Shown here in pieces: positions 1-64,000 of a stretch of 64,000 bases of DNA. The position numbers and the translations under genes were made by a program. The DNA comes from an uncultured Sphingomonadaceae bacterium (lineage in GTDB: Bacteria; Pseudomonadota; Alphaproteobacteria; Sphingomonadales; Sphingomonadaceae). Numbering within the stretch: the stretch's first letter is position 1; every line of letters begins with the position of its first letter. Under the pieces are notes generated by a model. The model was not told where the DNA came from and did no database searches. It saw nothing but the letters and a program-made list of their open reading frames with translations. Location of the stretch: assembly GCA_947494305.1 (NCBI GenBank), contig CANLUL010000001.1, positions 1 through 64,000 on the forward strand. The letters run 5' to 3'.

Positions 1-1
1 C

Positions 2-226
2 ACCGGCTACCAGGGCCGCATCGGCGTGTTCGAGGCCATCCGTATCGATGATACCATCCGCAAACTTATCAATGAAGGCGGGGAGGAGAATGGCATCATT
101 GATCATGCTTTCGCCAATCGACCGCAATTGAGTGATGCAGCCAGAGCATTGGTAAAATCAGGCATAACAACCGCTGAGGAAGCGGTGCGAATTAGCCGCC
201 GGGGACAGGCGCTGGCCGATGCCTGA
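2..226 (+). CDS. gspE: Type II secretion ATPase GspE, C-terminal fragment
   Basis: This is the last 74 codons of a gene that begins before the window. The frame reads TGYQGRIGVFEAI, the stretch after the tetracysteine/CTE region of GspE/PilB-type secretion ATPases, and ends with the short helical tail usual for GspE. GspE is the cytoplasmic hexameric ATPase that drives pseudopilus assembly in type II secretion and docks on GspL. The stop overlaps the start of gspF by 8 bases, so the two are translationally coupled. The identification rests on the short conserved tail plus the following gspF-G-L-M genes; PilB is unlikely given those neighbours. Confidence 0.85.
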   Translation, partial: TGYQGRIGVFEAIRIDDTIRKLINEGGEENGIIDHAFANRPQLSDAARALVKSGITTAEEAVRISRRGQALADA

Positions 227-1439
227 CTATAGCTATACTGCAATTGACCCAAAGGGGCGTGAGAAGACTGGTCGATTGTCTGCGGCCAGCAACGACGATG
301 CGCGGGCCAAGCTGATCCAGCGCAATTTCTATGTGGTCAAATTGGAGGACGCGCAGCGCGAGCAAGGTGAAGAGAAGCGTAAGAGCTTTTCGTTGGGGCG
401 CAAGAAGCTGAAATCGAAAGAGTTGACATTGTTCACCCGGCAGCTTTCTTCTTTGGTTCAGGTGACTCCGCTGGAAGAAGCGCTGCGGACCATTGGGACT
501 CAGAATGAGAAAGAACATGTGCGCGATCGCCTGTCTTCGGTTCACACCGGGTTGGTTGAAGGACAAAGCCTGTCGGAATCGATGCGACGCGAACCGGCCA
601 GCTTTCCCCCACTCTATCGCGCGATGATTGCGGCTGGCGAGACATCGGGAACCCTTCCCAATATTACCGAGCGCCTTGCTGACTTGCTGGAACGGCAATC
701 GGAATTGCGCGGGAAACTGATCAATGCGCTGGCTTATCCGATTGTTTTGGCGCTGGTCTCTATCCTTGTTGTCGCGTTGTTGATGATTTGGGTCGTGCCG
801 AAGGTCGTCGAACAATTTGATGATGTGAATCAGCAATTGCCGTTGGTCACACGCATCGTGATCGGAACGTCCAACTTCATGGCAGAGTGGTGGCTGGCAA
901 TTCTTGCTGCGCTTGTGATACTAGGGCTGATTGCCTGGCGCGCATTGCAGGAACCGCACCTAAAATTCCGATTTGACGGTTTTCTGCTGCGCCTTCCATT
1001 CTTTGGCCGCTTGATCCGTGATCTACACGCTGCCCGGCTTTCGCGTACTTTATCGACTATGGTGGCCAGCCGATTGCCAATTATCGAGGGGCTACGTCTA
1101 ACGACCAACACGATCAACAATTCGGTATTGCGCAAAGCATCGCAGGATATGGTTGAAGCTATTCGCGGCGGGAGCGGTCTTTCCAATGCACTCAAAAACG
1201 CCGGTGTGTTTCCTCCGATGCTGGTCTACCTGACCGCCAGCGGGGAGGCGTCGGGGCAGTTGGATGACATGCTGGCCCGCGCGGCCGACTATTTGGAACG
1301 GGAATTTGACAATTTCACTTCAACCGCGCTTTCGCTGCTGGAACCGCTGATCATCGTGTTGCTTGGCGGGGTTGTCGCAGTCGTGATATTGGCGATATTA
1401 TTACCCATCCTACAACTTCAAAACCTGGCAGGACTATAG
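219..1439 (+). CDS. gspF: Type II secretion inner membrane platform protein GspF
   Basis: The 406-residue protein has the size and layout of GspF: a short N-terminal segment, two T2SSF repeats (about residues 70-190 and 270-395), and three hydrophobic spans near residues 170-190, 220-240 and 370-400. The repeats carry the typical FTRQLSSLVQ and LSRTLSTMVAS openings. GspF is the polytopic core around which the GspE ATPase rotates during pseudopilus extension. It starts with ATG inside the end of gspE and is followed 8 bases later by gspG, consistent with one operon. Confidence 0.95.
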   Translation: MPDYSYTAIDPKGREKTGRLSAASNDDARAKLIQRNFYVVKLEDAQREQGEEKRKSFSLGRKKLKSKELTLFTRQLSSLVQVTPLEEALRTIGTQNEKEHVRDRLSSVHTGLVEGQSLSESMRREPASFPPLYRAMIAAGETSGTLPNITERLADLLERQSELRGKLINALAYPIVLALVSILVVALLMIWVVPKVVEQFDDVNQQLPLVTRIVIGTSNFMAEWWLAILAALVILGLIAWRALQEPHLKFRFDGFLLRLPFFGRLIRDLHAARLSRTLSTMVASRLPIIEGLRLTTNTINNSVLRKASQDMVEAIRGGSGLSNALKNAGVFPPMLVYLTASGEASGQLDDMLARAADYLEREFDNFTSTALSLLEPLIIVLLGGVVAVVILAILLPILQLQNLAGL

Positions 1440-1447
1440 AGGTTCAC

Positions 1448-1921
1448 ATGAGTAGATATATGAAAACCAAGATCGACAAACTGAAGCAGCGGAATCCAGA
1501 CAAGCGTAAGAAAAATGGTTTTACCTTGGTAGAGTTGCTGGTGGTGATTTTCATCCTCGGCCTGCTGACGACAATCGTTGTTATCAACGTGCTGCCGAGT
1601 CAGGATCGTGCGATGGTTGAGAAGGCGCGTGCGGATATTGCGACTTTGTCACAGGCGCTGGAAATGTACCGGCTCGATAATTTGAGCTATCCGGGTTCGT
1701 CGGACGGGTTGCAGGCGCTCACCGCACCGCCTAGTTCGCTGGCCAATAGCTCGCGCTACCGTAAAGGTGGCTATATCAAAAAACTGCCGGAAGACCCATG
1801 GGGGCGACCCTATCAATATGATAATCCAGGCCGCCAAGGACCGGGCTTTGATCTCTATTCGCTGGGTTCCGATGGCGCTCCGGGCGGTGAAGAGGAAGCG
1901 GCGGATATCTATGCGAATTAA
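1448..1921 (+). CDS. gspG: Major pseudopilin GspG
   Basis: The protein has 157 residues. A basic leader of 24 residues precedes the prepilin peptidase site KNG|FTLVELLVV, with the expected Glu at +5 of the mature protein and a hydrophobic helix behind it. The C-terminal half has the GspG calcium-loop region (SSDGLQALT, LPEDPWGRPYQY, FDLYSLGSDG). GspG is the main subunit of the T2SS pseudopilus in the periplasm. The leader is long for this family; an internal ATG four codons later is an alternative start, but the AGAGG at 1437-1441 supports the first one. The next gene is gspL, without the minor pseudopilins H, I, J and K. Confidence 0.95.
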   Translation: MSRYMKTKIDKLKQRNPDKRKKNGFTLVELLVVIFILGLLTTIVVINVLPSQDRAMVEKARADIATLSQALEMYRLDNLSYPGSSDGLQALTAPPSSLANSSRYRKGGYIKKLPEDPWGRPYQYDNPGRQGPGFDLYSLGSDGAPGGEEEAADIYAN

Positions 1922-1969
1922 TCGGCGCTGGTTTTTGACTGTGACTTTAACGGATCACCCAGGCTAGCC

Positions 1970-3091
1970 GTGACGCGCAGCATTTTCCTTGTCTCATTCC
2001 CGCAGGAGGAAGAGCACGCCCTTCACTGGTGGCATGTGGAAGATCGTGCCTTGATTGCGTATGGCTGTGATCAAGATCCGTTAGCTGCGGCCGGAATCTT
2101 TGCTCACGAGGATGCTGATAACCCGTTACAAATTATTGCTCTCATTTCGTCCAAAGAATCTGTCGTACGATGGCATGATACTCCGGAAGGAGCGACGGAA
2201 AAGCAGGCGCTGTCCGCGGTTATACTGGAGGCGAAAACACAAAGTCTGAATCCGGATGACTTGCACGTAGCTGCGGCGCAAGACGGCGAGATTTTTACAA
2301 CAGCAACTTTAGCAACCGGAACGTTGGTTAGTGGTTTAACGCATTTGCAATCGCTAGGTATCGATCCCGATTGCATAGTTCCGGCAGGTTTCTTGTTGGG
2401 AGGTTTGGAGGACAGGACAGTAGCAGCGGATTTTGGTTTCGACCAAGTTTTGCGTGGACCAAGGCTGATTGCGGTCGACGAGCCATTGGTTCGAAATCAT
2501 CTGGTATCGTCAGCTTCTGTTGAGAACCTCTCTCAGGTTGAAATGGAATCCGCCATTGCCTCGGTGAGTGCGAGCATGGGTCCGAATTTGCGAACTGGAT
2601 CATTTGTGAAAAAGACCAAGCGGCAATTGTCCACCGAGCAGAAGAAAATGCTGATTTGGTTGTTTGCTGTATTGCTACTCACCTCGATCACAATTCCATT
2701 GGTGCAACTCTATAAATACTACAGCGCAGCCGACACAGCCGATGAAGCGGCCATGGCTGCAGCAACAAAAGTCATTGGACCCGCTGAAGATCTGGCGGTT
2801 GCGGAGCAGCAACTGGACGAAAAACTACTAGCCGAAAATCTGGGTAACAATCGTTTCACTGTTCCGGCATCAAGTCTTTTCTCTGCCCTCCAACAGGTTC
2901 CCGGAGTCTCGATCAGCAGGATCTCTTATGGCGGCAATGGCCTGTTGTCTGTTGAGCTAACTGCCGTGCGCAATGAGGATATCAATCCCGCTCTGATCGT
3001 GATTCAGGATCAGGGATATGCCGTAACCGCAACACCGAGACGGGATGCGTCCGGCTTGGCGAAAGCTGATGTAACGGTGAGGTTGCCATGA
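1970..3091 (+). CDS. gspL: Type II secretion protein GspL
   Basis: This 373-residue protein begins with GTG, 48 bases after gspG. Its layout fits GspL: a cytoplasmic actin-like region of about 220 residues, a single membrane helix near residues 226-246, and a periplasmic domain ending in a ferredoxin-like fold with alternating hydrophobic strands. GspL links the GspE ATPase to the inner membrane platform and binds GspM. Sequence conservation in GspL is low, so the call also relies on its place between gspG and gspM. The stop overlaps the gspM start (ATGA). Confidence 0.88.
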   Translation: MTRSIFLVSFPQEEEHALHWWHVEDRALIAYGCDQDPLAAAGIFAHEDADNPLQIIALISSKESVVRWHDTPEGATEKQALSAVILEAKTQSLNPDDLHVAAAQDGEIFTTATLATGTLVSGLTHLQSLGIDPDCIVPAGFLLGGLEDRTVAADFGFDQVLRGPRLIAVDEPLVRNHLVSSASVENLSQVEMESAIASVSASMGPNLRTGSFVKKTKRQLSTEQKKMLIWLFAVLLLTSITIPLVQLYKYYSAADTADEAAMAAATKVIGPAEDLAVAEQQLDEKLLAENLGNNRFTVPASSLFSALQQVPGVSISRISYGGNGLLSVELTAVRNEDINPALIVIQDQGYAVTATPRRDASGLAKADVTVRLP

Positions 3092-3564
3092 TAGAATCGA
3101 TCCGCACATGGTTTGATGCGCTAAGCAGTCGCGAAAAAATATTAATATCAATTTTGGCGGTGCTTCTGACCGGATTCATTGTCTTCTATGGTGTTCTCAG
3201 ACCGTTTGCCGGTGCAATGGATAATGCAGAATTGCGCTATCAAGAAGCGATAGAGAGAAAAGGGCGCATAGAGGCCAAAACCGCGTTTTTTCACGGAGTT
3301 GAACGGGGATCAGAAGCAGAAGTACAAGCTGTCTCTGGCCCCATCGAGCCCACGATAAGTCAGAGCGCCGGAGAAGCTGGTTTTGCGACCAGCGCGATTA
3401 ACACACAAAGCGACGGTAGTGTCACCATGACAATTGACTCTGCCAAGCCCACCGCTCTGTTTCGCTGGGTCGCTATGCTGGAACAGCGCGGGATCATGGT
3501 GTCAGAAATTTCTGCGAATCCTGGGCCAAACGAGACGGTAAGCGCGACTTTAAAGCTGCGATAA
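3088..3564 (+). CDS. gspM: Type II secretion protein GspM
   Basis: The protein has 158 residues: a short cytoplasmic N-terminus containing LSSREK, a membrane helix near residues 18-37, and a periplasmic ferredoxin-like C-terminus. This is the GspM layout, and LSxRE just before the helix is typical of the family. GspM pairs with GspL in the inner membrane assembly. The ATG overlaps the gspL stop by four bases. It is the last gene of the operon here; the next gene is on the other strand. Confidence 0.88.
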   Translation: MIESIRTWFDALSSREKILISILAVLLTGFIVFYGVLRPFAGAMDNAELRYQEAIERKGRIEAKTAFFHGVERGSEAEVQAVSGPIEPTISQSAGEAGFATSAINTQSDGSVTMTIDSAKPTALFRWVAMLEQRGIMVSEISANPGPNETVSATLKLR

Positions 3565-3591
3565 GCCCTGGTGGGGGCCTTCAATAGGTCC

Positions 3592-4431
3592 TCACTGATC
3601 GCTGATACGTTGGCGACGTGCCGATCCAGTTCTGCTTGAACGCACAGTTGATGCCCGTTCTACTGGCGCTTTAGTCGCAGGAGATCGTCGCGTCGTGACC
3701 TGGCGCTGCGACGGTTGACGGGCGGCTGGTCGAGCACGCCTTGGCTGTTCCGTTGCTGCGGTCGACCGACTTTGACGAACTGCTGTGCTATTACCCCGGC
3801 GCGTACTGCGGCTAACACTGTTTTGCCGATTTCCCCGGCGAATTTCACGTCTGGATTCCCGGTTACGATGTTGCAGGTCCTGTTGTGACATCGCTGCACC
3901 GTTGCGGACTGCGCCACCATCTCGGCGATTCTCTCTACGTTCTGCTCTGCGTTCGCGGCGTTCAGCACGCTGTTCTGGTGTTAAGTCACGTAACCGTTCT
4001 GCCCTGCGTTCGCGTCTTTCTGTGCGCTGTTCCGGGCTAAGGTTGCGCACCCGATTAGCGTGACGGCTTTCGCGATTGCCACGACGAACATGTTGCTGAC
4101 CATGCTGATGACGGCGATGCGCCCAATAGCGACGGTGATTATTTCTCATTTGATGCCGGTGCCCGATACGATCAAAAACGAATAGGCCGTAACCAGGATA
4201 GAAGAAATCATCATACCAGCCGCCGCCAAAGCCAATATTGGCGAAGCCATAGCCATAGTCACAGCTATAGTAAGCGTCATAGGGGTCATATGGGTCGCAG
4301 GCATAGCCATCTGAATATCCACCATTCACATAGCCGTCTCCATAAGCGCCATCGGCGTACATACAGGCGCTAAGGCCCAAAGTGGCACCCATCAGCACTG
4401 TTGGTCGCAAAATGCGTTGTAAAATACTCAT
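3592..4431 (-). CDS. Arg-rich putative lipoprotein of unknown function
   Basis: I place the start at 4431, where AGGGGA precedes ATG and the protein opens with a lipoprotein signal ending LGLSAC (Cys23); a longer frame reaches 4554. After the Cys comes a Tyr/Gly/Asp-rich stretch to about residue 80, then a very basic region with two near-copies of an (L/S)xPEQR-x-ERRERRAER unit around residues 130-170, and an Arg/Ser/Thr-rich tail. The total is about 279 residues. No enzyme motif is visible. The acidic/aromatic head and basic tail suggest an envelope protein that binds polyanions, but that is inference. It is divergent from the P450 gene at 4608. Confidence 0.6.
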   Translation of the reverse strand: MSILQRILRPTVLMGATLGLSACMYADGAYGDGYVNGGYSDGYACDPYDPYDAYYSCDYGYGFANIGFGGGWYDDFFYPGYGLFVFDRIGHRHQMRNNHRRYWAHRRHQHGQQHVRRGNRESRHANRVRNLSPEQRTERRERRAERLRDLTPEQRAERRERRAERRENRRDGGAVRNGAAMSQQDLQHRNRESRREIRRGNRQNSVSRSTRRGNSTAVRQSRSTAATEQPRRARPAARQPSQRQVTTRRSPATKAPVERASTVRSSRTGSARRQRISDQ

Positions 4432-4544
4432 AACAATCCCCTGTTGAGGTCGGATAGCGCAGCCAACACTGCCGAGTCTCAAAAATCTTTCTGATGCCCT
4501 GTTTTGTAACGGTTTGGGCTTGAATGGCATATGAATACCAACTC

Positions 4545-4573
4545 TTGCTGACATTAATGAAAGTAGCTATAAA
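4545..4573 (+). promoter_or_regulatory. Sigma-70-like promoter upstream of P450 gene
   Basis: TTGCTG at 4545-4550 and TATAAA at 4568-4573 are separated by 17 bases. They lie 35 bases ahead of the TTG start at 4608, with AGGAG at about 4595 as ribosome binding site. The match was found by eye. Confidence 0.6.
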
Positions 4574-4607
4574 CCTTTTGAACTAGCGATTTTCAGGAGT
4601 CTCCCCC

Positions 4608-6005
4608 TTGGCCACAGCAGCGATTAAACCACATGGATATCCGTTTGAGGAAAGTGCCAATCCGCATTGGACGAAGCGTCCAAGCAAGGAAGAGTTAGCA
4701 CATATTCCCGGAGAAGATGGCTTGCCATTTTTGGGATCTACATTGGAACTTCTCAAAGATCCGCGCGCCTTTGGCCTTCGCATGCTGGAAGAATATGGCT
4801 CGGTATATCGTGCACATAGTTTTGGCGGATGGTCGGTCAATATGCTCGGTGCTGATGCGACTGAGCTGGTGCTATTTAACAAGGATAAGATTTTCTCCAG
4901 TGAGCAGGGTTGGGGGCCTATCCTGAACAACTTGTTCCCACGTGGGTTGATGCTGATGGATTTCGAGCGTCACCGGGCTGACCGCAAGGCACTGTCGGTA
5001 GCGTTTAAACCAAAGCCGATGAGGCATCATTGCCAGGTATTGGGTGAAGGCATATTGGAACGTGTTGCTGATTGGGGTAGCACGGACTTTAATTTCTATC
5101 CGGCGATTAAATCACTGTCGCTGGATACAGCGGCAAGTGCGATCCTTGGCATTCCCTGGGGACCAGAGGCGGATAAGATTAACAAAGCTTTTGTCGATGA
5201 GGTTCAGGCTTCTGTTGGCGTTGCGCGCAAACCTATTCCATTCACAAAAATGTGGCGCGGTGTGAAGGCACGCAAATATCTGCTCAGCTATTTTAAACCG
5301 CAGGTGGAAGAACGGCGTGCAAAGGGCGGCGATGATATCTTTACACAGATATGTCTTGCGACCCATGAAGATGGTGAATTGCTGACCGAGGATGAAGTCG
5401 TGGATCACATGAACTTCCTGATGATGGCGGCGCATGACACGATAACCTCTTCGGCCACCAGCCTAATCTATCTGCTGGCCAAGAATCCGGAGTGGCAAGA
5501 GAAAGTGCGTGAGGAATGCCTTAGTGTAGCGCCGGCTGGACAACAGCTTTCCTTCGAGGATCTAGGTAAACTGGATCTCACCGAAATGGCGTTTAAAGAG
5601 GCGTTGCGACTAATTCCACCGGTACCATCCATGCCGCGCCGTGCCATTAAAGAGTTCACGTTCCGCAACTACACTATACCGGCTGGAACCAATGTTGGGA
5701 TCAGTCCCAGTTTCGTCCACCAAATGGAGAAACACTGGCCGGACCCGCAGAAATTTGATCCCATGCGCTTTACGCCAGAAAATTCTGCCGGCCGCCACAA
5801 ATATGCGTGGGTGCCGTTTGGCGGCGGCGCGCATATGTGCTTGGGATTGCATTTCGCCTATATGCAGATCAAGATATTGGTGCACGCGATGCTGACGCAA
5901 AATCGCGTCCTGTTACAAGGCGGACCGGATTACGAGCCGAAATGGCAGGTTTTCCCTATCCCGCAGCCGCGAGACGGATTACCGGTGCGGTTGGAAAAGC
6001 TCTAG
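4608..6005 (+). CDS. Cytochrome P450
   Basis: The 465-residue protein starts with TTG behind AGGAG. It has the P450 landmarks: an I-helix AAHDT at residues 274-278 (with the acid-alcohol pair Asp277-Thr278), the ExxR motif at Glu331-Arg334, and the haem loop FGGGAHMCLG at 404-413 with Cys411 as haem ligand. It is a soluble bacterial mono-oxygenase needing separate electron carriers, none of which is encoded nearby. The family resembles CYP120/CYP110-like or CYP51-like oxidases more than the CYP153 encoded next door, but the substrate cannot be told. It converges with the CYP153 gene, their stops sharing the bases CTAG. Confidence 0.93.
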   Translation: MATAAIKPHGYPFEESANPHWTKRPSKEELAHIPGEDGLPFLGSTLELLKDPRAFGLRMLEEYGSVYRAHSFGGWSVNMLGADATELVLFNKDKIFSSEQGWGPILNNLFPRGLMLMDFERHRADRKALSVAFKPKPMRHHCQVLGEGILERVADWGSTDFNFYPAIKSLSLDTAASAILGIPWGPEADKINKAFVDEVQASVGVARKPIPFTKMWRGVKARKYLLSYFKPQVEERRAKGGDDIFTQICLATHEDGELLTEDEVVDHMNFLMMAAHDTITSSATSLIYLLAKNPEWQEKVREECLSVAPAGQQLSFEDLGKLDLTEMAFKEALRLIPPVPSMPRRAIKEFTFRNYTIPAGTNVGISPSFVHQMEKHWPDPQKFDPMRFTPENSAGRHKYAWVPFGGGAHMCLGLHFAYMQIKILVHAMLTQNRVLLQGGPDYEPKWQVFPIPQPRDGLPVRLEKL

Positions 6006-7330
6006 TTCTTCCGATGGCAAACCACCGGTAACCAGGTGTAGCCATGCACAAAGGCGCTTGAGGTGCGGCTGGGTTCGTCAAGCACCTCTATATGATCAAA
6101 GCGCGCCAGGATTTCCTCCCACAAAATCTTTAACTGGAGCTCGGCAAGACGGTTGCCGTAACAGCGGTGGATTCCGAAGCCGAAAGAGATGTGATCCTTA
6201 GCCTGTTTGCGATCGATGATGAGCGCATTGGGGTCTTCATCCCAAAATTCTTCATCGCGATTGGCAGAGATATACCACATCGCAACCTGCTCACCTTCGC
6301 GGATGGTTTTGCCGTGCATCTCCACATCTTCGAGCGCGGTGCGCCGCATATAGGATAGCGGCGTTTGCCAGCGGATCATCTCTGATACCATATTGGGGAT
6401 CAGGCTGTGATCGGCTTTCAGCTTGGTATATTCATCGGGGAACTTGTTGAGCGCATAAAGGCCGCCCGTCATAGTATTGCGGGTCGTGTCATTACCACCG
6501 ATAATCAGCAAGATAACATTGCCCAACAGTTCCTGCGGGGTCAGGTTCCTTGTTGCCGGGCCGTGGGCAAGCAGGCTCATTAAATCATCGCCCGGAGGTG
6601 CTGCTTGGCGCTCGGCATAGATACCGGAAAACGTGCCCAGACATTCGCCCAATTCTTTCAGCCACTGTTCGCGCCCGCCGGGACAAATATCCGGGTCAAA
6701 AGGATTGGTGGTCACATCGGACCATCTGGTCAATTCGCGCCGCCGCTCTTGTGGATAGTTGAGCAGCGTTGCGAGCATCATCGCGGTCAACTCGATCGAC
6801 ACTGTATTCACCCAGTCAAACGGTTCTCCAACTGGAAGCGAGTCGAGCAAAGCACTAGTGCGCTGACGGATCAGTGGTTCAAATTCATTGCGGAGCAGGG
6901 AAGGCGCGACAGCAGGCTGCATTGGTTTGCGCTGCGCCCAATGGTGCGGTTCGTCTGCGGCGATAAAACTTTCGCCGGTAAAGGCTTCGATCGGTGGGCC
7001 AAGCGTAATGCCGCCAAACTTGGCATCGGATGAAAAGCGTTTGTTATCGACATCCACAGCTTTGACGTCTTCATAGCGGGTTAGTGACCAATAGGGACCA
7101 GCAACGCTGTCCGCTGTGTAATGCAAGGGTTCTTCTTTGCGCAATCGTTCGAACCGGTCCCACATCTTGTCCTGACGCCATTGCTCCACATCGATAAAAT
7201 CAATGGAGTCCAAGTCGATTTCGCTGGCCGGTTTTATAGGATCACCACGTTCCAGATAATGTGGGCGCGCCGGTTTGCGGTAGCTAATCTCAGGGCGTTT
7301 TAGTTGCGGCGATGGATCGGCTTCGGCCAT
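6002..7330 (-). CDS. Cytochrome P450, CYP153-type alkane hydroxylase
   Basis: The 442-residue protein carries the I-helix GGNDTTRNTMTGG and the haem loop FGFGIHRCYGNRLAELQ with Cys390. Both stretches are characteristic of CYP153, the soluble P450s that omega-hydroxylate medium-chain alkanes and fatty acids in sphingomonads and other oil-degrading bacteria. The start at 7330 follows GCAGGA. No ferredoxin or ferredoxin reductase is adjacent, so electron carriers must come from elsewhere. A 9-9-9 inverted repeat lies 21 bases upstream of the start and may be an operator. The downstream end overlaps the convergent P450 gene by four bases. Confidence 0.9.
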   Translation of the reverse strand: MAEADPSPQLKRPEISYRKPARPHYLERGDPIKPASEIDLDSIDFIDVEQWRQDKMWDRFERLRKEEPLHYTADSVAGPYWSLTRYEDVKAVDVDNKRFSSDAKFGGITLGPPIEAFTGESFIAADEPHHWAQRKPMQPAVAPSLLRNEFEPLIRQRTSALLDSLPVGEPFDWVNTVSIELTAMMLATLLNYPQERRRELTRWSDVTTNPFDPDICPGGREQWLKELGECLGTFSGIYAERQAAPPGDDLMSLLAHGPATRNLTPQELLGNVILLIIGGNDTTRNTMTGGLYALNKFPDEYTKLKADHSLIPNMVSEMIRWQTPLSYMRRTALEDVEMHGKTIREGEQVAMWYISANRDEEFWDEDPNALIIDRKQAKDHISFGFGIHRCYGNRLAELQLKILWEEILARFDHIEVLDEPSRTSSAFVHGYTWLPVVCHRKN

Positions 7331-7350
7331 ATTGATGTTCCTGCAAGTTC

Positions 7351-7377
7351 AATCAGTCATTCTTTAACTGACCGATT
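7351..7377. promoter_or_regulatory. Inverted repeat upstream of CYP153 gene (possible operator)
   Basis: AATCAGTCA at 7351-7359 and TGACCGATT at 7369-7377 form 9-base arms with one mismatch and a 9-base spacer. The site sits 20-47 bases before the CYP153 start codon, where a repressor or activator would act. No regulator gene is adjacent. Confidence 0.45.
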
Positions 7378-7413
7378 AAAATTATCACATGTATGGCTTT
7401 TCAGCAATAGGCG

Positions 7414-10101
7414 CTAACCGCTATTTCGGAGTGCTGTTGCGATAGCGTTGAGAGACAGTTGAATGCCCTCTCCAATACGCGAATCCTCTTCCCCAGCGCG
7501 GAGACGCTTCATCAATTCGATCTGCAAGTGATTGAGCGGTTCGATATAGGGTAGGCGTAATTCGATGCTATTGAACAAGGACGGGTTTTTTGCCAGCAAA
7601 TGCGGTTGATCAGTAATCTCCAGCAACATATCCCGTGTTTGATCCCAACCGGATTTGATGCGATTGAAAAATGTTTGCCCCATATCCTGGTCTTCCACCA
7701 ATTCCGCATAGCGCGCCGCTATCCCCATGTCGGATTTAGCAAGCACCATTTCCATGTTAGAAAGAGTAGCCTGAAAAAACGGCCAAGCTTCGGCCATGTC
7801 CTTTAGTTTTGCTTTGTCGTCATAAGCAGCAAGTGCTTGTCCCACTCCATACCAACCGGGGAGCATAACGCGGGCCTGTGCCCAGCTGAACACCCATGGA
7901 ATAGCACGTAAATCTTCAATCTTGTCGCTCTTGGTTCGGCTGGCGGGGCGTGATCCGATTTTCAGTTTCGCGATTTCCGTCAGCGGAGTCATCTGGCGGA
8001 AAAAGGTGCGGAAGCTATCATCTCCATAGACCAATTCACGATATTCCCCGAATGCAGTCTGCGAAATTCCGTCCATTGCATCGGCAAATATTTTGTTTTG
8101 CGGTCCGTCGCTTTGATCGGGCTCCAGGGAATTGATCAGGACAGCCGAGGTCATAGCCTCCAAATTGGTTTCCGCACCCGCGCGGGTACCATATTTGGCA
8201 GCGATAACCTCGCCTTGTTCGGTAATCCTTATGCGGCCGGCCACTGTGCCTTTAGGCTGAGCCTTAATCGCACCAAAAGCCGAGCCACCGCCCCGCCCGA
8301 CAGCGCCGCCGCGGCCATGGAATAGCTGCATCTTTATGCCGGCTTTATCAAATATGGGCGTCAACGCATTGCTGGCTTTGAACAGGCTCCAGGTGGAGGT
8401 GATGTAACCACCGTCTTTGTTGCTGTCTGAATAGCCAATCATTACTTCCTGATGGCCTCGAGCTTTGGCCAGTGCATGCATTTCCGGAATGGAGAAAAAT
8501 TCGGTCATGACTTCTGGTGCGTTCTCTAGGTCGGCCACAGTCTCGAACAACGGAACCGACATGATTGGGCAGGTTGGAGCGTCACTCTCGTTCGTCGGAG
8601 CGCGATAAAGCCCGCATTCCATCAACAGAACATAGACCTCCAGAATGTCGGAAACGCTTTCACCATTGCTGATATTATAGTTGGTAATGACTTCCGGGCC
8701 ATATTTAGCGTGCGCATCGGCTGCGGCGCGAATGATGGAGAGTTCTTTTGCGGTCTCCTCACTATAGTCGGCCCAGGGACTGACCAGAGGACGATTGTTG
8801 GCGAGTTCGGCGCGGAGCAATGTTACTCGCGTGTCCTCGTCCAGCGCCAGATAATCCGCCTCAACACCGGCTTCTTTCAAAAGCTCCGCAACCACCCTTT
8901 CATGCACACGGCTATTTTGCCGCATATCGAGCGTGGCGAGGTGAAATCCGAATAGTTCTACGGTACGGATCAAGCGGCCCAATGCCCCCGACGTGGCAAA
9001 CACGCCTTTGCCACCGGCTTTGAGGCCGCGCGCCAATATAACCAGCTCTTCACGCAAATGCTGTGGATTGTCATAAGGTTCGGCAACGATCGAAGATGGT
9101 CGACCAGAAACATGACCACATAGTTTCAAATGTGTAGCGGACAATCTGGCATAGATTCCCGATAGCGCGCGACGATAAGGTTCATCTTTGCGGCTGAGCG
9201 CATCATCGCCGCTGGTTTCGGCCAACGCTGAGACCTCCTCTGGCACATCTGCAAGTTCCGTGGAGATCGACAGCTCCGCACCCATCGCGTGCACCCGCAT
9301 CAGGTAGTAGCCAATGACGGTTTCCGCTGCTCGCGATAGCGCTTCTTCCATCGCTTCCGCATCCACAAAAGGATTGCCGTCTCGGTCTCCGCCGATCCAG
9401 CTATTGAGCTTCAGGAAATTGGGCAGGCGCGCGCCCAGCATTTTTTCCCACTTGCCGTATAGACGCGGCAACACCGGAAGAAATACATCCTTCATATAGC
9501 TTTGCGATATTTGCACTTCATCGGTTACAAACAGCCGCTCTCTGCGTAGCGGACGGGTTTGCCAGAGCAGAGCAATCTGCCGCATAATCGCTTCGTCCAG
9601 ATCGTCGCCCTGAGGGGTTTCCGTCTTGCTGGCATCTTTGAGCAACAACAGTTCAGCAATACGCGCCTTGTGATCGATCATGCTCTTGCGACGAACTTCT
9701 GTGGGATGGGCGGTCAGTACGGGCGCGATCAACGCATCATCGAGCAGGGCCAGTATGGCGTCTTTATCTACCCCTTCACTGGCCAGCAGTTCGATGGCTT
9801 CTACAACGCTGGCTCCCTCTTCGGCAGCAACGCCCTGCCGGTCTTCCGCCAGATTGGCGAGTAGCGAGAACAGCATGAAACCCCGCACAAACGCCAAGGT
9901 CTCGTCCAGTGAAAGGGCATCCAAACCCGGATCTATCGCATCCGCATCGGCAACGCCGCGATGCCGGTCAACACTGGTTGAGCGAATATATTCCGTGCGC
10001 CGGTATAACTCTTCCCCGCCATAGGATCGGATGACATCGCCAAGCAGCTTGCCTAGATATTTTATGTCAGGATTTTGATGAACGGTGAGTGCTTCTGTCA
10101 T
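7414..10101 (-). CDS. ppc: Phosphoenolpyruvate carboxylase
   Basis: This enzyme adds bicarbonate to PEP to make oxaloacetate, an anaplerotic step. Signature regions are all present: VLTAHPTEVRRKS with the catalytic His, GYSDSNKDGG, and FHGRGGAVGRGGG. The frame is open to a GTG at 10248, which would give 944 residues and overlap the divergent hydratase gene. I prefer ATG at 10101 (895 residues), because this places the catalytic His at residue 132, close to His138 of the 883-residue Escherichia coli enzyme, and because the conserved core YLGKLLGDVI then lies 14 residues from the start as in that enzyme. Neither start has a clear ribosome binding site. Confidence 0.93.
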   Translation of the reverse strand: MTEALTVHQNPDIKYLGKLLGDVIRSYGGEELYRRTEYIRSTSVDRHRGVADADAIDPGLDALSLDETLAFVRGFMLFSLLANLAEDRQGVAAEEGASVVEAIELLASEGVDKDAILALLDDALIAPVLTAHPTEVRRKSMIDHKARIAELLLLKDASKTETPQGDDLDEAIMRQIALLWQTRPLRRERLFVTDEVQISQSYMKDVFLPVLPRLYGKWEKMLGARLPNFLKLNSWIGGDRDGNPFVDAEAMEEALSRAAETVIGYYLMRVHAMGAELSISTELADVPEEVSALAETSGDDALSRKDEPYRRALSGIYARLSATHLKLCGHVSGRPSSIVAEPYDNPQHLREELVILARGLKAGGKGVFATSGALGRLIRTVELFGFHLATLDMRQNSRVHERVVAELLKEAGVEADYLALDEDTRVTLLRAELANNRPLVSPWADYSEETAKELSIIRAAADAHAKYGPEVITNYNISNGESVSDILEVYVLLMECGLYRAPTNESDAPTCPIMSVPLFETVADLENAPEVMTEFFSIPEMHALAKARGHQEVMIGYSDSNKDGGYITSTWSLFKASNALTPIFDKAGIKMQLFHGRGGAVGRGGGSAFGAIKAQPKGTVAGRIRITEQGEVIAAKYGTRAGAETNLEAMTSAVLINSLEPDQSDGPQNKIFADAMDGISQTAFGEYRELVYGDDSFRTFFRQMTPLTEIAKLKIGSRPASRTKSDKIEDLRAIPWVFSWAQARVMLPGWYGVGQALAAYDDKAKLKDMAEAWPFFQATLSNMEMVLAKSDMGIAARYAELVEDQDMGQTFFNRIKSGWDQTRDMLLEITDQPHLLAKNPSLFNSIELRLPYIEPLNHLQIELMKRLRAGEEDSRIGEGIQLSLNAIATALRNSG

Positions 10102-10241
10102 ACGTTCAGGCTGCACGGCGCTGCTGAAAGCGTCAAGAGAATCCTCAAATTGGAGCGGTTTATCTAACAGCGCAGGATAATCACTTGCATATTTTCGATA
10201 ATCAGCGAGATTTGGTTCCCCATATAATAGAGGATTTGATC

Positions 10242-11042
10242 GTGACACAGGTTTCTACGAAAGACACGGGTGCCATTCGCATTGCAACTATCAACAATCC
10301 CCCGCGCGGCTATATGAATGCGGAAACGGCAACCGAACTTTGCGATATCCTGGAAGCAGCCGAAAGTGACAAAAACATCAATACACTGGTTTTTACCGGT
10401 GGTATCGAGGGCGTGTTCATTCGGCATTATGATGTTAGTGAAATAGTCGCCGTCGCTGAAGGCTTTCGTGGCGGCGATATCAAACCTGGAGGCGATCGGA
10501 GTGCTTCGCCGGTGTACCGCTTGTTCGATCGCATGATTGTTACACCGCTTGCCACTATTGCTGCGATAAATGGCACTTGCATGGGGGGCGGTTTTGAATT
10601 CGCATTAACCTGTGACATCCGGATTGCCGAAAAAGGTGACTATCAAATTGGTCTCCCCGAAACCCGGCTTGGGATTATTCCGGGCGTTGGTGGTCTGCAA
10701 CTTCTCAGTCGGGTGGTCGGTCTTTCGCGGGCCAAGGAAATGGTCATGCGGGGCCGGGTAGTCGAGCCGGAAGAAGCGTTGAATCTAGGTGTTGTTCATG
10801 AATTGGCGGAAGGTGCTGCTCTGGACGCAGCATTGTCGGTGGCTCAGGAGTTGGCAGAGCGGCCGCCTGTAGCTGTCGCATCCGTAAAGCGCATGGCATC
10901 CGAAGTCGCTGCTGGGGAAACGTTGGAGCAAGGGTTGAGAAACGCTGAAACTGAGTTTGCACGTTGTTTGCTAGAAGGGGATGCGGCGATGGAAAAAATG
11001 CAGGCGTTTCTGGATGATGGTGAGGATATCACTGCGACTTAA
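10242..11042 (+). CDS. Enoyl-CoA hydratase/isomerase family protein
   Basis: I place the start at GTG 10242 behind AGAGGA, giving 266 residues; a longer frame reaches back to 10185. The crotonase fold is shown by the oxyanion-hole segment INGTCMGGGFEFALTCDIRIA and by LPETRLGIIPGVGG, with Glu in the catalytic position. Such enzymes hydrate or isomerise acyl-CoA thioesters in beta-oxidation or related routes. The exact substrate is not evident. It converges with a hotdog thioesterase gene, whose stop is 21 bases away. Confidence 0.88.
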   Translation: MTQVSTKDTGAIRIATINNPPRGYMNAETATELCDILEAAESDKNINTLVFTGGIEGVFIRHYDVSEIVAVAEGFRGGDIKPGGDRSASPVYRLFDRMIVTPLATIAAINGTCMGGGFEFALTCDIRIAEKGDYQIGLPETRLGIIPGVGGLQLLSRVVGLSRAKEMVMRGRVVEPEEALNLGVVHELAEGAALDAALSVAQELAERPPVAVASVKRMASEVAAGETLEQGLRNAETEFARCLLEGDAAMEKMQAFLDDGEDITAT

Positions 11043-11063
11043 TCATGCCCATATTGTCAGGAT

Positions 11064-11564
11064 CTAACTGTCCGGCCCTTGCCCAAAATCACGATCCACA
11101 ATCATCCATGAACCGGTAACAAAGGCGCATAGTTTGCCGGTTTCGCGATTGATAAATCGGCTTTCGACAATGCCTAGTCTGCGTGACCGGTTAACGACAT
11201 GACTTTTGACATCAATCAGGTCACCCGCCTTCATTGGGCGCAAAAACCGGGTCACAAAGTCCGCCGTGGACATAGCCTCCATTTTCTCACTGGTTGTTGA
11301 ATAGGCAAAAGATTGTCCGGTATCCGCAATCACATTGACAATACCGCCCTGAACAATGCCGTCAAAATGGGTGAGATGTTGGTCCACCGTCCATTCCATA
11401 TCAAATTCACCAACTGCAACACGGGTGAATTTTAAACCCGTCAGGTTCATTCCCCTGACAAAAGGCGGGGCCATGGACATATCCGGCTTTCCGTCCTTCA
11501 TCGGCATGGGCATGTCGATCATCATCTGTATATTGGCAACTGGATCATATTTGTCGTCAGTCAT
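11064..11564 (-). CDS. PaaI-type hotdog-fold thioesterase
   Basis: The start at 11564 follows GGGAGGGG and gives 166 residues; an upstream in-frame ATG at 11591 lacks such a site. The hotdog signature HFDGIVQGGIVNVIADTGQ is the helix-loop with the active acid/amide residues of the PaaI/YbgC-like group. It is followed by the strand set ending in GSWMIVD. It likely hydrolyses a small acyl- or aryl-CoA. Its neighbours (enoyl-CoA hydratase, P450s) fit a role in clearing CoA intermediates, but the substrate is unknown. Confidence 0.82.
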   Translation of the reverse strand: MTDDKYDPVANIQMMIDMPMPMKDGKPDMSMAPPFVRGMNLTGLKFTRVAVGEFDMEWTVDQHLTHFDGIVQGGIVNVIADTGQSFAYSTTSEKMEAMSTADFVTRFLRPMKAGDLIDVKSHVVNRSRRLGIVESRFINRETGKLCAFVTGSWMIVDRDFGQGPDS

Positions 11565-11746
11565 ATGAAAACCCCTCCCTGATTCGAACATTATAACACA
11601 GTCAAAATGCCAGCATTTTCTGTCGCGAAGCAGATGTGATGCTCAGCGGAATCTCTGTAAAAATATAGCTAATGCGCCATTAACCATATCCTTGGATTTT
11701 ACTGGCATTACGCCTCGTAATTTCAATAACTTATCTTGCGGGCACT

Positions 11747-13288
11747 ATGAAAAAATTATCAATCGGTACGGCCTTGTGGCTGCCACTAGCACTGACCACT
11801 GCACCAGCAATGGCGAATTCCGGAGATGTTGCGGCATTGGAAGAACGGGTCGCCAAACTCGAAGCCATGAACGTGCAACTGATGAATATGCTGCAGGAAA
11901 AGCAGGACGTTGATTCGGGCTACTATGAAACATCCTATCGAAATGTTCCTCCACCGCCGCCACCTCCCCCACCGCCAGCTCCCGCTTTGGGATATGGCGG
12001 CACCAGCGGCACTGAACGTTATCAAGACGAATCTCGCCAGAAGAAGTCCGGCGACCTGATCGGCACCAGTTCTGAATATGCCTATCGGATGCTCGATCAT
12101 GCCGAAAATGTGAATACCAAGCCGTTGTTAATCCTTCAGGCCAAACAGATGTCGGAACTGGATGACAGGGTAACAATCAGCGGTGGAATTACCGTCATTG
12201 CCAATCACCAGAAAAGCAATCGCGATTCCAAATTCGGTTGGCTGATGCGCCATCCCACATCCAACAACCAGGTGGGCGACAAGGCATCGGAAATTGTTGT
12301 ACATTCGGCTCAGGCCGCGGTCACTGCGCAGGTCACACCGAACCTGACAGCATATGCCGAGTTACTGTACAATCCTGAACAAAGCTTTGGTCAGGGTACG
12401 ATTACTGCGCTAAACCGTAACCAGGTACAGGTTCGCAAAGCGTTCGTTTTATGGGGAAATCTTGACAAAAGTCCGGTTTATCTGGCCGCGGGTAAGATGG
12501 ATGTGCCTTTTGGGCTCAATGATACAGTTAGTCCCTTCACTAATTCCACTACCTGGCACGCTTTTGCGCCGCTCGCTTATGCAGGTACTCTAGGTTATTA
12601 TGGGAACGGTTTGCACGTTCGGGCGACTGCCATCCAGGGTGGTGCACAGTTCCGTGCCGCCAACACGCCGGTAAATGGCACATCGACACCGTCGCGGGTG
12701 AACAACTTTGCCATTGATGGCAACTACACTCTGAACCTGAGAGATGATCTAAGCCTGATGGCTGGTGGCAGCTACATTCATGGCAGCACCTATTGCCAAC
12801 CTTATCCTGTATTCCACTTCAATCCGTGCACAGATAATGTTCCTGCATGGTCGGCATATGGGACCATAAACTTCGGCCGGTTAAAATTGCTCGGTGAATT
12901 CGCTTCCACGACCAAAGTTCTGCCGGGTAGTGCGGTGCCAGACCCGACCAACCCGTTGAGTGTTTTTGAGGCAAGCAAGGTTAGTTCATTGACCGTTGGT
13001 GGGCGTTACTCCCTGCCAATCCGTAAGGCCCCGATCGATCTGTCTTTTGAGTTTAGCGATTTCGTTGCTGGCGATGACGGTGCACCGTGGGAACGCCAGA
13101 ATCAGTGGGTTGCCGGTATTTCGCACTATATCATTCCCAATGTGAACCTGTTCGGTGAATTTGTTCGTACCGAAGGCTACGTGCCGCTCAACTTCTTGAG
13201 CGGCGGGAACTTCCCGGACGGAAGCACATGGTCTGACAGGGATGCGCGCTCCAATATTTTCAATATTGGTGTGCAAACCGCCTTTTAG
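11747..13288 (+). CDS. Outer membrane porin, LbtU-like
   Basis: The 513-residue protein has a Sec signal ending APAMA, then a short coiled coil (EERVAKLEAMN), a run of ten prolines near residues 66-76, and a long region of amphipathic strands ending in a terminal Phe, as in outer membrane barrels. The coiled-coil head plus barrel resembles the LbtU family, known in Legionella as a siderophore porin. Ligand specificity cannot be read here. The proline run probably spaces the coiled coil from the barrel. It converges with an HNH nuclease gene six bases away. Confidence 0.75.
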   Translation: MKKLSIGTALWLPLALTTAPAMANSGDVAALEERVAKLEAMNVQLMNMLQEKQDVDSGYYETSYRNVPPPPPPPPPPAPALGYGGTSGTERYQDESRQKKSGDLIGTSSEYAYRMLDHAENVNTKPLLILQAKQMSELDDRVTISGGITVIANHQKSNRDSKFGWLMRHPTSNNQVGDKASEIVVHSAQAAVTAQVTPNLTAYAELLYNPEQSFGQGTITALNRNQVQVRKAFVLWGNLDKSPVYLAAGKMDVPFGLNDTVSPFTNSTTWHAFAPLAYAGTLGYYGNGLHVRATAIQGGAQFRAANTPVNGTSTPSRVNNFAIDGNYTLNLRDDLSLMAGGSYIHGSTYCQPYPVFHFNPCTDNVPAWSAYGTINFGRLKLLGEFASTTKVLPGSAVPDPTNPLSVFEASKVSSLTVGGRYSLPIRKAPIDLSFEFSDFVAGDDGAPWERQNQWVAGISHYIIPNVNLFGEFVRTEGYVPLNFLSGGNFPDGSTWSDRDARSNIFNIGVQTAF

Positions 13289-13294
13289 AATAAT

Positions 13295-13861
13295 CTAGGC
13301 TTCCAGCTCAATGTCCCAATAGAGCCAGTCATGCCAGGTTTCGTGCAGGAAATTGGGTGGAAACGCCCGGCCTTTTTCCTGCAGTTGCCAGCTGGTTGGT
13401 TTGATTGGTTTCTGGGACAACTGCATATGCGCCTCTTTCGGTGTGCGTCCCCCTTTTTTCAGGTTGCAGGGTAGGCACGCCGTGGCGACATTTTCCCAAG
13501 TGGTCTTCCCCTGTTGGCGCCGCGGAATCACATGATCAAAAGTCAGATTCTCCTTTGATCCGCAATAAACGCATTCAAACTTGTCACGCAGGAATAAGTT
13601 GAAACGGGTGAAGGCGGGATATTCGGATGGTTTGATGTAGTTTTTCAGTGCAATGACTGATGGAATCTTCATATCTACGCTGGGGCTGTGGACATGCCGT
13701 TCATAACTCGACACAATATCGACACGGTCGAGAAACACCGCTTTGATCGCAGTTTGCCAGGGCCAAAGGCTCAGCGGATAGTAAGACAGCGGCGTGTAAT
13801 CAGCGTTCAAAACAAGCGATGGACAGCTTTCCGGATGTCTCAGCAGGTCTTCATGATACAT
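13295..13861 (-). CDS. HNH endonuclease family protein
   Basis: The 188-residue protein has the HNH fold: a first CVYC zinc knuckle, the ENLTFDHVIPRRQQGKTTWEN core with catalytic His, and a second ACLPCNLKKGGRTP knuckle. This arrangement is common in the single-domain HNH proteins found across alphaproteobacterial chromosomes, whose biological role is poorly known. No toxin partner, methylase or phage gene accompanies it, so a restriction role is not supported. It is divergent from gluQ. Confidence 0.88.
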   Translation of the reverse strand: MYHEDLLRHPESCPSLVLNADYTPLSYYPLSLWPWQTAIKAVFLDRVDIVSSYERHVHSPSVDMKIPSVIALKNYIKPSEYPAFTRFNLFLRDKFECVYCGSKENLTFDHVIPRRQQGKTTWENVATACLPCNLKKGGRTPKEAHMQLSQKPIKPTSWQLQEKGRAFPPNFLHETWHDWLYWDIELEA

Positions 13862-13956
13862 TGCTACTCTTCTCTCCCAACAACTGGTTGTTTTACAGTT
13901 CGCCCTTTATCTCTAGAACCGTGACATGATCGTGACACAAAGAACAAATCCAAACG

Positions 13957-14847
13957 ATGACGTCAAGAGTTGATGTAAACCAAGATGTTGTGGTGCGCTT
14001 TGCACCTAGCCCCAACGGCTTGTTGCATTTGGGTCATGCTTATGCTGCGATGATTGCTCATGATTATGCACGTGAGCGAGGCGGCAGGTTTTTGCTCCGG
14101 ATGGAGGATATTGACCTTGGACGGACCAAACCTGAATTTGTTGATACAATATTGGCGGATTTGCAGTGGTTGGGATTGGAGTGGGAGGGGGAACCTATTT
14201 TCCAGTCGCAGCGATTGGATAGCTATGCCGCAGCAGCTGAGCATCTAAAGGACATTGGGTTGCTTTACCCCTGTTTTTGTTCGCGATCGCAAATGCGAAT
14301 GCTGCAAGAAGGCCATCCACAAAAAGAAGGGCCTGATGGCCCTATATATGCAGGAACATGCCGTCATTTGGATCAGCAGGAAGTTGCGAGCCGAATGGAA
14401 ACAGAACCGAATAGCTGGCGCTTGGATGTCGCAAAGGCAGCCAAACTCACGGGGCCGCTTTCCTGGCACGATGAAAGACACGGTGAGCAGTTAGCATCTC
14501 CGGAAACATTGGGTGATGTTGTCTTGATCCCAAAAGAAACCCCGGTGGCATATCATCTGGCCGTAACTCTCGACGATGCGCGCGATGGCATCACACATGT
14601 GGTGCGCGGCCAAGATCTATTTGCCTCTACCCATATACATCGGTTGTTACAGGCGTTGTTAAATTTGCCCGCACCGATTTACGTGCATCACGCGCTGCTG
14701 TTGGATGAAAGTGGTTCCAAATTGGCAAAGAGTCGGGATTCTGCATCTTTGTCCGTATTGAGAATGCGGGGTATCGACGGGTACAAGGTCATACAAGAAT
14801 TGAGAGAAGGAAACTTCCCGGTTGGAATCTCTCTTTCAGAAGGTTAA
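13957..14847 (+). CDS. gluQ: Glutamyl-Q tRNA(Asp) synthetase
   Basis: The 296-residue protein resembles the catalytic domain of glutamyl-tRNA synthetase without its anticodon-binding domain. It carries VRFAPSPNGLLHLGHAYAAM (HIGH motif), the zinc-binding cysteines in YPCFCSR and a later Cys, and a KMSKS-like SGSKLAKS. These are the marks of GluQ-RS, which attaches glutamate to the queuosine base of tRNA(Asp). A queF gene for queuosine precursor synthesis also lies in the window at 32522. An HIG1 protein gene follows after nine bases. Confidence 0.92.
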   Translation: MTSRVDVNQDVVVRFAPSPNGLLHLGHAYAAMIAHDYARERGGRFLLRMEDIDLGRTKPEFVDTILADLQWLGLEWEGEPIFQSQRLDSYAAAAEHLKDIGLLYPCFCSRSQMRMLQEGHPQKEGPDGPIYAGTCRHLDQQEVASRMETEPNSWRLDVAKAAKLTGPLSWHDERHGEQLASPETLGDVVLIPKETPVAYHLAVTLDDARDGITHVVRGQDLFASTHIHRLLQALLNLPAPIYVHHALLLDESGSKLAKSRDSASLSVLRMRGIDGYKVIQELREGNFPVGISLSEG

Positions 14848-14856
14848 GGACACAAT

Positions 14857-15087
14857 ATGAACTTTGTTTTGATAGCTATGATCGTTTTGGCCGTAGGCGC
14901 TGTGGTTTTTGCACTTGTGCGCGGCCTAATCGCTTTCGCCAATATGGAACCCGATAACGTCGATAGCGACGGCATTACGGCGAGCCATAAAAAGCAAAAT
15001 GAAATGATGTTTGCTCGTATCAAGTATCAGGCAATTGCCGTGGTGTTTGTGATCATCTTGCTGATGCTGGCGGGCGGCCAGAGCTAA
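14857..15087 (+). CDS. HIG1-domain twin transmembrane protein
   Basis: The 76-residue protein has two hydrophobic helices (residues 3-24 and 55-73) joined by a polar loop with FARIKYQ before the second helix, matching the HIG1 domain. In mitochondria such proteins stabilise respiratory complexes; in alphaproteobacteria their role is less clear. The gene sits between gluQ and the adenosyltransferase gene with short spacings, so it is probably in one transcript with them. Confidence 0.8.
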   Translation: MNFVLIAMIVLAVGAVVFALVRGLIAFANMEPDNVDSDGITASHKKQNEMMFARIKYQAIAVVFVIILLMLAGGQS

Positions 15088-15097
15088 GCCATCACCG

Positions 15098-15676
15098 ATG
15101 GTTAAACTCAATAAAATCTACACAAAAACCGGCGATGACGGGACCACCGGATTGGTCGATGGTTCGCGCATAGCGAAAAATGATCCGCGCATGGCCGCTA
15201 TTGGTGATGTGGATGAACTGAATAGCGCAATTGGTGTTGCCATCTGTTCAGTCGCTGAAAAACCCTTGGTCGCCAAGTTGCGTATCATTCAAAATGATCT
15301 GTTTGATCTGGGCGCTGATCTTGCAACGCCAGCGGACGAGGGCGATAATTTTGAGCCATCGGAAATGATCTTGCGCATCACAGCTTCACAGGTCGAGCGT
15401 TTGGAAAGCGATATTGACGAGGCAAACGATCAGCTAGAACCACTCACGAGCTTCATTTTACCCGGCGGCAAGGATGATGCGGCGGCTATTCATCTGGCGC
15501 GAGCGATATGCCGAAGAACCGAACGCACCGCAGTGACTGCATCGCAATCGGTTGCGATTAATCCACAAGCTCTGGCCTATATCAACCGTCTGTCAGACTA
15601 TTTGTTCGTCCTCGGGCGATTGCTTAATGACGGCGGCAAGGCGGACATTCTTTGGGTGCCTGGCGCATCGCGATAG
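15098..15676 (+). CDS. Cob(I)alamin adenosyltransferase, PduO type
   Basis: The 192-residue protein begins with KIYTKTGDDGTTGLVDG, the ATP-binding P-loop-like segment of PduO-type ATP:cob(I)alamin adenosyltransferases. It also has DELNSAIG, FILPGG, and RRTERTAV, which lines the active site. The enzyme makes adenosylcobalamin for B12-dependent mutases. It starts ten bases after the HIG1 gene. Confidence 0.93.
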   Translation: MVKLNKIYTKTGDDGTTGLVDGSRIAKNDPRMAAIGDVDELNSAIGVAICSVAEKPLVAKLRIIQNDLFDLGADLATPADEGDNFEPSEMILRITASQVERLESDIDEANDQLEPLTSFILPGGKDDAAAIHLARAICRRTERTAVTASQSVAINPQALAYINRLSDYLFVLGRLLNDGGKADILWVPGASR

Positions 15677-15734
15677 GCGTGTTGGCGAGCGAAAGTTACA
15701 GTTATTTGCAACCCGCTGGCGCAAATATGCGTTA

Positions 15735-15762
15735 TTGACCTATAAATTGTTCGCGCTATGTT
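15735..15762 (+). promoter_or_regulatory. Sigma-70-like promoter of egtBD
   Basis: TTGACC at 15735-15740 and TATGTT at 15757-15762 are separated by 16 bases. A transcript from here would start near 15770, just ahead of the CGGAGA ribosome binding site at 15781-15786. The match is by eye. Confidence 0.5.
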
Positions 15763-15793
15763 CTGAGCAACATCGCATTCCGGAGACTGGACT

Positions 15794-17077
15794 ATCGCTA
15801 CCCAACCCAAAAATCCGGAAATTGACCATTCGGTTTTAACGGATCGTTTTGTAGAAGTTCGCAATGCAACCGTTGCTCTTACTGACGGGCTTTCCGATGC
15901 AGATGCTACCGTGCAATCGATGGAAGATGCATCGCCAGCCAAATGGCATTTGGCGCATACGACCTGGTTTTTTGAAACCTTTATCCTGCGCGATCATGTA
16001 GATGGATATAGCCATTTTCGTGATGGCTATGATTATCTGTTCAACAGCTATTACGAGGCTGAGGGCGCCCGCCACACGCGCGCGGCACGCGGGATGATCA
16101 CCCGGCCATCATTGGATGAGATAAAACGCTATCGAATATGGGTCGATGAAGAGATGATTAAAGCGATCCCAGCGTTTGATGAAAAATGCTTGGAACTTGT
16201 TGCGCTTGGTCTGCATCATGAACAGCAACATCAAGAACTTTTGTTGACCGATGTGAAGCATATGTTGGCGCAGAATCCCTTAAAACCAGCATGGTTCGCG
16301 TCTGATGATGATCGCCACAGATCATCCCATGTGCCACTGGATTGGATCGAAGGCAAAACCGGAATCGTTGAGATAGGCCATGATGGAAATGGCTTTGCCT
16401 TTGATTGTGAAGGGCCGCGCCATCAGGTGCTGTTGACGCCGCATGCACTGGCCAATCGATGCGTGACTAATGCCGAATGGACCGAGTTTATCGAAGATGG
16501 CGGTTACCGGAAACCGGAATATTGGCTGTCAGATGGTTGGGCATGGGTGCAGCGCGAAGATATTCAATCGCCACTCTATTGGGAAGAAACAAACGGCAGT
16601 TGGCGCTGGTTCACGCTGAATGGCTTGCAGCATGTCGACCCGCATGCACCGGTGACCCATATCAGCCTGTATGAAGCCGACGCTTTTGCCACTTGGGCCA
16701 ACAAAAAATGGGATGGTGTCCGACTGCCAACAGAAGTGGAGTGGGAGAGCGCTGCTGCTTCGGTTGAGATTCGGCCGAATGATGCGTCTTGCCATCATGT
16801 GCGACCCCGCGGCCCCGCAACCGATAGCGAAGGACTGACGCAAATGTTCGGTGATGTTTGGGAATGGACTGGCAGCGCGTATCGCCCCTATCCCGCCTTC
16901 AAACCCGTGGACGGTGCGGTCGGTGAGTATAATGGCAAGTTCATGTCAGGACAGTTTGTCCTAAGGGGCGGTAGCTGTGCAACGCCAGAGCAACATATAC
17001 GGCCATCCTATCGCAATTTCTTTTATCCCCATCAGCGTTGGCAGTTTACCGGTCTACGTCTGGCAAAAGACATATAA
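15794..17077 (+). CDS. egtB: Ergothioneine biosynthesis protein EgtB
   Basis: EgtB is the iron-dependent sulfoxide synthase that joins hercynine to a thiol donor. The N-terminal DinB-like domain carries the iron ligands in KWHLAHTTWFFE and HHEQQHQE; the C-terminal formylglycine-enzyme-like domain ends with LRGGSC, RPSYRNFFYP and GLRLAKD. The conserved first helix (RFVEVRNATVALTDGL) lies upstream of the first ordinary start codon (GTG 15911). Between the in-frame stop at 15764-15766 and that GTG there is no ATG, GTG or TTG. I therefore propose ATC at 15794, eight bases after CGGAGA, giving about 427 residues, the usual length. The start is uncertain; the gene is not. Confidence 0.85.
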   Translation: MATQPKNPEIDHSVLTDRFVEVRNATVALTDGLSDADATVQSMEDASPAKWHLAHTTWFFETFILRDHVDGYSHFRDGYDYLFNSYYEAEGARHTRAARGMITRPSLDEIKRYRIWVDEEMIKAIPAFDEKCLELVALGLHHEQQHQELLLTDVKHMLAQNPLKPAWFASDDDRHRSSHVPLDWIEGKTGIVEIGHDGNGFAFDCEGPRHQVLLTPHALANRCVTNAEWTEFIEDGGYRKPEYWLSDGWAWVQREDIQSPLYWEETNGSWRWFTLNGLQHVDPHAPVTHISLYEADAFATWANKKWDGVRLPTEVEWESAAASVEIRPNDASCHHVRPRGPATDSEGLTQMFGDVWEWTGSAYRPYPAFKPVDGAVGEYNGKFMSGQFVLRGGSCATPEQHIRPSYRNFFYPHQRWQFTGLRLAKDI

Positions 17078-17112
17078 CTCACAGATAACCAAGCGCTGAG
17101 GACGCCTTCCCC

Positions 17113-18072
17113 ATGGACATGATGAAAACGCTGGCTGATCCGGCTTTCCGAAATGATATTCTTGCCTGTTTTGAGGAGCCGCGCCACGCGATCCCGGCGC
17201 GCTGGCTTTATGATCGCGCGGGTTCAGAATTGTTTGAACAGATAACCGAGTTACCCGAATACTATCCGACGCGCACTGAAACCGCATTGCTCAAGCGCTA
17301 TTGTGGAGAGGTTGCCCAATTGGGGGAACGGGGTCGTGCGGTGGTCGAATTTGGTTCGGGCAGTTCTACCAAAACCCCGCATCTATTGCGCGCGTTGGAT
17401 ACGGCTGCCTATGTACCAATTGATATATCCGGAGACTTTTTGGCGCATAGTTCCAGAGAATTGCAAAAGCAGTTTCCCGATTTACCCATCCATCCGCTCG
17501 AAGCTGATTTCATGCACCGGTTGGATCTTCCGGAACAAGTTGCAGATATGCCGAAACTCGGCTTTTTCCCGGGATCGACAATCGGAAATATGATTGCCAG
17601 AACCTCGGTGGATCTGTTGCGATCCATGCGTGAAACGCTGGGTGTAGGATCACAGCTACTTATTGGCTTTGACCGGATCAAGGATGAAGAAATTGTCGTC
17701 GCCGCCTATGATGATAGCGCCGGCGTTACTGCGCAGTTCTCGTTAAACCTGCTGCACCGGATCAATAGTGAAATGGATGGTACTATTCCAGTCGAGGCGT
17801 TTCGCCATATTGCGATCTGGAATGATCTCTATGCCCGCATAGAGATTTATCTTGAGGCACAGTCGGATGTTAGTTTCACGATCGAGGACAAATCAAATGC
17901 CATGACTAAAGGTCAAAGGCTGCATATCGAGAATAGCCACAAATATGGTTTGCGTGATGCGCGATTAATGCTCCGTGCCGGAGGTTGGTCTCCTATTGCG
18001 GAATGGAGCGATGAGCAGGATTATTTCACGCTTATTCTAGCCGAAGCACATCCATCGAAACACGCGCCCTGA
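17113..18072 (+). CDS. egtD: L-histidine N-alpha-methyltransferase EgtD
   Basis: The 319-residue protein trimethylates histidine to hercynine, the first step of ergothioneine synthesis. The family start region PARWLYDRAGSELFEQITELPEYYPTR-type segment is present, as are the SAM-binding EFGSGSSTKT and FFPGSTIGN. It follows egtB after 35 bases, so the two steps form a small operon in the order B-D. No egtC or egtE homologue is next to it. Two further in-frame ATGs lie within the first four codons. It converges with a DUF1176 gene six bases away, without a visible terminator. Confidence 0.94.
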   Translation: MDMMKTLADPAFRNDILACFEEPRHAIPARWLYDRAGSELFEQITELPEYYPTRTETALLKRYCGEVAQLGERGRAVVEFGSGSSTKTPHLLRALDTAAYVPIDISGDFLAHSSRELQKQFPDLPIHPLEADFMHRLDLPEQVADMPKLGFFPGSTIGNMIARTSVDLLRSMRETLGVGSQLLIGFDRIKDEEIVVAAYDDSAGVTAQFSLNLLHRINSEMDGTIPVEAFRHIAIWNDLYARIEIYLEAQSDVSFTIEDKSNAMTKGQRLHIENSHKYGLRDARLMLRAGGWSPIAEWSDEQDYFTLILAEAHPSKHAP

Positions 18073-18078
18073 GCGATA

Positions 18079-19179
18079 CTAGTTTGAAGAAGCGGTCTCT
18101 TCGCTTTTGGCATATTGGGCGCGCCAGGTGGTAATCCACTCATAACCGCCCCTGCACTCGGTCATGCTGGTTGCTTCGATCAATCGGAACATGGTGCCAT
18201 CCCAGACATAGCTTTCCGAATTGCCGCAGTCACCCAAACCGCGCCCTTTGGCAAAGCTGCTCAAAATCTGATCTTGTCCTTGCCAACTGGCATTTACTAG
18301 CAAGGGTGTGCGGCCATCACCGCCCCAAGCCGGCGGGATATCAAATTTGGCGGATTCGAATGACCATTTGCCTACGCCATCATCGTCGCCATCTTGATAT
18401 TCACCAATAAAAGCGGTGCTGGAAAAATTATAAGCGCCGGAGCCGCACGAAATGAGCACCAGAGCGCGATAATTACCTGCCCGGGCACCCATTGCATAGG
18501 CTTGATCCTCGACCACTCCGAAACGCTCATCCTTACAAGAAGAGTTTTCCACCAGTTCCACAATTTCAGCAGTATCGGGCACGCGATCTGCGTCACCCCA
18601 TTGATCGACTGGGATGAGAGGAATGCTGGTCACTGGAGCGGAAAATTGTCGGCGTCCTTTAGCTATCAATGCGGTTTTTGTTCCAACCCGTTTTTGCTTC
18701 GCATCTATGTATCGCAGCGCTGCGGATGATCCCGCCAAGGAAATCTGTGTCAGGTTTTCATCATTGGGCCCCAGTACCTGCAAATTGTTGCCGCGGGCAA
18801 TTGCCTGCGCGACTTTCTTTGCATCCTGACCCACGATTTCGATCGGATAGTCGCCTTTTACCACCGGACCTGTGTCAACCAGTTGGCCGTCGACTTTCAT
18901 TCTGTACCGATCAATATCAAGGGCCTCGATCAGGACCCGGATTTTCAATATTTCATTGGTTTCGGCCGTTCTGACAACGGTGATTGGACCCTGCCAGTCA
19001 TCAAAAGAATCGCTCTGATCGGGAATTAGGGATACCGCTTTACAGGTTCCGCCATTGTCGCAGCCTACTGCCCAGTCTTTGAAGGTCTTGATCTCACCAG
19101 GTTGCGGAACAGCCGCAGAAACCCCTGCCAAGGGAGTCAGCATAAAGATCAGACCAGCGAAGATGCCATGGGGGGACAT
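18079..19179 (-). CDS. DUF1176 domain-containing periplasmic protein
   Basis: The 366-residue protein has a Sec signal (cleaved near AGVSAA) followed by FKDWAVGCDNGGTCKA, the usual opening of DUF1176 proteins. It also has paired cysteines further on (SSCKDERF, LISCGSGAY, GDCGNSESY, TECRGGYEW) that could form disulfides. The function of this family is not established. It sits alone between the ergothioneine genes and the dehydrogenase gene. Confidence 0.8.
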   Translation of the reverse strand: MSPHGIFAGLIFMLTPLAGVSAAVPQPGEIKTFKDWAVGCDNGGTCKAVSLIPDQSDSFDDWQGPITVVRTAETNEILKIRVLIEALDIDRYRMKVDGQLVDTGPVVKGDYPIEIVGQDAKKVAQAIARGNNLQVLGPNDENLTQISLAGSSAALRYIDAKQKRVGTKTALIAKGRRQFSAPVTSIPLIPVDQWGDADRVPDTAEIVELVENSSCKDERFGVVEDQAYAMGARAGNYRALVLISCGSGAYNFSSTAFIGEYQDGDDDGVGKWSFESAKFDIPPAWGGDGRTPLLVNASWQGQDQILSSFAKGRGLGDCGNSESYVWDGTMFRLIEATSMTECRGGYEWITTWRAQYAKSEETASSN

Positions 19180-19251
19180 GATTGAAGCCTAGCCAGTTTC
19201 TTTCACAATCGCTAGTGGCTTTTGCAAAGTTCAATAATCAAAGGATAAAAA

Positions 19252-20121
19252 ATGCGGTCTATTGGCATTATTGGTTCAGGACAGATGGGCGTGGGTATCG
19301 CTCAAGTATCGGCGCAGGCCGGTTATCATGTCTATCTATCGGATATGAATCTCGAAATTGCTGAAAAAGGCAAAGCTTTTGTCGGTAAACAGTTGAACAG
19401 GCTAGTCGAGAAAGAGAAAATCGATCAGCAAACGGCAGATACAGCGCTAAGCCGGATTGAACCGATTGACCGGATGGATCCAATGGCCGCCGCCGATATG
19501 ATTGTTGAAGCTGCGACCGAGCGGGAAGAAGTTAAGCGCCAGATTTTTGCAGCAGCGTCAGAAATTTTGGGCCATCAAGCGATACTTGCCTCCAACACAT
19601 CTTCCATTTCGATCACCCGGTTGGCGCAGTCGGTTAAAGACCCAAGCCGTTTTATCGGCGTGCACTTTTTCAATCCGGTGCCTTTGATGGGACTGGTGGA
19701 AGTTATTCGCGGCCTGGCGACCAGTGATCAAACTGCAGCAACTGCGACCGATTTTGCCAAAGCCGTTGGCAAGCAGCCTGTGTTGGTCAAAGACTCGCCC
19801 TGCTTCGTGGTCAACCGGATCTTGTTACCCATGCTCAATGAGGCATTTTTCGCGCTTGGCGAAGGAACCGCGTCGATGGAAGATATTGATCGCGGTGTGC
19901 AATTGGGCCTCGGCCATCCGATGGGTCCAATTACCCTGGCAGACATGATCGGCCTTGATACTTTGATGGAAATATTGGCAGTGCTGCAGAACGACTTTGG
20001 TGACCCCAAATATCGTCCGGCCCCCATTTTGCGCAAATATGTCGAAGCCGGTTGGCTAGGCCGCAAAACCGGAAAAGGATTTTACGACTATTCGGGTGAA
20101 GCTCCAGTCCCGACTATGTAG
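19252..20121 (+). CDS. 3-hydroxybutyryl-CoA / 3-hydroxyacyl-CoA dehydrogenase
   Basis: The 289-residue protein has an N-terminal Rossmann fold with [14 protein letters not shown], the catalytic segment SNTSSISIT and [17 protein letters not shown] with the catalytic His. The C-terminal helical domain contains [15 protein letters not shown]. This is the stand-alone form of the enzyme, used in butyrate, PHB or short-chain beta-oxidation metabolism with NAD(P). It is followed after 26 bases by an epoxide hydrolase gene, and the two may be co-transcribed. Confidence 0.92.
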
Positions 20122-20147
20122 TTGAGGGGAGCTTGGGAGAAATAAGA

Positions 20148-21293
20148 ATGACCAATGAAATCCGCGATTTCGCAATCGATATCTCGAAAAAGGAATTGGA
20201 TGATCTGGACATCCGGCTGCGTCATGTCCGCTGGCCTGATCCAGAACCCGTCGATGATTGGTCACAGGGCATTCCGCTGGACTATGTAAAAATTGTCGCG
20301 GATCATTGGCGGAGCGAATATGACTGGCGGCGGTGTGAATCCGAGCTCAACCAATATCCGCATCATCTGACCGAGATTGATGGTGTTGATATTCATTTCA
20401 TGCATATCAAATCACCAGAACCCGATGCCCGACCGATTATCATGACCCATGGCTGGCCGGGAAGTATCATAGAATTTATGGATGTGATTGGGCCGCTTAC
20501 TGATCCGGTGGCGCATGGCGGAGAGGCGAAGGATGCCTATCACCTCGTCATACCATCGCTGCCTGGATATGGTTTTTCGGGTAAACCCACAGAAACCGGA
20601 TGGGGTATTGAGAGGATAGCCAAGGCCTGGAATGAGCTGATGGTGCGGCTTGGATATGATCGCTATTTTGCGCAAGGCGGTGATTGGGGTGGGATGACGA
20701 CTTCGGTTATCGGGGTGCAGAATCTCGGTAACTGCGCTGGCATTCACGTGAATTTTGTTATCGTTGGACCGCCTTCTGCGGAAATTATGAAGGCGCCGAC
20801 TGCGCAGGAGCAGGCGGCTTTGGCGCATTTTGTCGACTATCAGACGCAGGGTGCCGGCTATGGAGAAATCCAGCGGACCAAACCGCAGACCTTGGGATAT
20901 GGGCTGGCCGATTCACCGGTTGGGCAAATGGCCTGGATCATGGAGAAGTTTCAGGGTTGGTCCGATGGCGGGGCCACGCCTGATGATAATTTTGATGCGG
21001 ACCGATTGCTTGATAATGTCATGCTGTATTGGTTGAACAACGCAGGCGCGTCGTCAGCGCGGCTCTATCGTGAGAGTTTCGGCAATCCCAACGTTGAACC
21101 GATTGAGATTCCGTCAGGATGCAGTGTGTTTCCAAACGAGATAGTTGCGCCTTCCCGCCGGTGGGCGGAACAGCGTTTCAAGAATATCAAATATTGGAAC
21201 GAACCAGAACGCGGCGGCCATTTCGCTGCGCTGGAAGTACCGGAATCATTCATAAACGAAGTGCGAGCCTGTTTCCGTGAGATGGAGCTATAG
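20148..21293 (+). CDS. Epoxide hydrolase, alpha/beta hydrolase fold
   Basis: I start at ATG 20148, behind GGGAGA; an in-frame TTG at 20133 is the alternative. The N-terminal lid segment (LRHVRWPDPEPVDDWSQGIP) is the EHN domain of microsomal-type epoxide hydrolases. The alpha/beta core shows the oxyanion motif HGWPGS, the nucleophile in GGDWGG (Asp179) and a late GGHFAALE with the catalytic His. The length of 381 residues is normal. The natural substrate is unknown; neighbouring P450 and beta-oxidation genes make lipid- or alkene-derived epoxides plausible. Confidence 0.88.
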   Translation: MTNEIRDFAIDISKKELDDLDIRLRHVRWPDPEPVDDWSQGIPLDYVKIVADHWRSEYDWRRCESELNQYPHHLTEIDGVDIHFMHIKSPEPDARPIIMTHGWPGSIIEFMDVIGPLTDPVAHGGEAKDAYHLVIPSLPGYGFSGKPTETGWGIERIAKAWNELMVRLGYDRYFAQGGDWGGMTTSVIGVQNLGNCAGIHVNFVIVGPPSAEIMKAPTAQEQAALAHFVDYQTQGAGYGEIQRTKPQTLGYGLADSPVGQMAWIMEKFQGWSDGGATPDDNFDADRLLDNVMLYWLNNAGASSARLYRESFGNPNVEPIEIPSGCSVFPNEIVAPSRRWAEQRFKNIKYWNEPERGGHFAALEVPESFINEVRACFREMEL

Positions 21294-21299
21294 TCTAAA

Positions 21300-22220
21300 A
21301 TGCTGGCGTTGATTGTCCGGCGCCTGCTGACTGCTATTCCGACGTTGCTCGGGATTATTCTCGCTTCGTTTTTTCTGATGCGGTCCGCACCGGGCGGACC
21401 ATTTGACGGCGAGCGCCCCTTACCACCCGAAGTGCAAGAAGCTTTGCGGGAAACTTACGGTTTGGACAAACCGCTATGGGAGCAAGCCTGGATTTACATC
21501 TCGCGCTTGTTGCAGGGCGATTTTGGCCCGTCACTTGTTTATCGCGATTTTACTGTCACGGAGTTGGTGGCACAAGGCTTGCCGATTTCACTGACACTGG
21601 GTGGTTTAGCCATCCTATTGGCACTGTTGATCGGCGTGACGGCGGGTCTGTTTGCTGCCGTAAAGGCTGGTAAGATGATCGATAAGTCGATCATGATGCT
21701 GGCAACCGTGGCAACGGCATTGCCGACATTTGTTACCGGTCCCGCATTGGCGTTATTTTTTGGACTGTGGCTGGGATTGCTTCCTGTATCGGGAAGAGGG
21801 GAGGGCATGGCTTGGTTGATTATGCCGGTTGTCGCGCTCGCGCTCCCGGTGTCGGGTGCGATCGCGAAACTGACAAGGGCTGGTCTGGCAACAGTCCTGA
21901 AACAGGATCATATTCGCACCGCGCGGGCGCGCGGACTGCCCGAGACGAAAATCCTGTTCAAACATGGGCTGCGACCCGCTCTTGTTCCGGTAGCCAGTTA
22001 TCTGGGGCCGGCAGCGGCGGGGCTACTAACCGGCGCGGTGGTCGTGGAAACTGTGTTCGGTTTGCCTGGGCTGGGACGCTATTTCGTGCAAGGAGCACTG
22101 AACCGAGATTACCCCCTCGTGCTGGGCGTAGTCACACTCTACGCCGCGCTGATCATTCTATTCAATCTATTCGCCGACCTTATCTATGGCTGGCTTGATC
22201 CCAGGATGCGGGAAGAATGA
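21300..22220 (+). CDS. Peptide/nickel-type ABC transporter permease, DppB-like
   Basis: The 306-residue protein has the N-terminal helix plus five further helices of the OppB/DppB permease family. It has the early RRLLTAIPTLLGI signature, the FDGERPLPPEVQEALRETYGLDKP-type periplasmic region, and the cytoplasmic coupling loop with RTARARGLPE. It transports small peptides or similar solutes with DppC and the fused ATPase downstream. It starts six bases after the epoxide hydrolase stop and overlaps the next permease by four bases. No periplasmic binding protein gene is adjacent. Confidence 0.9.
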   Translation: MLALIVRRLLTAIPTLLGIILASFFLMRSAPGGPFDGERPLPPEVQEALRETYGLDKPLWEQAWIYISRLLQGDFGPSLVYRDFTVTELVAQGLPISLTLGGLAILLALLIGVTAGLFAAVKAGKMIDKSIMMLATVATALPTFVTGPALALFFGLWLGLLPVSGRGEGMAWLIMPVVALALPVSGAIAKLTRAGLATVLKQDHIRTARARGLPETKILFKHGLRPALVPVASYLGPAAAGLLTGAVVVETVFGLPGLGRYFVQGALNRDYPLVLGVVTLYAALIILFNLFADLIYGWLDPRMREE

Positions 22221-23017
22221 AGAGCCTTCTGCATCCAAGCCATTGGCCGCTTTGGGTCGTGATTGCGCTGATTGCGGCGGCGCTGTTGCTTCCGTTCATT
22301 CTGCCCTGGACCTACGATCAGATCGATTGGGATGCTGTTCGCGCGCCCGCGTTTACTGGTAGTCATCTGCTAGGAACAGACGAGATCGGACGAGATCGGC
22401 TGGCGCGGTTGGCGGCAGGAACGCGGGTTACAATCATGGTCGCGATTGCAGCGGCTTTGGTATCGTTGATTGTCGGCATAACCTGGGGTGCAACGGCTGG
22501 ATGGGTTGGCGGCAAAGTCGATGAAGCGATGATGCGCTTTGTTGATGCACTATACGCACTGCCTTTCATGTTTATCGTCATCCTGCTGATGGTCATATTT
22601 GGACGATCGATATTGTTGGTTTTTGTTGGGATCGGGCTGGTCGAATGGCTTACCATGGCGCGGGTTGTGCGGGGGCAGGTTATGGCTTTGAAACAGCGAC
22701 CCTTTATTCTTGCGGCGGAAGCGGCTGGTACAAAGCCTCTAACTATCGTTATCAAGCACATTCTGCCGAATATAGCAGGGGTAGCCCTTGCCTATCTGAT
22801 GCTCACTGTCCCGCAGGTAGTGATGGTGGAAAGCTTTCTCTCTTTCCTAGGGCTCGGGGTCCAGGAGCCGCTGACATCGCTTGGTATATTGGTGAAGGAA
22901 GGGGCAGATGACATGGATGTGGCGCCGCTTGGGCTATTGTTGCCCGGCGGCGTGTTAGTGCTGATCCTTGTGTGTCTGACTGTAGAGGGTGAACGGCTCA
23001 GGGATACATATTCATGA
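22217..23017 (+). CDS. Peptide/nickel-type ABC transporter permease, DppC-like
   Basis: The 266-residue partner permease has an N-terminal helix, the HLLGTDEIGRDRLARL motif found in OppC/DppC proteins, and the coupling loop LAAEAAGTKPLTIVIKHILPN. It overlaps both neighbours by four bases (ATGA at each junction), showing tight coupling of the permease-permease-ATPase set. Confidence 0.92.
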   Translation: MKSLLHPSHWPLWVVIALIAAALLLPFILPWTYDQIDWDAVRAPAFTGSHLLGTDEIGRDRLARLAAGTRVTIMVAIAAALVSLIVGITWGATAGWVGGKVDEAMMRFVDALYALPFMFIVILLMVIFGRSILLVFVGIGLVEWLTMARVVRGQVMALKQRPFILAAEAAGTKPLTIVIKHILPNIAGVALAYLMLTVPQVVMVESFLSFLGLGVQEPLTSLGILVKEGADDMDVAPLGLLLPGGVLVLILVCLTVEGERLRDTYS

Positions 23018-24558
23018 CGCTGTACGCGCTCCAAAACCTGACTGTTGAGATAGCGGGTAACCAGCTGGTGCAGGATGTCAGTCTGGAGGTTGAAGCGGGG
23101 CAGTGCACCGCTATTATTGGCGCGTCGGGATCTGGAAAAAGCCTGACTTGTCTGACCCCGTTTGGATTGAATTCCGGCTCGGCCATCGGTTCCATGATGT
23201 TGGATGGTATCGATCTGTCAAATGCCACGGCCGCGGAAATGCGGAGCGCACGAAGCCAACTGACAGGCTTTGTCTTCCAGCAACCAATGACTGCGCTGAC
23301 ACCGCATTTGACTGTGGGAGCGCAATTGCGTGAAGCGGGTGCTCAAGGTGGATTTGCTTTCACACGCTCTGATATGATCCAGAAACTGGAACGTGTTGGG
23401 CTATCACGTGCCGATGAAAAATTGGATCAGTTTCCGCATCGTTTGTCCGGGGGAGAACGCCAGCGGGTATTGATTGCCGCGGCCATTGCTCACAATCCCA
23501 AATTGCTGATCGCAGATGAACCAACCAGTGCGCTGGATGCGGCATTGCGCAGTGAAATCATGCATTTGCTCGACGAACTGCGCGCAGAACATGGCCTTGG
23601 CATGTTACTGGTCAGCCATGATCTTGCATCGGTTGAAGGACATGCGGACCAACTGATCGTCATGGATCAGGGTAGTGTCGTTGAAAGTGGCCCAGTGGCA
23701 GAAGTGATTGCGAACCCAAAGCAAGATTATACGAAGCGCCTAATAGCTGCGACACCGCGTCTAGAAGAACCGCCACCTGTCTTGTCAGACACGGGAGAGA
23801 TCGTGCTGGAGACAAGTGATATTTGTGTCGAATTTCCCAAACCCGGCTGGCGGCGCGGTAAAGTTCGCGCGATTGAAGATGCCAATATCACGGTCCGCCA
23901 AGGGGAGGCGCTGGCCATAGTGGGTGGTTCGGGTTCCGGAAAATCAACCCTTGGAAGAGCGATTGCAGGCATAGGGCCGGTCACATCTGGATCCATATTT
24001 TGGGAGAATGAACTTCTGCCCGAACGCCGCAATCGCAGCCTTTCCATGCGCGCGCTGATCCAGCCAGTCTTTCAGGACCCGGTCGCCAGTCTCGATCCGC
24101 AATGGAAAGTTTCCGATATCGTCGCCGAACCGCTAATCAACCTGCGATCTGAAATATTAAAGCCGGATCGTATTATTAAAGTTCAACAAGTCCTAAACGA
24201 AGTTGGTTTGGGAGATGAATATCACGATCGCAGCCCAACCAGTCTTTCCGGCGGTCAGGCTCAACGCGTCGCTATTGCCCGCGCTATTGTCGCAGATTCG
24301 CATATGCTGGTTCTTGACGAAGCAACCTCGGCTCTTGATCCGTTGGTTGGCGCTGAAATCCTGAAGCTGCTTGCCCAATTACAACGCGAAAAGGATCTCA
24401 GTATAATTTTTATCACCCACGATATCGCGGCCGCCAGACGGTTATGCCATCGCATAGTCGTATTGGATGAAGGCCATATCGTGGAAGCGGGGAATATGGG
24501 CGATGTCTTGCAAAACCCGCAGAATGAAACGACCAAAAAATTGCTTGCCGTCAGTTAA
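23014..24558 (+). CDS. Fused double ATPase of peptide ABC transporter (DppD-DppF fusion)
   Basis: The 514-residue protein joins two ABC ATPase domains. The first has Walker A GASGSGKS near residues 32-39, signature LSGGERQRV, and Walker B LLIADEPTSALD. The second has Walker A GGSGSGKST near residues 305-313, signature LSGGQAQRV and Walker B LVLDEATSALD. Single-chain DppD-DppF fusions of this kind occur in several proteobacterial peptide importers. An inverted repeat just after the stop is a likely terminator. Confidence 0.92.
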   Translation: MTLYALQNLTVEIAGNQLVQDVSLEVEAGQCTAIIGASGSGKSLTCLTPFGLNSGSAIGSMMLDGIDLSNATAAEMRSARSQLTGFVFQQPMTALTPHLTVGAQLREAGAQGGFAFTRSDMIQKLERVGLSRADEKLDQFPHRLSGGERQRVLIAAAIAHNPKLLIADEPTSALDAALRSEIMHLLDELRAEHGLGMLLVSHDLASVEGHADQLIVMDQGSVVESGPVAEVIANPKQDYTKRLIAATPRLEEPPPVLSDTGEIVLETSDICVEFPKPGWRRGKVRAIEDANITVRQGEALAIVGGSGSGKSTLGRAIAGIGPVTSGSIFWENELLPERRNRSLSMRALIQPVFQDPVASLDPQWKVSDIVAEPLINLRSEILKPDRIIKVQQVLNEVGLGDEYHDRSPTSLSGGQAQRVAIARAIVADSHMLVLDEATSALDPLVGAEILKLLAQLQREKDLSIIFITHDIAAARRLCHRIVVLDEGHIVEAGNMGDVLQNPQNETTKKLLAVS

Positions 24559-24592
24559 AAAGGCCGCCCTGTTTCCAGAGCGACCTTTGAAG
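24557..24592. terminator. Likely bidirectional terminator
   Basis: AAAGGCCGC at 24559-24567 pairs with GCGACCTTT at 24580-24588 with one mismatch across a 12-base loop. It lies between the convergent ATPase and TorF-type porin genes. U-tracts are short, so strength is uncertain. Confidence 0.5.
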
Positions 24593-24611
24593 GGTTGCTT
24601 TTAATGTGAAT

Positions 24612-25370
24612 CTAGAAGGAAGCACCCAAAGTGAATACCACCGCTGAATCGGTGAAGTTGTTAACCGATGGAGCGTCAGTATCAGTGTACGCGACACTGG
24701 CGGTTAGATTTTCGGTGATTGCCCAATCCGCCCCGATTTTCCAATCAATGTAGTTATTGTCAAACAACTGCCCGGTTGGATTTCCTAACGAGCCATCGTT
24801 GATACCAATATTAGCATTAAGAGAGATCGGTGTATTTGGAATACCGCCTGAAACACCGGTATAGATATAGACATTGTCGTCATTACCGAGGCTGCTTTGT
24901 GATGGAGCCCATGCTATGCCGGATGTGACTTCAACTGGTCCAACGGCACCGGTTACAGAAGCGTAAGGCTCGAAATAATCACTAGGGCCAGCAGCTCCGC
25001 CTTCGCCATTTGGATAGACATAATAGAGCAAACCGACATCGAGAGACAGGCCGGAAATCACTTCTCCAGACCAACCACCATAAAGGTCGAGCTCTGTATG
25101 ACCGAATGTTGCGCTATCCTCGATTGAGGAAGCCCAGGTGCCGATGTAAAAGCCACTGTCGTGGGAGACATCGATACCGCCTTGAACGGCAATATCACCG
25201 TCCGAAAAGGACAGACCGCGGAAACGATAATCAGAGGTAAGGGCCACATTGGCGGAAACGGAAATACCGCTGTCATCACCATCTTCGGCGAGTGCCGGAG
25301 CGGCTGAACAAGCCATGATTGCGGCAGATAGGCCAATAAGGCTGGATTTCATTTTGTAGGACGTGCGCAT
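24612..25370 (-). CDS. TorF-family putative porin
   Basis: The 252-residue protein has a Sec signal ending APALAE, then SVSANVALTSDYRFRGLSFSDGDIAV, the hallmark of the TIGR02001/TorF family. It continues with amphipathic strands and ends in a terminal GASF, as in small outer membrane barrels. The start at 25370 follows AAAGGAA; an internal ATG six codons later is possible. The 254-base region upstream, shared with the divergent gene at 25625, has no clear regulatory site. Confidence 0.88.
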   Translation of the reverse strand: MRTSYKMKSSLIGLSAAIMACSAAPALAEDGDDSGISVSANVALTSDYRFRGLSFSDGDIAVQGGIDVSHDSGFYIGTWASSIEDSATFGHTELDLYGGWSGEVISGLSLDVGLLYYVYPNGEGGAAGPSDYFEPYASVTGAVGPVEVTSGIAWAPSQSSLGNDDNVYIYTGVSGGIPNTPISLNANIGINDGSLGNPTGQLFDNNYIDWKIGADWAITENLTASVAYTDTDAPSVNNFTDSAVVFTLGASF

Positions 25371-25624
25371 GGAAATTCCTTTCTGGTAAGATGCGTATCG
25401 CCCCTCCTGGAATTCGTTTCGGTTGTCTTTTATCCTGCGAATCTAGTCACAAGTGACAATCTCAAAACATGCGTCATCATTGCTGCCCTATCTTGTTGCG
25501 CTGCACAACTCAAAAACGACTCTTTCCTCCAGATATTTCAAAAAACGTTGCCTTTTCGCAACATAACCATTTCTCAACACCCCTTTTTTAGACATTGTTA
25601 ACCTACGGCGCCTAGCGATTAAGT

Positions 25625-25993
25625 ATGTCAAAAATGGAAGTCATATCGGGCAGCAGCACCCCGGAAAGCCAGTTTGGGACGAATTATGATCGTCTTGAAG
25701 CCGTTGAATCAGTGGTTTCGATCGTCAGCGATATGGCTGACGCTGGTCCGCAATCGTCGCTCGCCCTGCCGCAAAAGGAGCAGTTACAGCATTTTTACCT
25801 AAGCGGTTCACCGATGTTGCAACGGCAGATTGATAACATTTGTGATGATATGGCAGTTACCGCCCGCTCTGGAACACGCGCGCTGTTGCAGTTCAAGTCG
25901 GAAGGCAGAAACAATTTGGGTGCGGCGGCAGGTTGTTTGATGCGTGAAATTAATCAAATGAGCGATCAGATCCTTGCTCTGATGCGCCGTTGA
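25625..25993 (+). CDS. Conserved-looking hypothetical protein, function unknown
   Basis: The 122-residue soluble protein has a Ser/Thr-rich head and a mostly helical remainder with two cysteines (ICDDM and GCLMREI). I recognise no family. The stop abuts the convergent mscS stop directly. Heptad-like spacing of hydrophobic residues in the second half suggests a helical bundle, possibly oligomeric. Confidence 0.6.
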   Translation: MSKMEVISGSSTPESQFGTNYDRLEAVESVVSIVSDMADAGPQSSLALPQKEQLQHFYLSGSPMLQRQIDNICDDMAVTARSGTRALLQFKSEGRNNLGAAAGCLMREINQMSDQILALMRR

Positions 25994-27283
25994 CTATTCG
26001 AGAACCACTTTTGTTTCTTTTGGCAACGTTTTAATGTGAACGTCACGCTGCGGGAATGGTATCTCGATTTCATGCTCTTTGAACAAGTCCCACACGCGTT
26101 TCAATATGGCCGCTCTGAAATTCCCAACTCCGGATTGCGGATCCTTAATCCAGCAGCGAATTTCGAAATCTACACTGTTATCCCCAAATCCCAACATCCA
26201 GCAAACCGGCTTTGGATGACTAAGTACGCGCGGAATATCTTCACAGGCCTGTTTCATTAACTCGATAGCATGGTCCATATCGGTGTTATAGGAAACGCCA
26301 ACAGGAATGCTGATCCTGACATTAGGGTTGGAATAAGACCAGTTTTCCACTTCCCGTGTCATCAGATCTTCATTGGGAATTAGATGTTCTTTGCCTTCGC
26401 GGGTTAAAACCGAGACCGCGCGGACGCCAATTTTGTTAACCCACCCAAAGCTATCACCCACAGCGATCACATCGCCGGGTTTGATGGAGCGATCCATCAG
26501 CAGGATAATCCCGGCGATCAGGTTACCAACGGTTTTCTGCATACCGAAACCAATGGCCAAACCAAAGGCACCGGAGAAAAAGGCGAGGGCGGTGAGGTCG
26601 ATGCCAAGGACATCAAGGCCCAAAACAAACGCACCAGCCAAGATTGCTACGGTTGCTAGTTTCTGACCCAATACTTTTTGTGCGCCGTCGAGCTGACTAT
26701 TGCCAATAACGTGATTGGCCATTCTCATTAAGACGCGAGCAACAGCGAGCAGGATCACTGCAGTCATCGCAATAGTGACAACCAATAGCAGCGAGATCCG
26801 CCGGGAACCAACATCAACGCCAACCTGGTCCATTGCTGCTCGAATAGTATCAATATCGCCCACAAAGCCAATGGCCCCGAGAGCAAACACGCCAAAGCCC
26901 ATGACGGTACCCAGCCAATCTGGCATACGCACGCCGCGGATCAGATCATTGGTGAACAATCCCATGGTGACAGCGATCGTCAACGACAGAACAACTTCGG
27001 CGATATCGGACCATGGATAAGCTGCCAGAAACAGGCCGCACATCGTAAAGGTAACAAATCGCCGAGTCATATCGCGGATCCGGCGACCGGCAATTTCGCT
27101 TTCATAACCGGCACGTGCTTCCCACATGAGACGCAGTTTTGGCCCGATATACTTACTGAGATACCATCCCGCCGTTAAGGCAAGGGCCACCAGGCCAACG
27201 GCAATCCCACCTTCAATAAAGGGGGTGTTGCCCTGGGTTTCGAGGCCCAGTTCTTGAAGTTGTTTGTTCAGACTAGCTAGCAT
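25994..27283 (-). CDS. MscS-family mechanosensitive channel
   Basis: The 429-residue membrane protein has four to five helices in its first half, then the pore helix and beta domain of MscS: FFSGAFGLAIGFGMQKTVGNLIAGIILLMDRSIKPGD-type sequence, with VNKIGVRAVSVLTREGKEHLIPN behind it. Such channels open under membrane tension to release solutes during osmotic downshift. The ATG overlaps the end of the upstream lyase gene by seven bases, placing it in the sseA-metC-mscS operon. Confidence 0.9.
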   Translation of the reverse strand: MLASLNKQLQELGLETQGNTPFIEGGIAVGLVALALTAGWYLSKYIGPKLRLMWEARAGYESEIAGRRIRDMTRRFVTFTMCGLFLAAYPWSDIAEVVLSLTIAVTMGLFTNDLIRGVRMPDWLGTVMGFGVFALGAIGFVGDIDTIRAAMDQVGVDVGSRRISLLLVVTIAMTAVILLAVARVLMRMANHVIGNSQLDGAQKVLGQKLATVAILAGAFVLGLDVLGIDLTALAFFSGAFGLAIGFGMQKTVGNLIAGIILLMDRSIKPGDVIAVGDSFGWVNKIGVRAVSVLTREGKEHLIPNEDLMTREVENWSYSNPNVRISIPVGVSYNTDMDHAIELMKQACEDIPRVLSHPKPVCWMLGFGDNSVDFEIRCWIKDPQSGVGNFRAAILKRVWDLFKEHEIEIPFPQRDVHIKTLPKETKVVLE

Positions 27284-28479
27284 GACTGAGCCTTATTGTA
27301 GGCTTCGAAGCCTTTGGCAAGGTCAGCCATCAGGTCATCGGGATCTTCGAGCCCTATATTGAGGCGAACCAGTGGACCGGTAAGGGTCCAGTTCGTGGCC
27401 GTTCGATATTTTGCCGGATCGACAGGAAGCGCCAGGCTTTCGAATCCACCCCAACTATAGCCGATGCCAAACATGCTCAACGCATCGATAAAGGCCGCAC
27501 GAGTTTCTTCGTCACCCTTGCTCAACTCAAATGAGAAAAGACCGGATGAGCCCAGGAAATCGCGTTTCCACGTCTCATGTCCGGGACATTCGGGAAGCGC
27601 TGGATGCAAAACGGCACCCACTTCAGGGCGATCTTTGAGCCAATGCGCGATTGTAAGGGCAGATGCTTCGTGCTGCTTCAATCGCACTTCCAGCGTCCGT
27701 AAACCACGTGCAGTCAGATAAGCGTCATCGGGTGACACTACCTGCCCAAGCTGCTGCGCAGTCCTGCGCAACTTCGTCCAATATTTCTTATGCGTCGTCG
27801 CAGCACCCATCATTACATCACTATGCCCGACAATATATTTGGTTGCCGCGATGATCGAAATATCGACACCTTTTTCCAGTGCCGGAAAAAATCGCGATGT
27901 CGCCCAGGTATTATCTAGCAAGGTAACGATATTTGCCTTTTTCGCAGCGGCACAGATGGCCGGAATGTCTTGCACTTCAAAGGTAAGACTGCCCGGGCTT
28001 TCCATCAATATTGCTTTAGTTTTGTCGGTGAAAAGTTCCGCAATATCGCCGCCGATCATCGGATCATAATAGTGCGCCGTCACACCCATTCTTTTTAGAA
28101 ACGCATCGGCGAAGCTGCGGCTGGGATCATAGCTGCTATCGGTTAGCAAAACTTCATCACCCGGATTAAGAACCGAAAGAAGTGCACTGGAAATTGCGGC
28201 AACACCCGATGGATAAAGCATTGTACCGGCCGCACCGGGCTCCATTTCGCTTAGGGCATCTGCCAGTGACCATTGTGTAGGAGAGCCCCTACGTCCATAA
28301 AAGAACCGGCCATCTTCGTTGGTCTTTAGTCCGGTTTTCAGGTCTTCTACCGAATCATAGAGATGTGTGCTGGCCCGCCAGACGGGCGGGTTGACCACCG
28401 CCTCCGTCCATTGCTTTCGACGACCGCCGGAAACAGCCTGCGTCGCTGGTGCTTTTTTTGGATTGTCGCTATCGGCCAT
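27277..28479 (-). CDS. metC: Cystathionine beta-lyase (Cys/Met metabolism PLP enzyme)
   Basis: I place the start at 28479 (400 residues), since a longer frame to 28542 runs into the rhodanese gene. The Cys/Met-metabolism fold is shown by RFFYGRRGSPTQWSLADALSEME, YPSGVAAISSALLSVL, LLDNTWAT and the PLP lysine in ATKYIVGHSDVMMG. The enzyme splits cystathionine to homocysteine, pyruvate and ammonia. It lies between a mercaptopyruvate sulfurtransferase and MscS, so the operon appears to handle sulfur amino acids. A related cystathionine gamma-synthase function cannot be excluded from sequence alone. Confidence 0.87.
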   Translation of the reverse strand: MADSDNPKKAPATQAVSGGRRKQWTEAVVNPPVWRASTHLYDSVEDLKTGLKTNEDGRFFYGRRGSPTQWSLADALSEMEPGAAGTMLYPSGVAAISSALLSVLNPGDEVLLTDSSYDPSRSFADAFLKRMGVTAHYYDPMIGGDIAELFTDKTKAILMESPGSLTFEVQDIPAICAAAKKANIVTLLDNTWATSRFFPALEKGVDISIIAATKYIVGHSDVMMGAATTHKKYWTKLRRTAQQLGQVVSPDDAYLTARGLRTLEVRLKQHEASALTIAHWLKDRPEVGAVLHPALPECPGHETWKRDFLGSSGLFSFELSKGDEETRAAFIDALSMFGIGYSWGGFESLALPVDPAKYRTATNWTLTGPLVRLNIGLEDPDDLMADLAKGFEAYNKAQSC

Positions 28480-28502
28480 GAATGTTCCAACAGCGCCAGA
28501 CG

Positions 28503-29339
28503 TTAAGCAGTGGCTTTGGGCGTATCCGCGTCGGCGCCCCATTCGGCCCAGCTGCCATCATAGAGCGCCAGCTTGTCACCACCGGCTAACGCGGCGGCAA
28601 AAGAAACAACGGCGGCTGTCATACCAGACCCGCAGGTAGTGACGACTGGTTTACCAAGATCAACACCAGCACCGTCAAAAACAGCTTTGACATCATCGGC
28701 GCTTTTCCATGTGCCATCATCATTAAAAAACTGACTATGCGGGATATTCACGGAACCTGGAATATGGCCAGATGCCAGATTGCCACGCGGATCTGGCGTT
28801 TCACCGCTAAAGCGATCTGCAGGACGGGCATCAACGACTTGTTCGTCCTTGCTGTGCAAATTGGCTAGCATATCTGCTTTCGTGCGGACATCTTTATCGT
28901 CTTTCCAAACTGTGAAGTGACGGTGACGCAATGCCTCTTTCCCGGTTTCCAGCGCGCGGCCTTCTGCTTTCCATTTGGCAATGCCGCCATCCAGGATCGC
29001 AACTTCATGGGCGCCAAAAATCGTCAGCATCCACCATGCGCGAGCGGCGCTTTTTAGAGGGCTGTCATCATAAATGACGATCCGGCTACCATCACCTAAG
29101 CCTAGTGATTGCATCCGACTGGCAAATTTCTCTGCCGGTGGCAGCATGTTTTCAATATCACTATTGCTGTCGGTTAGATCGGCCAGATCCATGAATACGG
29201 CACCGGGGATATGACCCGCTTCATATTCAGCCTGAGGATTGCGTCCTGCGTCGGGCAAAAACTTTGTCGCGTCGACAATACGCAGATCCGACGCGCCCAA
29301 TTCATTTGCAAGCCAGTCGGTGGTTACCAACAATTCCAT
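28503..29339 (-). CDS. sseA: 3-mercaptopyruvate/thiosulfate sulfurtransferase (double rhodanese)
   Basis: The 278-residue protein has two rhodanese domains. The C-terminal domain carries the active loop CGSGMTA, the CG[ST]GxTA type that marks mercaptopyruvate sulfurtransferases rather than thiosulfate rhodaneses. The N-terminal domain has ATKFLPDAGRNPQAEYEAGHIPGA and lacks a catalytic Cys, as usual. It is the first gene of the operon with metC (24-base gap) and mscS. Confidence 0.9.
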   Translation of the reverse strand: MELLVTTDWLANELGASDLRIVDATKFLPDAGRNPQAEYEAGHIPGAVFMDLADLTDSNSDIENMLPPAEKFASRMQSLGLGDGSRIVIYDDSPLKSAARAWWMLTIFGAHEVAILDGGIAKWKAEGRALETGKEALRHRHFTVWKDDKDVRTKADMLANLHSKDEQVVDARPADRFSGETPDPRGNLASGHIPGSVNIPHSQFFNDDGTWKSADDVKAVFDGAGVDLGKPVVTTCGSGMTAAVVSFAAALAGGDKLALYDGSWAEWGADADTPKATA

Positions 29340-29470
29340 TTCACGCTCCTAAGCCGATTCCAAATTTAACAGATCGCCGTATGTAGCGACTCGAATTTCA
29401 AGCGTCGAGGCTATAGTGCATCGCGGTCTGAATCCACCGCTATTGTGGTATTTGTGCAAATGATCGGAAT

Positions 29471-31000
29471 TTAGAGAGTTTGGAGAAATGCGGCTGCGCT
29501 GTGTCGAAGCTCTTGTTGATCCTCGCCTTCCATCTTATGCCAAGTTCGATAGGGCATGGCGAGGCGATTTAATTTGCCTAGTTTGTCCTCATTGCGGGCA
29601 AGAAAATCCCAGTAAAGCGCGTTGAACGGGCACGCATCGTCTCCCGTTCGTTGCTTCACTTCAAATCGGCAATGGGTGCAATAATCGGACATTTTATTGA
29701 TGTAATTGCCCGACGATGCATAGGGTTTGGACGCGATAATTCCACCGTCGCCAAATTGGCTCATACCCAGCGTGTTCGGCAGCTCTACCCATTCATAGGC
29801 ATCTGCGTAAACTTCCAAATACCAGAGATGCACCTGATGCGGATCAATGCCAGCGATCAGTGCGAAATTGCCCGTGATCATTAGCCGCTGGATGTGATGT
29901 GCATAGGCCAGGTCCAGCGTCTGGTTGATCGCTTGCGACAGGCAATGCATGTCGGTTTCGCCCGAATAGTAGAATTCTGGCAGATCGCGTTTCGCTTCGA
30001 GGAAATTGCGCTGAGCGTAGTCCGGCCCCTCGCGCCAATAGATTCCGCGTACATATTCGCGCCAACCGATTATCTGCCGGATGAAACCTTCAGCGGCATT
30101 AAGCGGGACTTTACCATCATAATATCGCTCTTCCACTTCGCGGCAAAGTTCAAGCGGATCGAGTAAACCGGAATTGACGTAGGGAGATAGGATAGCGTGC
30201 CAAAGAAACGGCTCGTCGGTCAGCATTGCATCCTGATAGTCACCAAATTGGGGCAAGGCCTCATCCAAAAACCGTCTTTTCTGCCGCATTGCTTCCTCAT
30301 GCGTTACGGCAAAGTGAAACTGGTTCAGTGATCCGGGATGTTCGGAAAAGCGATCCGCGACCAATTCAAGAACGTGCCGTGTTTCATCATCTGATCGGAA
30401 TCGGATTGGCCGCGGCATCATCAGATCGCGCCCCGCTGGCTTGCGATTGTCGCTATCATAGTTCCACTTGCCGCCTTCGGGTTTCCCTTCCTCATCAAGC
30501 AATAAGCCTGTCTTGCGGCGCATTTCGCGATAGAAAAACTCCATGCGCAGTTGTTTCTTGCCTTCGGCCCAATCGTAAAAATCCTGATGCGTGGCGACAA
30601 AACGGTCATCCGGGCAGATGGTGACCGGAATGCCAAACCGATCTTGCCAGTTTTCAATCATCGCCATGACCCGCCATTCACCCGCCTCGGTTATGCGGAT
30701 AGATTCAATTTTGTGCCGTTCTAGCGCCGCGGCGATTTCCCCAGTGAAGCTACCGCTGTTATCTGGGTCATCCAGCTTGATATATTCGACCTGCCAGCCC
30801 TGACTAGTAAGGTCAGCGGCGTGATGTCGCATTGCAGCGAATATATAGGCAATTTTTGCTTTGTGATGCTTCACATAGCTAGCCTCTTCTGTCACCTCCA
30901 TCATGAGTATCACAGAATTCGATCGATCCTGACCGTGCAGGGATGAAATATTGCTGGATAATTGATCACCCAAGATCGGGATCAGGTTTTTTTTCGCCAT
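29471..31000 (-). CDS. phrB: FeS-type photolyase/cryptochrome (PhrB family)
   Basis: The start at 31000 opens with AKKNLIPILGDQLS; an in-frame GTG at 31015 is the alternative. The roughly 509-residue protein matches the FeS-BCP photolyases. It has the N-terminal alpha/beta cofactor domain, the FAD-binding helices with LPNTLGMSQFGDGG, and the cluster cysteines in SDYCTHCRF and DDACPFNALYWDF, with a further Cys upstream (MHCLSQAINQT). The founding member, Agrobacterium PhrB, repairs (6-4) photoproducts with a [4Fe-4S] cluster. It is a single gene here. Confidence 0.9.
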   Translation of the reverse strand: MAKKNLIPILGDQLSSNISSLHGQDRSNSVILMMEVTEEASYVKHHKAKIAYIFAAMRHHAADLTSQGWQVEYIKLDDPDNSGSFTGEIAAALERHKIESIRITEAGEWRVMAMIENWQDRFGIPVTICPDDRFVATHQDFYDWAEGKKQLRMEFFYREMRRKTGLLLDEEGKPEGGKWNYDSDNRKPAGRDLMMPRPIRFRSDDETRHVLELVADRFSEHPGSLNQFHFAVTHEEAMRQKRRFLDEALPQFGDYQDAMLTDEPFLWHAILSPYVNSGLLDPLELCREVEERYYDGKVPLNAAEGFIRQIIGWREYVRGIYWREGPDYAQRNFLEAKRDLPEFYYSGETDMHCLSQAINQTLDLAYAHHIQRLMITGNFALIAGIDPHQVHLWYLEVYADAYEWVELPNTLGMSQFGDGGIIASKPYASSGNYINKMSDYCTHCRFEVKQRTGDDACPFNALYWDFLARNEDKLGKLNRLAMPYRTWHKMEGEDQQELRHSAAAFLQTL

Positions 31001-31054
31001 GTCAATATAATGCACCAGCTTGTGATTTGGCGCAGCTTGTCCTTTGGTACAGCC

Positions 31055-32413
31055 CTAGGACTGGAAAGGACGGTGGGCTACATTGCCAAAGTTACGCGGC
31101 CCCAGATCCAACCGAAACGGAGCCATTTTTTCGCGCGGCGGGACATGTTCTGTGCCGACCAAGTAATTTACGGCCTGCATCTGGGCGTTGCCATCGTTGT
31201 CCGTATAGTCAAATCGAAGCAGGATCAGCGGCACGAACAATTTTTGTGACTGAAACTCTATGGGTTGAAACGTCGCCAAGGGCAGACGAATGTCTCCTGA
31301 TACTTGTTCTTTTTGTCCCGCCGCCAAATCGCCAATTTCGTGCAGCAACTGTCCTTGAGAAGATGCAGCGGTTTCAACCAAATTTTTGTCTGCCTGAATC
31401 ATCGTGCCAGTGACACGCAGGTCTCTTATTTGTTGATTTGAACGATTTTTGACGATGACCCGGTATCCGACAACAGCGTTCATCAGGGTTGAAGATGCCC
31501 TTTCGGCTTGAAACTCGACACTTAGCTGATCTGATAGCGGCGCTTGAACAGGCGTCGCAGCCGGTGTTGGTTGAGGAACGGGCTCGGGCTTTCTGATCTT
31601 GGTCGTCACGAAGCCATCGGACGGCGTTTCAACATCTGGTTTTATATCGGAAATCGGTTTGGTCGGCTCCGGAGCCGGAGTTGGTGTGGGTTCATCCGCT
31701 GGTGTTTTGGTATTTTCCTCTGGTTCTGTTTCCGAAAGCAGGGGTGAAGTAGCCACGTCGATATTGGAACTTTTTGCCTTGCCTTTCCTGCGCCAAAAAA
31801 GAAAACCAAGACCGGCGAGTAAAATTATTGCAATGGGGACAACCCAATATAGCGTTGTTTGCTCTGATGATGGTGCAGCGCCAGCGTCTGGCTGATCGAT
31901 TGGCGCGCGATTGACTTGCTCTAACGGTTGGGTTGACGGGGGCATATCCTTGACCCCTTGTTCGCTCTGCTCAGTAGTATCAATTTTTGGATCAACTTCA
32001 GGTACGACCGTTTCTGGTCTCCGGTCTGGCTGAGCAGTAACCTGCCTCGGCGAAGGGACTGGGCGCGGCGTTCGCACTGTTGGGGTTTGGGTGCTTTGCG
32101 GTGCCGTTTCCGGAGCGGTGGAAGGAGCCGTCACAGGCACTATCGGAGTTTCAGATTCCTCGACCGCAGGTTGAACCGGTGCCGGTGTGGCGGCTGATGG
32201 TTGCGCTGTATCGTCAACCGGACCGGTAGGCGCTGGTTCGGGCGCGGGGGTATTATTGCCCGGCGGCAGGGAAAAGCTTTCGACAGATGATGGTGGCTGC
32301 GGAACGGGCTCTGCGGGTTCCACTTGTGCGAAAATAGGCACCGAAAAACCGAGTGCGAACACGCACAATAGCGCCGCTCCCATTTTCCTAACGTGCATCC
32401 AGTAAGTGATCAT
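31055..32413 (-). CDS. Pro-rich membrane-anchored protein of unknown function
   Basis: Starts at 32413 or 32398 (two in-frame ATGs) both leave a signal-type helix ending SVPIFAQ. Behind it comes about 170 residues rich in Pro, Thr, Glu and Ala with no fixed fold. A second membrane helix (TLYWVVPIAIILLAGLGFLFW) is followed by basic residues, a second Pro-rich stretch, and a C-terminal domain of about 130 residues that reads as a beta sandwich (LMNAVVGYRVIVKNRSNQQIRDLRVTG). The layout suggests an extracytoplasmic disordered region tethered to a cytoplasmic or periplasmic sensor-like domain. I recognise no family. Confidence 0.65.
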   Translation of the reverse strand: MITYWMHVRKMGAALLCVFALGFSVPIFAQVEPAEPVPQPPSSVESFSLPPGNNTPAPEPAPTGPVDDTAQPSAATPAPVQPAVEESETPIVPVTAPSTAPETAPQSTQTPTVRTPRPVPSPRQVTAQPDRRPETVVPEVDPKIDTTEQSEQGVKDMPPSTQPLEQVNRAPIDQPDAGAAPSSEQTTLYWVVPIAIILLAGLGFLFWRRKGKAKSSNIDVATSPLLSETEPEENTKTPADEPTPTPAPEPTKPISDIKPDVETPSDGFVTTKIRKPEPVPQPTPAATPVQAPLSDQLSVEFQAERASSTLMNAVVGYRVIVKNRSNQQIRDLRVTGTMIQADKNLVETAASSQGQLLHEIGDLAAGQKEQVSGDIRLPLATFQPIEFQSQKLFVPLILLRFDYTDNDGNAQMQAVNYLVGTEHVPPREKMAPFRLDLGPRNFGNVAHRPFQS

Positions 32414-32521
32414 AGTGCCCACAACAAAATCTAACTCAATTCTCTGCTCCAAAAGTCACTGAACTGCCCATGAATAATGCAAGATGGTGACATGAACTGC
32501 GCCTTACATTAGACGACCCGC

Positions 32522-32992
32522 ATGACGAACGAAAAAACATCAAATCTCAATCCGCAACATTTAGGCCAGCAAAGTGATCTGCCCGGTTCACCAGAAGAGG
32601 CTGTCCTCGACTATGTGCCAAATCCGCGGGTAGGCGAGCTTTACCTAACCCGTTTTGCTGCACCGGAATTTACGTCACTTTGCCCGGTTACGGGTCAGCC
32701 AGATTTTGCCCATCTTGTTATTGACTATGCGCCAGCCGAGACGATTGTGGAGTCTAAATCACTAAAGCTATTCTTGGGAAGCTTTCGCAATCATGCTGCA
32801 TTTCATGAAGATTGTACTGTTGGTATTGGCAAACGATTATTTGACGAGATGAATCCGCAATGGCTGCGTATCGGCGGCTATTGGTATCCGCGGGGGGGAA
32901 TTCCGATTGACGTTTTTTGGCAATCGGGAGAACCGCCCAAAGGATTGTGGATTCCCGAGCAAGGCGTGGCTAGCTACAGAGGAAGAGGTTGA
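32522..32992 (+). CDS. queF: 7-cyano-7-deazaguanine (preQ0) reductase QueF
   Basis: The 156-residue protein is the short, unimodular QueF. It has the catalytic Cys in [15 protein letters not shown], the Glu in [16 protein letters not shown], and the FHEDC segment. It reduces preQ0 to preQ1 with NADPH in queuosine synthesis, which feeds the tRNA base used by GluQ-RS encoded at 13957. Its stop overlaps the next ATG (TGATG). The 70 bases upstream are too short and lack the pattern of a preQ1 riboswitch. Confidence 0.95.
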
Positions 32993-34080
32993 TGACCCAT
33001 AAATTTTACGGCGGCCCCCTGTCACTCTATTCTGGAAAAGCGCGCGCCTATCTCGATTGGAAGGGCGTCGACTATGAAGAGATATTGAGTTCGACCGAAG
33101 TCTATCGAGACATCATCATTCCCCGGGTCGGCCGGCCGGTTATTCCGGTCATGGTCACCGACGATGACGAGACGTTGCAGGACACGACCTTAATCATTGA
33201 TCATTTCGAAGATATACTTGGTGGACCGTCTGTCTATCCCGAAACTCCGAAGCAACGTCTGGTTGCTTTGTTGATGGAAGTTTTTGGCGATGAATGGCTC
33301 GTTATCCCGGCTATGCACTATCGTTGGAACTACAATGAAGAATGGGTTTATGGCGAATTTGGAGCCGTTGCGGCGCCAGATGCCAGTAAGGAAGAACAGC
33401 TCGTCATTGGCCGGGAACGCGGACAGAATTTCAAAGGCTTTTGTCCGATACTCGGTATCAACGATGATACGATTCCTGCGATAGAAGCGAGCTATGAAGC
33501 TCTGCTTGCAGACTTAAACACACATTTTTCCGCGCATGACTATCTGCTGGGTTCGCGTCCTTCGATTGGTGATTACGGGTTGATTGGCCCTCTATTTGCG
33601 CACCTTTATCGCGATCCGGCATCGGGTGAAATCATGAAGCGGTTGGCACCGAAAGTTGCTGAATGGGTAGAACGCATGGTGGATGTACAAAATCCATTGT
33701 CGGGGGAGTTTCTTCCAGATGATGAAATTCCTGCAACGCTGCTACCCGTGCTTGATCGAATGATGAACGAACAAATGCCTTTCCTCCAGACAACTGCCAA
33801 GATGACGCAAGCATGGGCTGATGCCGATACTGGAGAAGATATTCCCCGCGCCGTTGGTATGGCGCCTTTTGAAATAGAAGGGACCTCCGGGCAAAGAATT
33901 GCACCGCCATTCAGTCTTTGGATGTTCCAAAGGCCGTTGGATTATTACCAGAATCTGGACGGGTCAGCAAAGGATTCGGTTGATCAACTGATGGTCACCA
34001 TAAACGGCGCCCAGGCATTTAGCGATTTTGTACAGGGCCCGAGGCTTGCATTTGAAAACTTTAAACTAGAACTGGTTTAG
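32992..34080 (+). CDS. Glutathione S-transferase family protein, long form
   Basis: The 362-residue protein starts at ATG 32992, overlapping the queF stop. The N-terminal thioredoxin-like half opens KFYGGPLSLYSGKARAYLDWKGVDYEEI and has the cis-Pro in RPVIPVM. The helical half contains SIGDYGLIGPLFAHLYRDP. An extra C-terminal domain of about 120 residues, beyond the usual 200-230, makes it longer than typical GSTs. Its substrate is unknown. It converges with the DUF3089 gene, overlapping by four bases. Confidence 0.82.
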   Translation: MTHKFYGGPLSLYSGKARAYLDWKGVDYEEILSSTEVYRDIIIPRVGRPVIPVMVTDDDETLQDTTLIIDHFEDILGGPSVYPETPKQRLVALLMEVFGDEWLVIPAMHYRWNYNEEWVYGEFGAVAAPDASKEEQLVIGRERGQNFKGFCPILGINDDTIPAIEASYEALLADLNTHFSAHDYLLGSRPSIGDYGLIGPLFAHLYRDPASGEIMKRLAPKVAEWVERMVDVQNPLSGEFLPDDEIPATLLPVLDRMMNEQMPFLQTTAKMTQAWADADTGEDIPRAVGMAPFEIEGTSGQRIAPPFSLWMFQRPLDYYQNLDGSAKDSVDQLMVTINGAQAFSDFVQGPRLAFENFKLELV

Positions 34081-35207
34081 TTTTTCTTTGTATCCGCTTT
34101 CCATGCGGCTAATTGCTGCGGAACCAGCGCAATAAGGTCATCATAAGCAATAGTCACATCGATCAAATGTAGTCCCCAATCAGCCAATATCGTACCGCCG
34201 ACAACCACATCGCCCGGTACATCATCGGCGCGTGGATCATCTGGCTCGGCGTTGACTGCAACGGACAAATAGCTGGCACCGTCTTTTTTGACGCATTGCG
34301 CTGACAACAATCCGGGCAGTCCGACATATCGGGTCGCAATCGTTCCGTCTTTAACCCAGGGACCGGTATCGCGTGCCATCTGCCATGACATACCTGCGGC
34401 AAAGGCAGGGCGTAAGAGCGCGCTTCCTCCAGCCAGTGCCGCCGGATTGGTGCAGGCAGCTTCCAATCCTACTTTGGTCGGCTTACCGAAACGGCTTTCC
34501 GCTGGTGGAGGAGCTGTTTCGCGAAAACTGACATAGGATATCACGCAGCCGGTTTGATCAGCGGCTCGGCATAGAGGCGTAGATTTAAAATCTCCACCCA
34601 CATCCTTGCCTTTGGCAACCATGACATTGCTTCCGATCAACATGGCGGAGAGCATCCGCTTGGCAATGGGTTTGCCGTCAATTTCTTCTGCAACCAGTCG
34701 TTTGAGCAATCCGGTGCCTTGACTGTGGCCGACGAGTACAAATGGACGGCCATTATTGTCATTGGCCAGATAATAGTTCCAGGCATCGCGAACGTCGGTG
34801 TAGTTTAATTCTCGATCTGCAGCGATTGGCTGACCCGCCATTACCGCGCGCAAGGCGGTTAGCGTCACTTGACGGTATAGCGGAGCAAAAGTTCGGCATT
34901 GCGCTCCAAAGCGGGCAAATTGTGCTTCTATGACCCGGAATTCTTCGTCATTTGCGACCATGTCGCTGTTGCCGGTTTCGTCATAAGACACGGTTGGGTA
35001 GACATAAAAGCAATCGGCCTCGGGCTGTTTTGCTGGCTCGAATTTGGAAACCGTAAGTGTTCCATCGGGCGCTATGTCGGTGAGATCTCTTGATATTGTG
35101 CAAGCATCGCGGCGATCCGGACGGCAAAGCCAATTTTGCTCCAAACCATAATCATTTGCCACGGGCGTTGTCGCAGCAGCGGCAGCTAGAATCAGTCCGG
35201 TCAGCAT
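34077..35207 (-). CDS. DUF3089 alpha/beta hydrolase
   Basis: The 376-residue protein has a signal-type N-terminus followed by WLCRPDRRDACTISRDLT, the DUF3089 opening, and a nucleophile elbow VLVGHSQGTGLLKRL (GHSQG). It also has the DADCFYVYPTVSYDETGNSDM-like region seen in this family and several cysteines likely in disulfides. It is predicted to act outside the cytoplasm as an esterase or lipase. No adjacent gene hints at a substrate. Confidence 0.85.
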   Translation of the reverse strand: MLTGLILAAAAATTPVANDYGLEQNWLCRPDRRDACTISRDLTDIAPDGTLTVSKFEPAKQPEADCFYVYPTVSYDETGNSDMVANDEEFRVIEAQFARFGAQCRTFAPLYRQVTLTALRAVMAGQPIAADRELNYTDVRDAWNYYLANDNNGRPFVLVGHSQGTGLLKRLVAEEIDGKPIAKRMLSAMLIGSNVMVAKGKDVGGDFKSTPLCRAADQTGCVISYVSFRETAPPPAESRFGKPTKVGLEAACTNPAALAGGSALLRPAFAAGMSWQMARDTGPWVKDGTIATRYVGLPGLLSAQCVKKDGASYLSVAVNAEPDDPRADDVPGDVVVGGTILADWGLHLIDVTIAYDDLIALVPQQLAAWKADTKKN

Positions 35208-35265
35208 TGTGTCTTCTCCCTACCGGTAATCATGTCATGGATCCTGATTGGACACAATCATGTGT

Positions 35266-35979
35266 CTAGCCTGTAAAGTCAGGAAACCATAGTTTCTGAC
35301 ATCTTTCGATATACGGCCCAAAGTTGCTGTAAGACTTTGCTACGTCCAGCAAAGGGCCGGGCAGTTCCTCGACCAGTGCATTGGCAATCATCGGATAGGC
35401 TGTAGCATCTAGGCTGGTAGGATGGTCACCAAACATAAATGGTTTGTCGCCCAACTGCGCAGCCAAGGCCGCCAAATCCTGCGCACCAAAAGCATAAATC
35501 TGACTGGCAGGATGCCGGCCAATACCGTGACCATGCAGCGCTTTCTTCACCTGCCCCTGGGCAATCATGGGAACAATGTTGCGGATGATCGGCGGCATGC
35601 TACCAAACCAGAACTGTCTAATGATTTGCCAATTATGGTCATCAATCCAGCGGCTGCAGAGCATCACCCAGTAAAGCCGCTCTTCGGCCATTCGGGCCAT
35701 AGCGTGAGATGTTGCTTTTTGCTTATCATCCAATCCTGGATCGAAATCAGCAGCATATCTCTGTTCCAGATGCTGCCGCATTAAGGCTGTGTCTGCAATG
35801 GTATCGCTATTGTCCACAATGTAAGGCAGTTTGCCATTTGGTGCTTTGCGGGGATCGTCAATAATTTCTGCCTGATATTCTTGGCCGGACATTTTGAGCA
35901 ATATCTCGCCTTTCATGCAAAAGGGGCTGGGATTTGGAACGCCAAAACCAGATTGAAATTGCACCAATTTTATGGACAT
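35266..35979 (-). CDS. Glutathione S-transferase family protein
   Basis: The start at 35979 follows AGGAGA with seven bases' spacing, giving 237 residues; a longer frame to 36042 lacks this. The protein has a thioredoxin-like N-terminal half (SPFCMKGEILLKM, KLPYIVDNSDTIADT) and a helical C-terminal half with DHPTSLDATAYPMIAN. The pattern resembles the metaxin/FAXC-type branch of GSTs. A Cys in SPFCMK may be the catalytic residue. Function unknown. Confidence 0.8.
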   Translation of the reverse strand: MSIKLVQFQSGFGVPNPSPFCMKGEILLKMSGQEYQAEIIDDPRKAPNGKLPYIVDNSDTIADTALMRQHLEQRYAADFDPGLDDKQKATSHAMARMAEERLYWVMLCSRWIDDHNWQIIRQFWFGSMPPIIRNIVPMIAQGQVKKALHGHGIGRHPASQIYAFGAQDLAALAAQLGDKPFMFGDHPTSLDATAYPMIANALVEELPGPLLDVAKSYSNFGPYIERCQKLWFPDFTG

Positions 35980-36106
35980 ACATGCTCTCCTAGCCTGACA
36001 GCATAACAGGTTTGAACGATAATTACTGGCGGAATTTCGCACCGCAATGTCGGGCTCATGCGACTTTTGTCATTGCGTGTTCATAAACTGACAGTAATGT
36101 AAATAT

Positions 36107-36505
36107 ATGGATCGCATTTTTCAGCACAGCATCGCTATCAAGGCCGATGACATCGACTTTATGGGGCATGTCAACAATGCTAATTATCTGACCTGGGTTC
36201 AGGATGCAGTGGTTTCTCATTGGCAGAATTTTGCGCCTAGTGAGGCGCTTGCAACCCATCTTTGGGTCGCGCTAAAACATGAGATAACTTATCGGAAGCC
36301 AGCGTTTCTCGAGGATGAAGTGATTGCCGATGTGCTGCTTGAAAAAGTACAGGGTGCGCGCGCTTTTTACACTACGGTGATTCGCCGTGGTGAAGAAGTC
36401 CTTGCCGAAGTACAGTCCAGTTGGTGCTGCGTTGACGCCGATACCTTGCGGCCTATGCGCATTGCAAAAGATATTGCGAACCAGTTTTTTGGAAACGGCG
36501 ACTAG
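36107..36505 (+). CDS. Acyl-CoA thioesterase, 4-hydroxybenzoyl-CoA thioesterase type
   Basis: The 132-residue hotdog protein has the active-site segment DDIDFMGHVNNANYLTWVQDA, in which the Asp and the GHVNNANY helix mark the YbgC/4HBT group. The remaining strands include HEITYRKPAFLEDEV. It probably cleaves acyl-CoA thioesters. It stands alone and converges with the HerA-like gene 10 bases away. Confidence 0.9.
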   Translation: MDRIFQHSIAIKADDIDFMGHVNNANYLTWVQDAVVSHWQNFAPSEALATHLWVALKHEITYRKPAFLEDEVIADVLLEKVQGARAFYTTVIRRGEEVLAEVQSSWCCVDADTLRPMRIAKDIANQFFGNGD

Positions 36506-36515
36506 AACCGAGTTT

Positions 36516-38096
36516 TTAGCGCATCAGCCCACCGATAATATTGCGAACAAAACGTCCCGCAACCGGGCCTGCCAAATCAGTGGCAATTGAACCGGCGGCC
36601 GATGTGATGCCTGATTTTGCCGGATTGGCGCGCGATTTTTTCCCGAGTATGGCTGAGGCTGCAATCGCAGCGGCTGAACCAGCTGCGACTTTGGCTCCGC
36701 GGCTAAACGCTTTTTCCCAGATACTTTTTGATTTTCTGGGTTTTTTTCGAACTTCTTCTTCGCCCTTTTCTTCTACTTCTTTGGCCGTTTCCACCGCATC
36801 GGCAGATTTTTGTGCCAGCACTTCCTCGGCGCTTTCCCGATCGATTAATTCTTCATATTTATTCTCAAAAGGACTGATCGATTGAATAATCGCTCGTTCT
36901 TTTTTGGATACTGGTCCTAGGCGAGATCGCGGTGGTTTGATCAAAGTTCGCTGTGTGATCGTTGGCGCACCTTCTTCATCAAGGGTCGACACCAATGCTT
37001 CACCCACGCGAAGTTCCGTAATGGCTTCTTCGATGTCCAGATCTTCATTGACCCGAAACGTTTCTGCTGCGGCACGAATGGCGCGTTGGTCGCGTTTGGT
37101 GAAGGCACGCAACGCATGCTGGATGCGGTTGCCCAGCTGACCGGCAACTTCTTCGGGAATATCAATCGGATTCTGGGTAACGAAATAGACACCGACACCT
37201 TTGGAACGGATCAAGCGAACAACTTGTTCGATTTTCTCTTCAAGCGCTTTCGGCGCATCATCAAACAGGAGATGCGCCTCATCGAAAAAGAAAACCAATG
37301 TCGGCTTATCCGGATCACCAACTTCCGGGAGCGTCTCAAAAAGTTCAGCCAAGAGCCAGAGCAGGAACGTTGCGTATAGCTTTGGGCTTCGCATCAACTT
37401 GTCGGCGGCCAGCACATTAATATAGCCCCGGCCCTTTTCGTCGGTCGCCAGAAAGTCATCGATCTCCAGAGCTGGCTCGCCAAAAAACTGATCCGCGCCC
37501 TGATCTTCGAAACTCAGCAACTGCCGTTGGATGGCACCAACACTTTGGCGGCTGACATTGCCATATTTACCGGAAAGCTCTTTGGCATTTTCCGAAGCAA
37601 AAACGAGCATTGATTGCAAATCACCAAGATCAAGCAACAACAGTCCATTGTCATCGGCATAACGGAATATGATGTTTAGAACGCCTTCTTGCGTGTCGTT
37701 CAAATCGAGCAGACGGGCCAGTAGAAGCGGTCCCATTTCAGTGATGGTTGTGCGAATTGGGTGGCCCTGTTCCCCGAACAGATCCCAGAAAATAGCTGGA
37801 TTGTCGGAATATTCGTACTCCTCCATACCCAATTCTTCCGCCCGCTCTTCAAGCTTTTCTGCATGTTTGAAGGATGCGGAGCCAGCCATGGAAATGCCAG
37901 ATAAGTCCCCTTTAACATCGGCAACAAAAACGGGAACTCCATTGGCTGAGAAGCTTTCTGCCAATCCTTGCAATGTAACGGTTTTACCCGTGCCTGTTGC
38001 GCCTGCGATTAGGCCGTGACGATTGGCACGCGAGAGGTCTAAACTCTGCCGCTTTTCTCCGCCCAATCCCAAGAATATTTCTGTTGCTTCACTCAC
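36516..38096 (-). CDS. HerA-like ATPase, YjgR/DUF853 family
   Basis: The 526-residue protein opens with a glycine-rich strand, then Walker [17 protein letters not shown] and Walker [13 protein letters not shown]. It also has [10 protein letters not shown] and the later [25 protein letters not shown] stretch, all typical of YjgR-type (DUF853) relatives of HerA/FtsK translocases. Residues 440-500 hold a Lys/Glu- and then Ala-rich tail. The function is not established for this family. The upstream hairpin at 38143-38176 separates it from the protease gene. Confidence 0.9.
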
Positions 38097-38142
38097 GGTC
38101 GATTCCCCTAAAACGTATTAGGTCTGAATATCGACCCCAATG

Positions 38143-38176
38143 AAAAAAGGCCAGCGCCAAGCGCCAGCCTTTTTTT
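38143..38176 (-). terminator. Rho-independent terminator after the DegP-type gene
   Basis: A hairpin with GGC/GCC and GCGC/GCGC arms and a small internal mismatch is flanked by A6 on the left and T7 on the right. It can end transcripts from both directions, but only the minus-strand protease gene runs into it. Confidence 0.75.
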
Positions 38177-38194
38177 GTTCAAATGTAAATTTGC

Positions 38195-39736
38195 TTAGCC
38201 TTCGTTTAATCGAACCGCCACAAACTGGGTTGGTCGAGCGCCGCGTTTGATCTGAAGCAATACAGCTTCACGGCCCTGCCGTTTGGCGTTGCTGATAGCA
38301 TTGTCGAGATCATCAGCGTTACGAATGGATTGTCTGTTGACGCTAGTGATCAATATACCGCGACGTAGACCTTTCTGAGCCGCATCACTGCCTGGATCGA
38401 CTGTCGATACAACCACACCTTTTTGGCTTGCAGGTGCTCCGATCTGACGAGCAATTGCTGGTGTAAGGTCGACAACGGAAAGGCCCAAAGCTTCGGCCGT
38501 CGCTTGTGCACTTTCACCATTTTCGTCTTCACCCATTGCGTTTTCTTCCGCGTCCGGGTCGAAGCTGTTGTTGGCAAGCTCATCTTCCGAAGGGCGCTTA
38601 CCCAATACAGCGTTGATTTTTACAGTTTTTCCATTGCGCAGCAATTCAATAGGAACCTTTGTTCCTACAGAGAGGTTCGCCACCAGGAAGGACAAGGTCT
38701 GATCTGGGGTTACATCCCGGCCATTGACTTTGGTGATGACATCGCCTGCCTGAATACCGGCCTTCGCGGCGGCTTCACCAGGAACAACGCTCTGAATAAA
38801 TTCGCCACTATTTTTGGCGAGCCCCAAAGAGTCGGCCAAGTCCTCCGACAACGGGCTAATTTGAACACCCAAATAGCCGCGCTCCACCGCTTCGCCTTTT
38901 TTCAGCGTGTTTACGATGGGTACAGCGACATCGGCTGGAATGGCAAAACCAATGCCGACATTGCCGCCTGTTGGTGAAATAATCGCGTTGTTGATACCGA
39001 TGACATTGCCATTGAGATCAAACATGGGCCCACCGCTATTACCACGGTTAATCGATGCATCGGTTTGTAGGAAGCTGTCATAGGCTCCTTGACCGGTCCG
39101 ACGATGAATTGCGGAAACGATACCGGTTGTCACCGTGCCGCCAAGGCCAAATGGATTGCCAATGGCAATTATCCAATCGCCAACGCGAGCAGCCTCACTG
39201 TCGCCGAACTTCACGAACGGCAGATCTTCTTTCGCGGTTATTTTCAATACGGCGATGTCGGAGGCCGGATCGCGGCCAACCAGTTTGGCATCATATTCTG
39301 TGCGATCGGGCATAATAACCGTGATTGATTCGATTGTCGCGTTACGGTTTCCGGGGGCAACAACATGATTGTTGGTTACGACATAACCGTCTGCAGAGAT
39401 AATGAACCCGGAACCCAATGATTGGGCTTCGCGTGTTCTGCCACTGCCATTGTTGCCGCCACGATTGCGATTGCCGAACAATCCGCCAAACGGCGTGCCG
39501 GCAAAAGGATTGTTGTTCACGCGGACGCGTTGAGTGGTAGAAATATTGACCACTGCGGGTTGTAATTTCTCGGTCAGGTCAGCAAAACTCATCGGCGCGC
39601 CAGCGCGCGGTGCAGCGGCTCGGATAGCGGTATTTTCGTTTACTGCTGTTTGGGCACCAGCCGGAACAAATCCGGCAAATGTCGCAGCACCTCCGGCAAG
39701 AAGCAATGCTGCAGAAATTCCATAAGCGTAACGCAC
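38195..39736 (-). CDS. DegP/HtrA-type (Do family) periplasmic serine endoprotease
   Basis: I place the start at GTG 39736 behind AGAGGAAA, giving 513 residues; the frame is open to 39790. A Sec signal ends near PAGAQ. The trypsin-like domain shows the triad His in TNNHVVAPG, Asp in PASDIAVLKI and Ser in NRGNSGGPM. Two PDZ domains follow (about residues 290-375 and 415-505). Between His and Ser is a Gly/Asn/Arg-rich loop near residue 100. Such proteases degrade misfolded envelope proteins and are often stress-induced. Confidence 0.93.
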   Translation of the reverse strand: MRYAYGISAALLLAGGAATFAGFVPAGAQTAVNENTAIRAAAPRAGAPMSFADLTEKLQPAVVNISTTQRVRVNNNPFAGTPFGGLFGNRNRGGNNGSGRTREAQSLGSGFIISADGYVVTNNHVVAPGNRNATIESITVIMPDRTEYDAKLVGRDPASDIAVLKITAKEDLPFVKFGDSEAARVGDWIIAIGNPFGLGGTVTTGIVSAIHRRTGQGAYDSFLQTDASINRGNSGGPMFDLNGNVIGINNAIISPTGGNVGIGFAIPADVAVPIVNTLKKGEAVERGYLGVQISPLSEDLADSLGLAKNSGEFIQSVVPGEAAAKAGIQAGDVITKVNGRDVTPDQTLSFLVANLSVGTKVPIELLRNGKTVKINAVLGKRPSEDELANNSFDPDAEENAMGEDENGESAQATAEALGLSVVDLTPAIARQIGAPASQKGVVVSTVDPGSDAAQKGLRRGILITSVNRQSIRNADDLDNAISNAKRQGREAVLLQIKRGARPTQFVAVRLNEG

Positions 39737-40024
39737 TATATTTTCCTCTCGGTCTGGTCCCACCAACGAAAATTTGCTGGCGCGGATCAATTTACAATTT
39801 CAAAGCAAAATATTGCCTTGAATATATGAACGGAAATTGAATGTTTCGGATATTGCCAACCTCAAAACACGCAAATTCGGTTCATATCTATTCCTTATTC
39901 CGGTATTTGGGTGTGATTTCGCGCATTCGCAAGCCATTACCGGCATTTTGTCGAAATATATCACATTTCTGCAGAAAAAACGACAATTGTAGTCGAATAG
40001 CTAATTTCGGCCTTGATGGGATCA
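39737..40024. other. Non-coding stretch between protease and NTF2-like gene
   Basis: These 288 AT-rich bases hold the upstream region of the protease gene. I see no convincing ORF, hairpin or repeat. No clear sigma-32 or sigma-E-type promoter was recognised by eye. Confidence 0.6.
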
Positions 40025-40465
40025 TCAAAACTCGAATTTCCCATCTGTTTCAAACTTTGATTTGCCTGCGAATCCCAATGCATCATTGGCTAGCTGAGTG
40101 TCGAAAAATTCGTGCACGGTGGCAATTTTCCGGTCCCTGAAACCAAAGATATGGCAATATCTTTGGTCATAGCGCTGACCGTTTTTGGCTTTCCCCTTGG
40201 CTTCCATGATTGCGGTCGCACCATCGGAGCTCTCGTTCATGATCTCCCACTTCACAGCAAACTGAAAGTCAGTGAAGTCGAGCGCGTCAAAAATCGCGGG
40301 CAGCATAGTTTTTAGCGCCGCAAAGCCTTTGTACCGACCAGAGATAATCGTCTGTCCTGATACATTATATTCAGCATCGGGATGATGAAGTGATTCAAAA
40401 GCCTCAACATCCATAGCCGCGAGCGCGCCGTAATACGCGTCTACAATCTCGCGGTTCGATTTCAA
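40025..40465 (-). CDS. NTF2-like / SnoaL-like protein
   Basis: The 146-residue protein has the SnoaL/NTF2 cone-fold pattern: VDAYYGALAAMDVEAFESLHHPDAEY at the start, a KGFAALKTMLP helix and RYCHIFGFRDRKIATVHEFFDT as the late strand pair. Members include isomerases, hydrolases and small binding proteins, so no reaction can be assigned. It follows hflC by six bases on the same strand and may be read with it. Confidence 0.8.
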   Translation of the reverse strand: MKSNREIVDAYYGALAAMDVEAFESLHHPDAEYNVSGQTIISGRYKGFAALKTMLPAIFDALDFTDFQFAVKWEIMNESSDGATAIMEAKGKAKNGQRYDQRYCHIFGFRDRKIATVHEFFDTQLANDALGFAGKSKFETDGKFEF

Positions 40466-40471
40466 ACTGAT

Positions 40472-41323
40472 TTACCGGCCCCGGAACTGGCGCAGATATT
40501 CATTGTCGGGTGACAATACGAATGATGATTTCGGATCTTCCGGATTGGCTTGCTGGAAGGTCGTTTCATAGCTTTTCATAGCGCGATAGAAATCGTAGAA
40601 TTCCGGATCCTTGCCAAAGCTTTCCGCATAAGTTCGTGCGGCACTTGCATCGGCTTCCGCGCGAATAATCTGTGCTTGCTTCGCGCCTTGTGCCCTAATG
40701 GTTCTTGCTTCCTGATCACGTGCTGTCCGCATCCGCTGATAAGCACTGTCGAGAGGACGGCCATCGGGAAGGTCGGCACGCTTTATCCGTACATCAACTA
40801 TTTCCGCGCCATATTGCCGCGCAACACGATTTAGTCCAGTTTGGATAGCATTCATAATCTGGCCACGTTCCGGTGTGAGCAATGCCGCGAAAGGTCGTTT
40901 GCCGAGTTCATTTCGAAGTGCAGAACCCAATATCGGCCGTAGTTCATCGGAAACGCGTTCCTCTGAGCCTGCCGCTATGTACATTTTTAGCGGGTCAGTG
41001 ATGCGGAACCTTGCAAAAGCATCGACCTGGAGCCGCAGCTGGTCGGTTGAAAGAACCTGTTGTTGGTCCATTTCGACATCCAGAATACGTTTGTCGATCC
41101 ATTCCAACTGTTCAGCAAACGGGATTTTGGCGATTAAGCCAGCACCGGTTTGTCCAAAAGGTGCACCTGCTTGATAGCGATTCACAATTCGTACCGGCTC
41201 ACCAAAGCGAACGACCACGCCCTGACGTGTTTCCGGCACAATCACCATTGTATTGAGCAAGATGAATAACGCGCCGATGATGATTACACCAAGAGCGACT
41301 GGGTTTTGCATGATCCGTCCCAT
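40472..41323 (-). CDS. hflC: HflC, membrane protease regulator (SPFH/prohibitin family)
   Basis: The 283-residue protein has an N-terminal membrane helix and an SPFH domain (VPETRQGVVVRFGEPVRIVN), then a helical region with ADLPDGRPLDSAYQRMRTARDQEARTIRAQG-type coiled coil. With HflK it forms the periplasmic cage that limits FtsH protease access. Its ATG overlaps the hflK stop (TAATG). Confidence 0.95.
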   Translation of the reverse strand: MGRIMQNPVALGVIIIGALFILLNTMVIVPETRQGVVVRFGEPVRIVNRYQAGAPFGQTGAGLIAKIPFAEQLEWIDKRILDVEMDQQQVLSTDQLRLQVDAFARFRITDPLKMYIAAGSEERVSDELRPILGSALRNELGKRPFAALLTPERGQIMNAIQTGLNRVARQYGAEIVDVRIKRADLPDGRPLDSAYQRMRTARDQEARTIRAQGAKQAQIIRAEADASAARTYAESFGKDPEFYDFYRAMKSYETTFQQANPEDPKSSFVLSPDNEYLRQFRGR

Positions 41324-42429
41324 TATTTGCCCTCCGTCGCTGAAGCTTCTGGTGCTGGCAGTGACCGTTTTCTAATTTCGGGTAATGCCAAATAAGGTGT
41401 CACACCGCTGGTCTCGACAATTGTTTTGTCAACCTTGGACAATACACGCTCCATCGTTTCATAATACATACGTTGACGCGTCACTCTGGGCGCCAGACGA
41501 TATTCTGCGTAAACTTTATCAAATGCTGCTGATTCGCCTTCCGCCTGTGCTGTTAGTTGTTGGGCATAGGCTCGCGCTTCGTTCAGGTACGTTTCGGCAG
41601 TTTGCTGTGCAGCTGACACTTCCTTAAACGCATCGTTCACTGCAGCTGGTGGATCGGCCTTTTTGATCGCGATACCGCGAATAACGACGCCCGCACCATA
41701 GCTATCGAGCAATTGCTGCATATTCTCTTCGACCTGTTGTTCGATCTCAGTTCGTTCTGAACCGATTGTATCATCCAACGTGAAATTGGCGACAGAAGCC
41801 CGCATGGCGGATTCAGCAACTTCCGAAATCGTTTCTTCCTGTTCAGCGATCTGGAAGAGGAATAATTCCGGAGCCTTGATATTCCAACGTACGGAATATG
41901 CTAAGTCTACGATATTCTGATCACTGGTCAGGATGAGCTTTTCGGATTCTCCCTGTGGGATATCGATGGTTCGAATTTCTTCGACATCGAGCTTGATGAC
42001 TTGTTCAATTGGCGCTGGAAGGGAAAAGTGCAAGCCGGGTTGCATGGTACGGGAATAGGAACCGAACAAGGTGACTACACCGCGTTCTTGAGGGCTGACC
42101 CTGTGCACTGAACTCAAAGCCACCCAAAGAATTACAAAGCCGATCAGCAAAATTGGCCACCATGGACGACCACCGGGACGTTTGGGAATGCCGCCTTTGA
42201 ATGGGCCGCCACCGCCGCCCTTTTTGAAAAGTTCTTCTAGCGAGGACGCGCCTTTGCGACCAGCACCGCCATCGGAACCGCCAGCGCCATTGCCCCAGGG
42301 ATTGCGAGGACCGCCACCATTGCCACCGCCATTGCCGGAATCTCCGCCACTGCCCCAAGGGCCGGCCATGCTCAAAATCCCGCCCCAAATTGATTTGCGG
42401 GGCGTTTGCCCATCATTTTTTTTGCTCAT
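41323..42429 (-). CDS. hflK: HflK, membrane protease regulator (SPFH/prohibitin family)
   Basis: I start at ATG 42429, giving 368 residues; the frame is open to 42501 where it would overlap apbC. A Gly/Asn-rich cytoplasmic head of about 90 residues is followed by a membrane helix (WPILLIGFVILWVAL) and the SPFH domain (VSPQERGVVTLFGSYSRTMQPGLHFSLP). The coiled-coil C-terminus matches HflK. Gly-rich heads of this sort are common in HflK. Confidence 0.95.
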   Translation of the reverse strand: MSKKNDGQTPRKSIWGGILSMAGPWGSGGDSGNGGGNGGGPRNPWGNGAGGSDGGAGRKGASSLEELFKKGGGGGPFKGGIPKRPGGRPWWPILLIGFVILWVALSSVHRVSPQERGVVTLFGSYSRTMQPGLHFSLPAPIEQVIKLDVEEIRTIDIPQGESEKLILTSDQNIVDLAYSVRWNIKAPELFLFQIAEQEETISEVAESAMRASVANFTLDDTIGSERTEIEQQVEENMQQLLDSYGAGVVIRGIAIKKADPPAAVNDAFKEVSAAQQTAETYLNEARAYAQQLTAQAEGESAAFDKVYAEYRLAPRVTRQRMYYETMERVLSKVDKTIVETSGVTPYLALPEIRKRSLPAPEASATEGK

Positions 42430-42500
42430 AATATCTTTATAGGTAGCGCATCGACAGAAAAACAGTGTCAATCCGATAAAATCGTAACTATGCGCAAACA

Positions 42501-43463
42501 ATGACCGATATTTCTATGATTGAAGCGGCTCTTGAAGAAGTCGCAGCAGGCCGATCCAGTGCTGTTAAGTTTGATGCAGGCCGTGTTTCTCTGGTATTGA
42601 ATGTGGCCGGACTAGATGTTCGTGATCGCGGCCAGGTTGAAATAGCTGTAAAGAGCAAGTTGCTGGAACTCGACGATGTCGCAAAAGTTGATATCGTCAT
42701 GACAGCGGAAAAAGTCGAGCGCCGCCTAATCGCGGTTGGTAGCGGTAAGGGCGGGGTCGGTAAATCCACCTTGTCGACGAATCTGGCCATCGCGATGAAG
42801 GCATTAGGCCGAAAAGTAGGTATGGTTGATGCGGACATATATGGTCCGTCTCAACCCCGATTACTTAGCTGTGAAGGCCGTCGGCCGGAGGCGGAGGGCA
42901 AACAGTTGATCCCGGTGAGCAACGAATTCGATATTCCTGTACTTTCCATGGGCCATCTTGCCAAACCTGGGCAGGCGATTGCCTGGCGTGGTCCAATGGC
43001 AGGCAAGGCGCTCGATCAACTTATTGATGCACATTGGGGCGATGTGGAGGATCTGATTGTCGACATGCCGCCCGGGACGGGTGATGTGCAACTGTCGATG
43101 ATGCAGAATCACAAACCGGTCGGCGCGGTCATTGTCTCCACCCCGCAAGATTTGTCATTGATGGATGCGACCAGAGCGGTTGATCTATTTTCTCAGGCAA
43201 AAATTCCGATTATTGGCATGGTCGAAAATATGGCGGGCTATGCCTGTCCGCATTGCGGTGAAATTAGCGATCCTTTTGGAACGGGTGGTGCCGAAGCAGC
43301 TGCCAAAACCATGAGCATGCCATTTTTGGGCCGGGTGCCTTTGGATATTGAAATTCGTAAATCCGGAGATGGCGGTGCACCCATAGCGTTAAGTGACGGT
43401 CCGCAAGGCAGAGCATTTCAAGAAATTGCCAAACGGCTAGTGACATGGTTGGACAACCAGTAA
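42501..43463 (+). CDS. apbC: Iron-sulfur cluster carrier ApbC/Mrp
   Basis: The 320-residue protein has an N-terminal MIP18-like (DUF59) region of about 75 residues. The P-loop ATPase domain follows with the deviant Walker A GSGKGGVGKST, switch DADIYGPSQP, DMPPGTGD, and the CPHC pair in MAGYACPHCG that binds the bridging cluster. It transfers Fe-S clusters to apo-proteins. It is divergent from hflK and is followed after 21 bases by a CoA-binding protein gene. Confidence 0.95.
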   Translation: MTDISMIEAALEEVAAGRSSAVKFDAGRVSLVLNVAGLDVRDRGQVEIAVKSKLLELDDVAKVDIVMTAEKVERRLIAVGSGKGGVGKSTLSTNLAIAMKALGRKVGMVDADIYGPSQPRLLSCEGRRPEAEGKQLIPVSNEFDIPVLSMGHLAKPGQAIAWRGPMAGKALDQLIDAHWGDVEDLIVDMPPGTGDVQLSMMQNHKPVGAVIVSTPQDLSLMDATRAVDLFSQAKIPIIGMVENMAGYACPHCGEISDPFGTGGAEAAAKTMSMPFLGRVPLDIEIRKSGDGGAPIALSDGPQGRAFQEIAKRLVTWLDNQ

Positions 43464-43484
43464 GGCTCGTTTAAAGGAAGGCCT

Positions 43485-43922
43485 ATGCCGCTGGAAACCG
43501 ATCAGGATATTACTCGCCTGCTTACAGAGACAAGGCGTATCGCGTTGGTTGGCGCGTCAGCGAAACCCGAACGCGCCAGCAATCGCATCCTGAAATTCCT
43601 GATAGAACAGGGTTATGATGTGATTCCCGTAAATCCAGGCCTAGCGGGTCAGCAACTCCATGGCTCAACAGTTGTGGCATCGCTTGATGACGTTGATGGT
43701 CGAATAGATATGGTCGACATCTTTCGAAACTCGCACGATGCCGGCGGCGTGATTGACGAAGCAATAAAGGTTGGTGCCAAGTCGGTATGGACGCAGTTGG
43801 AGGTAATTAATGAACCAGCTGCTGAGCGTGCCGAGGCAGCAGGGCTAGATGTTGTGATGGACCGCTGCCCCAAAATCGAAATCCCGCGCCTTGGGTTGTT
43901 GAAGGCATCCCATGGAAGCTGA
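43485..43922 (+). CDS. CoA-binding domain protein, YccU type
   Basis: The 145-residue protein is a single Rossmann-like CoA-binding domain: [36 protein letters not shown], and later [38 protein letters not shown] sequence. It resembles the N-terminal domain of succinyl-CoA synthetase alpha without catalytic partners. Its role is unknown. It overlaps the next gene by eleven bases. Confidence 0.88.
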
Positions 43923-46197
43923 AACAAAACCATCCGATATCAGAACCAAGAACCGGGGCGTTAATCGCCGTAAATTCCTGATCGGCGGCGGCGCAGCGGC
44001 TGGGTTGATTGTGGCGTGGGCGGTTTGGCCGCGCAACTATGAGTCGAACTTAGCAGCCGCTGAAGATGAAGAGATACTGGGTGCGTTCCTCAAAATATCG
44101 AAGGATGGGCGCGTCACTGTTGTCGTTCCGCAAAGCGAAATGGGGCAAGGCGTGTATACTGTTTTGCCTCAGATTCTGGCGGACGAATTGGGTGCTGATT
44201 GGCGGACAATTGCTGTTGAACCCGCTCCGATCAACCCACTCTATGCCAATACCGCCTTGGCAGAACAATGGGCGGAAACATTGTTGCCACCCGGTGCCGA
44301 GCAAATAACGCAAGAAGCAGCAGCCCAATGGGCGGCGGCGAATGTAGCGATGCGTAACGATTTTATCGTAACTGCCGATTCTACTTCCATCTCGGGATAT
44401 GCAGATCACTTTCGCGAGGCTGGTGCAGCAGCGCGTGTTTTGCTCAGCAAAGCTGCGGCAGAACAATGGGACGTTGCATGGGAATCTTGTGACGTGCAAA
44501 ATGGCATTGTTAGTCATGGCGATAAACAACTGCGCTTTGGGGAACTCGTCGCCGATGCCGTTACGCAGGATCTGCCTGACCCGGTACCGCTGCGCTCTAG
44601 CCCGGTTAATGACTTAGTCGGTCAGGATGTACCGCGCTTGGATTTGCCTGCTAAGCTTGATGGATCAGCTAACTTTGCGGGTGACGTCCGTTTGCCTGAC
44701 ATGGTGTTTGCATCCATTCGGCAAGGCCCGTTGGGCGATAGCAAGTTGAAATCCTTCAGCCGTGAAGGCGCAAGCAAAACCGTCGGACTGATTGATGTGA
44801 TCGATCTTGGAACTGCCCTTGTCGCTGTCGGAACCAATTGGTGGGTCGCCAACCGTGCACTTGATCAGATGAGCCCGATTTTTGAAACCAAAGGTCTTTC
44901 GCCAGATAGCCGAAAAATGGATGATGCTTTGGAAAAAGCGCTAGTTGGTCCCGGCGTGCGGTTTGCCAAGCGCGGCAATACAAAAGCTGCCTTTGACGAA
45001 AATCGTACAGTTTCCGCTGGTTATTCGGCGCAAGCGGCCATTCATGCACCGATGGAAACCCGAACTGCTGCTGCTGATTTCGTGGATGGGCGATTGAAGT
45101 TATGGATGGCAACGCAAGCACCAGCCGCCGCTGTAAAGGCCGCCGCCGATGCTGTTGGCATTGGCATAGATGGTGTGACTCTTTTCCCCATGCTGGCTGG
45201 TGGTTCGTTTGGCCGCAATCTGGATAGTAAAATTGCTGAGCAAGTGGCGTTGATCGCCAAGCAAATGAAACGACCGGTCCAACTCATGTGGTCGCGGGCA
45301 GAAGAGATGATGCATGATCACTATCGCCCGCCAGTAATGGCAAAACTGGATGCTGCAACCGATAGGGCGGGTCGCATACAGGCATTGCAAATCAAGATTG
45401 CAGCACCCGCGACTGCGCGAGAGCAATCCAAACGTGTGTTCCTTCATGAAGATGAAATTACAGCCATGCGAAACAGTATGGGCCAATCCGATATTAAAGC
45501 CGTCGCCGGAGCGGATGTTCCCTATGCTCTGGAGAATTTTACGCTAGATCATCATCCAGCATATGTAGGTGTGCCGACCGGTAACTGGCGGAGCAATGCG
45601 CATAGTCACAATGCCTTTTTTGTGGAATCGTTCATTGATGAGCTAGCTGCTAAAGCCGGAACGGAGCCTTTGTCTTATCGCATGTCGATGATGACTGGCC
45701 AGCCGCGTTTGGCCAGATGTCTCTCTGGTGTGGCCGCGATGACAGGGTGGGATGGCGGTGTTGACGGCAGTGGTATGGGGTTAGCCTGCCACGTTATGCG
45801 AGGTGGCTATATTGCCGTAATTGTAAAAGCTTCGCGCGGTGATAGTGGGTTAAACGTGAAACGGATTTCTGCGACTGTTGATATTGGCCGGATTATCCAT
45901 CCGGACATAGCGCGTCAACAGATTGAGGGCGGTATTATCTTTGGATTGGCTATGGCGCTCGGTTCATCAACTGAGTTTGATACCGGCTTGCCGACCGCCA
46001 AACGACTGCGCGATCTGTCCTTACCTAGGCTAGCAGAAGTGCCCGAAGTCCAGATTGAGTTTATCAAAAGCGAAGAGGAGCCTGTCGGCGTTGAGGAAAT
46101 TGGTGTGCCCGCGGTAGCACCCGCAATCGCCAACGCTCTGTTTTCAGCTACCGGTGTTCGATTTCGACAACTCCCGCTCTTTGCGGAGGCATCCTGA
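43912..46197 (+). CDS. Xanthine dehydrogenase family molybdopterin-binding subunit (IorB-like)
   Basis: The 761-residue protein has a twin-arginine signal ([14 protein letters not shown]), so it is exported folded. The molybdenum-binding domain matches isoquinoline 1-oxidoreductase beta subunits: [54 protein letters not shown] and [18 protein letters not shown], with the active Glu in the last motif. Family members oxidise aldehydes or N-heterocycles by hydroxylation. The usual 2Fe-2S small subunit gene is not adjacent, either upstream or downstream. Confidence 0.9.
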
Positions 46198-46200
46198 CCC

Positions 46201-47208
46201 ATGACTTCGAATAATCATTTTCCCGCAGACCATCCGGCTGTAAACATCGGCAAAGTCGGCGTCCTGCTTGTCAACCTTGGTACACCCGATGCACCCGATC
46301 GGAAATCGGTCAAACGCTATTTAAAGCAGTTTCTTTCCGACAAGCGTGTCGTGGAGATACCGCAGCTAGTTTGGCAACCGATATTGCGCGGAATTATTTT
46401 GAACACCCGGCCTCAAAAATCTGCCGAAGCCTATAAACTGGTTTGGACCGAAGACGGGTCACCGCTGGCGGCTTACACGCGGCATCAATCCGACAAATTG
46501 ACTGAACGGTTGAAAGACACCACTGTTGATTGGGCAATGCGCTATGGCAATCCTGACATTGCTTCGCGGCTGAACGCAATGAAAGAGAATGGATGCGACC
46601 GGATATTGGTTGCGCCGCTATATCCGCAGCATAGCGGAGCGACCACCGCGAGCGTCCATGATGCAGTGTTTGATGCTTTGAAGGGGATGCGCTGGCAACC
46701 TGCGTTGCGGACTCTGCCACCTTATCATGATGATCCCGCCTATATTGATGCACTGGCGATCAATCTAAAAGCGCAACTGGCGGAGTTAGATTTTACGCCT
46801 GATGCTGTGATCGCGAGCTTCCACGGGATGCCGCTTCGAACTTTGGAGCTTGGTGATCCGTATCATTGTCATTGTCGAAAAACGGCGCGCCTGCTCAGTG
46901 AAAAAATGGACATGGAGCTAACCGTGAGTTTCCAGTCACGCTTTGGTAGCGCCAAATGGCTGGAACCGGCTACTGACGCAACTTTGCAAGCCATGCCGGC
47001 CAAAGGGATGAAAAATATCGCAATTTTTGCACCGGGATTTTCCAGCGATTGCCTGGAGACGCTGGAAGAGTTGGCAATGCAGGGTAAAGAGCAGTTTGAG
47101 GAAGCCGGTGGTGAAAAATTTGCTTATCTGCCGTGCCTGAACGATAGCGCTGCGAGCATGGATATGTTGGAAACCTTGCTCCGCCGCGAACTATCCGGAT
47201 GGATTTAG
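46201..47208 (+). CDS. hemH: Ferrochelatase
   Basis: The 335-residue enzyme inserts Fe2+ into protoporphyrin IX as the last step of haem synthesis. The signature VLLVNLGTPDAPD, the active-site segment ASFHGMPLRTLELGDPYHCHCRKTA with catalytic His, and the later QSRFGSAKWLEP with FAPGFSSDCLETLEE are all present. The Cys-rich CHCRKT segment resembles that of cluster-binding ferrochelatases. It is three bases after the Mo-enzyme gene and overlaps the next gene by ten. Confidence 0.95.
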   Translation: MTSNNHFPADHPAVNIGKVGVLLVNLGTPDAPDRKSVKRYLKQFLSDKRVVEIPQLVWQPILRGIILNTRPQKSAEAYKLVWTEDGSPLAAYTRHQSDKLTERLKDTTVDWAMRYGNPDIASRLNAMKENGCDRILVAPLYPQHSGATTASVHDAVFDALKGMRWQPALRTLPPYHDDPAYIDALAINLKAQLAELDFTPDAVIASFHGMPLRTLELGDPYHCHCRKTARLLSEKMDMELTVSFQSRFGSAKWLEPATDATLQAMPAKGMKNIAIFAPGFSSDCLETLEELAMQGKEQFEEAGGEKFAYLPCLNDSAASMDMLETLLRRELSGWI

Positions 47209-47462
47209 AAAACGCAAAGCTGTTTCACGCGCCGGTTAAGCGCAGTGTGACTATTGCTGGTCATCAGACTTCGATTACTTTGGAGCCGCTATTCTGGGAT
47301 TTGTTGCGCAACGCTTCGGAGCAACGCACGCTTCCGATCAACGCCTTGATCGCACAAATAGATTTGGCGAGGATGGATGCTGATGAGCCGCCGGGACTGG
47401 CAACGGCAATCCGCCTATGGCTCACGAATGATCTGCTTGGAAAAATCGACCAAGCCGACTAA
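47199..47462 (+). CDS. Ribbon-helix-helix domain protein
   Basis: The 87-residue protein shows a strand (KRSVTIAGHQTSITLEPLFWDLLRNASEQRT) followed by two helices, matching the RHH_4 family found in alphaproteobacteria, with a short C-terminal helix containing LWLTNDLL. It may bind DNA, but no operator or target is evident. It overlaps hemH by ten bases and precedes crcB by nine. Confidence 0.75.
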   Translation: MDLENAKLFHAPVKRSVTIAGHQTSITLEPLFWDLLRNASEQRTLPINALIAQIDLARMDADEPPGLATAIRLWLTNDLLGKIDQAD

Positions 47463-47471
47463 AGCGGCCCA

Positions 47472-47849
47472 ATGAATGCAACCCTTCTTGTCATGGCTGG
47501 CGGCGCATTGGGTGCTGCGGGGCGTTATCATTTGGGCCGCGTCATATTCCATTTTGGCGGCGCAGGCTTTCCTTATGGGACGTTGGCGGCAAATCTGATC
47601 GGCGGGTTTCTGATGGGCGTTCTGGCTGGCGGCTTGGCGCGGAGTGATTTTGTCGATGAACCATGGCGGCTATTTTTGGGCGTGGGTTTGTTAGGTGGTT
47701 TCACAACTTTTTCCGCCTTTAGTTTGGAAGTGATGAACATGATTGAACGCGGAGAATGGACAACAGCTGCCGGGTATGCGCTGCTTTCTGTCGTTGGTTC
47801 GGTGCTGGCACTGTTTGCGGGCTTGATAACAATGAGAGCTTTCGTATGA
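47472..47849 (+). CDS. crcB: Fluoride exporter CrcB/FluC
   Basis: The 125-residue protein has four membrane helices and the family motifs GGALGAAGRYHLGR, GTLAANLIGGFLMG, and GGFTTFSAFSLE (the last holding the Phe-box and Na+ site). Dimers form the fluoride channel. No fluoride riboswitch is visible in the nine bases upstream. The stop overlaps the next ATG (ATGA). Confidence 0.95.
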   Translation: MNATLLVMAGGALGAAGRYHLGRVIFHFGGAGFPYGTLAANLIGGFLMGVLAGGLARSDFVDEPWRLFLGVGLLGGFTTFSAFSLEVMNMIERGEWTTAAGYALLSVVGSVLALFAGLITMRAFV

Positions 47850-49129
47850 CCGGGTTTGACCCAACAGCCGATAGCGGTTCCGAAGAGGATACCCCTCCGG
47901 CAAAACTGAAAGATCAGAAGCAGGCGCTAAAGGTGCTCGACGTTCGGCAGTTTACAGTCGCCGCCGATGACGAAGATATTCGCGTGGATCGTTGGTTCAA
48001 GCGCCATATGGAGGAAGTGCCTTTTAACGTCGTATCACGCTGGGCGCGGACCGGTCAGTTGCGACTGGATGGTAAACGGGTCTCCCCGGGTGACCGGATC
48101 AGTGCCGGACAGGTACTCCGCGTTCCTCCTGCCGAGATAGAGCGTCCGGGTCGCGCACCCAAGGCGCGCCAGGACCTCTCACAAGATCAGATCGATTTTG
48201 CGCAGGAACTGGTGATTTACAAAGACAAATCCGCCATTGTCGTCAACAAACCACCCGGCCTCGCAACGCAGGGTGGTAGCAAGACCCACACGCACCTTGA
48301 TGGCCTGCTCGACGCGCTAACATTTGAAGCTTCGGGGCGTCCCAAGTTGGTGCACCGTCTCGACAAGGACACGAGCGGTGCAATTTTACTGGCGCGTTCG
48401 CCGGGCGCTGCTTCTTTTTTCTCAAAACGCTTCTCCGGGCGCACCGCGCGCAAAGTCTATTGGGCGATAATCATGGGCATCCCCGAGATTGCCGATGGCA
48501 TGATCGATCTGCCGCTTTCAAAGCAGCCAGGCTCTGGCGGCGAGAAAATGCACGTCGATGAGGAAAACGGCGCTGCGGCCAGATCGCGTTATCGGATCAT
48601 AGAACGCGCAGGTAATCGCGCGTGCTGGGTTGAGTTGCAGCCCTATACCGGACGTACGCATCAGCTACGGGTGCACATGGCCGCTATTGGGCATCCGATA
48701 TTGGGTGATGGAAAATATGGCGGGAAAGAAGCGTTCCTGACGGGTGCCATCAGCCGCAAGATGCATCTTCATGCGCGGCGTTTGCGGATCGAACATCCGG
48801 ATATGCCCCGGTTGGATGTGAAGGCGGATTTGCCGGAACATTTTGCCGAAACAATCGAGAACCTCGGTTTTGATATGGAACTGGGTGATCTGCCGCTTGA
48901 GGAGAAGAAGCCCGGCGGGAAGTTGGTGCGCAAAAAACAGGCGAAAAGCCATGCCAAACAAATCCGCAAAGACAAACGCGGTGAGCGGCGCGGACGCGGT
49001 GAGGTTAAAGGCAAGGCGGGCAAGACCGGCAAACCAACCACACGCGAACGGCCCAATGCCGGCAAAGCAACCCATAAGAAAAACATGCCGCACAAGGCCA
49101 AGATTAAAACTGCAAAGAAGAAACGTTAA
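47846..49129 (+). CDS. rluC: RluC-type 23S rRNA pseudouridine synthase with basic tail
   Basis: The start ATG 47846 overlaps the crcB stop and gives 427 residues. An S4-like domain (IRVDRWFKRHM, RTGQLRLDGKRV) precedes the RsuA/RluD catalytic domain with HRLDKDTSGAILLAR (catalytic Asp), GRTHQLRVHMA and GHPILGDGKYGG. RluC makes pseudouridines 955, 2504 and 2580 in E. coli 23S rRNA; the exact targets here are inferred. The last 65 residues are Lys/Arg-rich (KRGERRGRGEVKGKAGK) and lie outside the enzyme core. Confidence 0.9.
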   Translation: MTGFDPTADSGSEEDTPPAKLKDQKQALKVLDVRQFTVAADDEDIRVDRWFKRHMEEVPFNVVSRWARTGQLRLDGKRVSPGDRISAGQVLRVPPAEIERPGRAPKARQDLSQDQIDFAQELVIYKDKSAIVVNKPPGLATQGGSKTHTHLDGLLDALTFEASGRPKLVHRLDKDTSGAILLARSPGAASFFSKRFSGRTARKVYWAIIMGIPEIADGMIDLPLSKQPGSGGEKMHVDEENGAAARSRYRIIERAGNRACWVELQPYTGRTHQLRVHMAAIGHPILGDGKYGGKEAFLTGAISRKMHLHARRLRIEHPDMPRLDVKADLPEHFAETIENLGFDMELGDLPLEEKKPGGKLVRKKQAKSHAKQIRKDKRGERRGRGEVKGKAGKTGKPTTRERPNAGKATHKKNMPHKAKIKTAKKKR

Positions 49130-49762
49130 ATGCATCCCAATCCCGCATTCCGCTGGCCCAAATCGAACAATGACCATGCCGATGCCGATGAACGAGCGGC
49201 ACTTGAGGCGCTGATCGCTAATATCGGCTTTGGAATGATCTTTGCTGAAACACCGGATGGCCCGCGAGTTGCTCATGTTCCAGTCTTTTCAACCGGCGAC
49301 GGTGCGCTGCAATTTCATCTGTCGCGCGGCAATGCACTGACCAAGCATATTGCATCAAAAACGTCTCTGTGCGTGATTAATGGACCAGATGCCTATGTCA
49401 GTCCGGATTGGTATGGAGTGGATAATCAGGTTCCGACATGGAATTATCTATCGCTCGAGCTAGAAGGCCCCGTGCGCGCAATGGAGCGAGAAGGATTGAT
49501 CGCACTGATTGATGATTTGGTTGCGCACAATGAGGCAAAGCTTGCACCCAAACCCGAATGGCACCGCGACAAAATAGATGATGAGCTATTTGAAAAAATG
49601 CTGGATTCGATTGTCGGGTTTGAAATGGAAATACTGGCTTGGCGCCCAACCGCAAAATTCAGCCAGAACAAACCCGAAGCTGCTCGTGAAAAAGCCGCCA
49701 AAGCATTGGATGCAAACGGGCGGAGAGCGGTTGCCCATATGATACGGGAATTTGGCCGATAA
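49130..49762 (+). CDS. paiB: FMN-binding PaiB-type protein
   Basis: The 210-residue protein matches PaiB: FGMIFAETPDGPRVAHVPVF, FHLSRGNALTKHI, the YVSPDWYGVDNQVPTWNY segment and the late FEMEILAWRPTAKFSQNK. It has the split-barrel flavin-binding fold. In Bacillus it represses sporulation and protease genes; in this group the role is unclear. It starts directly after the rluC stop and overlaps the next gene by one base. Confidence 0.88.
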   Translation: MHPNPAFRWPKSNNDHADADERAALEALIANIGFGMIFAETPDGPRVAHVPVFSTGDGALQFHLSRGNALTKHIASKTSLCVINGPDAYVSPDWYGVDNQVPTWNYLSLELEGPVRAMEREGLIALIDDLVAHNEAKLAPKPEWHRDKIDDELFEKMLDSIVGFEMEILAWRPTAKFSQNKPEAAREKAAKALDANGRRAVAHMIREFGR

Positions 49763-50418
49763 TGACTAACAAGCTAGCCCTCTTTGATTGCGACGGCACG
49801 ATGGTGGATAGTCAGCATAATATCTGTGCTTCGATGGATCAGGCATTTGAGAAACATGATCTCACACCGCCTGATCATCATAAGGTGCGGCGCATTGTGG
49901 GGCTAAGCCTGCAGGAGGCTGTTAGGCAGTTGCTGCCGGAGGCCGAGCATGATTTGGTTATGTCTCTCACCGAAAGTTATAAACACGGCTTTGTAGCACT
50001 GCGCGAAGCGGGCGGTATACATGAACCGCTTTATGATGGCTTGGTAAATTTGATTGATCGCTTGGAAGATGATGGATGGATGTTAGGAGTAGCGACCGGT
50101 AAATCTGATCGCGGCCTCAATTTCGTCGTGGAAGCGCATGGTCTAAAAGATCGGTTTGTAACATTGCAAACCGCAGACCGTCACCCGTCTAAACCGCATC
50201 CATCGATGGTCGAACTTGCGATTTCTGAGGCAGGTGCAGCGATGGAAACTACTGCCATGATTGGCGACACAAGTTTTGACATGGAAATGGCGGTTAATGC
50301 CGGTACGCGGGCCATTGGCGTTGATTGGGGCTATCATGATACGGATGAATTGATCACTGCCGGAGCCGAGATAGTGGCTGCGGATATGGATCATCTTTAC
50401 AGGATATTGAGTCAGTGA
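49762..50418 (+). CDS. HAD-family phosphatase, phosphoglycolate phosphatase-like
   Basis: The 218-residue protein has HAD motif I FDCDGTMVDS, a cap domain with KVRRIVGLSLQEAVRQLLPE, motif II-III GVATGKSDRGL and motif IV MIGDTSFDMEMAVNAG. The pattern is closest to Gph/phosphoglycolate phosphatase but the substrate is not certain. It overlaps the preceding gene by one base and the following GTG by four. Confidence 0.88.
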   Translation: MTNKLALFDCDGTMVDSQHNICASMDQAFEKHDLTPPDHHKVRRIVGLSLQEAVRQLLPEAEHDLVMSLTESYKHGFVALREAGGIHEPLYDGLVNLIDRLEDDGWMLGVATGKSDRGLNFVVEAHGLKDRFVTLQTADRHPSKPHPSMVELAISEAGAAMETTAMIGDTSFDMEMAVNAGTRAIGVDWGYHDTDELITAGAEIVAADMDHLYRILSQ

Positions 50419-50741
50419 GCGAACAATCCCCTCCGGTTGAAGAAACCGAATATGTGCCTGACCCGGAAAAGGAAAAGCAGGCAAAAGCCATTCACGTTAC
50501 CGTGAGTATTATCCGTCTGCTTGGTGTTGCATTGCTGATAGTTGGTATTGTTATCGCAACCGAAAGAATGCCACCAATCCCGTCATGGCCGGGTTATGCT
50601 ATCATTGTAATAGCACTATTCCAGATGTGGTTTGTTCCAGTCTGGCTCATCCGACAGTTTGTTAAGGCGCGCGTCGCTGAGGAAGAGCTTGAGAGACAAG
50701 AGCAAATAGACGACCCCGATAAGATTGAAAACGATGCGTGA
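50415..50741 (+). CDS. Small two-helix membrane protein, unknown
   Basis: The 108-residue protein starts at GTG overlapping the phosphatase stop. It has an acidic head, two hydrophobic helices (about residues 32-50 and 57-77), and an acidic tail. I recognise no family. It overlaps a similar small membrane protein gene and lies in the gph-ATP12 run. Confidence 0.65.
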   Translation: MSEQSPPVEETEYVPDPEKEKQAKAIHVTVSIIRLLGVALLIVGIVIATERMPPIPSWPGYAIIVIALFQMWFVPVWLIRQFVKARVAEEELERQEQIDDPDKIENDA

Positions 50742-51000
50742 AGCAGACGATTCCGGTCAAAACCATGTGTTCAACATAGTGATCCCATCAGTCCGGATAA
50801 TGGGTATTGCGATGATACTAGGCGGGACCGCCATTGGCATGGGCTATGGCAACCTGTTCATCCCCGAGGTTGGGCTATTCATTGCAATCATGGGGTTGGT
50901 TGAATTTTTTGCTGTTCCAGCTGTTTTGATGAGAGTTAGAGATCGTCGCCGCCTTGAATCTTTGGCCGGCGCAGAACCGGATAATAGAGACCAACGGTGA
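50734..51000 (+). CDS. Small two-helix membrane protein, unknown
   Basis: The 88-residue protein starts at ATG 50734 (an in-frame TTG at 50725 is the other choice). It has two hydrophobic helices (about residues 17-38 and 46-62) and a basic then acidic tail. It resembles the preceding small protein in layout, with SVRIMGIAMIL here and SIIRLLGVALLI there, so the pair may be diverged duplicates. It overlaps the ATP12 start by four bases. Confidence 0.6.
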   Translation: MREADDSGQNHVFNIVIPSVRIMGIAMILGGTAIGMGYGNLFIPEVGLFIAIMGLVEFFAVPAVLMRVRDRRRLESLAGAEPDNRDQR

Positions 51001-51695
51001 AGAGATTCTACAAGAATGTTGTCTTGAACGGTGATGGTGACGGATTTACAGTCCATCTGGATGGGCGTCCCATCAAAACGCCAGCGCGCAATGGGCTGAT
51101 AGTACCAACCCGGCAATTGGCTCAGAAAATTGCCGACGAATGGGAAGCGCAAGGAGAAGAAGTTGATCCCACTGCCATGCCGATGACCGCATTGGCACAG
51201 GGCGCGTTGGATCAGGTTGTCCGTGAGCGTCAACGCATAGTTGGCCGTATTGCAGCATTTGCGGACAGTGATATGCTATATTTCAGGGGTGATAGCAGCC
51301 AGGTAGATCTTGTTGCGCATCAGGCTGAAAGATGGGATCCTTTGCTCGACTGGGCGCGATCTCGTTTTGATGTCAGTTTTAATCTTGTGCACGGCATAAT
51401 GCATGAGTCCCAGTCAGATGAGACGCTTAAGCGTCTGTCGGCGGCAGTTGAGGGGCACGATAATTTCGCTTTGGCGGCTATGCTTTCAATCTCCGGACTG
51501 ACGGGTTCGCTGATCGCAACATTGGCCTTGTCAGAAAAAGCTTTTGATCCCGCACCAATTTGGCAGCTGTCCAATCTGGAGGAGCTGTGGCAGGAGCAAC
51601 AATGGGGCAGCGATGAGTTGGCGCAGAAAAAGCGAGATGCCCGGGAAGCGGAATACCAATCGGCCGTTGCCTTTTTGGAGCTGTCCCGCACTTAG
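50997..51695 (+). CDS. ATP12 family F1-ATPase assembly chaperone
   Basis: The 232-residue protein starts with GTG and matches ATP12: RFYKNVVLNGDGDGFTVHLDGRPIKTPARN at the front, IADEWEAQGEEVDPTAMPMT as the family signature, and a helical C-terminal half with LTGSLIATLAL. In mitochondria ATP12 guards the F1 alpha subunit; the alphaproteobacterial protein is assumed to assist F1 assembly in the same way. Confidence 0.92.
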   Translation: MKRFYKNVVLNGDGDGFTVHLDGRPIKTPARNGLIVPTRQLAQKIADEWEAQGEEVDPTAMPMTALAQGALDQVVRERQRIVGRIAAFADSDMLYFRGDSSQVDLVAHQAERWDPLLDWARSRFDVSFNLVHGIMHESQSDETLKRLSAAVEGHDNFALAAMLSISGLTGSLIATLALSEKAFDPAPIWQLSNLEELWQEQQWGSDELAQKKRDAREAEYQSAVAFLELSRT

Positions 51696-51750
51696 CTTTT
51701 CCCTTTGCAAACAATTTCCGGTATGAGCTGAAAAAGCAAACGGAGACTAA

Positions 51751-53193
51751 ATGAAAACAGAATCAATTTTGTGTGCCACGCCGAAAGAGGCTGTGGCACT
51801 GCTCGAGAAGCTTTACGCTGAGCAAATAGAAATAACCGCCGCCCGATTTGGCCGCTATGCCGACGACGCCCTTTTCGAGGATGACAAAAACCAAGGTTTG
51901 TATCCGGAGATTAGTGTCGAGATTCCGGCGAACCAGGCCACAGAAACCAGTCATTTGGCATCCGGAAAATTGGCAGATGTAAATCACTATACAACCACAA
52001 TAACCGAGCCGAAACTGTATCGACGTTATCTGGAGGAACAGCTTTCGCGAATTGACAAGACCTTCACGGCCAAAATTTCCGTTGGTCTTTCCAATACGCC
52101 CATACCCTTGGCTTTCGCACTCGCTGATGCAGGTGCAGGACTGGACCGGGACAAGAAAGAAGCACTGCCGCTCTATTTCCATACGCCCAATCTGGTTAAA
52201 ACCAATGATGAGATTGTTGATGGCGGACAAATTTTTCAGAATGGCGAAGCATCCGCATTGTCATTGTTTACAGCAGAGCGGGTAGATTATTCACTGCACC
52301 GAATCCGCCACTATTGCGCAACGGACCCAGAGCATTTTCAACGCTTCATCCTGTTTACAAACTATCAACGCTATGTGGACGAGTTTATCGAATATGGCCT
52401 TGAACAGGTTAAATCCGGAGAAGCTGTTCGCTTGGTTGAGCCGGGTAATCGGATCACTGAAAGTGATGGCAAGCCAAACGTACCACCCATTGCAAAACCG
52501 CCACAAATGCCAGCCTATCATTTGGTTCGCAAAGATGGCCGTCCCGGTGTCACGCTCGTCAATATTGGTGTGGGGCCCAGCAATGCCAAAACCATTACCG
52601 ATCATCTGGCCGTGTTGCGACCACATGTCTGGTTGATGATTGGCCACTGCGGTGCGTTGCGGCGAACCCAGCGACTGGGAGACTATGTGCTCGCTCACGC
52701 CTATCTTCGCGACGACAACGTTCTGGATGACGTGTTGCCGCCTAGTATCCCTCTACCAACCATTGCCGAAGTACAACTGGCGCTTACGCAAGCTGTGCAG
52801 GAAGAAACCGGCATTGATCATAGCAAGCTAAAGCAGCATCTTCGCACCGGCACCGTGGTGACCACAGGAGACCGCAATTGGGAGCTGCGCTTTGAACAAA
52901 TTGCCAAGCGTCTCAACCAATCACGCGCCATTGCTATCGATATGGAAAGCGCAACGGTTGCCGCCAATGGTTACCGCTACCGTGTGCCTTATGGGACGCT
53001 CTTATGTGCATCCGACAAACCTCTGCATGGCGAGATTAAGTTGCCCGGCATGGCTGATGCATTTTATCAGGAGCGCGTTGGGCAGCATTTGGCAATTGGT
53101 TTGCGCACGATTGATCTGCTTGCGAAAGAGGCTGATGCTGGCACATTGCACAGCCGCAAGCTGAGGAGCTTTGGCGAGCCATTGTTTCGATAG
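51751..53193 (+). CDS. amn: AMP nucleosidase
   Basis: The 480-residue enzyme hydrolyses AMP to adenine and ribose 5-phosphate. The N-terminal Amn domain (KTESILCATPKEAVALLEKLY, RFILFTNYQRYVDEFI) is followed by a purine-phosphorylase-like domain with NIGVGPSNAKTITDHLAVLRPHVWLMIGHCGALR-type sequence, GDYVLAHAYLRDD and AIDMESATVAANGYR. The length is normal. It stands alone after ATP12, with a 55-base gap. Confidence 0.95.
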   Translation: MKTESILCATPKEAVALLEKLYAEQIEITAARFGRYADDALFEDDKNQGLYPEISVEIPANQATETSHLASGKLADVNHYTTTITEPKLYRRYLEEQLSRIDKTFTAKISVGLSNTPIPLAFALADAGAGLDRDKKEALPLYFHTPNLVKTNDEIVDGGQIFQNGEASALSLFTAERVDYSLHRIRHYCATDPEHFQRFILFTNYQRYVDEFIEYGLEQVKSGEAVRLVEPGNRITESDGKPNVPPIAKPPQMPAYHLVRKDGRPGVTLVNIGVGPSNAKTITDHLAVLRPHVWLMIGHCGALRRTQRLGDYVLAHAYLRDDNVLDDVLPPSIPLPTIAEVQLALTQAVQEETGIDHSKLKQHLRTGTVVTTGDRNWELRFEQIAKRLNQSRAIAIDMESATVAANGYRYRVPYGTLLCASDKPLHGEIKLPGMADAFYQERVGQHLAIGLRTIDLLAKEADAGTLHSRKLRSFGEPLFR

Positions 53194-53277
53194 CTTTTGG
53201 TCACTCTCTCCAGTTAATATGATATATTTACAACAGTGTAAGTTAAAGGTCATATTTTCTGAAAATTCGTCTCAGTT

Positions 53278-53291
53278 TTGAGCTAGATCAA
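53278..53291 (+). promoter_or_regulatory. FNR/FixK-like binding box upstream of ompW
   Basis: TTGAG-CTAG-ATCAA matches the FNR/FixK consensus TTGAT-N4-ATCAA at nine of ten defined positions. It is 60 bases before the ompW start, in the range of an upstream activator site. ompW is regulated by FNR in E. coli, which supports the reading. No fnr/fixK gene is in the window. Confidence 0.6.
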
Positions 53292-53351
53292 AGAACGATT
53301 GTGGAGTCGCTCCTACCCGCTGTTTGAAAGAAACAGAGAAGGGGTGAACCC

Positions 53352-54020
53352 ATGCGTAAGATAACGAAATTTATAACTTTGGCGGCGGCTTCTGCCGTTG
53401 CTTTGTCAGCTTCGCCGGTTTTGGCAAAACAAGGCGATGTACTTGTCCGCGTTCGTGCGATCAACGTGATGCCGAATGAGGATAGCAGTTCAATTCTCCC
53501 TGCATTTCCGGGGGAAGATGTCAGCGTGAACAACTCGTTCATGCCTGAAGTCGATATCACCTATATGGCGACCGATAACATCGGGTTTGAATTGATTGCA
53601 GCGACGACCAAGCACCATGCCTCTGGTAAAACTGGCACGACAGGGACCTTGGGCCGGTTGGCTTCCACATGGGTGTTGCCGCCAACACTGACCGCACAAT
53701 ATCATTTTGCACCAGAAGGGAAAATACGTCCCTATGTTGGCGCCGGTGTTAACTACACAATCTTTTATAATGAAGAAGCATCCGATGCTTTGACCGGCGC
53801 AGTTGGCCCGACCAATGTTAGAATGAGTGACAGCTTTGGCTGGGCCGCTCAGGCGGGTGTGGATATTGAGCTATCAGAGCGCGTATTCCTGAACCTGGAT
53901 GTCAAATATATCAATATTGATACTCGGGCGACGTTCGACACCACTGCAGCAGGCACGCAAACCGTGGACATCGACCTCAATCCATTGGTGATTGGTGTTG
54001 GCTTGGGAATGAAATTCTGA
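53352..54020 (+). CDS. ompW: OmpW family outer membrane protein
   Basis: The 222-residue protein has a Sec signal ending SPVLAK and then GDVLVRVRAINVMPNEDSS, the OmpW opening. An eight-stranded barrel pattern follows with LASTWVLPPTLTAQYHF, YVGAGVNYTIFY and SFGWAAQAGVDIEL, ending in MKF as usual for outer membrane insertion. It probably forms a narrow hydrophobic channel. GAGAAGGGG precedes the ATG. A strong terminator follows at 54121. Confidence 0.93.
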   Translation: MRKITKFITLAAASAVALSASPVLAKQGDVLVRVRAINVMPNEDSSSILPAFPGEDVSVNNSFMPEVDITYMATDNIGFELIAATTKHHASGKTGTTGTLGRLASTWVLPPTLTAQYHFAPEGKIRPYVGAGVNYTIFYNEEASDALTGAVGPTNVRMSDSFGWAAQAGVDIELSERVFLNLDVKYINIDTRATFDTTAAGTQTVDIDLNPLVIGVGLGMKF

Positions 54021-54120
54021 AAATTCCAACTGGCGCGTTGTGTAGGCCTGTTCACTTGGTTTGATCATCAGTCAGACAGTTGGAGAGCCCGGCTAGGAAG
54101 GTAGCGGGGGATTGGGAGAA

Positions 54121-54159
54121 AACATCCCGTTCGATTGGGAGATCGGACGGGATGTTTTT
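54121..54159. terminator. Strong rho-independent terminator after ompW
   Basis: Fifteen-base arms AACATCCCGTTCGAT and ATCGGACGGGATGTT pair with a single G-U-type mismatch around a six-base loop, followed by a T-run. It lies between convergent ompW and the VOC gene and could serve both. Confidence 0.85.
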
Positions 54160-54166
54160 CATTATT

Positions 54167-54595
54167 TCAAGCAGCAACGGCCGCTGAGTCTGTATAGTTG
54201 TCTGCATGCTCTGCTGATGGTTCGATCGGCTTGATAATGTCGATCAAAATTCCGTCATGATCCTGGGTAATAAAATGGCGTTGACCGAATTCTTCATCCC
54301 GCAGTGCTTTAAGGATCGTTAGGCCTGCTTTCTGCGCACGATCAAACCAAGCGTCGGCATCCTCGACTTCAAAATTCAGGATCAACCCCTGAGAGGGTTT
54401 ACGACCGGCTTCGGGAATCGTTTCATGATCATATCGCAGGATCGCAAGATTAACTGTCTCATCATCTTTCGATTGCAAATGCACATACCAGTCCGTGTCA
54501 TACAGCGCGGTAAAACCCAAATTGTCGATATAAAAACGGGCACTCGCTTGCACGTCGCGGACTTGAATAACGGGATAATAGCTGGTGGTTTTCAT
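54167..54595 (-). CDS. VOC (glyoxalase/bleomycin-resistance) family protein
   Basis: The 142-residue protein has the paired beta-alpha-beta-beta-beta modules of the VOC fold: [23 protein letters not shown] and later [41 protein letters not shown]. Metal ligands of the glyoxalase type are only partly evident. It is divergent from a tetR gene, and the operator at 54620-54636 lies 25 bases before its start. It is thus the likely target of that repressor. Confidence 0.85.
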
Positions 54596-54619
54596 TTGCT
54601 TTGCCTTTCAGTTTAAAAT

Positions 54620-54636
54620 ACATACAATCTGTATGT
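54620..54636. promoter_or_regulatory. TetR operator 1
   Basis: ACATACA-ATC-TGTATGT is a perfect 7-3-7 palindrome in the space between the divergent VOC and tetR genes. It is repeated at 54650 with one mismatch. Confidence 0.75.
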
Positions 54637-54649
54637 TTAATCATAGGTA

Positions 54650-54666
54650 ACAAACAGGCTGTATGT
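54650..54666. promoter_or_regulatory. TetR operator 2
   Basis: ACAAACA-GGC-TGTATGT repeats the operator 1 pattern 30 bases on, with one mismatched arm base. Its last base abuts the tetR ATG at 54667, so binding would block tetR expression itself (autorepression). Confidence 0.7.
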
Positions 54667-55257
54667 ATGCAAGAGAAAAAGGGGATATCCAATGCCAAAC
54701 GCACAGAAAAGACACGCAAGCTGCTGATTAAGGCTGGAAAAAAGCTATTCGTCGAAAAAGGATTTGCGGCTACTTCGACCCCTGAGATCGTAAAAACTGC
54801 CGGTGTGACTCGCGGTGCACTCTATCATCATTTCGAGGATAAGAAGGATTTGTTCCGCGCTATTGTTGAACAAGACTGTGAGGCTGTGGGCATAGAGATA
54901 AATCGCGGATCGCGAGAGGCGGGAAGCATGATCGATATGCTTAAAACCGGTTCCAGTGCCTTTGTGAAAGCAATTACCGCCCAAGGCCGGGCGAGAATAA
55001 TCCTGATTGAAGGCTTGGCGGTACTGGGTCAAAGGGAGCTTTTGGCAATTGAAGATCGCTTTACGCGCCTGTCCTTACGGCAAGGGCTAGAGGCGGCGTT
55101 GAAGCATGGCGCGATCAAGCCCTTGTCGCTGGATCCTTTAGTGGAACTGGTAAGTTCTATGCTGGATGGTGCGGCGTTAAAGGTTGCTGCGGGATTTGAA
55201 TTTGAACAAATCGAGCCGATCGTGCATGCGTTCATTGATGGCTTGGCAGCGGAATAA
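54667..55257 (+). CDS. TetR family transcriptional regulator
   Basis: I start at ATG 54667, giving 196 residues; a longer frame to 54601 would run through both operators. The HTH domain reads KAGKKLFVEKGFAATSTPEIVKTAGVTRGALYHHFEDKKDLF, the TetR pattern, followed by an all-helical ligand-binding domain. The two palindromes upstream and the divergent VOC gene make it a likely local autorepressor. The ligand is unknown. Confidence 0.9.
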   Translation: MQEKKGISNAKRTEKTRKLLIKAGKKLFVEKGFAATSTPEIVKTAGVTRGALYHHFEDKKDLFRAIVEQDCEAVGIEINRGSREAGSMIDMLKTGSSAFVKAITAQGRARIILIEGLAVLGQRELLAIEDRFTRLSLRQGLEAALKHGAIKPLSLDPLVELVSSMLDGAALKVAAGFEFEQIEPIVHAFIDGLAAE

Positions 55258-55462
55258 GATGGCGTTCGGTACATTATCTCGAACTATAGAACGGGGAAAA
55301 GGCAGCGACTGGTGAAAAGTTGAATCTTGGTTTCTAGCAGCCACGGTATTCCGAGAGCGATTGCATCAATTCGCGGCTCGCAAAAATTACACTAGCGGAT
55401 CTTTCGCGGATGATTATTGTATCGGCCTTGGGTCGCGGTGCTTTTTGTGGAGTTGCACCGAT

Positions 55463-56821
55463 ATGCGTTTTGGATTTTTATCACTGCCTGTCGCGATAAC
55501 GTTGCTTTCGAGTTGCGTATCCACTCCTAAACCCGTGTCCGATATCGCAAGCAATGCTCCCCCTCAATTCGCAGCATCCGGTCAGCCGGGAACCATTGAT
55601 ACCCGCTGGTGGGATAGCTTTAACGATGCTCGGCTAACCGTACTGGTTGATGAAGGCGTTTTGGAGAGCCCTGCAGTGGGGCAAGCGCTGGCACGGCTGG
55701 AACAGGTTCGAGCACAGGCGCGGATTTCCCGGGCTGATCTCTTACCGCAAGTTGGCGCTGGATTGGGCGGCACGGGGCGGGGCGGGGCGGGCAATGCCGG
55801 TATTGCCGATACACTGGACCTGTCTGTTAATGTCAGCTGGGAAGTCGATCTATGGGGGCGACTATCCTCCCTCAATGCTGCCGACCGAGCGGATTATCTG
55901 GCCAGTGCCGCCAATTTGCGCGCGGCCCGGCAAGCGGTCGCGGCACAAACAACACGCACGTATTTTGCGGTGATTGAGGCTGAGCAACAAATTGCTCTGT
56001 CGAGCCGGGTGCTCGAAACCTACGGAGAATTGACGCGGCAGTTAAACCTGCGGGTTGAGGCCGGGGTATCCCCGCTGAGTTCAAAAACGCTGGTGATCAC
56101 TGATCAGCAAACCGCGCGCGGCGGATTGGAGGCGCGGCAGGAAGATTATAAGCGGCTAGTCCGGCAGTTGGAGATCATTCTGCGGGATTATCCCGATGGA
56201 AAGATTGATCTGGCCGAGGCTCTGCCGGCACTGCCACCGGTACCGGCAACCGGTTTGCCGTCAGAGCTTTTAGCGCGCCGTCCCGATGTGGCGGCCGCCG
56301 ATCTGCAATTGCAGGCAGCGGGCTATCGTTTGGATGCCGCCAAGCGATCCTTCCTGCCCAGTCTTTCGCTCAGTGGCGCGGCTGGTTCATCGGCGGGCAG
56401 CTTTGCCAATCTGTTTGATAGCAGCTTTTTCATCTGGTCAATCGCCGGACAATTGTTGCAGCCAATTTTTCAAGGCGGGCGTCTGCGCGCGCAGGTGGAT
56501 CAGCGCGAAGGCGAACAGGACGAGGCATTGGAGCGCTATGCGGAGATTGCACTACAGGCATTGTTCGAAGTCGAAACCGCGCTTGCGATAGATAGCAACC
56601 TGGCGGCACGCGAAGCGGCGTTCCTTGCGGCAGCGGAGGCGGCGGAGCAATCGCTCGACATTTCCACCAAGCGATATCAGGCGGGGATAGAACCCTTCTT
56701 CAACGTTTTGGAAACCCAGCAACGCGCGTTGAATGCCCGCAGTGCTTATCTCTCCACCCGCCGTGACCGATTGTTCAACCGAGTCGATTTGCACCTCGCT
56801 CTGGGTGGTGGCTTTGAATGA
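55463..56821 (+). CDS. NodT/TolC-type outer membrane efflux lipoprotein
   Basis: I start at ATG 55463, where a lipoprotein signal ends TLLSSC; a longer frame to 55361 lacks a signal at its head. The 452-residue protein has the two OEP repeats of TolC-like factors, with DTRWWDSFNDARLTVLVDEG, VSWEVDLWGRLSSLNAADRADYLA and LLARRPDVAAADLQLQAAGYRLDAAK as NodT-family landmarks. It is not followed by RND genes. The next genes are eleven double-glycine peptides and their C39/HlyD exporter, so it may be the outer membrane exit of that export route. This pairing is inferred from position only. Confidence 0.88.
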   Translation: MRFGFLSLPVAITLLSSCVSTPKPVSDIASNAPPQFAASGQPGTIDTRWWDSFNDARLTVLVDEGVLESPAVGQALARLEQVRAQARISRADLLPQVGAGLGGTGRGGAGNAGIADTLDLSVNVSWEVDLWGRLSSLNAADRADYLASAANLRAARQAVAAQTTRTYFAVIEAEQQIALSSRVLETYGELTRQLNLRVEAGVSPLSSKTLVITDQQTARGGLEARQEDYKRLVRQLEIILRDYPDGKIDLAEALPALPPVPATGLPSELLARRPDVAAADLQLQAAGYRLDAAKRSFLPSLSLSGAAGSSAGSFANLFDSSFFIWSIAGQLLQPIFQGGRLRAQVDQREGEQDEALERYAEIALQALFEVETALAIDSNLAAREAAFLAAAEAAEQSLDISTKRYQAGIEPFFNVLETQQRALNARSAYLSTRRDRLFNRVDLHLALGGGFE

Positions 56822-56845
56822 TGGGCGCGCTATTCCGTCCAATCG

Positions 56846-56873
56846 TTGCTGGTTGTCGAATTTATCCTATAAT
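56846..56873 (+). promoter_or_regulatory. Sigma-70-like promoter ahead of the peptide cluster
   Basis: TTGCTG at 56846-56851 and a perfect TATAAT at 56868-56873 are 16 bases apart. Transcription would begin near 56880, leaving about 130 bases of leader before the first peptide gene. This is the only good promoter seen before the peptide array. Confidence 0.65.
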
Positions 56874-57007
56874 AATTTCAATATGTTAGGAAAAATACGA
56901 CATCGATGATCAGAAATTACCGGCGGCTGTGAGGCGCAGCACAGGCGTTTGTGGTAATTTGATCAATAAAGGGTCTGCAAACAACAACAGTGATAAGGAA
57001 TCTCGCA

Positions 57008-57187
57008 ATGACAGACCGTACAAAAAAAGACGAATTGGATGAGCAAGAGCTGGATCAGATCCAAGGCGGAATGAATATTGGCGTTGGTGAACTCCAAGAA
57101 TGTATTGTTAAAAAACAACCTGCTCGCAGCGGCGACTTGCAGCGTCCCGAAACTAAGAAAATGGAACGCGTGTTCGAAGACGAATGA
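57008..57187 (+). CDS. Double-glycine leader peptide 1 (RiPP precursor candidate)
   Basis: The 59-residue product starts at ATG 57008 behind AAGGAA (an upstream in-frame ATG at 56990 is less likely). The 21-residue leader ends DEQELDQIQGG. The 38-residue core holds the only Cys of the family (LQECIVKK), three Arg, and ends KKMERVFEDE, a tail shared with peptide 3. It is first in the array, 130 bases after the promoter. Double-glycine leaders are cleaved by C39 peptidases such as the one encoded at 61938. The mature product and activity are unknown. Confidence 0.85.
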   Translation: MTDRTKKDELDEQELDQIQGGMNIGVGELQECIVKKQPARSGDLQRPETKKMERVFEDE

Positions 57188-57248
57188 AGCGACCGTGGCA
57201 TTGATCGTGACAGAACCAACAGCAACCAATGAATTTAGGAATTTGAAA

Positions 57249-57452
57249 ATGACCAACATTAACAAAGCAACCGAAGAACTGAATGAAGCTGAATTGGACC
57301 AGGTAACCGGCGGTGTTGCCCTGCTGCTGCCCGCTGTTCAGGCCGCTCGTTCGCCACTGTCGCTGAAGGCAAAGGGCACGCCGGCAAAGAGCACAGCAGT
57401 TCCCTCAGAAGATTTTACGCTCAACTACGAGAAAATCAAAGTCGAATATTAA
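57249..57452 (+). CDS. Double-glycine leader peptide 2 (RiPP precursor candidate)
   Basis: The start at 57249 follows AGGA and aligns with the other leaders; a longer frame to 57078 is an overlap artefact. The 67-residue product has a 22-residue leader ending EAELDQVTGG. The 45-residue core begins with a hydrophobic run (VALLLPAVQAARSPLSLKAK), has one Arg in AARS, and ends NYEKIKVEY. It has neither of the two common tail motifs of the family and is the most divergent core. Confidence 0.82.
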   Translation: MTNINKATEELNEAELDQVTGGVALLLPAVQAARSPLSLKAKGTPAKSTAVPSEDFTLNYEKIKVEY

Positions 57453-57482
57453 ACCCCAAAATCATCGGAAAGGAGAAGAGAA

Positions 57483-57683
57483 ATGACCGATAAGAAAACT
57501 GAAGAACTTAAAGAGGCTGAATTGGATAATGTGCAAGGCGGTGTCTATCTACCCGAGTTCAAGAAAGTGGGCGGGAACGCGGTTGGATCTAAAACCAGCA
57601 AGGAATTCCTGAGTTCCGGTCATTCCACTGGTGTCAAACGACCCGCGCCCAAAGGCATGGAACGCGTTTTTGAGGACGAATAG
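57483..57683 (+). CDS. Double-glycine leader peptide 3 (RiPP precursor candidate)
   Basis: The 66-residue product follows GGAAAGGAG. Its 20-residue leader ends EAELDNVQGG, with Asn instead of Gln and Gln instead of Thr at the last positions. The 46-residue core runs VYLPEFKKVGGNAVGSK and ends PKGMERVFEDE, sharing the tail with peptide 1. It carries two Arg (VKRPAP and MERV). Confidence 0.85.
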   Translation: MTDKKTEELKEAELDNVQGGVYLPEFKKVGGNAVGSKTSKEFLSSGHSTGVKRPAPKGMERVFEDE

Positions 57684-57701
57684 CAATCTGGGAGCTAGAT
57701 T

Positions 57702-57920
57702 ATGACGGATAAGAAAACCGAAGAACTAAACGAAGCCGAATTGGATCAGGTAGCTGGCGGTGGTGATACTGTTCGTCAGTATAATCTGGAAAATGCCTGG
57801 CCGACCAGATCAACCAGCAGCACGGGTTTAAGAGCGACCGGTGACGGCAAAAAAGTGGCGTCAACTGCGGGCACCAATCCTGAAGGCGTCGTCGCATCGG
57901 GCGGTGGCAACGGCATATAA
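57702..57920 (+). CDS. Double-glycine leader peptide 4 (RiPP precursor candidate)
   Basis: The 72-residue product starts behind GGGAG. The leader ends EAELDQVAGG and is 20 residues. The 52-residue core has Arg in VRQY, PTRST and TGLRATG, the last matching the G-[ILV]-R-A-T motif of peptides 5 and 8. It ends VVASGGGNGI, the other common tail type. Confidence 0.85.
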   Translation: MTDKKTEELNEAELDQVAGGGDTVRQYNLENAWPTRSTSSTGLRATGDGKKVASTAGTNPEGVVASGGGNGI

Positions 57921-57945
57921 GCTAAATCGAGATAGGAGAGAAAAG

Positions 57946-58158
57946 ATGACCTACAAGAAACCAATCGAAGAGCTAAACGAAGCAGAACTGGATCAAGTGA
58001 CGGGCGGCTTTGCCAATCTGGAAGTCAGTCACATTAAACCAAGTCTGACCAAGGCGGGCATTCGTGCAACCAAAGGTGCAGGCATTCGTATGCCAGAGGG
58101 CGCGGGTATTCGCGCAGGCAATGTTATCAATGGCGAGGTCGGTAAAGGCGAGATTTAG
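57946..58158 (+). CDS. Double-glycine leader peptide 5 with triple AGIR repeat
   Basis: The start at 57946 follows AGGAGAG. The 21-residue leader ends EAELDQVTGG; the core is 49 residues. Residues 36-59 hold three eight-residue repeats with AGIR in each (Arg40, Arg48 and Arg56), coded by 24-base units at 58051-58122. The core opens FANLEVSHIK, shared with peptide 8, and ends GKGEI. The repeated Arg makes it the strongest candidate substrate for the deiminase-like enzyme. Confidence 0.86.
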   Translation: MTYKKPIEELNEAELDQVTGGFANLEVSHIKPSLTKAGIRATKGAGIRMPEGAGIRAGNVINGEVGKGEI

Positions 58159-58177
58159 ACGGGCTGGGGAGATGAAA

Positions 58178-58390
58178 ATGGCCGACAGGAAAAAAGCTAC
58201 GGAGCTTAACGAGCAGGAACTTGATCAGGTAACCGGCGGTGCCGGATTGACCATTTTGACGACCAATTTCAAAGGCAACGTGGCCTCAGCAACCGTTGCA
58301 ACTCCCAAGAGAACCGCTTCGGGTCAGTATAATCCTGAGACCATTACGCGTACTATTCATCCCGTCGAAAGTTCCGAACCAAAGAGCTGA
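58178..58390 (+). CDS. Double-glycine leader peptide 6 (RiPP precursor candidate)
   Basis: ATG 58178 follows GGGGAG at six bases; an ATG two codons earlier has no room for one. The 21-residue leader ends EQELDQVTGG. The 49-residue core is rich in Thr and Ala (TILTTNFKGNVASATVATPK) with Arg in PKRTAS and ITRTI, and ends SSEPKS. It lacks both shared tails. Confidence 0.84.
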   Translation: MADRKKATELNEQELDQVTGGAGLTILTTNFKGNVASATVATPKRTASGQYNPETITRTIHPVESSEPKS

Positions 58391-58418
58391 ACACCTGACG
58401 ACGGTGTGGAGAGACATG

Positions 58419-58646
58419 ATGACCGACAAGAAATCCCAAGAATTGAGCGAACAAGAGCTCGACCAAGTCACCGGTGGTGCTGGTGGTAAGGGCTTGCTTG
58501 GCCATGAATTGACCCATGTGCAGCAGCAAGGCGGCCATAAATATATTGGTGAGACCGAGAAGAATTTGACTTCCGGCGTAGATCGCAAGCGGATCGGCAA
58601 GCAATCAGCACAAATCGTTGCGCAATCTGGCTCTGGCGAAATTTGA
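58419..58646 (+). CDS. Double-glycine leader peptide 7 with HELTH motif
   Basis: The start at 58419 follows GGAGAGA; ATG 58416 is too close. The 75-residue product is the longest. The leader ends EQELDQVTGG. The 55-residue core reads GKGLLGHELTHVQQQGG, in which His29-Glu30-x-x-His33 is the HExxH metal motif found in DUF4157-type proteins. Arg occurs in DRKRIG and the tail is IVAQSGSGEI. Too short to be a protease; see findings. Confidence 0.84.
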   Translation: MTDKKSQELSEQELDQVTGGAGGKGLLGHELTHVQQQGGHKYIGETEKNLTSGVDRKRIGKQSAQIVAQSGSGEI

Positions 58647-58667
58647 ATTCATGATAGGAACATTGGA

Positions 58668-58877
58668 ATGACGGACAAGGCAACCGACGAGCTCGACGAG
58701 CAGGAACTGAATCAAGTGGCCGGTGGAGGAAGGGCAGATTCCCATGATGCCTATGCCAACCTGGAAGTCAGCCATTTGAAATCCAAATTGACAAAAGGAA
58801 CATCTATTCGTGCGACGAGGGGGCCATCCAAATCCAAAAAGCAAATCGTTGCGCAATCTGGCGATGGCAGCATCTGA
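58668..58877 (+). CDS. Double-glycine leader peptide 8 (RiPP precursor candidate)
   Basis: The 69-residue product follows ATAGGAA. The leader ends EQELNQVAGG (Asn for Asp in ELDQ). The core opens GRADSHDAYANLEVSHLK, sharing NLEVSH with peptide 5, and continues SIRATRGPSK. It ends IVAQSGDGSI, like peptide 7. Three Arg are present. Confidence 0.85.
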   Translation: MTDKATDELDEQELNQVAGGGRADSHDAYANLEVSHLKSKLTKGTSIRATRGPSKSKKQIVAQSGDGSI

Positions 58878-58898
58878 ACCAAGGGTTGGAGAAAGATA

Positions 58899-59099
58899 GT
58901 GATCAATGAAAAAAATGAAGAGCTAAATGAGGATGAGCTGGATCAAATTACCGGTGGAGTCCATGGCAGCGCATCACCCAACAATGGTGTGGTCAAAGCT
59001 CAGAAGACTGACAGCAAGGTTCATGGCAGCGCTGCGCCAAATAGCGGTATTCGTAAAAACAAGGAAATCGTCGCTTCAGGTGGCGGCAACGACATTTGA
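58899..59099 (+). CDS. Double-glycine leader peptide 9 with HGSA-PN repeats
   Basis: The start is GTG at 58899, behind GGAGAAAG. The leader ends EDELDQITGG and is 20 residues. The 46-residue core holds two copies of VHGSA-[SA]-PN-[NS]-G (residues 21-30 and 41-50, 20 residues apart). The second is followed by IRKNK. The tail is IVASGGGNDI. It is a sister of peptide 10. Confidence 0.84.
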   Translation: MINEKNEELNEDELDQITGGVHGSASPNNGVVKAQKTDSKVHGSAAPNSGIRKNKEIVASGGGNDI

Positions 59100-59109
59100 T
59101 GGAGGCTAG

Positions 59110-59310
59110 ATGACTGTGAAGAAAACGACTGACGAGCTGAACGAAGACGAGCTAGATCAAATAACTGGCGGAATTCATGGAAGCGCCTCGCCCAATAGTG
59201 GCATTGTGAAAACCACCAAGCCCGGCTCAAAGGTGCACGGCAGTGCGCAGCCCAATAGTGGCGTTCGCGCCAACAGAGTTGTAGCAGAAGGCGGGAGTAG
59301 TGGTATCTGA
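59110..59310 (+). CDS. Double-glycine leader peptide 10 with HGSA-PN repeats
   Basis: The 66-residue product starts ten bases after peptide 9, behind GGAGG. The leader ends EDELDQITGG. The core repeats [IV]HGSA-[SQ]-PNSG at residues 22-31 and 42-51, with the same 20-residue period as peptide 9, then VRANRVV, and ends AEGGSSGI. Its stop overlaps the next ATG (TGATG). Confidence 0.84.
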   Translation: MTVKKTTDELNEDELDQITGGIHGSASPNSGIVKTTKPGSKVHGSAQPNSGVRANRVVAEGGSSGI

Positions 59311-59492
59311 TGACCAACAAGAAAACTAAAGAACTGAGCGCGGAGCAGCTTGATCAAGTCTCCGGTGGAGCCGTGACTGAGGAGCTTTTTGGTGCTTATA
59401 ACGTTGTGGGAAATAGCAAGGGTGTCACAACTGGCGCAGCGAAAGCATCGCGTGATGTCGTAGTCAAAGGCAAAAAGATTTTGCAGAACTGA
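59310..59492 (+). CDS. Double-glycine leader peptide 11 (RiPP precursor candidate)
   Basis: The ATG overlaps the peptide 10 stop by one base. The leader ends SAEQLDQVSGG. The 40-residue core reads AVTEELFGAYNVVGNSKG and ends KGKKILQN with one Arg (KASRD). It lacks the shared tails. The deiminase-like gene begins ten bases later, suggesting coupled translation. Confidence 0.82.
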   Translation: MTNKKTKELSAEQLDQVSGGAVTEELFGAYNVVGNSKGVTTGAAKASRDVVVKGKKILQN

Positions 59493-59502
59493 CGGTTTTG
59501 AC

Positions 59503-60576
59503 TTGCACCTTTTAAACAGCATCGACGGCGCAATAGAGCATCTTCTGCTGCTCGTGCCCGCCTATGAAGCAGAGCATTTTGCTTCTGTTTATGCAGCGTT
59601 GATCAACAGCTTGCCACCCCGAACAACAGTTACGCTCTTGGTGCAAACCGGAGCAGAGACAGCAATCCAGAATTGGGTCATTCCGGCTAGTCAGCGAGAG
59701 TGCATGATCATGGTCGATGTGGGAGAGGCGCCCATGACAAGTTGGGCCTGTGATCTTTTTCTAGCCGGAGAAGATGTTGATGGATCGGAAGCTCTGCTCG
59801 CCACACCGTCAATCGAACGGCGTGAGGACAATCGATTGCCGGGACTTTTGGCAGACCATGGCAGGCAATCTCTCGTCTATGCCTCCGAACCATTTGAAGG
59901 CGGCAACTTTCTGATCAGCGAAAATCACGCCTTCGTCGGCGCCGATAGCCCAGTGATCGCAGAGCTGGAACAGGGTGATCGTGAGATAGTTGTCATCAGC
60001 GCGGCCGATTGTCCGGCGGAATTGCGCCTTTCTGCCCATCGCGGTGATGAGAAGTGGGAACAGATATTCCACTATTATAACAAACCCGAAACCCGGCAGC
60101 CAATCTTCCATATCGATATGTTCATCACCCTCGCCGGACCGGGAGCGGATGGCCGCGAGCGGATAATGATTGGCGATCCGGCACTGGCTGCAGAAATTAT
60201 CGATGTGCCGCTGCATCCACTGGCTCTAGCTGAGCAATTTAATGCCATCGCAGAGGATCTGACGGCGCGTGATTTTGATGTCATTCGCAATCCAATGCCG
60301 ATGATCTACATGGACGATGTCGAAAATCAAAAGCGAACTTGGTTTTATGCCAGTTCCAATAATGTACTGGTGCAGCGTACGGATGGGGATGGAGATATCG
60401 TCTGGTTGCCCGAATATGGTCATGATAACTGGCCGGAACTGGCCAAAACTGATGCAGCCAATCGGGATATCTGGGAAAACCTGGGCTATGAAGTGCGGAT
60501 GATTTCTGACGGACAAAGGCTTGCAGAAAATTTGGGGGGACTGCATTGTTTGACAAATGTGTTGAAACGTGGCTGA
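59503..60576 (+). CDS. Peptidylarginine/agmatine deiminase-fold enzyme (GME superfamily)
   Basis: The 357-residue protein starts at TTG 59503, ten bases after peptide 11. It has the guanidino-modifying enzyme landmarks in order: SWACDLF (Trp81, Asp84), FEGGNFL at 131-137, HIDMF at 203-207 (His203, Asp205), SSNNVL near 284-289, and GGLHCLT at 345-351 with Cys349 in the nucleophile position. In PPAD and agmatine deiminase these residues form the active site that turns arginine or agmatine guanidino groups into ureido groups. The usual WxRD Arg is Cys83 here. The operon position among the peptide genes suggests the substrates are core arginines; a stand-alone agmatine role is less likely. No signal peptide is visible, so it would act in the cytoplasm before export. 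Confidence 0.85.
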   Translation: MHLLNSIDGAIEHLLLLVPAYEAEHFASVYAALINSLPPRTTVTLLVQTGAETAIQNWVIPASQRECMIMVDVGEAPMTSWACDLFLAGEDVDGSEALLATPSIERREDNRLPGLLADHGRQSLVYASEPFEGGNFLISENHAFVGADSPVIAELEQGDREIVVISAADCPAELRLSAHRGDEKWEQIFHYYNKPETRQPIFHIDMFITLAGPGADGRERIMIGDPALAAEIIDVPLHPLALAEQFNAIAEDLTARDFDVIRNPMPMIYMDDVENQKRTWFYASSNNVLVQRTDGDGDIVWLPEYGHDNWPELAKTDAANRDIWENLGYEVRMISDGQRLAENLGGLHCLTNVLKRG

Positions 60577-60643
60577 ATTCGCCAGCAAATTGAGAGGTTT
60601 ATCACGGTAGGGTCGCACCAACCGGGGAGGCAGTGCAAAGCGC

Positions 60644-61927
60644 ATGGCCAGACAGATTTTCAGGCAAGAAGCAATTGACCGGATGGCAAGTCCAGACCGG
60701 CTCGATCAACCGCTCTATCTGGTCAAACCGGCGAACTGGCTTTTCCTCATTGTGACCGCAGTGGTTATCTTGTTCGCATTGATCTGGGGCTTTGTCGCCA
60801 GCGTACCGATCAAGGTCAATGCGCAGGGGATCATGATTGATTCCGCCGGCCTCAGCGAAGTCGCGGTCCAGTATCAAGGCCGCGTCGATGCCATATTGGT
60901 GCAGCCGGGCGAGCAAGTTCAGAAAGGGGATGTGATCGCACGGTTGACCCGCGACAATCGTGAACGCGATATCCAGATTGCCGAAGCCGCCCTGCGCGAT
61001 GCCCGAACCAAGGCGGGCGTGGCGGAAAACATTTTTCGTCGGGGAGAGGGACGTCTGGGCGGAGCCGAAGCGCGGCAATTGGCCTCGATCAACGCCCGCA
61101 TGGCCGAGTTGCGCCGCCAACTGGTGACACGCGAGGAGACCGCCGATAACCTGCGCGCGCTGGTTGAACAAAATGCAGCGACCCGTGAAGAGTTGATGAA
61201 TGTGATTGCGCTCAACGATTCCATCCGCGCCGATATGCGCAAGCTGGAACAGGAACGTTTGCAGGTTGGTGTTGCCTCGGCGCAGCGGCGCAACAGCCGC
61301 GATCAATCGCGCCTGTCGGATAACCAATTGGTGCAGGAACGTCGACGCGAGTTGGAAAAGCTAAGAGCGCAAACCGATGATGAGATTCTAATACGCGCCC
61401 CGCAGGCAGGCCGATTGCTGGAGCTAAAGGTCAATCCCGGCGATGTGCTGGCGCCCGGCGAGGCCATCGCCACGATCGATGCACGCGCCAGTCGGGTCGA
61501 TAAAAAGGGAGGCTTTGACGCCGTGCTCTTCGTCCCGCCAGATGGCGGCAAACGGATTGACCCAGGTATGGTGGTCGAGCTTGTTCCGACCACAACCGCC
61601 AAGGAAGTCTATGGCCACATAAAGGGTGAAGTTGTTTCCGCCAGTGCGCTGCCCGCTAGCCGCGAAGCCATGCGGCGCTATCTGCAAAATGACCAATTGG
61701 TCGAGCAGCTTTCCGCTGCTGCCCCGCCGATTGAAGTCAAAGTCAGGCTTCGTCGCGCCGATAATCCCAGCGGCTATGGCTGGTCCTCCTCTATTGGTCC
61801 CGAACGCCCGGTGACCAAGGGAACGATGCTGGCGGGTAAGATTGTGGTCGAGCAAAAAGCCATGATCGACGTTGTTCTGCCCGGCGTCCGCAACCGGATT
61901 AGCCACAGCATTTCCGGGGCCGAGTGA
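60644..61927 (+). CDS. HlyD-family adaptor of NHLM-type peptide exporter
   Basis: The 427-residue protein opens FRQEAIDRMASPDRLDQPL, characteristic of the NHLM bacteriocin system secretion proteins. It has one membrane helix (about residues 32-53), a biotinyl-lipoyl-like half (YQGRVDAILVQPGEQVQKGDVIARL), a long coiled coil (about 105-235) and the returning half-motif RAPQAGRLLELKVNPGDVLAPGEAIATI. Such adaptors link the inner membrane exporter to an outer membrane factor. It lies between the deiminase-like gene and the C39 ABC exporter. Confidence 0.9.
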   Translation: MARQIFRQEAIDRMASPDRLDQPLYLVKPANWLFLIVTAVVILFALIWGFVASVPIKVNAQGIMIDSAGLSEVAVQYQGRVDAILVQPGEQVQKGDVIARLTRDNRERDIQIAEAALRDARTKAGVAENIFRRGEGRLGGAEARQLASINARMAELRRQLVTREETADNLRALVEQNAATREELMNVIALNDSIRADMRKLEQERLQVGVASAQRRNSRDQSRLSDNQLVQERRRELEKLRAQTDDEILIRAPQAGRLLELKVNPGDVLAPGEAIATIDARASRVDKKGGFDAVLFVPPDGGKRIDPGMVVELVPTTTAKEVYGHIKGEVVSASALPASREAMRRYLQNDQLVEQLSAAAPPIEVKVRLRRADNPSGYGWSSSIGPERPVTKGTMLAGKIVVEQKAMIDVVLPGVRNRISHSISGAE

Positions 61928-61937
61928 AGCCCGCGGG

Positions 61938-64000
61938 ATGAACTTCTTCAAAAAGAAACCACCACGCACACCGACCATTTTGCAGATGGAAGCCGCCGAA
62001 TGTGGCGCGGCGTCGTTGGCGATGATATTGGGGACTTACAACCGCTATGTCCCACTTGAAGAGCTGCGCGGTGAATGCGGAATATCGCGCGATGGGGCAA
62101 AGGCCTCGAACATTCTTAAAGCCGCGCTCAACTATAATCTGGAAAGCAAGGGACTGAAGGTTGAGCCGGAAAACCTGACCGATCTCACTTTCCCAATCAT
62201 CGCCTTTGTCAATTTCAACCACTTCCTGGTCGTCGAAGGTGTCGTCGATGGAGAGGTTTACATTAACGATCCTGCATCGGGGCATCGCACCGAACCGATG
62301 GAGGAGTTCTCGTTGGGTTATACCGGCGTTGTCCTGACGTTCCTTCCAACTTCAGATTTTGTTGCAGGTGATGATCGACCATCGATGCTAGCTTCGCTGA
62401 TCAGCCGGGTGGAAGATTATCGTGCTGGATTACTGTTCATATTCCTGGTCAGTCTGGCGCTGGTCATTCCCGGCATAGTTGTTCCCTTCTTCACTCAGAT
62501 TTTCGTCGACTATGTGCTGGTGCGTTCGCTCGAAGACTGGCTCTGGCCGCTACTGATCGGGATGACAATCACGGCTCTGCTGCGGTTTGGATTGATCTCC
62601 CTGCAAGAGATTTCGCTGGTCCGTCTGGGCGGCGCAATGAAGGGCCGAACCGGCTTCCAACTGCTCCAGCATATGATGCGGCTTCCCATCGGATTTTTCG
62701 AACAACGCTTTACCGGAGAAATTGCGGATCGCGTTCGATTGAACGAGGGGTTGGTTAGCCTGCTTTCGGAACAGATGATCCAGGCCGCGATCAACCTGTT
62801 GCTGGCAATATTCTATTTGATTGTACTGTTATATTTCAGCGTGCCGTTGACGCTCATCATCGTGGCGTTGGCGAGCTTGAACATCATCATATTGCTATAC
62901 ACGACCGCAACGATTGCCGAGAAATTCCGCAAAGTTTCGATCGATCAGGGCAAGTTGATGGGCGCACGGATTGCGGGCCTGAAAGATATCGAAACATACA
63001 AGGCATCTGGTGGCGAAAACATGTTGTTCACCCGCTGGATAGGATTGCAGGCAAAGACAATTAACGGTGTGCAGGAAGCTACCGCGGTTCAAGCATGGAC
63101 TGGGCCAGTACCGGGGTTGCTCTCTACTTTCATCATGCTGACCACGCTACTCGGTGGCGGCTATATGGTGATGCAAGGTCATTTTACGCTGGGCGAACTG
63201 GTGGCCTATCAGGGACTGGCCTTGAGTTTTTCCGGGCCAATCACCGCTCTGGCATCTTTTGGAGCGGAGCTACAACAACTCAGAACTTATCTGGGTCGGC
63301 TGGATGACACGCTGGATCAGCAGGTTGATCGAGTATTTGACGAGGGTGAGCTTCAGGAAGTCGACCGTTTGCCCAAGGGATTGGTTCGACTGGTTGATGC
63401 CAGTTTTGGTTACAACCCCCTCGACCCACCATTGATCGACAGCCTGTCGCTGGACATCCGGCCGGGCCAGCGCGTTGCTCTAGTCGGACCCTCGGGTTCA
63501 GGCAAGTCGACGGTCGGCAAGATGATTGGCGGGCTGGTCGATTTGCAATCCGGACAGATTGAAATAGACGGTCGCGGCCGCAATCAATGGCCGCGGCATA
63601 TTCTGGCTTCACGCCTCGCCTTTGTCCGGCAGGAAGTGATGTTGTTTAAAGGAACGGTTCGCGAGAATCTGTCACTCTGGGACAAAACCATATCCGATGC
63701 CGATTTGGTTCAGGCGGCTAAAGATGCCGCTATTCACGACCGGATTATGGCATGGTCAGGCGGCTATGATGCGATGATAGAATCGGGTGCGGCCAATATT
63801 TCAGGTGGTGAGAAACAGCGCCTCGAAATTGCGCGCGCATTGGCCAGCAACCCCTCGATCATCATTCTTGACGAAGCGACAAGCGCATTGGACCCAGTAT
63901 CTGAATTTTCAGTGATGGAAGCCATTCGGCGACGCGGGCTAACTTGTATTGTGATCGCACATCGCCTGTCCACCATACGGGATTGCGATGAAATCATCGT
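61938..64000 (+). CDS. C39 peptidase-ABC exporter for double-glycine peptides (3' end off window)
   Basis: The gene starts at ATG 61938, eleven bases after the HlyD stop, and stays open to the end of the window (687 codons seen). The N-terminal C39 peptidase has QMEAAECGAASLAMI (Cys22), NHFLVVEG (His95) and INDPASG (Asp111), the catalytic triad that cuts after Gly-Gly. A membrane domain (about 160-440) and an ABC ATPase follow: Walker A GPSGSGKST near residue 520, signature SGGEKQRLEIA near 621, Walker B IIILDEATSALD near 641 and the switch His in IAHRLS. It matches the peptidase/ATP-binding proteins of NHLM-type systems. It should cleave and export the eleven peptides. Confidence 0.93.
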   Translation, partial: MNFFKKKPPRTPTILQMEAAECGAASLAMILGTYNRYVPLEELRGECGISRDGAKASNILKAALNYNLESKGLKVEPENLTDLTFPIIAFVNFNHFLVVEGVVDGEVYINDPASGHRTEPMEEFSLGYTGVVLTFLPTSDFVAGDDRPSMLASLISRVEDYRAGLLFIFLVSLALVIPGIVVPFFTQIFVDYVLVRSLEDWLWPLLIGMTITALLRFGLISLQEISLVRLGGAMKGRTGFQLLQHMMRLPIGFFEQRFTGEIADRVRLNEGLVSLLSEQMIQAAINLLLAIFYLIVLLYFSVPLTLIIVALASLNIIILLYTTATIAEKFRKVSIDQGKLMGARIAGLKDIETYKASGGENMLFTRWIGLQAKTINGVQEATAVQAWTGPVPGLLSTFIMLTTLLGGGYMVMQGHFTLGELVAYQGLALSFSGPITALASFGAELQQLRTYLGRLDDTLDQQVDRVFDEGELQEVDRLPKGLVRLVDASFGYNPLDPPLIDSLSLDIRPGQRVALVGPSGSGKSTVGKMIGGLVDLQSGQIEIDGRGRNQWPRHILASRLAFVRQEVMLFKGTVRENLSLWDKTISDADLVQAAKDAAIHDRIMAWSGGYDAMIESGAANISGGEKQRLEIARALASNPSIIILDEATSALDPVSEFSVMEAIRRRGLTCIVIAHRLSTIRDCDEII

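Follow-up and report, generated by a model that had tools for sequence, protein, structure and literature searches.

An array of double-glycine leader peptides with a deiminase-fold enzyme and an NHLM-type exporter in an uncultured Sphingomonadaceae bacterium

Layout of the locus and its exporter

The window, a stretch of 64,000 nucleotides (positions 1 to 64,000) of a contig from an uncultured Sphingomonadaceae bacterium, carries the greater part of a gene run that continues into the contig in the order NodT, eleven peptides with Gly-Gly leaders (referred to as peptides 1 to 11), a deiminase-fold enzyme, HlyD, C39-ABC, a second ABC protein and a cNMP-binding protein (Table 1). The initial annotation had set the bounds of this system at 56846..64000, which proved too narrow, with NodT preceding the array and the last three genes extending past 64000. 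Its eleven double-glycine precursors were all recovered, as plus-strand open reading frames with a common leader between 57008 and 59492, although the leader pattern itself overlooks peptide 3, which is evident from the reading-frame and leader listings. A pattern search of the minus strand of the window revealed no such leader, and promoter and terminator scans returned sites no commoner than in shuffled sequence.

Table 1. Features of the cluster (positions in the window, or in the contig where stated).
Feature	Position	Strand	Remarks
NodT-type outer-membrane factor	55361..56821	+	TIGR01845 264.6 bits, cut-off 210.05; upstream of peptide array
GG-leader peptide 1	57008..57187	+	core end MERVFEDE; sole Cys among the 11 cores
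GG-leader peptide 2	57249..57452	+	core start VALLLPAVQAAR, end FTLNYEKIKVEY
GG-leader peptide 3	57483..57683	+	MERVFEDE tail, common to peptide 1
GG-leader peptide 4	57702..57920	+	Gly-rich tail; GLRAT motif
GG-leader peptide 5	57946..58158	+	GIR repeats (n = 3)
GG-leader peptide 6	58178..58390	+	QYNPETITR module; sub-threshold match to the CTB bacteriocin model (E 1.9e-6)
GG-leader peptide 7	58419..58646	+	eCIS_core-like module GLLGHELTHVQQQ
GG-leader peptide 8	58668..58877	+	IVAQSG tail; SIRATR motif
GG-leader peptide 9	58899..59099	+	GTG start; SGIRK, HGSA repeats; TIGR01847 18.3 bits
GG-leader peptide 10	59110..59310	+	SGVRA, HGSA repeats; 1-base overlap with peptide 11 reading frame
GG-leader peptide 11	59310..59492	+	TEELFGAY module
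Deiminase-fold (guanidino-modifying) enzyme	59503..60576	+	357 aa, TTG start; alignments, AlphaFold model, fold comparison
NHLM-type HlyD periplasmic adaptor	60644..61927	+	TIGR03794 258.8 bits, cut-off 156.2
C39 peptidase-ABC exporter	61938..64088 (window ends 64000)	+	PF03412 E 3.4e-33; TIGR03796 919.8 bits, full gene; ATG start
Second ABC protein	contig 64085-66610		beyond window end; 3' of C39-ABC
cNMP-binding protein	contig 66614-67129		beyond window end; 3' of second ABC

The NHLM-type pairing of HlyD with C39-ABC, also claimed at the outset, is borne out by TIGR03794 and TIGR03796, both above cut-off (853.3 bits for the latter, full C39-ABC gene). The second ABC protein scores 697.9-698.6 bits against TIGR03797, just under a cut-off of 709.4 that is reached by none of the 296 genomes sampled from the order. 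NodT probably provides the exporter with its way through the outer membrane. The order HlyD, C39-ABC, second ABC is the same in five other NHLM loci viewed, with a cNMP-binding gene nearby in four of them; none of these five has an annotated deiminase, and their records lie outside the set of six plasmids matched by the enzyme. Likewise, no enzyme match was found in five NHLM loci of the order (L116-L120), where pattern searches gave no GG peptides in L116, L117, L119 or L120 (L117 and L119 end at contig ends), and L118 holds a GG-leader reading frame of 447 aa.

Leaders and mosaic cores

All eleven peptides combine a leader of 20-22 residues ending in Gly-Gly with a core of 38-55 residues. 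When a profile of this leader (A5; 20 rows, 11 of them window leaders) was run at E 0.01 against a sample of 249 family genomes, just 3 contained matches, so leaders of this kind do not commonly arise by chance. Three peptides have orthologues in a sister genome that align without gaps, with dN of 0.07-0.14 against dS of 0.35-1.1, which indicates purifying selection. Five of the eleven peptides were scanned against TIGR01847 (bacteriocin GG leader, cut-off 15.7 bits), and three passed, peptide 9 and peptides 2 and 6 (16.2 bits each), with peptides 4 (13.1) and 7 (15.4) below; matches to ComC and Bacteriocin_IIc were weak. Among the peptides scanned against NCBIfam, the best match to the CTB family bacteriocin model NF038167 was peptide 6 with 27.9 bits, missing the cut-off of 32. 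In the same five peptides, no long leader of the nitrile-hydratase-like or Nif11-like type was detected by NCBIfam, TIGR03793 being absent and a single TIGR03798 match (E 0.1) lying below cut-off. Some GG peptides occur far from the cluster (L145, L147), an observation that counts against citrullination of the cores.

The cores are mosaics of modules reshuffled between peptides. They are rich in a specific and conserved arginine motif, Gly/Ser-aliphatic-Arg ([GS][ILV]R), with 23 occurrences against 2.9 expected, a motif spotted by eye before testing and counted with repeats inside one core that are not independent; the corresponding Lys control is not enriched. In peptide pairs picked by eye, the conservation of core Gly (47/58), Lys (35/46) and Tyr (6/7) about equals that of Arg, which again counts against citrullination.

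Peptide 7 is the only eCIS_core match in the genome (PF13699, E 9.8e-5, 22.9 bits), just above the cut-off of 22; the HELSH head of the L044 peptide at 9354 gave no such match. The start module of peptide 2 equals a module of an unlinked, DUF1559-matching peptide of Parasphingopyxis (L145), the only one to pass the Pfam DUF1559 model, with no match in peptide 2 itself or in the peptides at 10155 of L044 and 9143 of L047. Other modules resemble motifs of Hcp (YLKIGDI, FSLNYEKIK), CIS tube (QYNPETITR) and peptidoglycan-binding (DVDGIVGPKT) proteins. These likenesses were set aside for lack of significant support, PG_binding_3 reaching E 0.02-0.04, below cut-off, and one Hcp chain E 0.26.

The deiminase-fold enzyme and its linkage

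According to Pfam and NCBIfam scans, the enzyme is the sole candidate tailoring enzyme in the operon; its TTG start codon is conserved in the sister genome. The textbook description of a PAD does not fit it, since it differs from agmatine deiminases and the Porphyromonas-type PAD both in its Pfam score (PAD_porph, PF04371; 16.7 bits against a cut-off of 25) and in an identity of 11-18% with the agmatine deiminase and PPAD structures listed. Structure prediction confirms its deiminase fold, through an AlphaFold model and a fold comparison in which each of the top 47 rows is a true or putative deiminase of agmatine, arginine or peptidyl-arginine. The list re-examines Foldseek's matches alone, and families missing from it may therefore still match. 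The nearest fold, by a small margin, is that of agmatine deiminase, a small-molecule enzyme, and no RRE-type leader-binding domain was found in a Pfam scan of the enzyme; both points count against citrullination of peptides. PDB sequence searches, whether started from the enzyme or from its family, yielded no significant match; the family's best weak matches, both at E 0.04, were to an agmatine deiminase and a putative PAD. Profile A4 and the true PAD found in L045 did not match significantly either (5.6% probability).

Alignment revealed the conserved residues W81-A-x-D84, G134-N135, H203-x-D205, N286-N287 and C349. Among these, D84, H203, D205 and C349, which we take to be the catalytic Asp, His-x-Asp and Cys, are invariant in 9 sequences and in a larger set of 46 whose members were partly collected by an H-x-D pattern. 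The common fold, as modelled, together with these catalytic-type residues places the enzyme in the guanidino-modifying superfamily, in agreement with the PAD/agmatine-deiminase-fold protein that had been noted directly after the peptides. Because the genome encodes two further, ordinary PAD_porph genes, the cluster enzyme is not a housekeeping copy; a housekeeping agmatine deiminase as the simple answer was rejected on these two genes and on the rarity of the cluster enzyme in the samples. A phage or viral origin was likewise discarded: phages gave no match, and of 60 candidates picked up by pattern in viral contigs, none was confirmed.

The slot between peptides and exporter is kept by the enzyme in 4/4 clusters, with NodT in the same position in L044, L046 and L047, the last of these from Parasphingopyxis marina GrpM-11. 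The cluster enzymes form one clade, 52-74% identical across clusters whose peptide sets differ. Within the genus, exporter and cluster enzyme occur in the same 3 of 32 genomes and neither in the other 29; one genome (G312) has a second, unlinked relative of the enzyme. The order sample of 296 genomes, which excludes G312, G315 and G440, contains the enzyme once, in the genome of the window itself; in the class sample, 3 of 337 genomes match at E 1e-10, two of them besides the window's own and with 30% identity. For the wider family, 77 distinct loci were compared (the window, 3 of the genus, 5 of 6 plasmid matches and 68 from a search with one short pattern, an incomplete sample; L048 was dropped as a copy of L046). 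No C39/NHLM exporter was seen in 73 of them, some on short contigs; the NHLM link thus belongs to one enzyme clade, and a general link of the family to such exporters was rejected at 4/77. Peptide arrays, too, are mostly lacking in the wider family, which counts against a dedicated peptide role for the family as a whole. The co-occurrence of deiminase gene, GG array and C39 exporter that the initial annotation proposed to look for is seen in the four clusters of this clade but is not general in the wider family. No other recurring partner stood out among the family's neighbours beyond lineage-specific synteny, chiefly in Pontibacter and Lentzea, in a clustering where many clusters are spurious antisense reading frames.

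Possible modification of the cores and comparison with known systems

The interpretation that we favour, at slightly better than even chances, is a rare RiPP-like system in which core arginines become citrulline in the cytoplasm ahead of C39 cleavage and export. Briefly, a set of short precursors would be made with one common leader, and the deiminase-fold enzyme would act on the core arginines, presumably in the cytoplasm. Some of these, chiefly in the Gly/Ser-aliphatic-Arg motif, would most likely be converted to citrulline, after which the C39 domain would cleave behind Gly-Gly and the cores would leave the cell through the NHLM exporter (C39-ABC, second ABC, HlyD, NodT). In favour of this reading stand the fold and catalytic-type residues of the enzyme, its constant place in the four clusters, its joint occurrence with the exporter in the genus, its distinctness from the two ordinary PAD_porph genes and the arginine motif of the cores. 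As a default guess, the exported peptides might serve secreted competition or signalling. If this holds, a compact operon uniting an enzyme, many natural substrates and an exporter would make peptide deimination accessible to testing and to engineering.

Alternatively, the enzyme may act on agmatine, arginine or a related small guanidino compound, perhaps to feed or protect the producer, with the peptides exported unmodified. We regard this as unlikely, given the two ordinary PAD_porph genes already in the genome, the position of the enzyme gene in every cluster, the specific arginine motif of the cores and the lack of an enzyme match in the 29 genus genomes without exporter, the relative in G312 being a second, unlinked one. 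Rather less probable is another guanidino reaction on peptide arginine, for example amidino transfer or removal to give ornithine, against which stands a fold comparison headed by deiminases throughout. That the peptides are ordinary unmodified GG-leader products and the enzyme a passenger or self-protection factor would suit the likeness to class II bacteriocin leaders and the existence of NHLM cassettes without a deiminase; a passenger is not expected to hold the same slot at such enzyme divergence while the peptide sets differ, and this option seems the most improbable of those weighed.

Several known systems can be compared. The NHLM/NHLP export cassette is defined by TIGR03794, TIGR03796 and TIGR03797 (Haft et al. 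2010, PMC2887384); its precursors bear a long nitrile-hydratase or Nif11 leader, unlike the short leader here. The tailoring gene of the present cluster encodes a deiminase-fold enzyme, and the word 'deiminase' is absent from the main text of that paper. In citrulassin lasso peptides, a peptide arginine is deiminated by a PAD encoded outside the peptide cluster (PMC12971885). The putative substrate is alike, whereas here a divergent enzyme lies inside the cluster beside many precursors. A lasso cyclase and leader peptidase were not seen, scans of the cluster's large proteins with Pfam and NCBIfam giving exporter parts, the cNMP protein and the enzyme only. With the CTB family and class II bacteriocins (NF038167, TIGR01847) the cluster has the short Gly-Gly leader in common, and it differs from the CTB family in its shuffled modules and sub-threshold NF038167 score. 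In the YcaO-TfuA std cluster, Lys is converted to homocitrulline and, according to the authors, no deiminase is encoded (PMC13174530); neither YcaO nor TfuA was seen in the window cluster, although a YcaO-TfuA peptide-maturation context surrounds four distant relatives of the enzyme. The claim that no described system has this layout agrees with the matches listed in the open-access literature, the coverage of which is incomplete.

Cores that are shuffled and in part mimic protein families are unusual in themselves and raise the question of why DUF1559-like and eCIS_core-like fragments should be exported. It is conceivable, though quite unlikely, that citrullinated combinatorial mosaics, some of their modules copying hallmark segments of unrelated proteins, are exported to act outside as decoys or disruptors of those proteins' machines. 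The segments concerned are LLLPAVQSAREAAR...NNLKQIGLALHN of planctomycete DUF1559 proteins and LLAHELTHVQQ of eCIS_core/DUF4157.

Cluster architecture and linkage of the enzyme to the exporter

The peptide array, enzyme and exporter described in the initial annotation proved to be real and part of a wider cluster, which adds a NodT-type outer-membrane factor, a second ABC protein (ABC2) and a cNMP-binding protein. Eleven successive short genes on the + strand combine one shared leader, with the majority sequence MTDxKKTEELNExELDQVTGG, with differing cores (the part after the Gly-Gly, or GG, leader), and are spaced by 10–61 bases with a single one-base overlap.

Features of the cluster, listed in gene order
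Feature	Position	Remarks
NodT-type outer-membrane factor	55361-56821	ahead of peptide array
Peptide array	57008-59492	+ strand, eleven genes
Enzyme (divergent deiminase fold)	59503-60576	357-aa protein; directly after peptide array
HlyD	60644-61927	above curated cut-off of TIGR03794
C39-ABC	61938-64088	above curated cut-off of TIGR03796
ABC2	same contig, past window end	after C39-ABC; TIGR03797 697.9 bits vs cut-off 709.4, slightly under
cNMP-binding protein	same contig, past window end	after ABC2

The order NodT, peptides, enzyme, HlyD, C39-ABC, ABC2, cNMP protein is common to the window and three further clusters, L044, L046 (identical to L048) and L047 of Parasphingopyxis marina GrpM-11. 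The enzymes of these four clusters form a single clade (SH-aLRT 100, by a quick tree method without bootstrap), within which the longest ORFs span 357–373 aa, compared with mostly 388–500 aa in other family members. A C39 exporter is present only at these 4 of 77 distinct family loci, a count that includes the window, merges L048 with L046 and refers to the available sequence, several contigs being short. Selection on the enzyme was estimated at dN/dS 0.15/0.97, and three gapless peptides displayed similar constraint.

Core arginines and the putative chemistry

Each of 31 cores from the four clusters contains at least one Arg, with 70 Arg and 138 Lys among 1447 residues in this set of pattern-found peptides, which leaves out pattern-missed ones such as L047:7901-8206. 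The motif [GS][ILV]R, spotted by eye ahead of its test, occurs 23 times in these cores versus 2.9 in shuffles, none of 2000 shuffles reaching this number; the values are 16 versus 1.9 expected without the sister cluster of 74% identity, and 7 versus 0.9 for the window cores alone. The Lys version of the motif is not enriched in the cores. Across 10 peptide pairs between the window and genome G312, matched by eye, Arg was kept at 17/20 positions versus 64% for all core residues, with Gly kept at 47/58, Lys at 35/46 and Tyr at 6/7.

Most likely, the enzyme would act on core arginines in the cytoplasm, its inferred location, after which C39 would cleave behind GG and the NHLM machine would carry the modified product out. 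Citrulline is the most likely predicted product; ornithine-type chemistry may take the place of citrulline formation, or the enzyme may have a role on a small molecule. The initial proposal that a local enzyme modifies precursor arginines before export stands as a plausible one and now has more support than the initial annotation could give it, with the chemistry being putative.

A study of citrulassin locates the PAD gene outside the peptide cluster (PMC12971885), and the std cluster encodes no deiminase according to its authors (PMC13174530). The layout is not known to match a described system, and none appeared among the matches listed from an open-access library. Five other NHLM loci viewed contain no annotated deiminase, and their records are distinct from the six plasmids in which the enzyme had a match; two of the five carry other maturases (LanM; a Nif11-type precursor with radical SAM). 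This variation among the loci viewed fits the mix-and-match cassette proposed by Haft et al. (PMC2887384).

Distribution and other contexts of the family

The enzyme is rare in sampled genomes, being present in 1 of 296 of the order (the window's own), 3 of 32 of the genus and, at E 1e-10, 3 of 337 of the class, two of these at 30% identity. Precisely the same three genus genomes (3/32) encode an NHLM C39-ABC (E 1e-150). The leader profile matched 3 of 249 sampled Sphingomonadaceae genomes, including that of P. marina (G440), and all three carry the enzyme; G315, whose leaders are visible in L046, is not among them and may not belong to this sample. G315 itself appears to correspond to an uncultured Sphingorhabdus MAG (L048). 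An extra, weaker leader match (G000:C2:729388-729447, E 3.3e-5) lies in a locus, L149, where no clear GG peptide ORF was seen. Ordinary PAD_porph genes occur in 28 of the 32 genus genomes, with two copies in the window's own.

Four distant family members are encoded near YcaO and TfuA, adjoining in L041 and L043 and at about 2 kb in L108 (opposite strand) and L112; a Pfam scan confirmed the YcaO of L043, L108 and L112. These neighbourhoods may constitute a second system for maturing peptides or proteins. All four have a small ORF of 142–185 aa without a Pfam family near the family gene, and L043 a BTAD-type regulator. In G312, a family member lies beside a true PAD (L045; PF03068, E 2.1e-126) with a radical SAM protein close by; L045:3129-8969 groups a small ORF, these two proteins and the 463-aa family member. 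Elsewhere, on the M1 plasmid of Paenibacillus polymyxa (L039:7857-10995), a gene for a DNA/RNA non-specific endonuclease comes immediately after the family gene. On the Aureispira sp. CCB-E plasmid (L042), the family gene sits with type III-B CRISPR genes on one side and several TIR-domain genes on the other.

Mosaic composition of the cores

Of 276 core pairs, drawn from a set without the sister cluster but with three extra peptides, one of them in part, 23 have an exact 6-mer in common, versus a mean of 0.045 and a maximum of 1 in 200 shuffles. Part of this sharing is due to relatedness; nevertheless, the modules occur in differing combinations. With peptides named by start coordinate, TEELFGAY stands alone in window 59310 and with GIR repeats in L047 9357, IGETEKNL follows an eCIS-like module in window 58419 and L046 3387 but FSLNFEKIK in L047 7714, and QYNPET is preceded by different heads in L044 9354 and window 58178.

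Two modules exceeded the Pfam cut-off. The eCIS_core matches were those of window 58419 (22.9 bits vs cut-off 22, E 9.8e-5), the only one in the window genome, and L046 3387 (27.8 bits, E 2.8e-6). DUF1559 matched L145:2532-2702, a GG peptide of G440 unlinked to the cluster (32.6 bits vs cut-off 23.3, E 1.1e-7), whose core shares 69% identity across 36 residues with a Planctomyces DUF1559 protein (E 1e-5). Window 57249 aligns with this peptide through the first 12 core residues and gave no DUF1559 match on its own in the Pfam scan. DUF1559-module peptides as queries matched 1 of 398 sampled phylum genomes, the window's own.

GG-leader peptides downstream of the cNMP gene (L046:11500-11736 and L047:17748-17975) have the start YLKIGDI in common, whose possible likeness to Hcp sequence searches did not support. 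Two further unlinked GG-leader peptides are found in G440 at L147:2422-2864, one containing QYNPETVSRSL.
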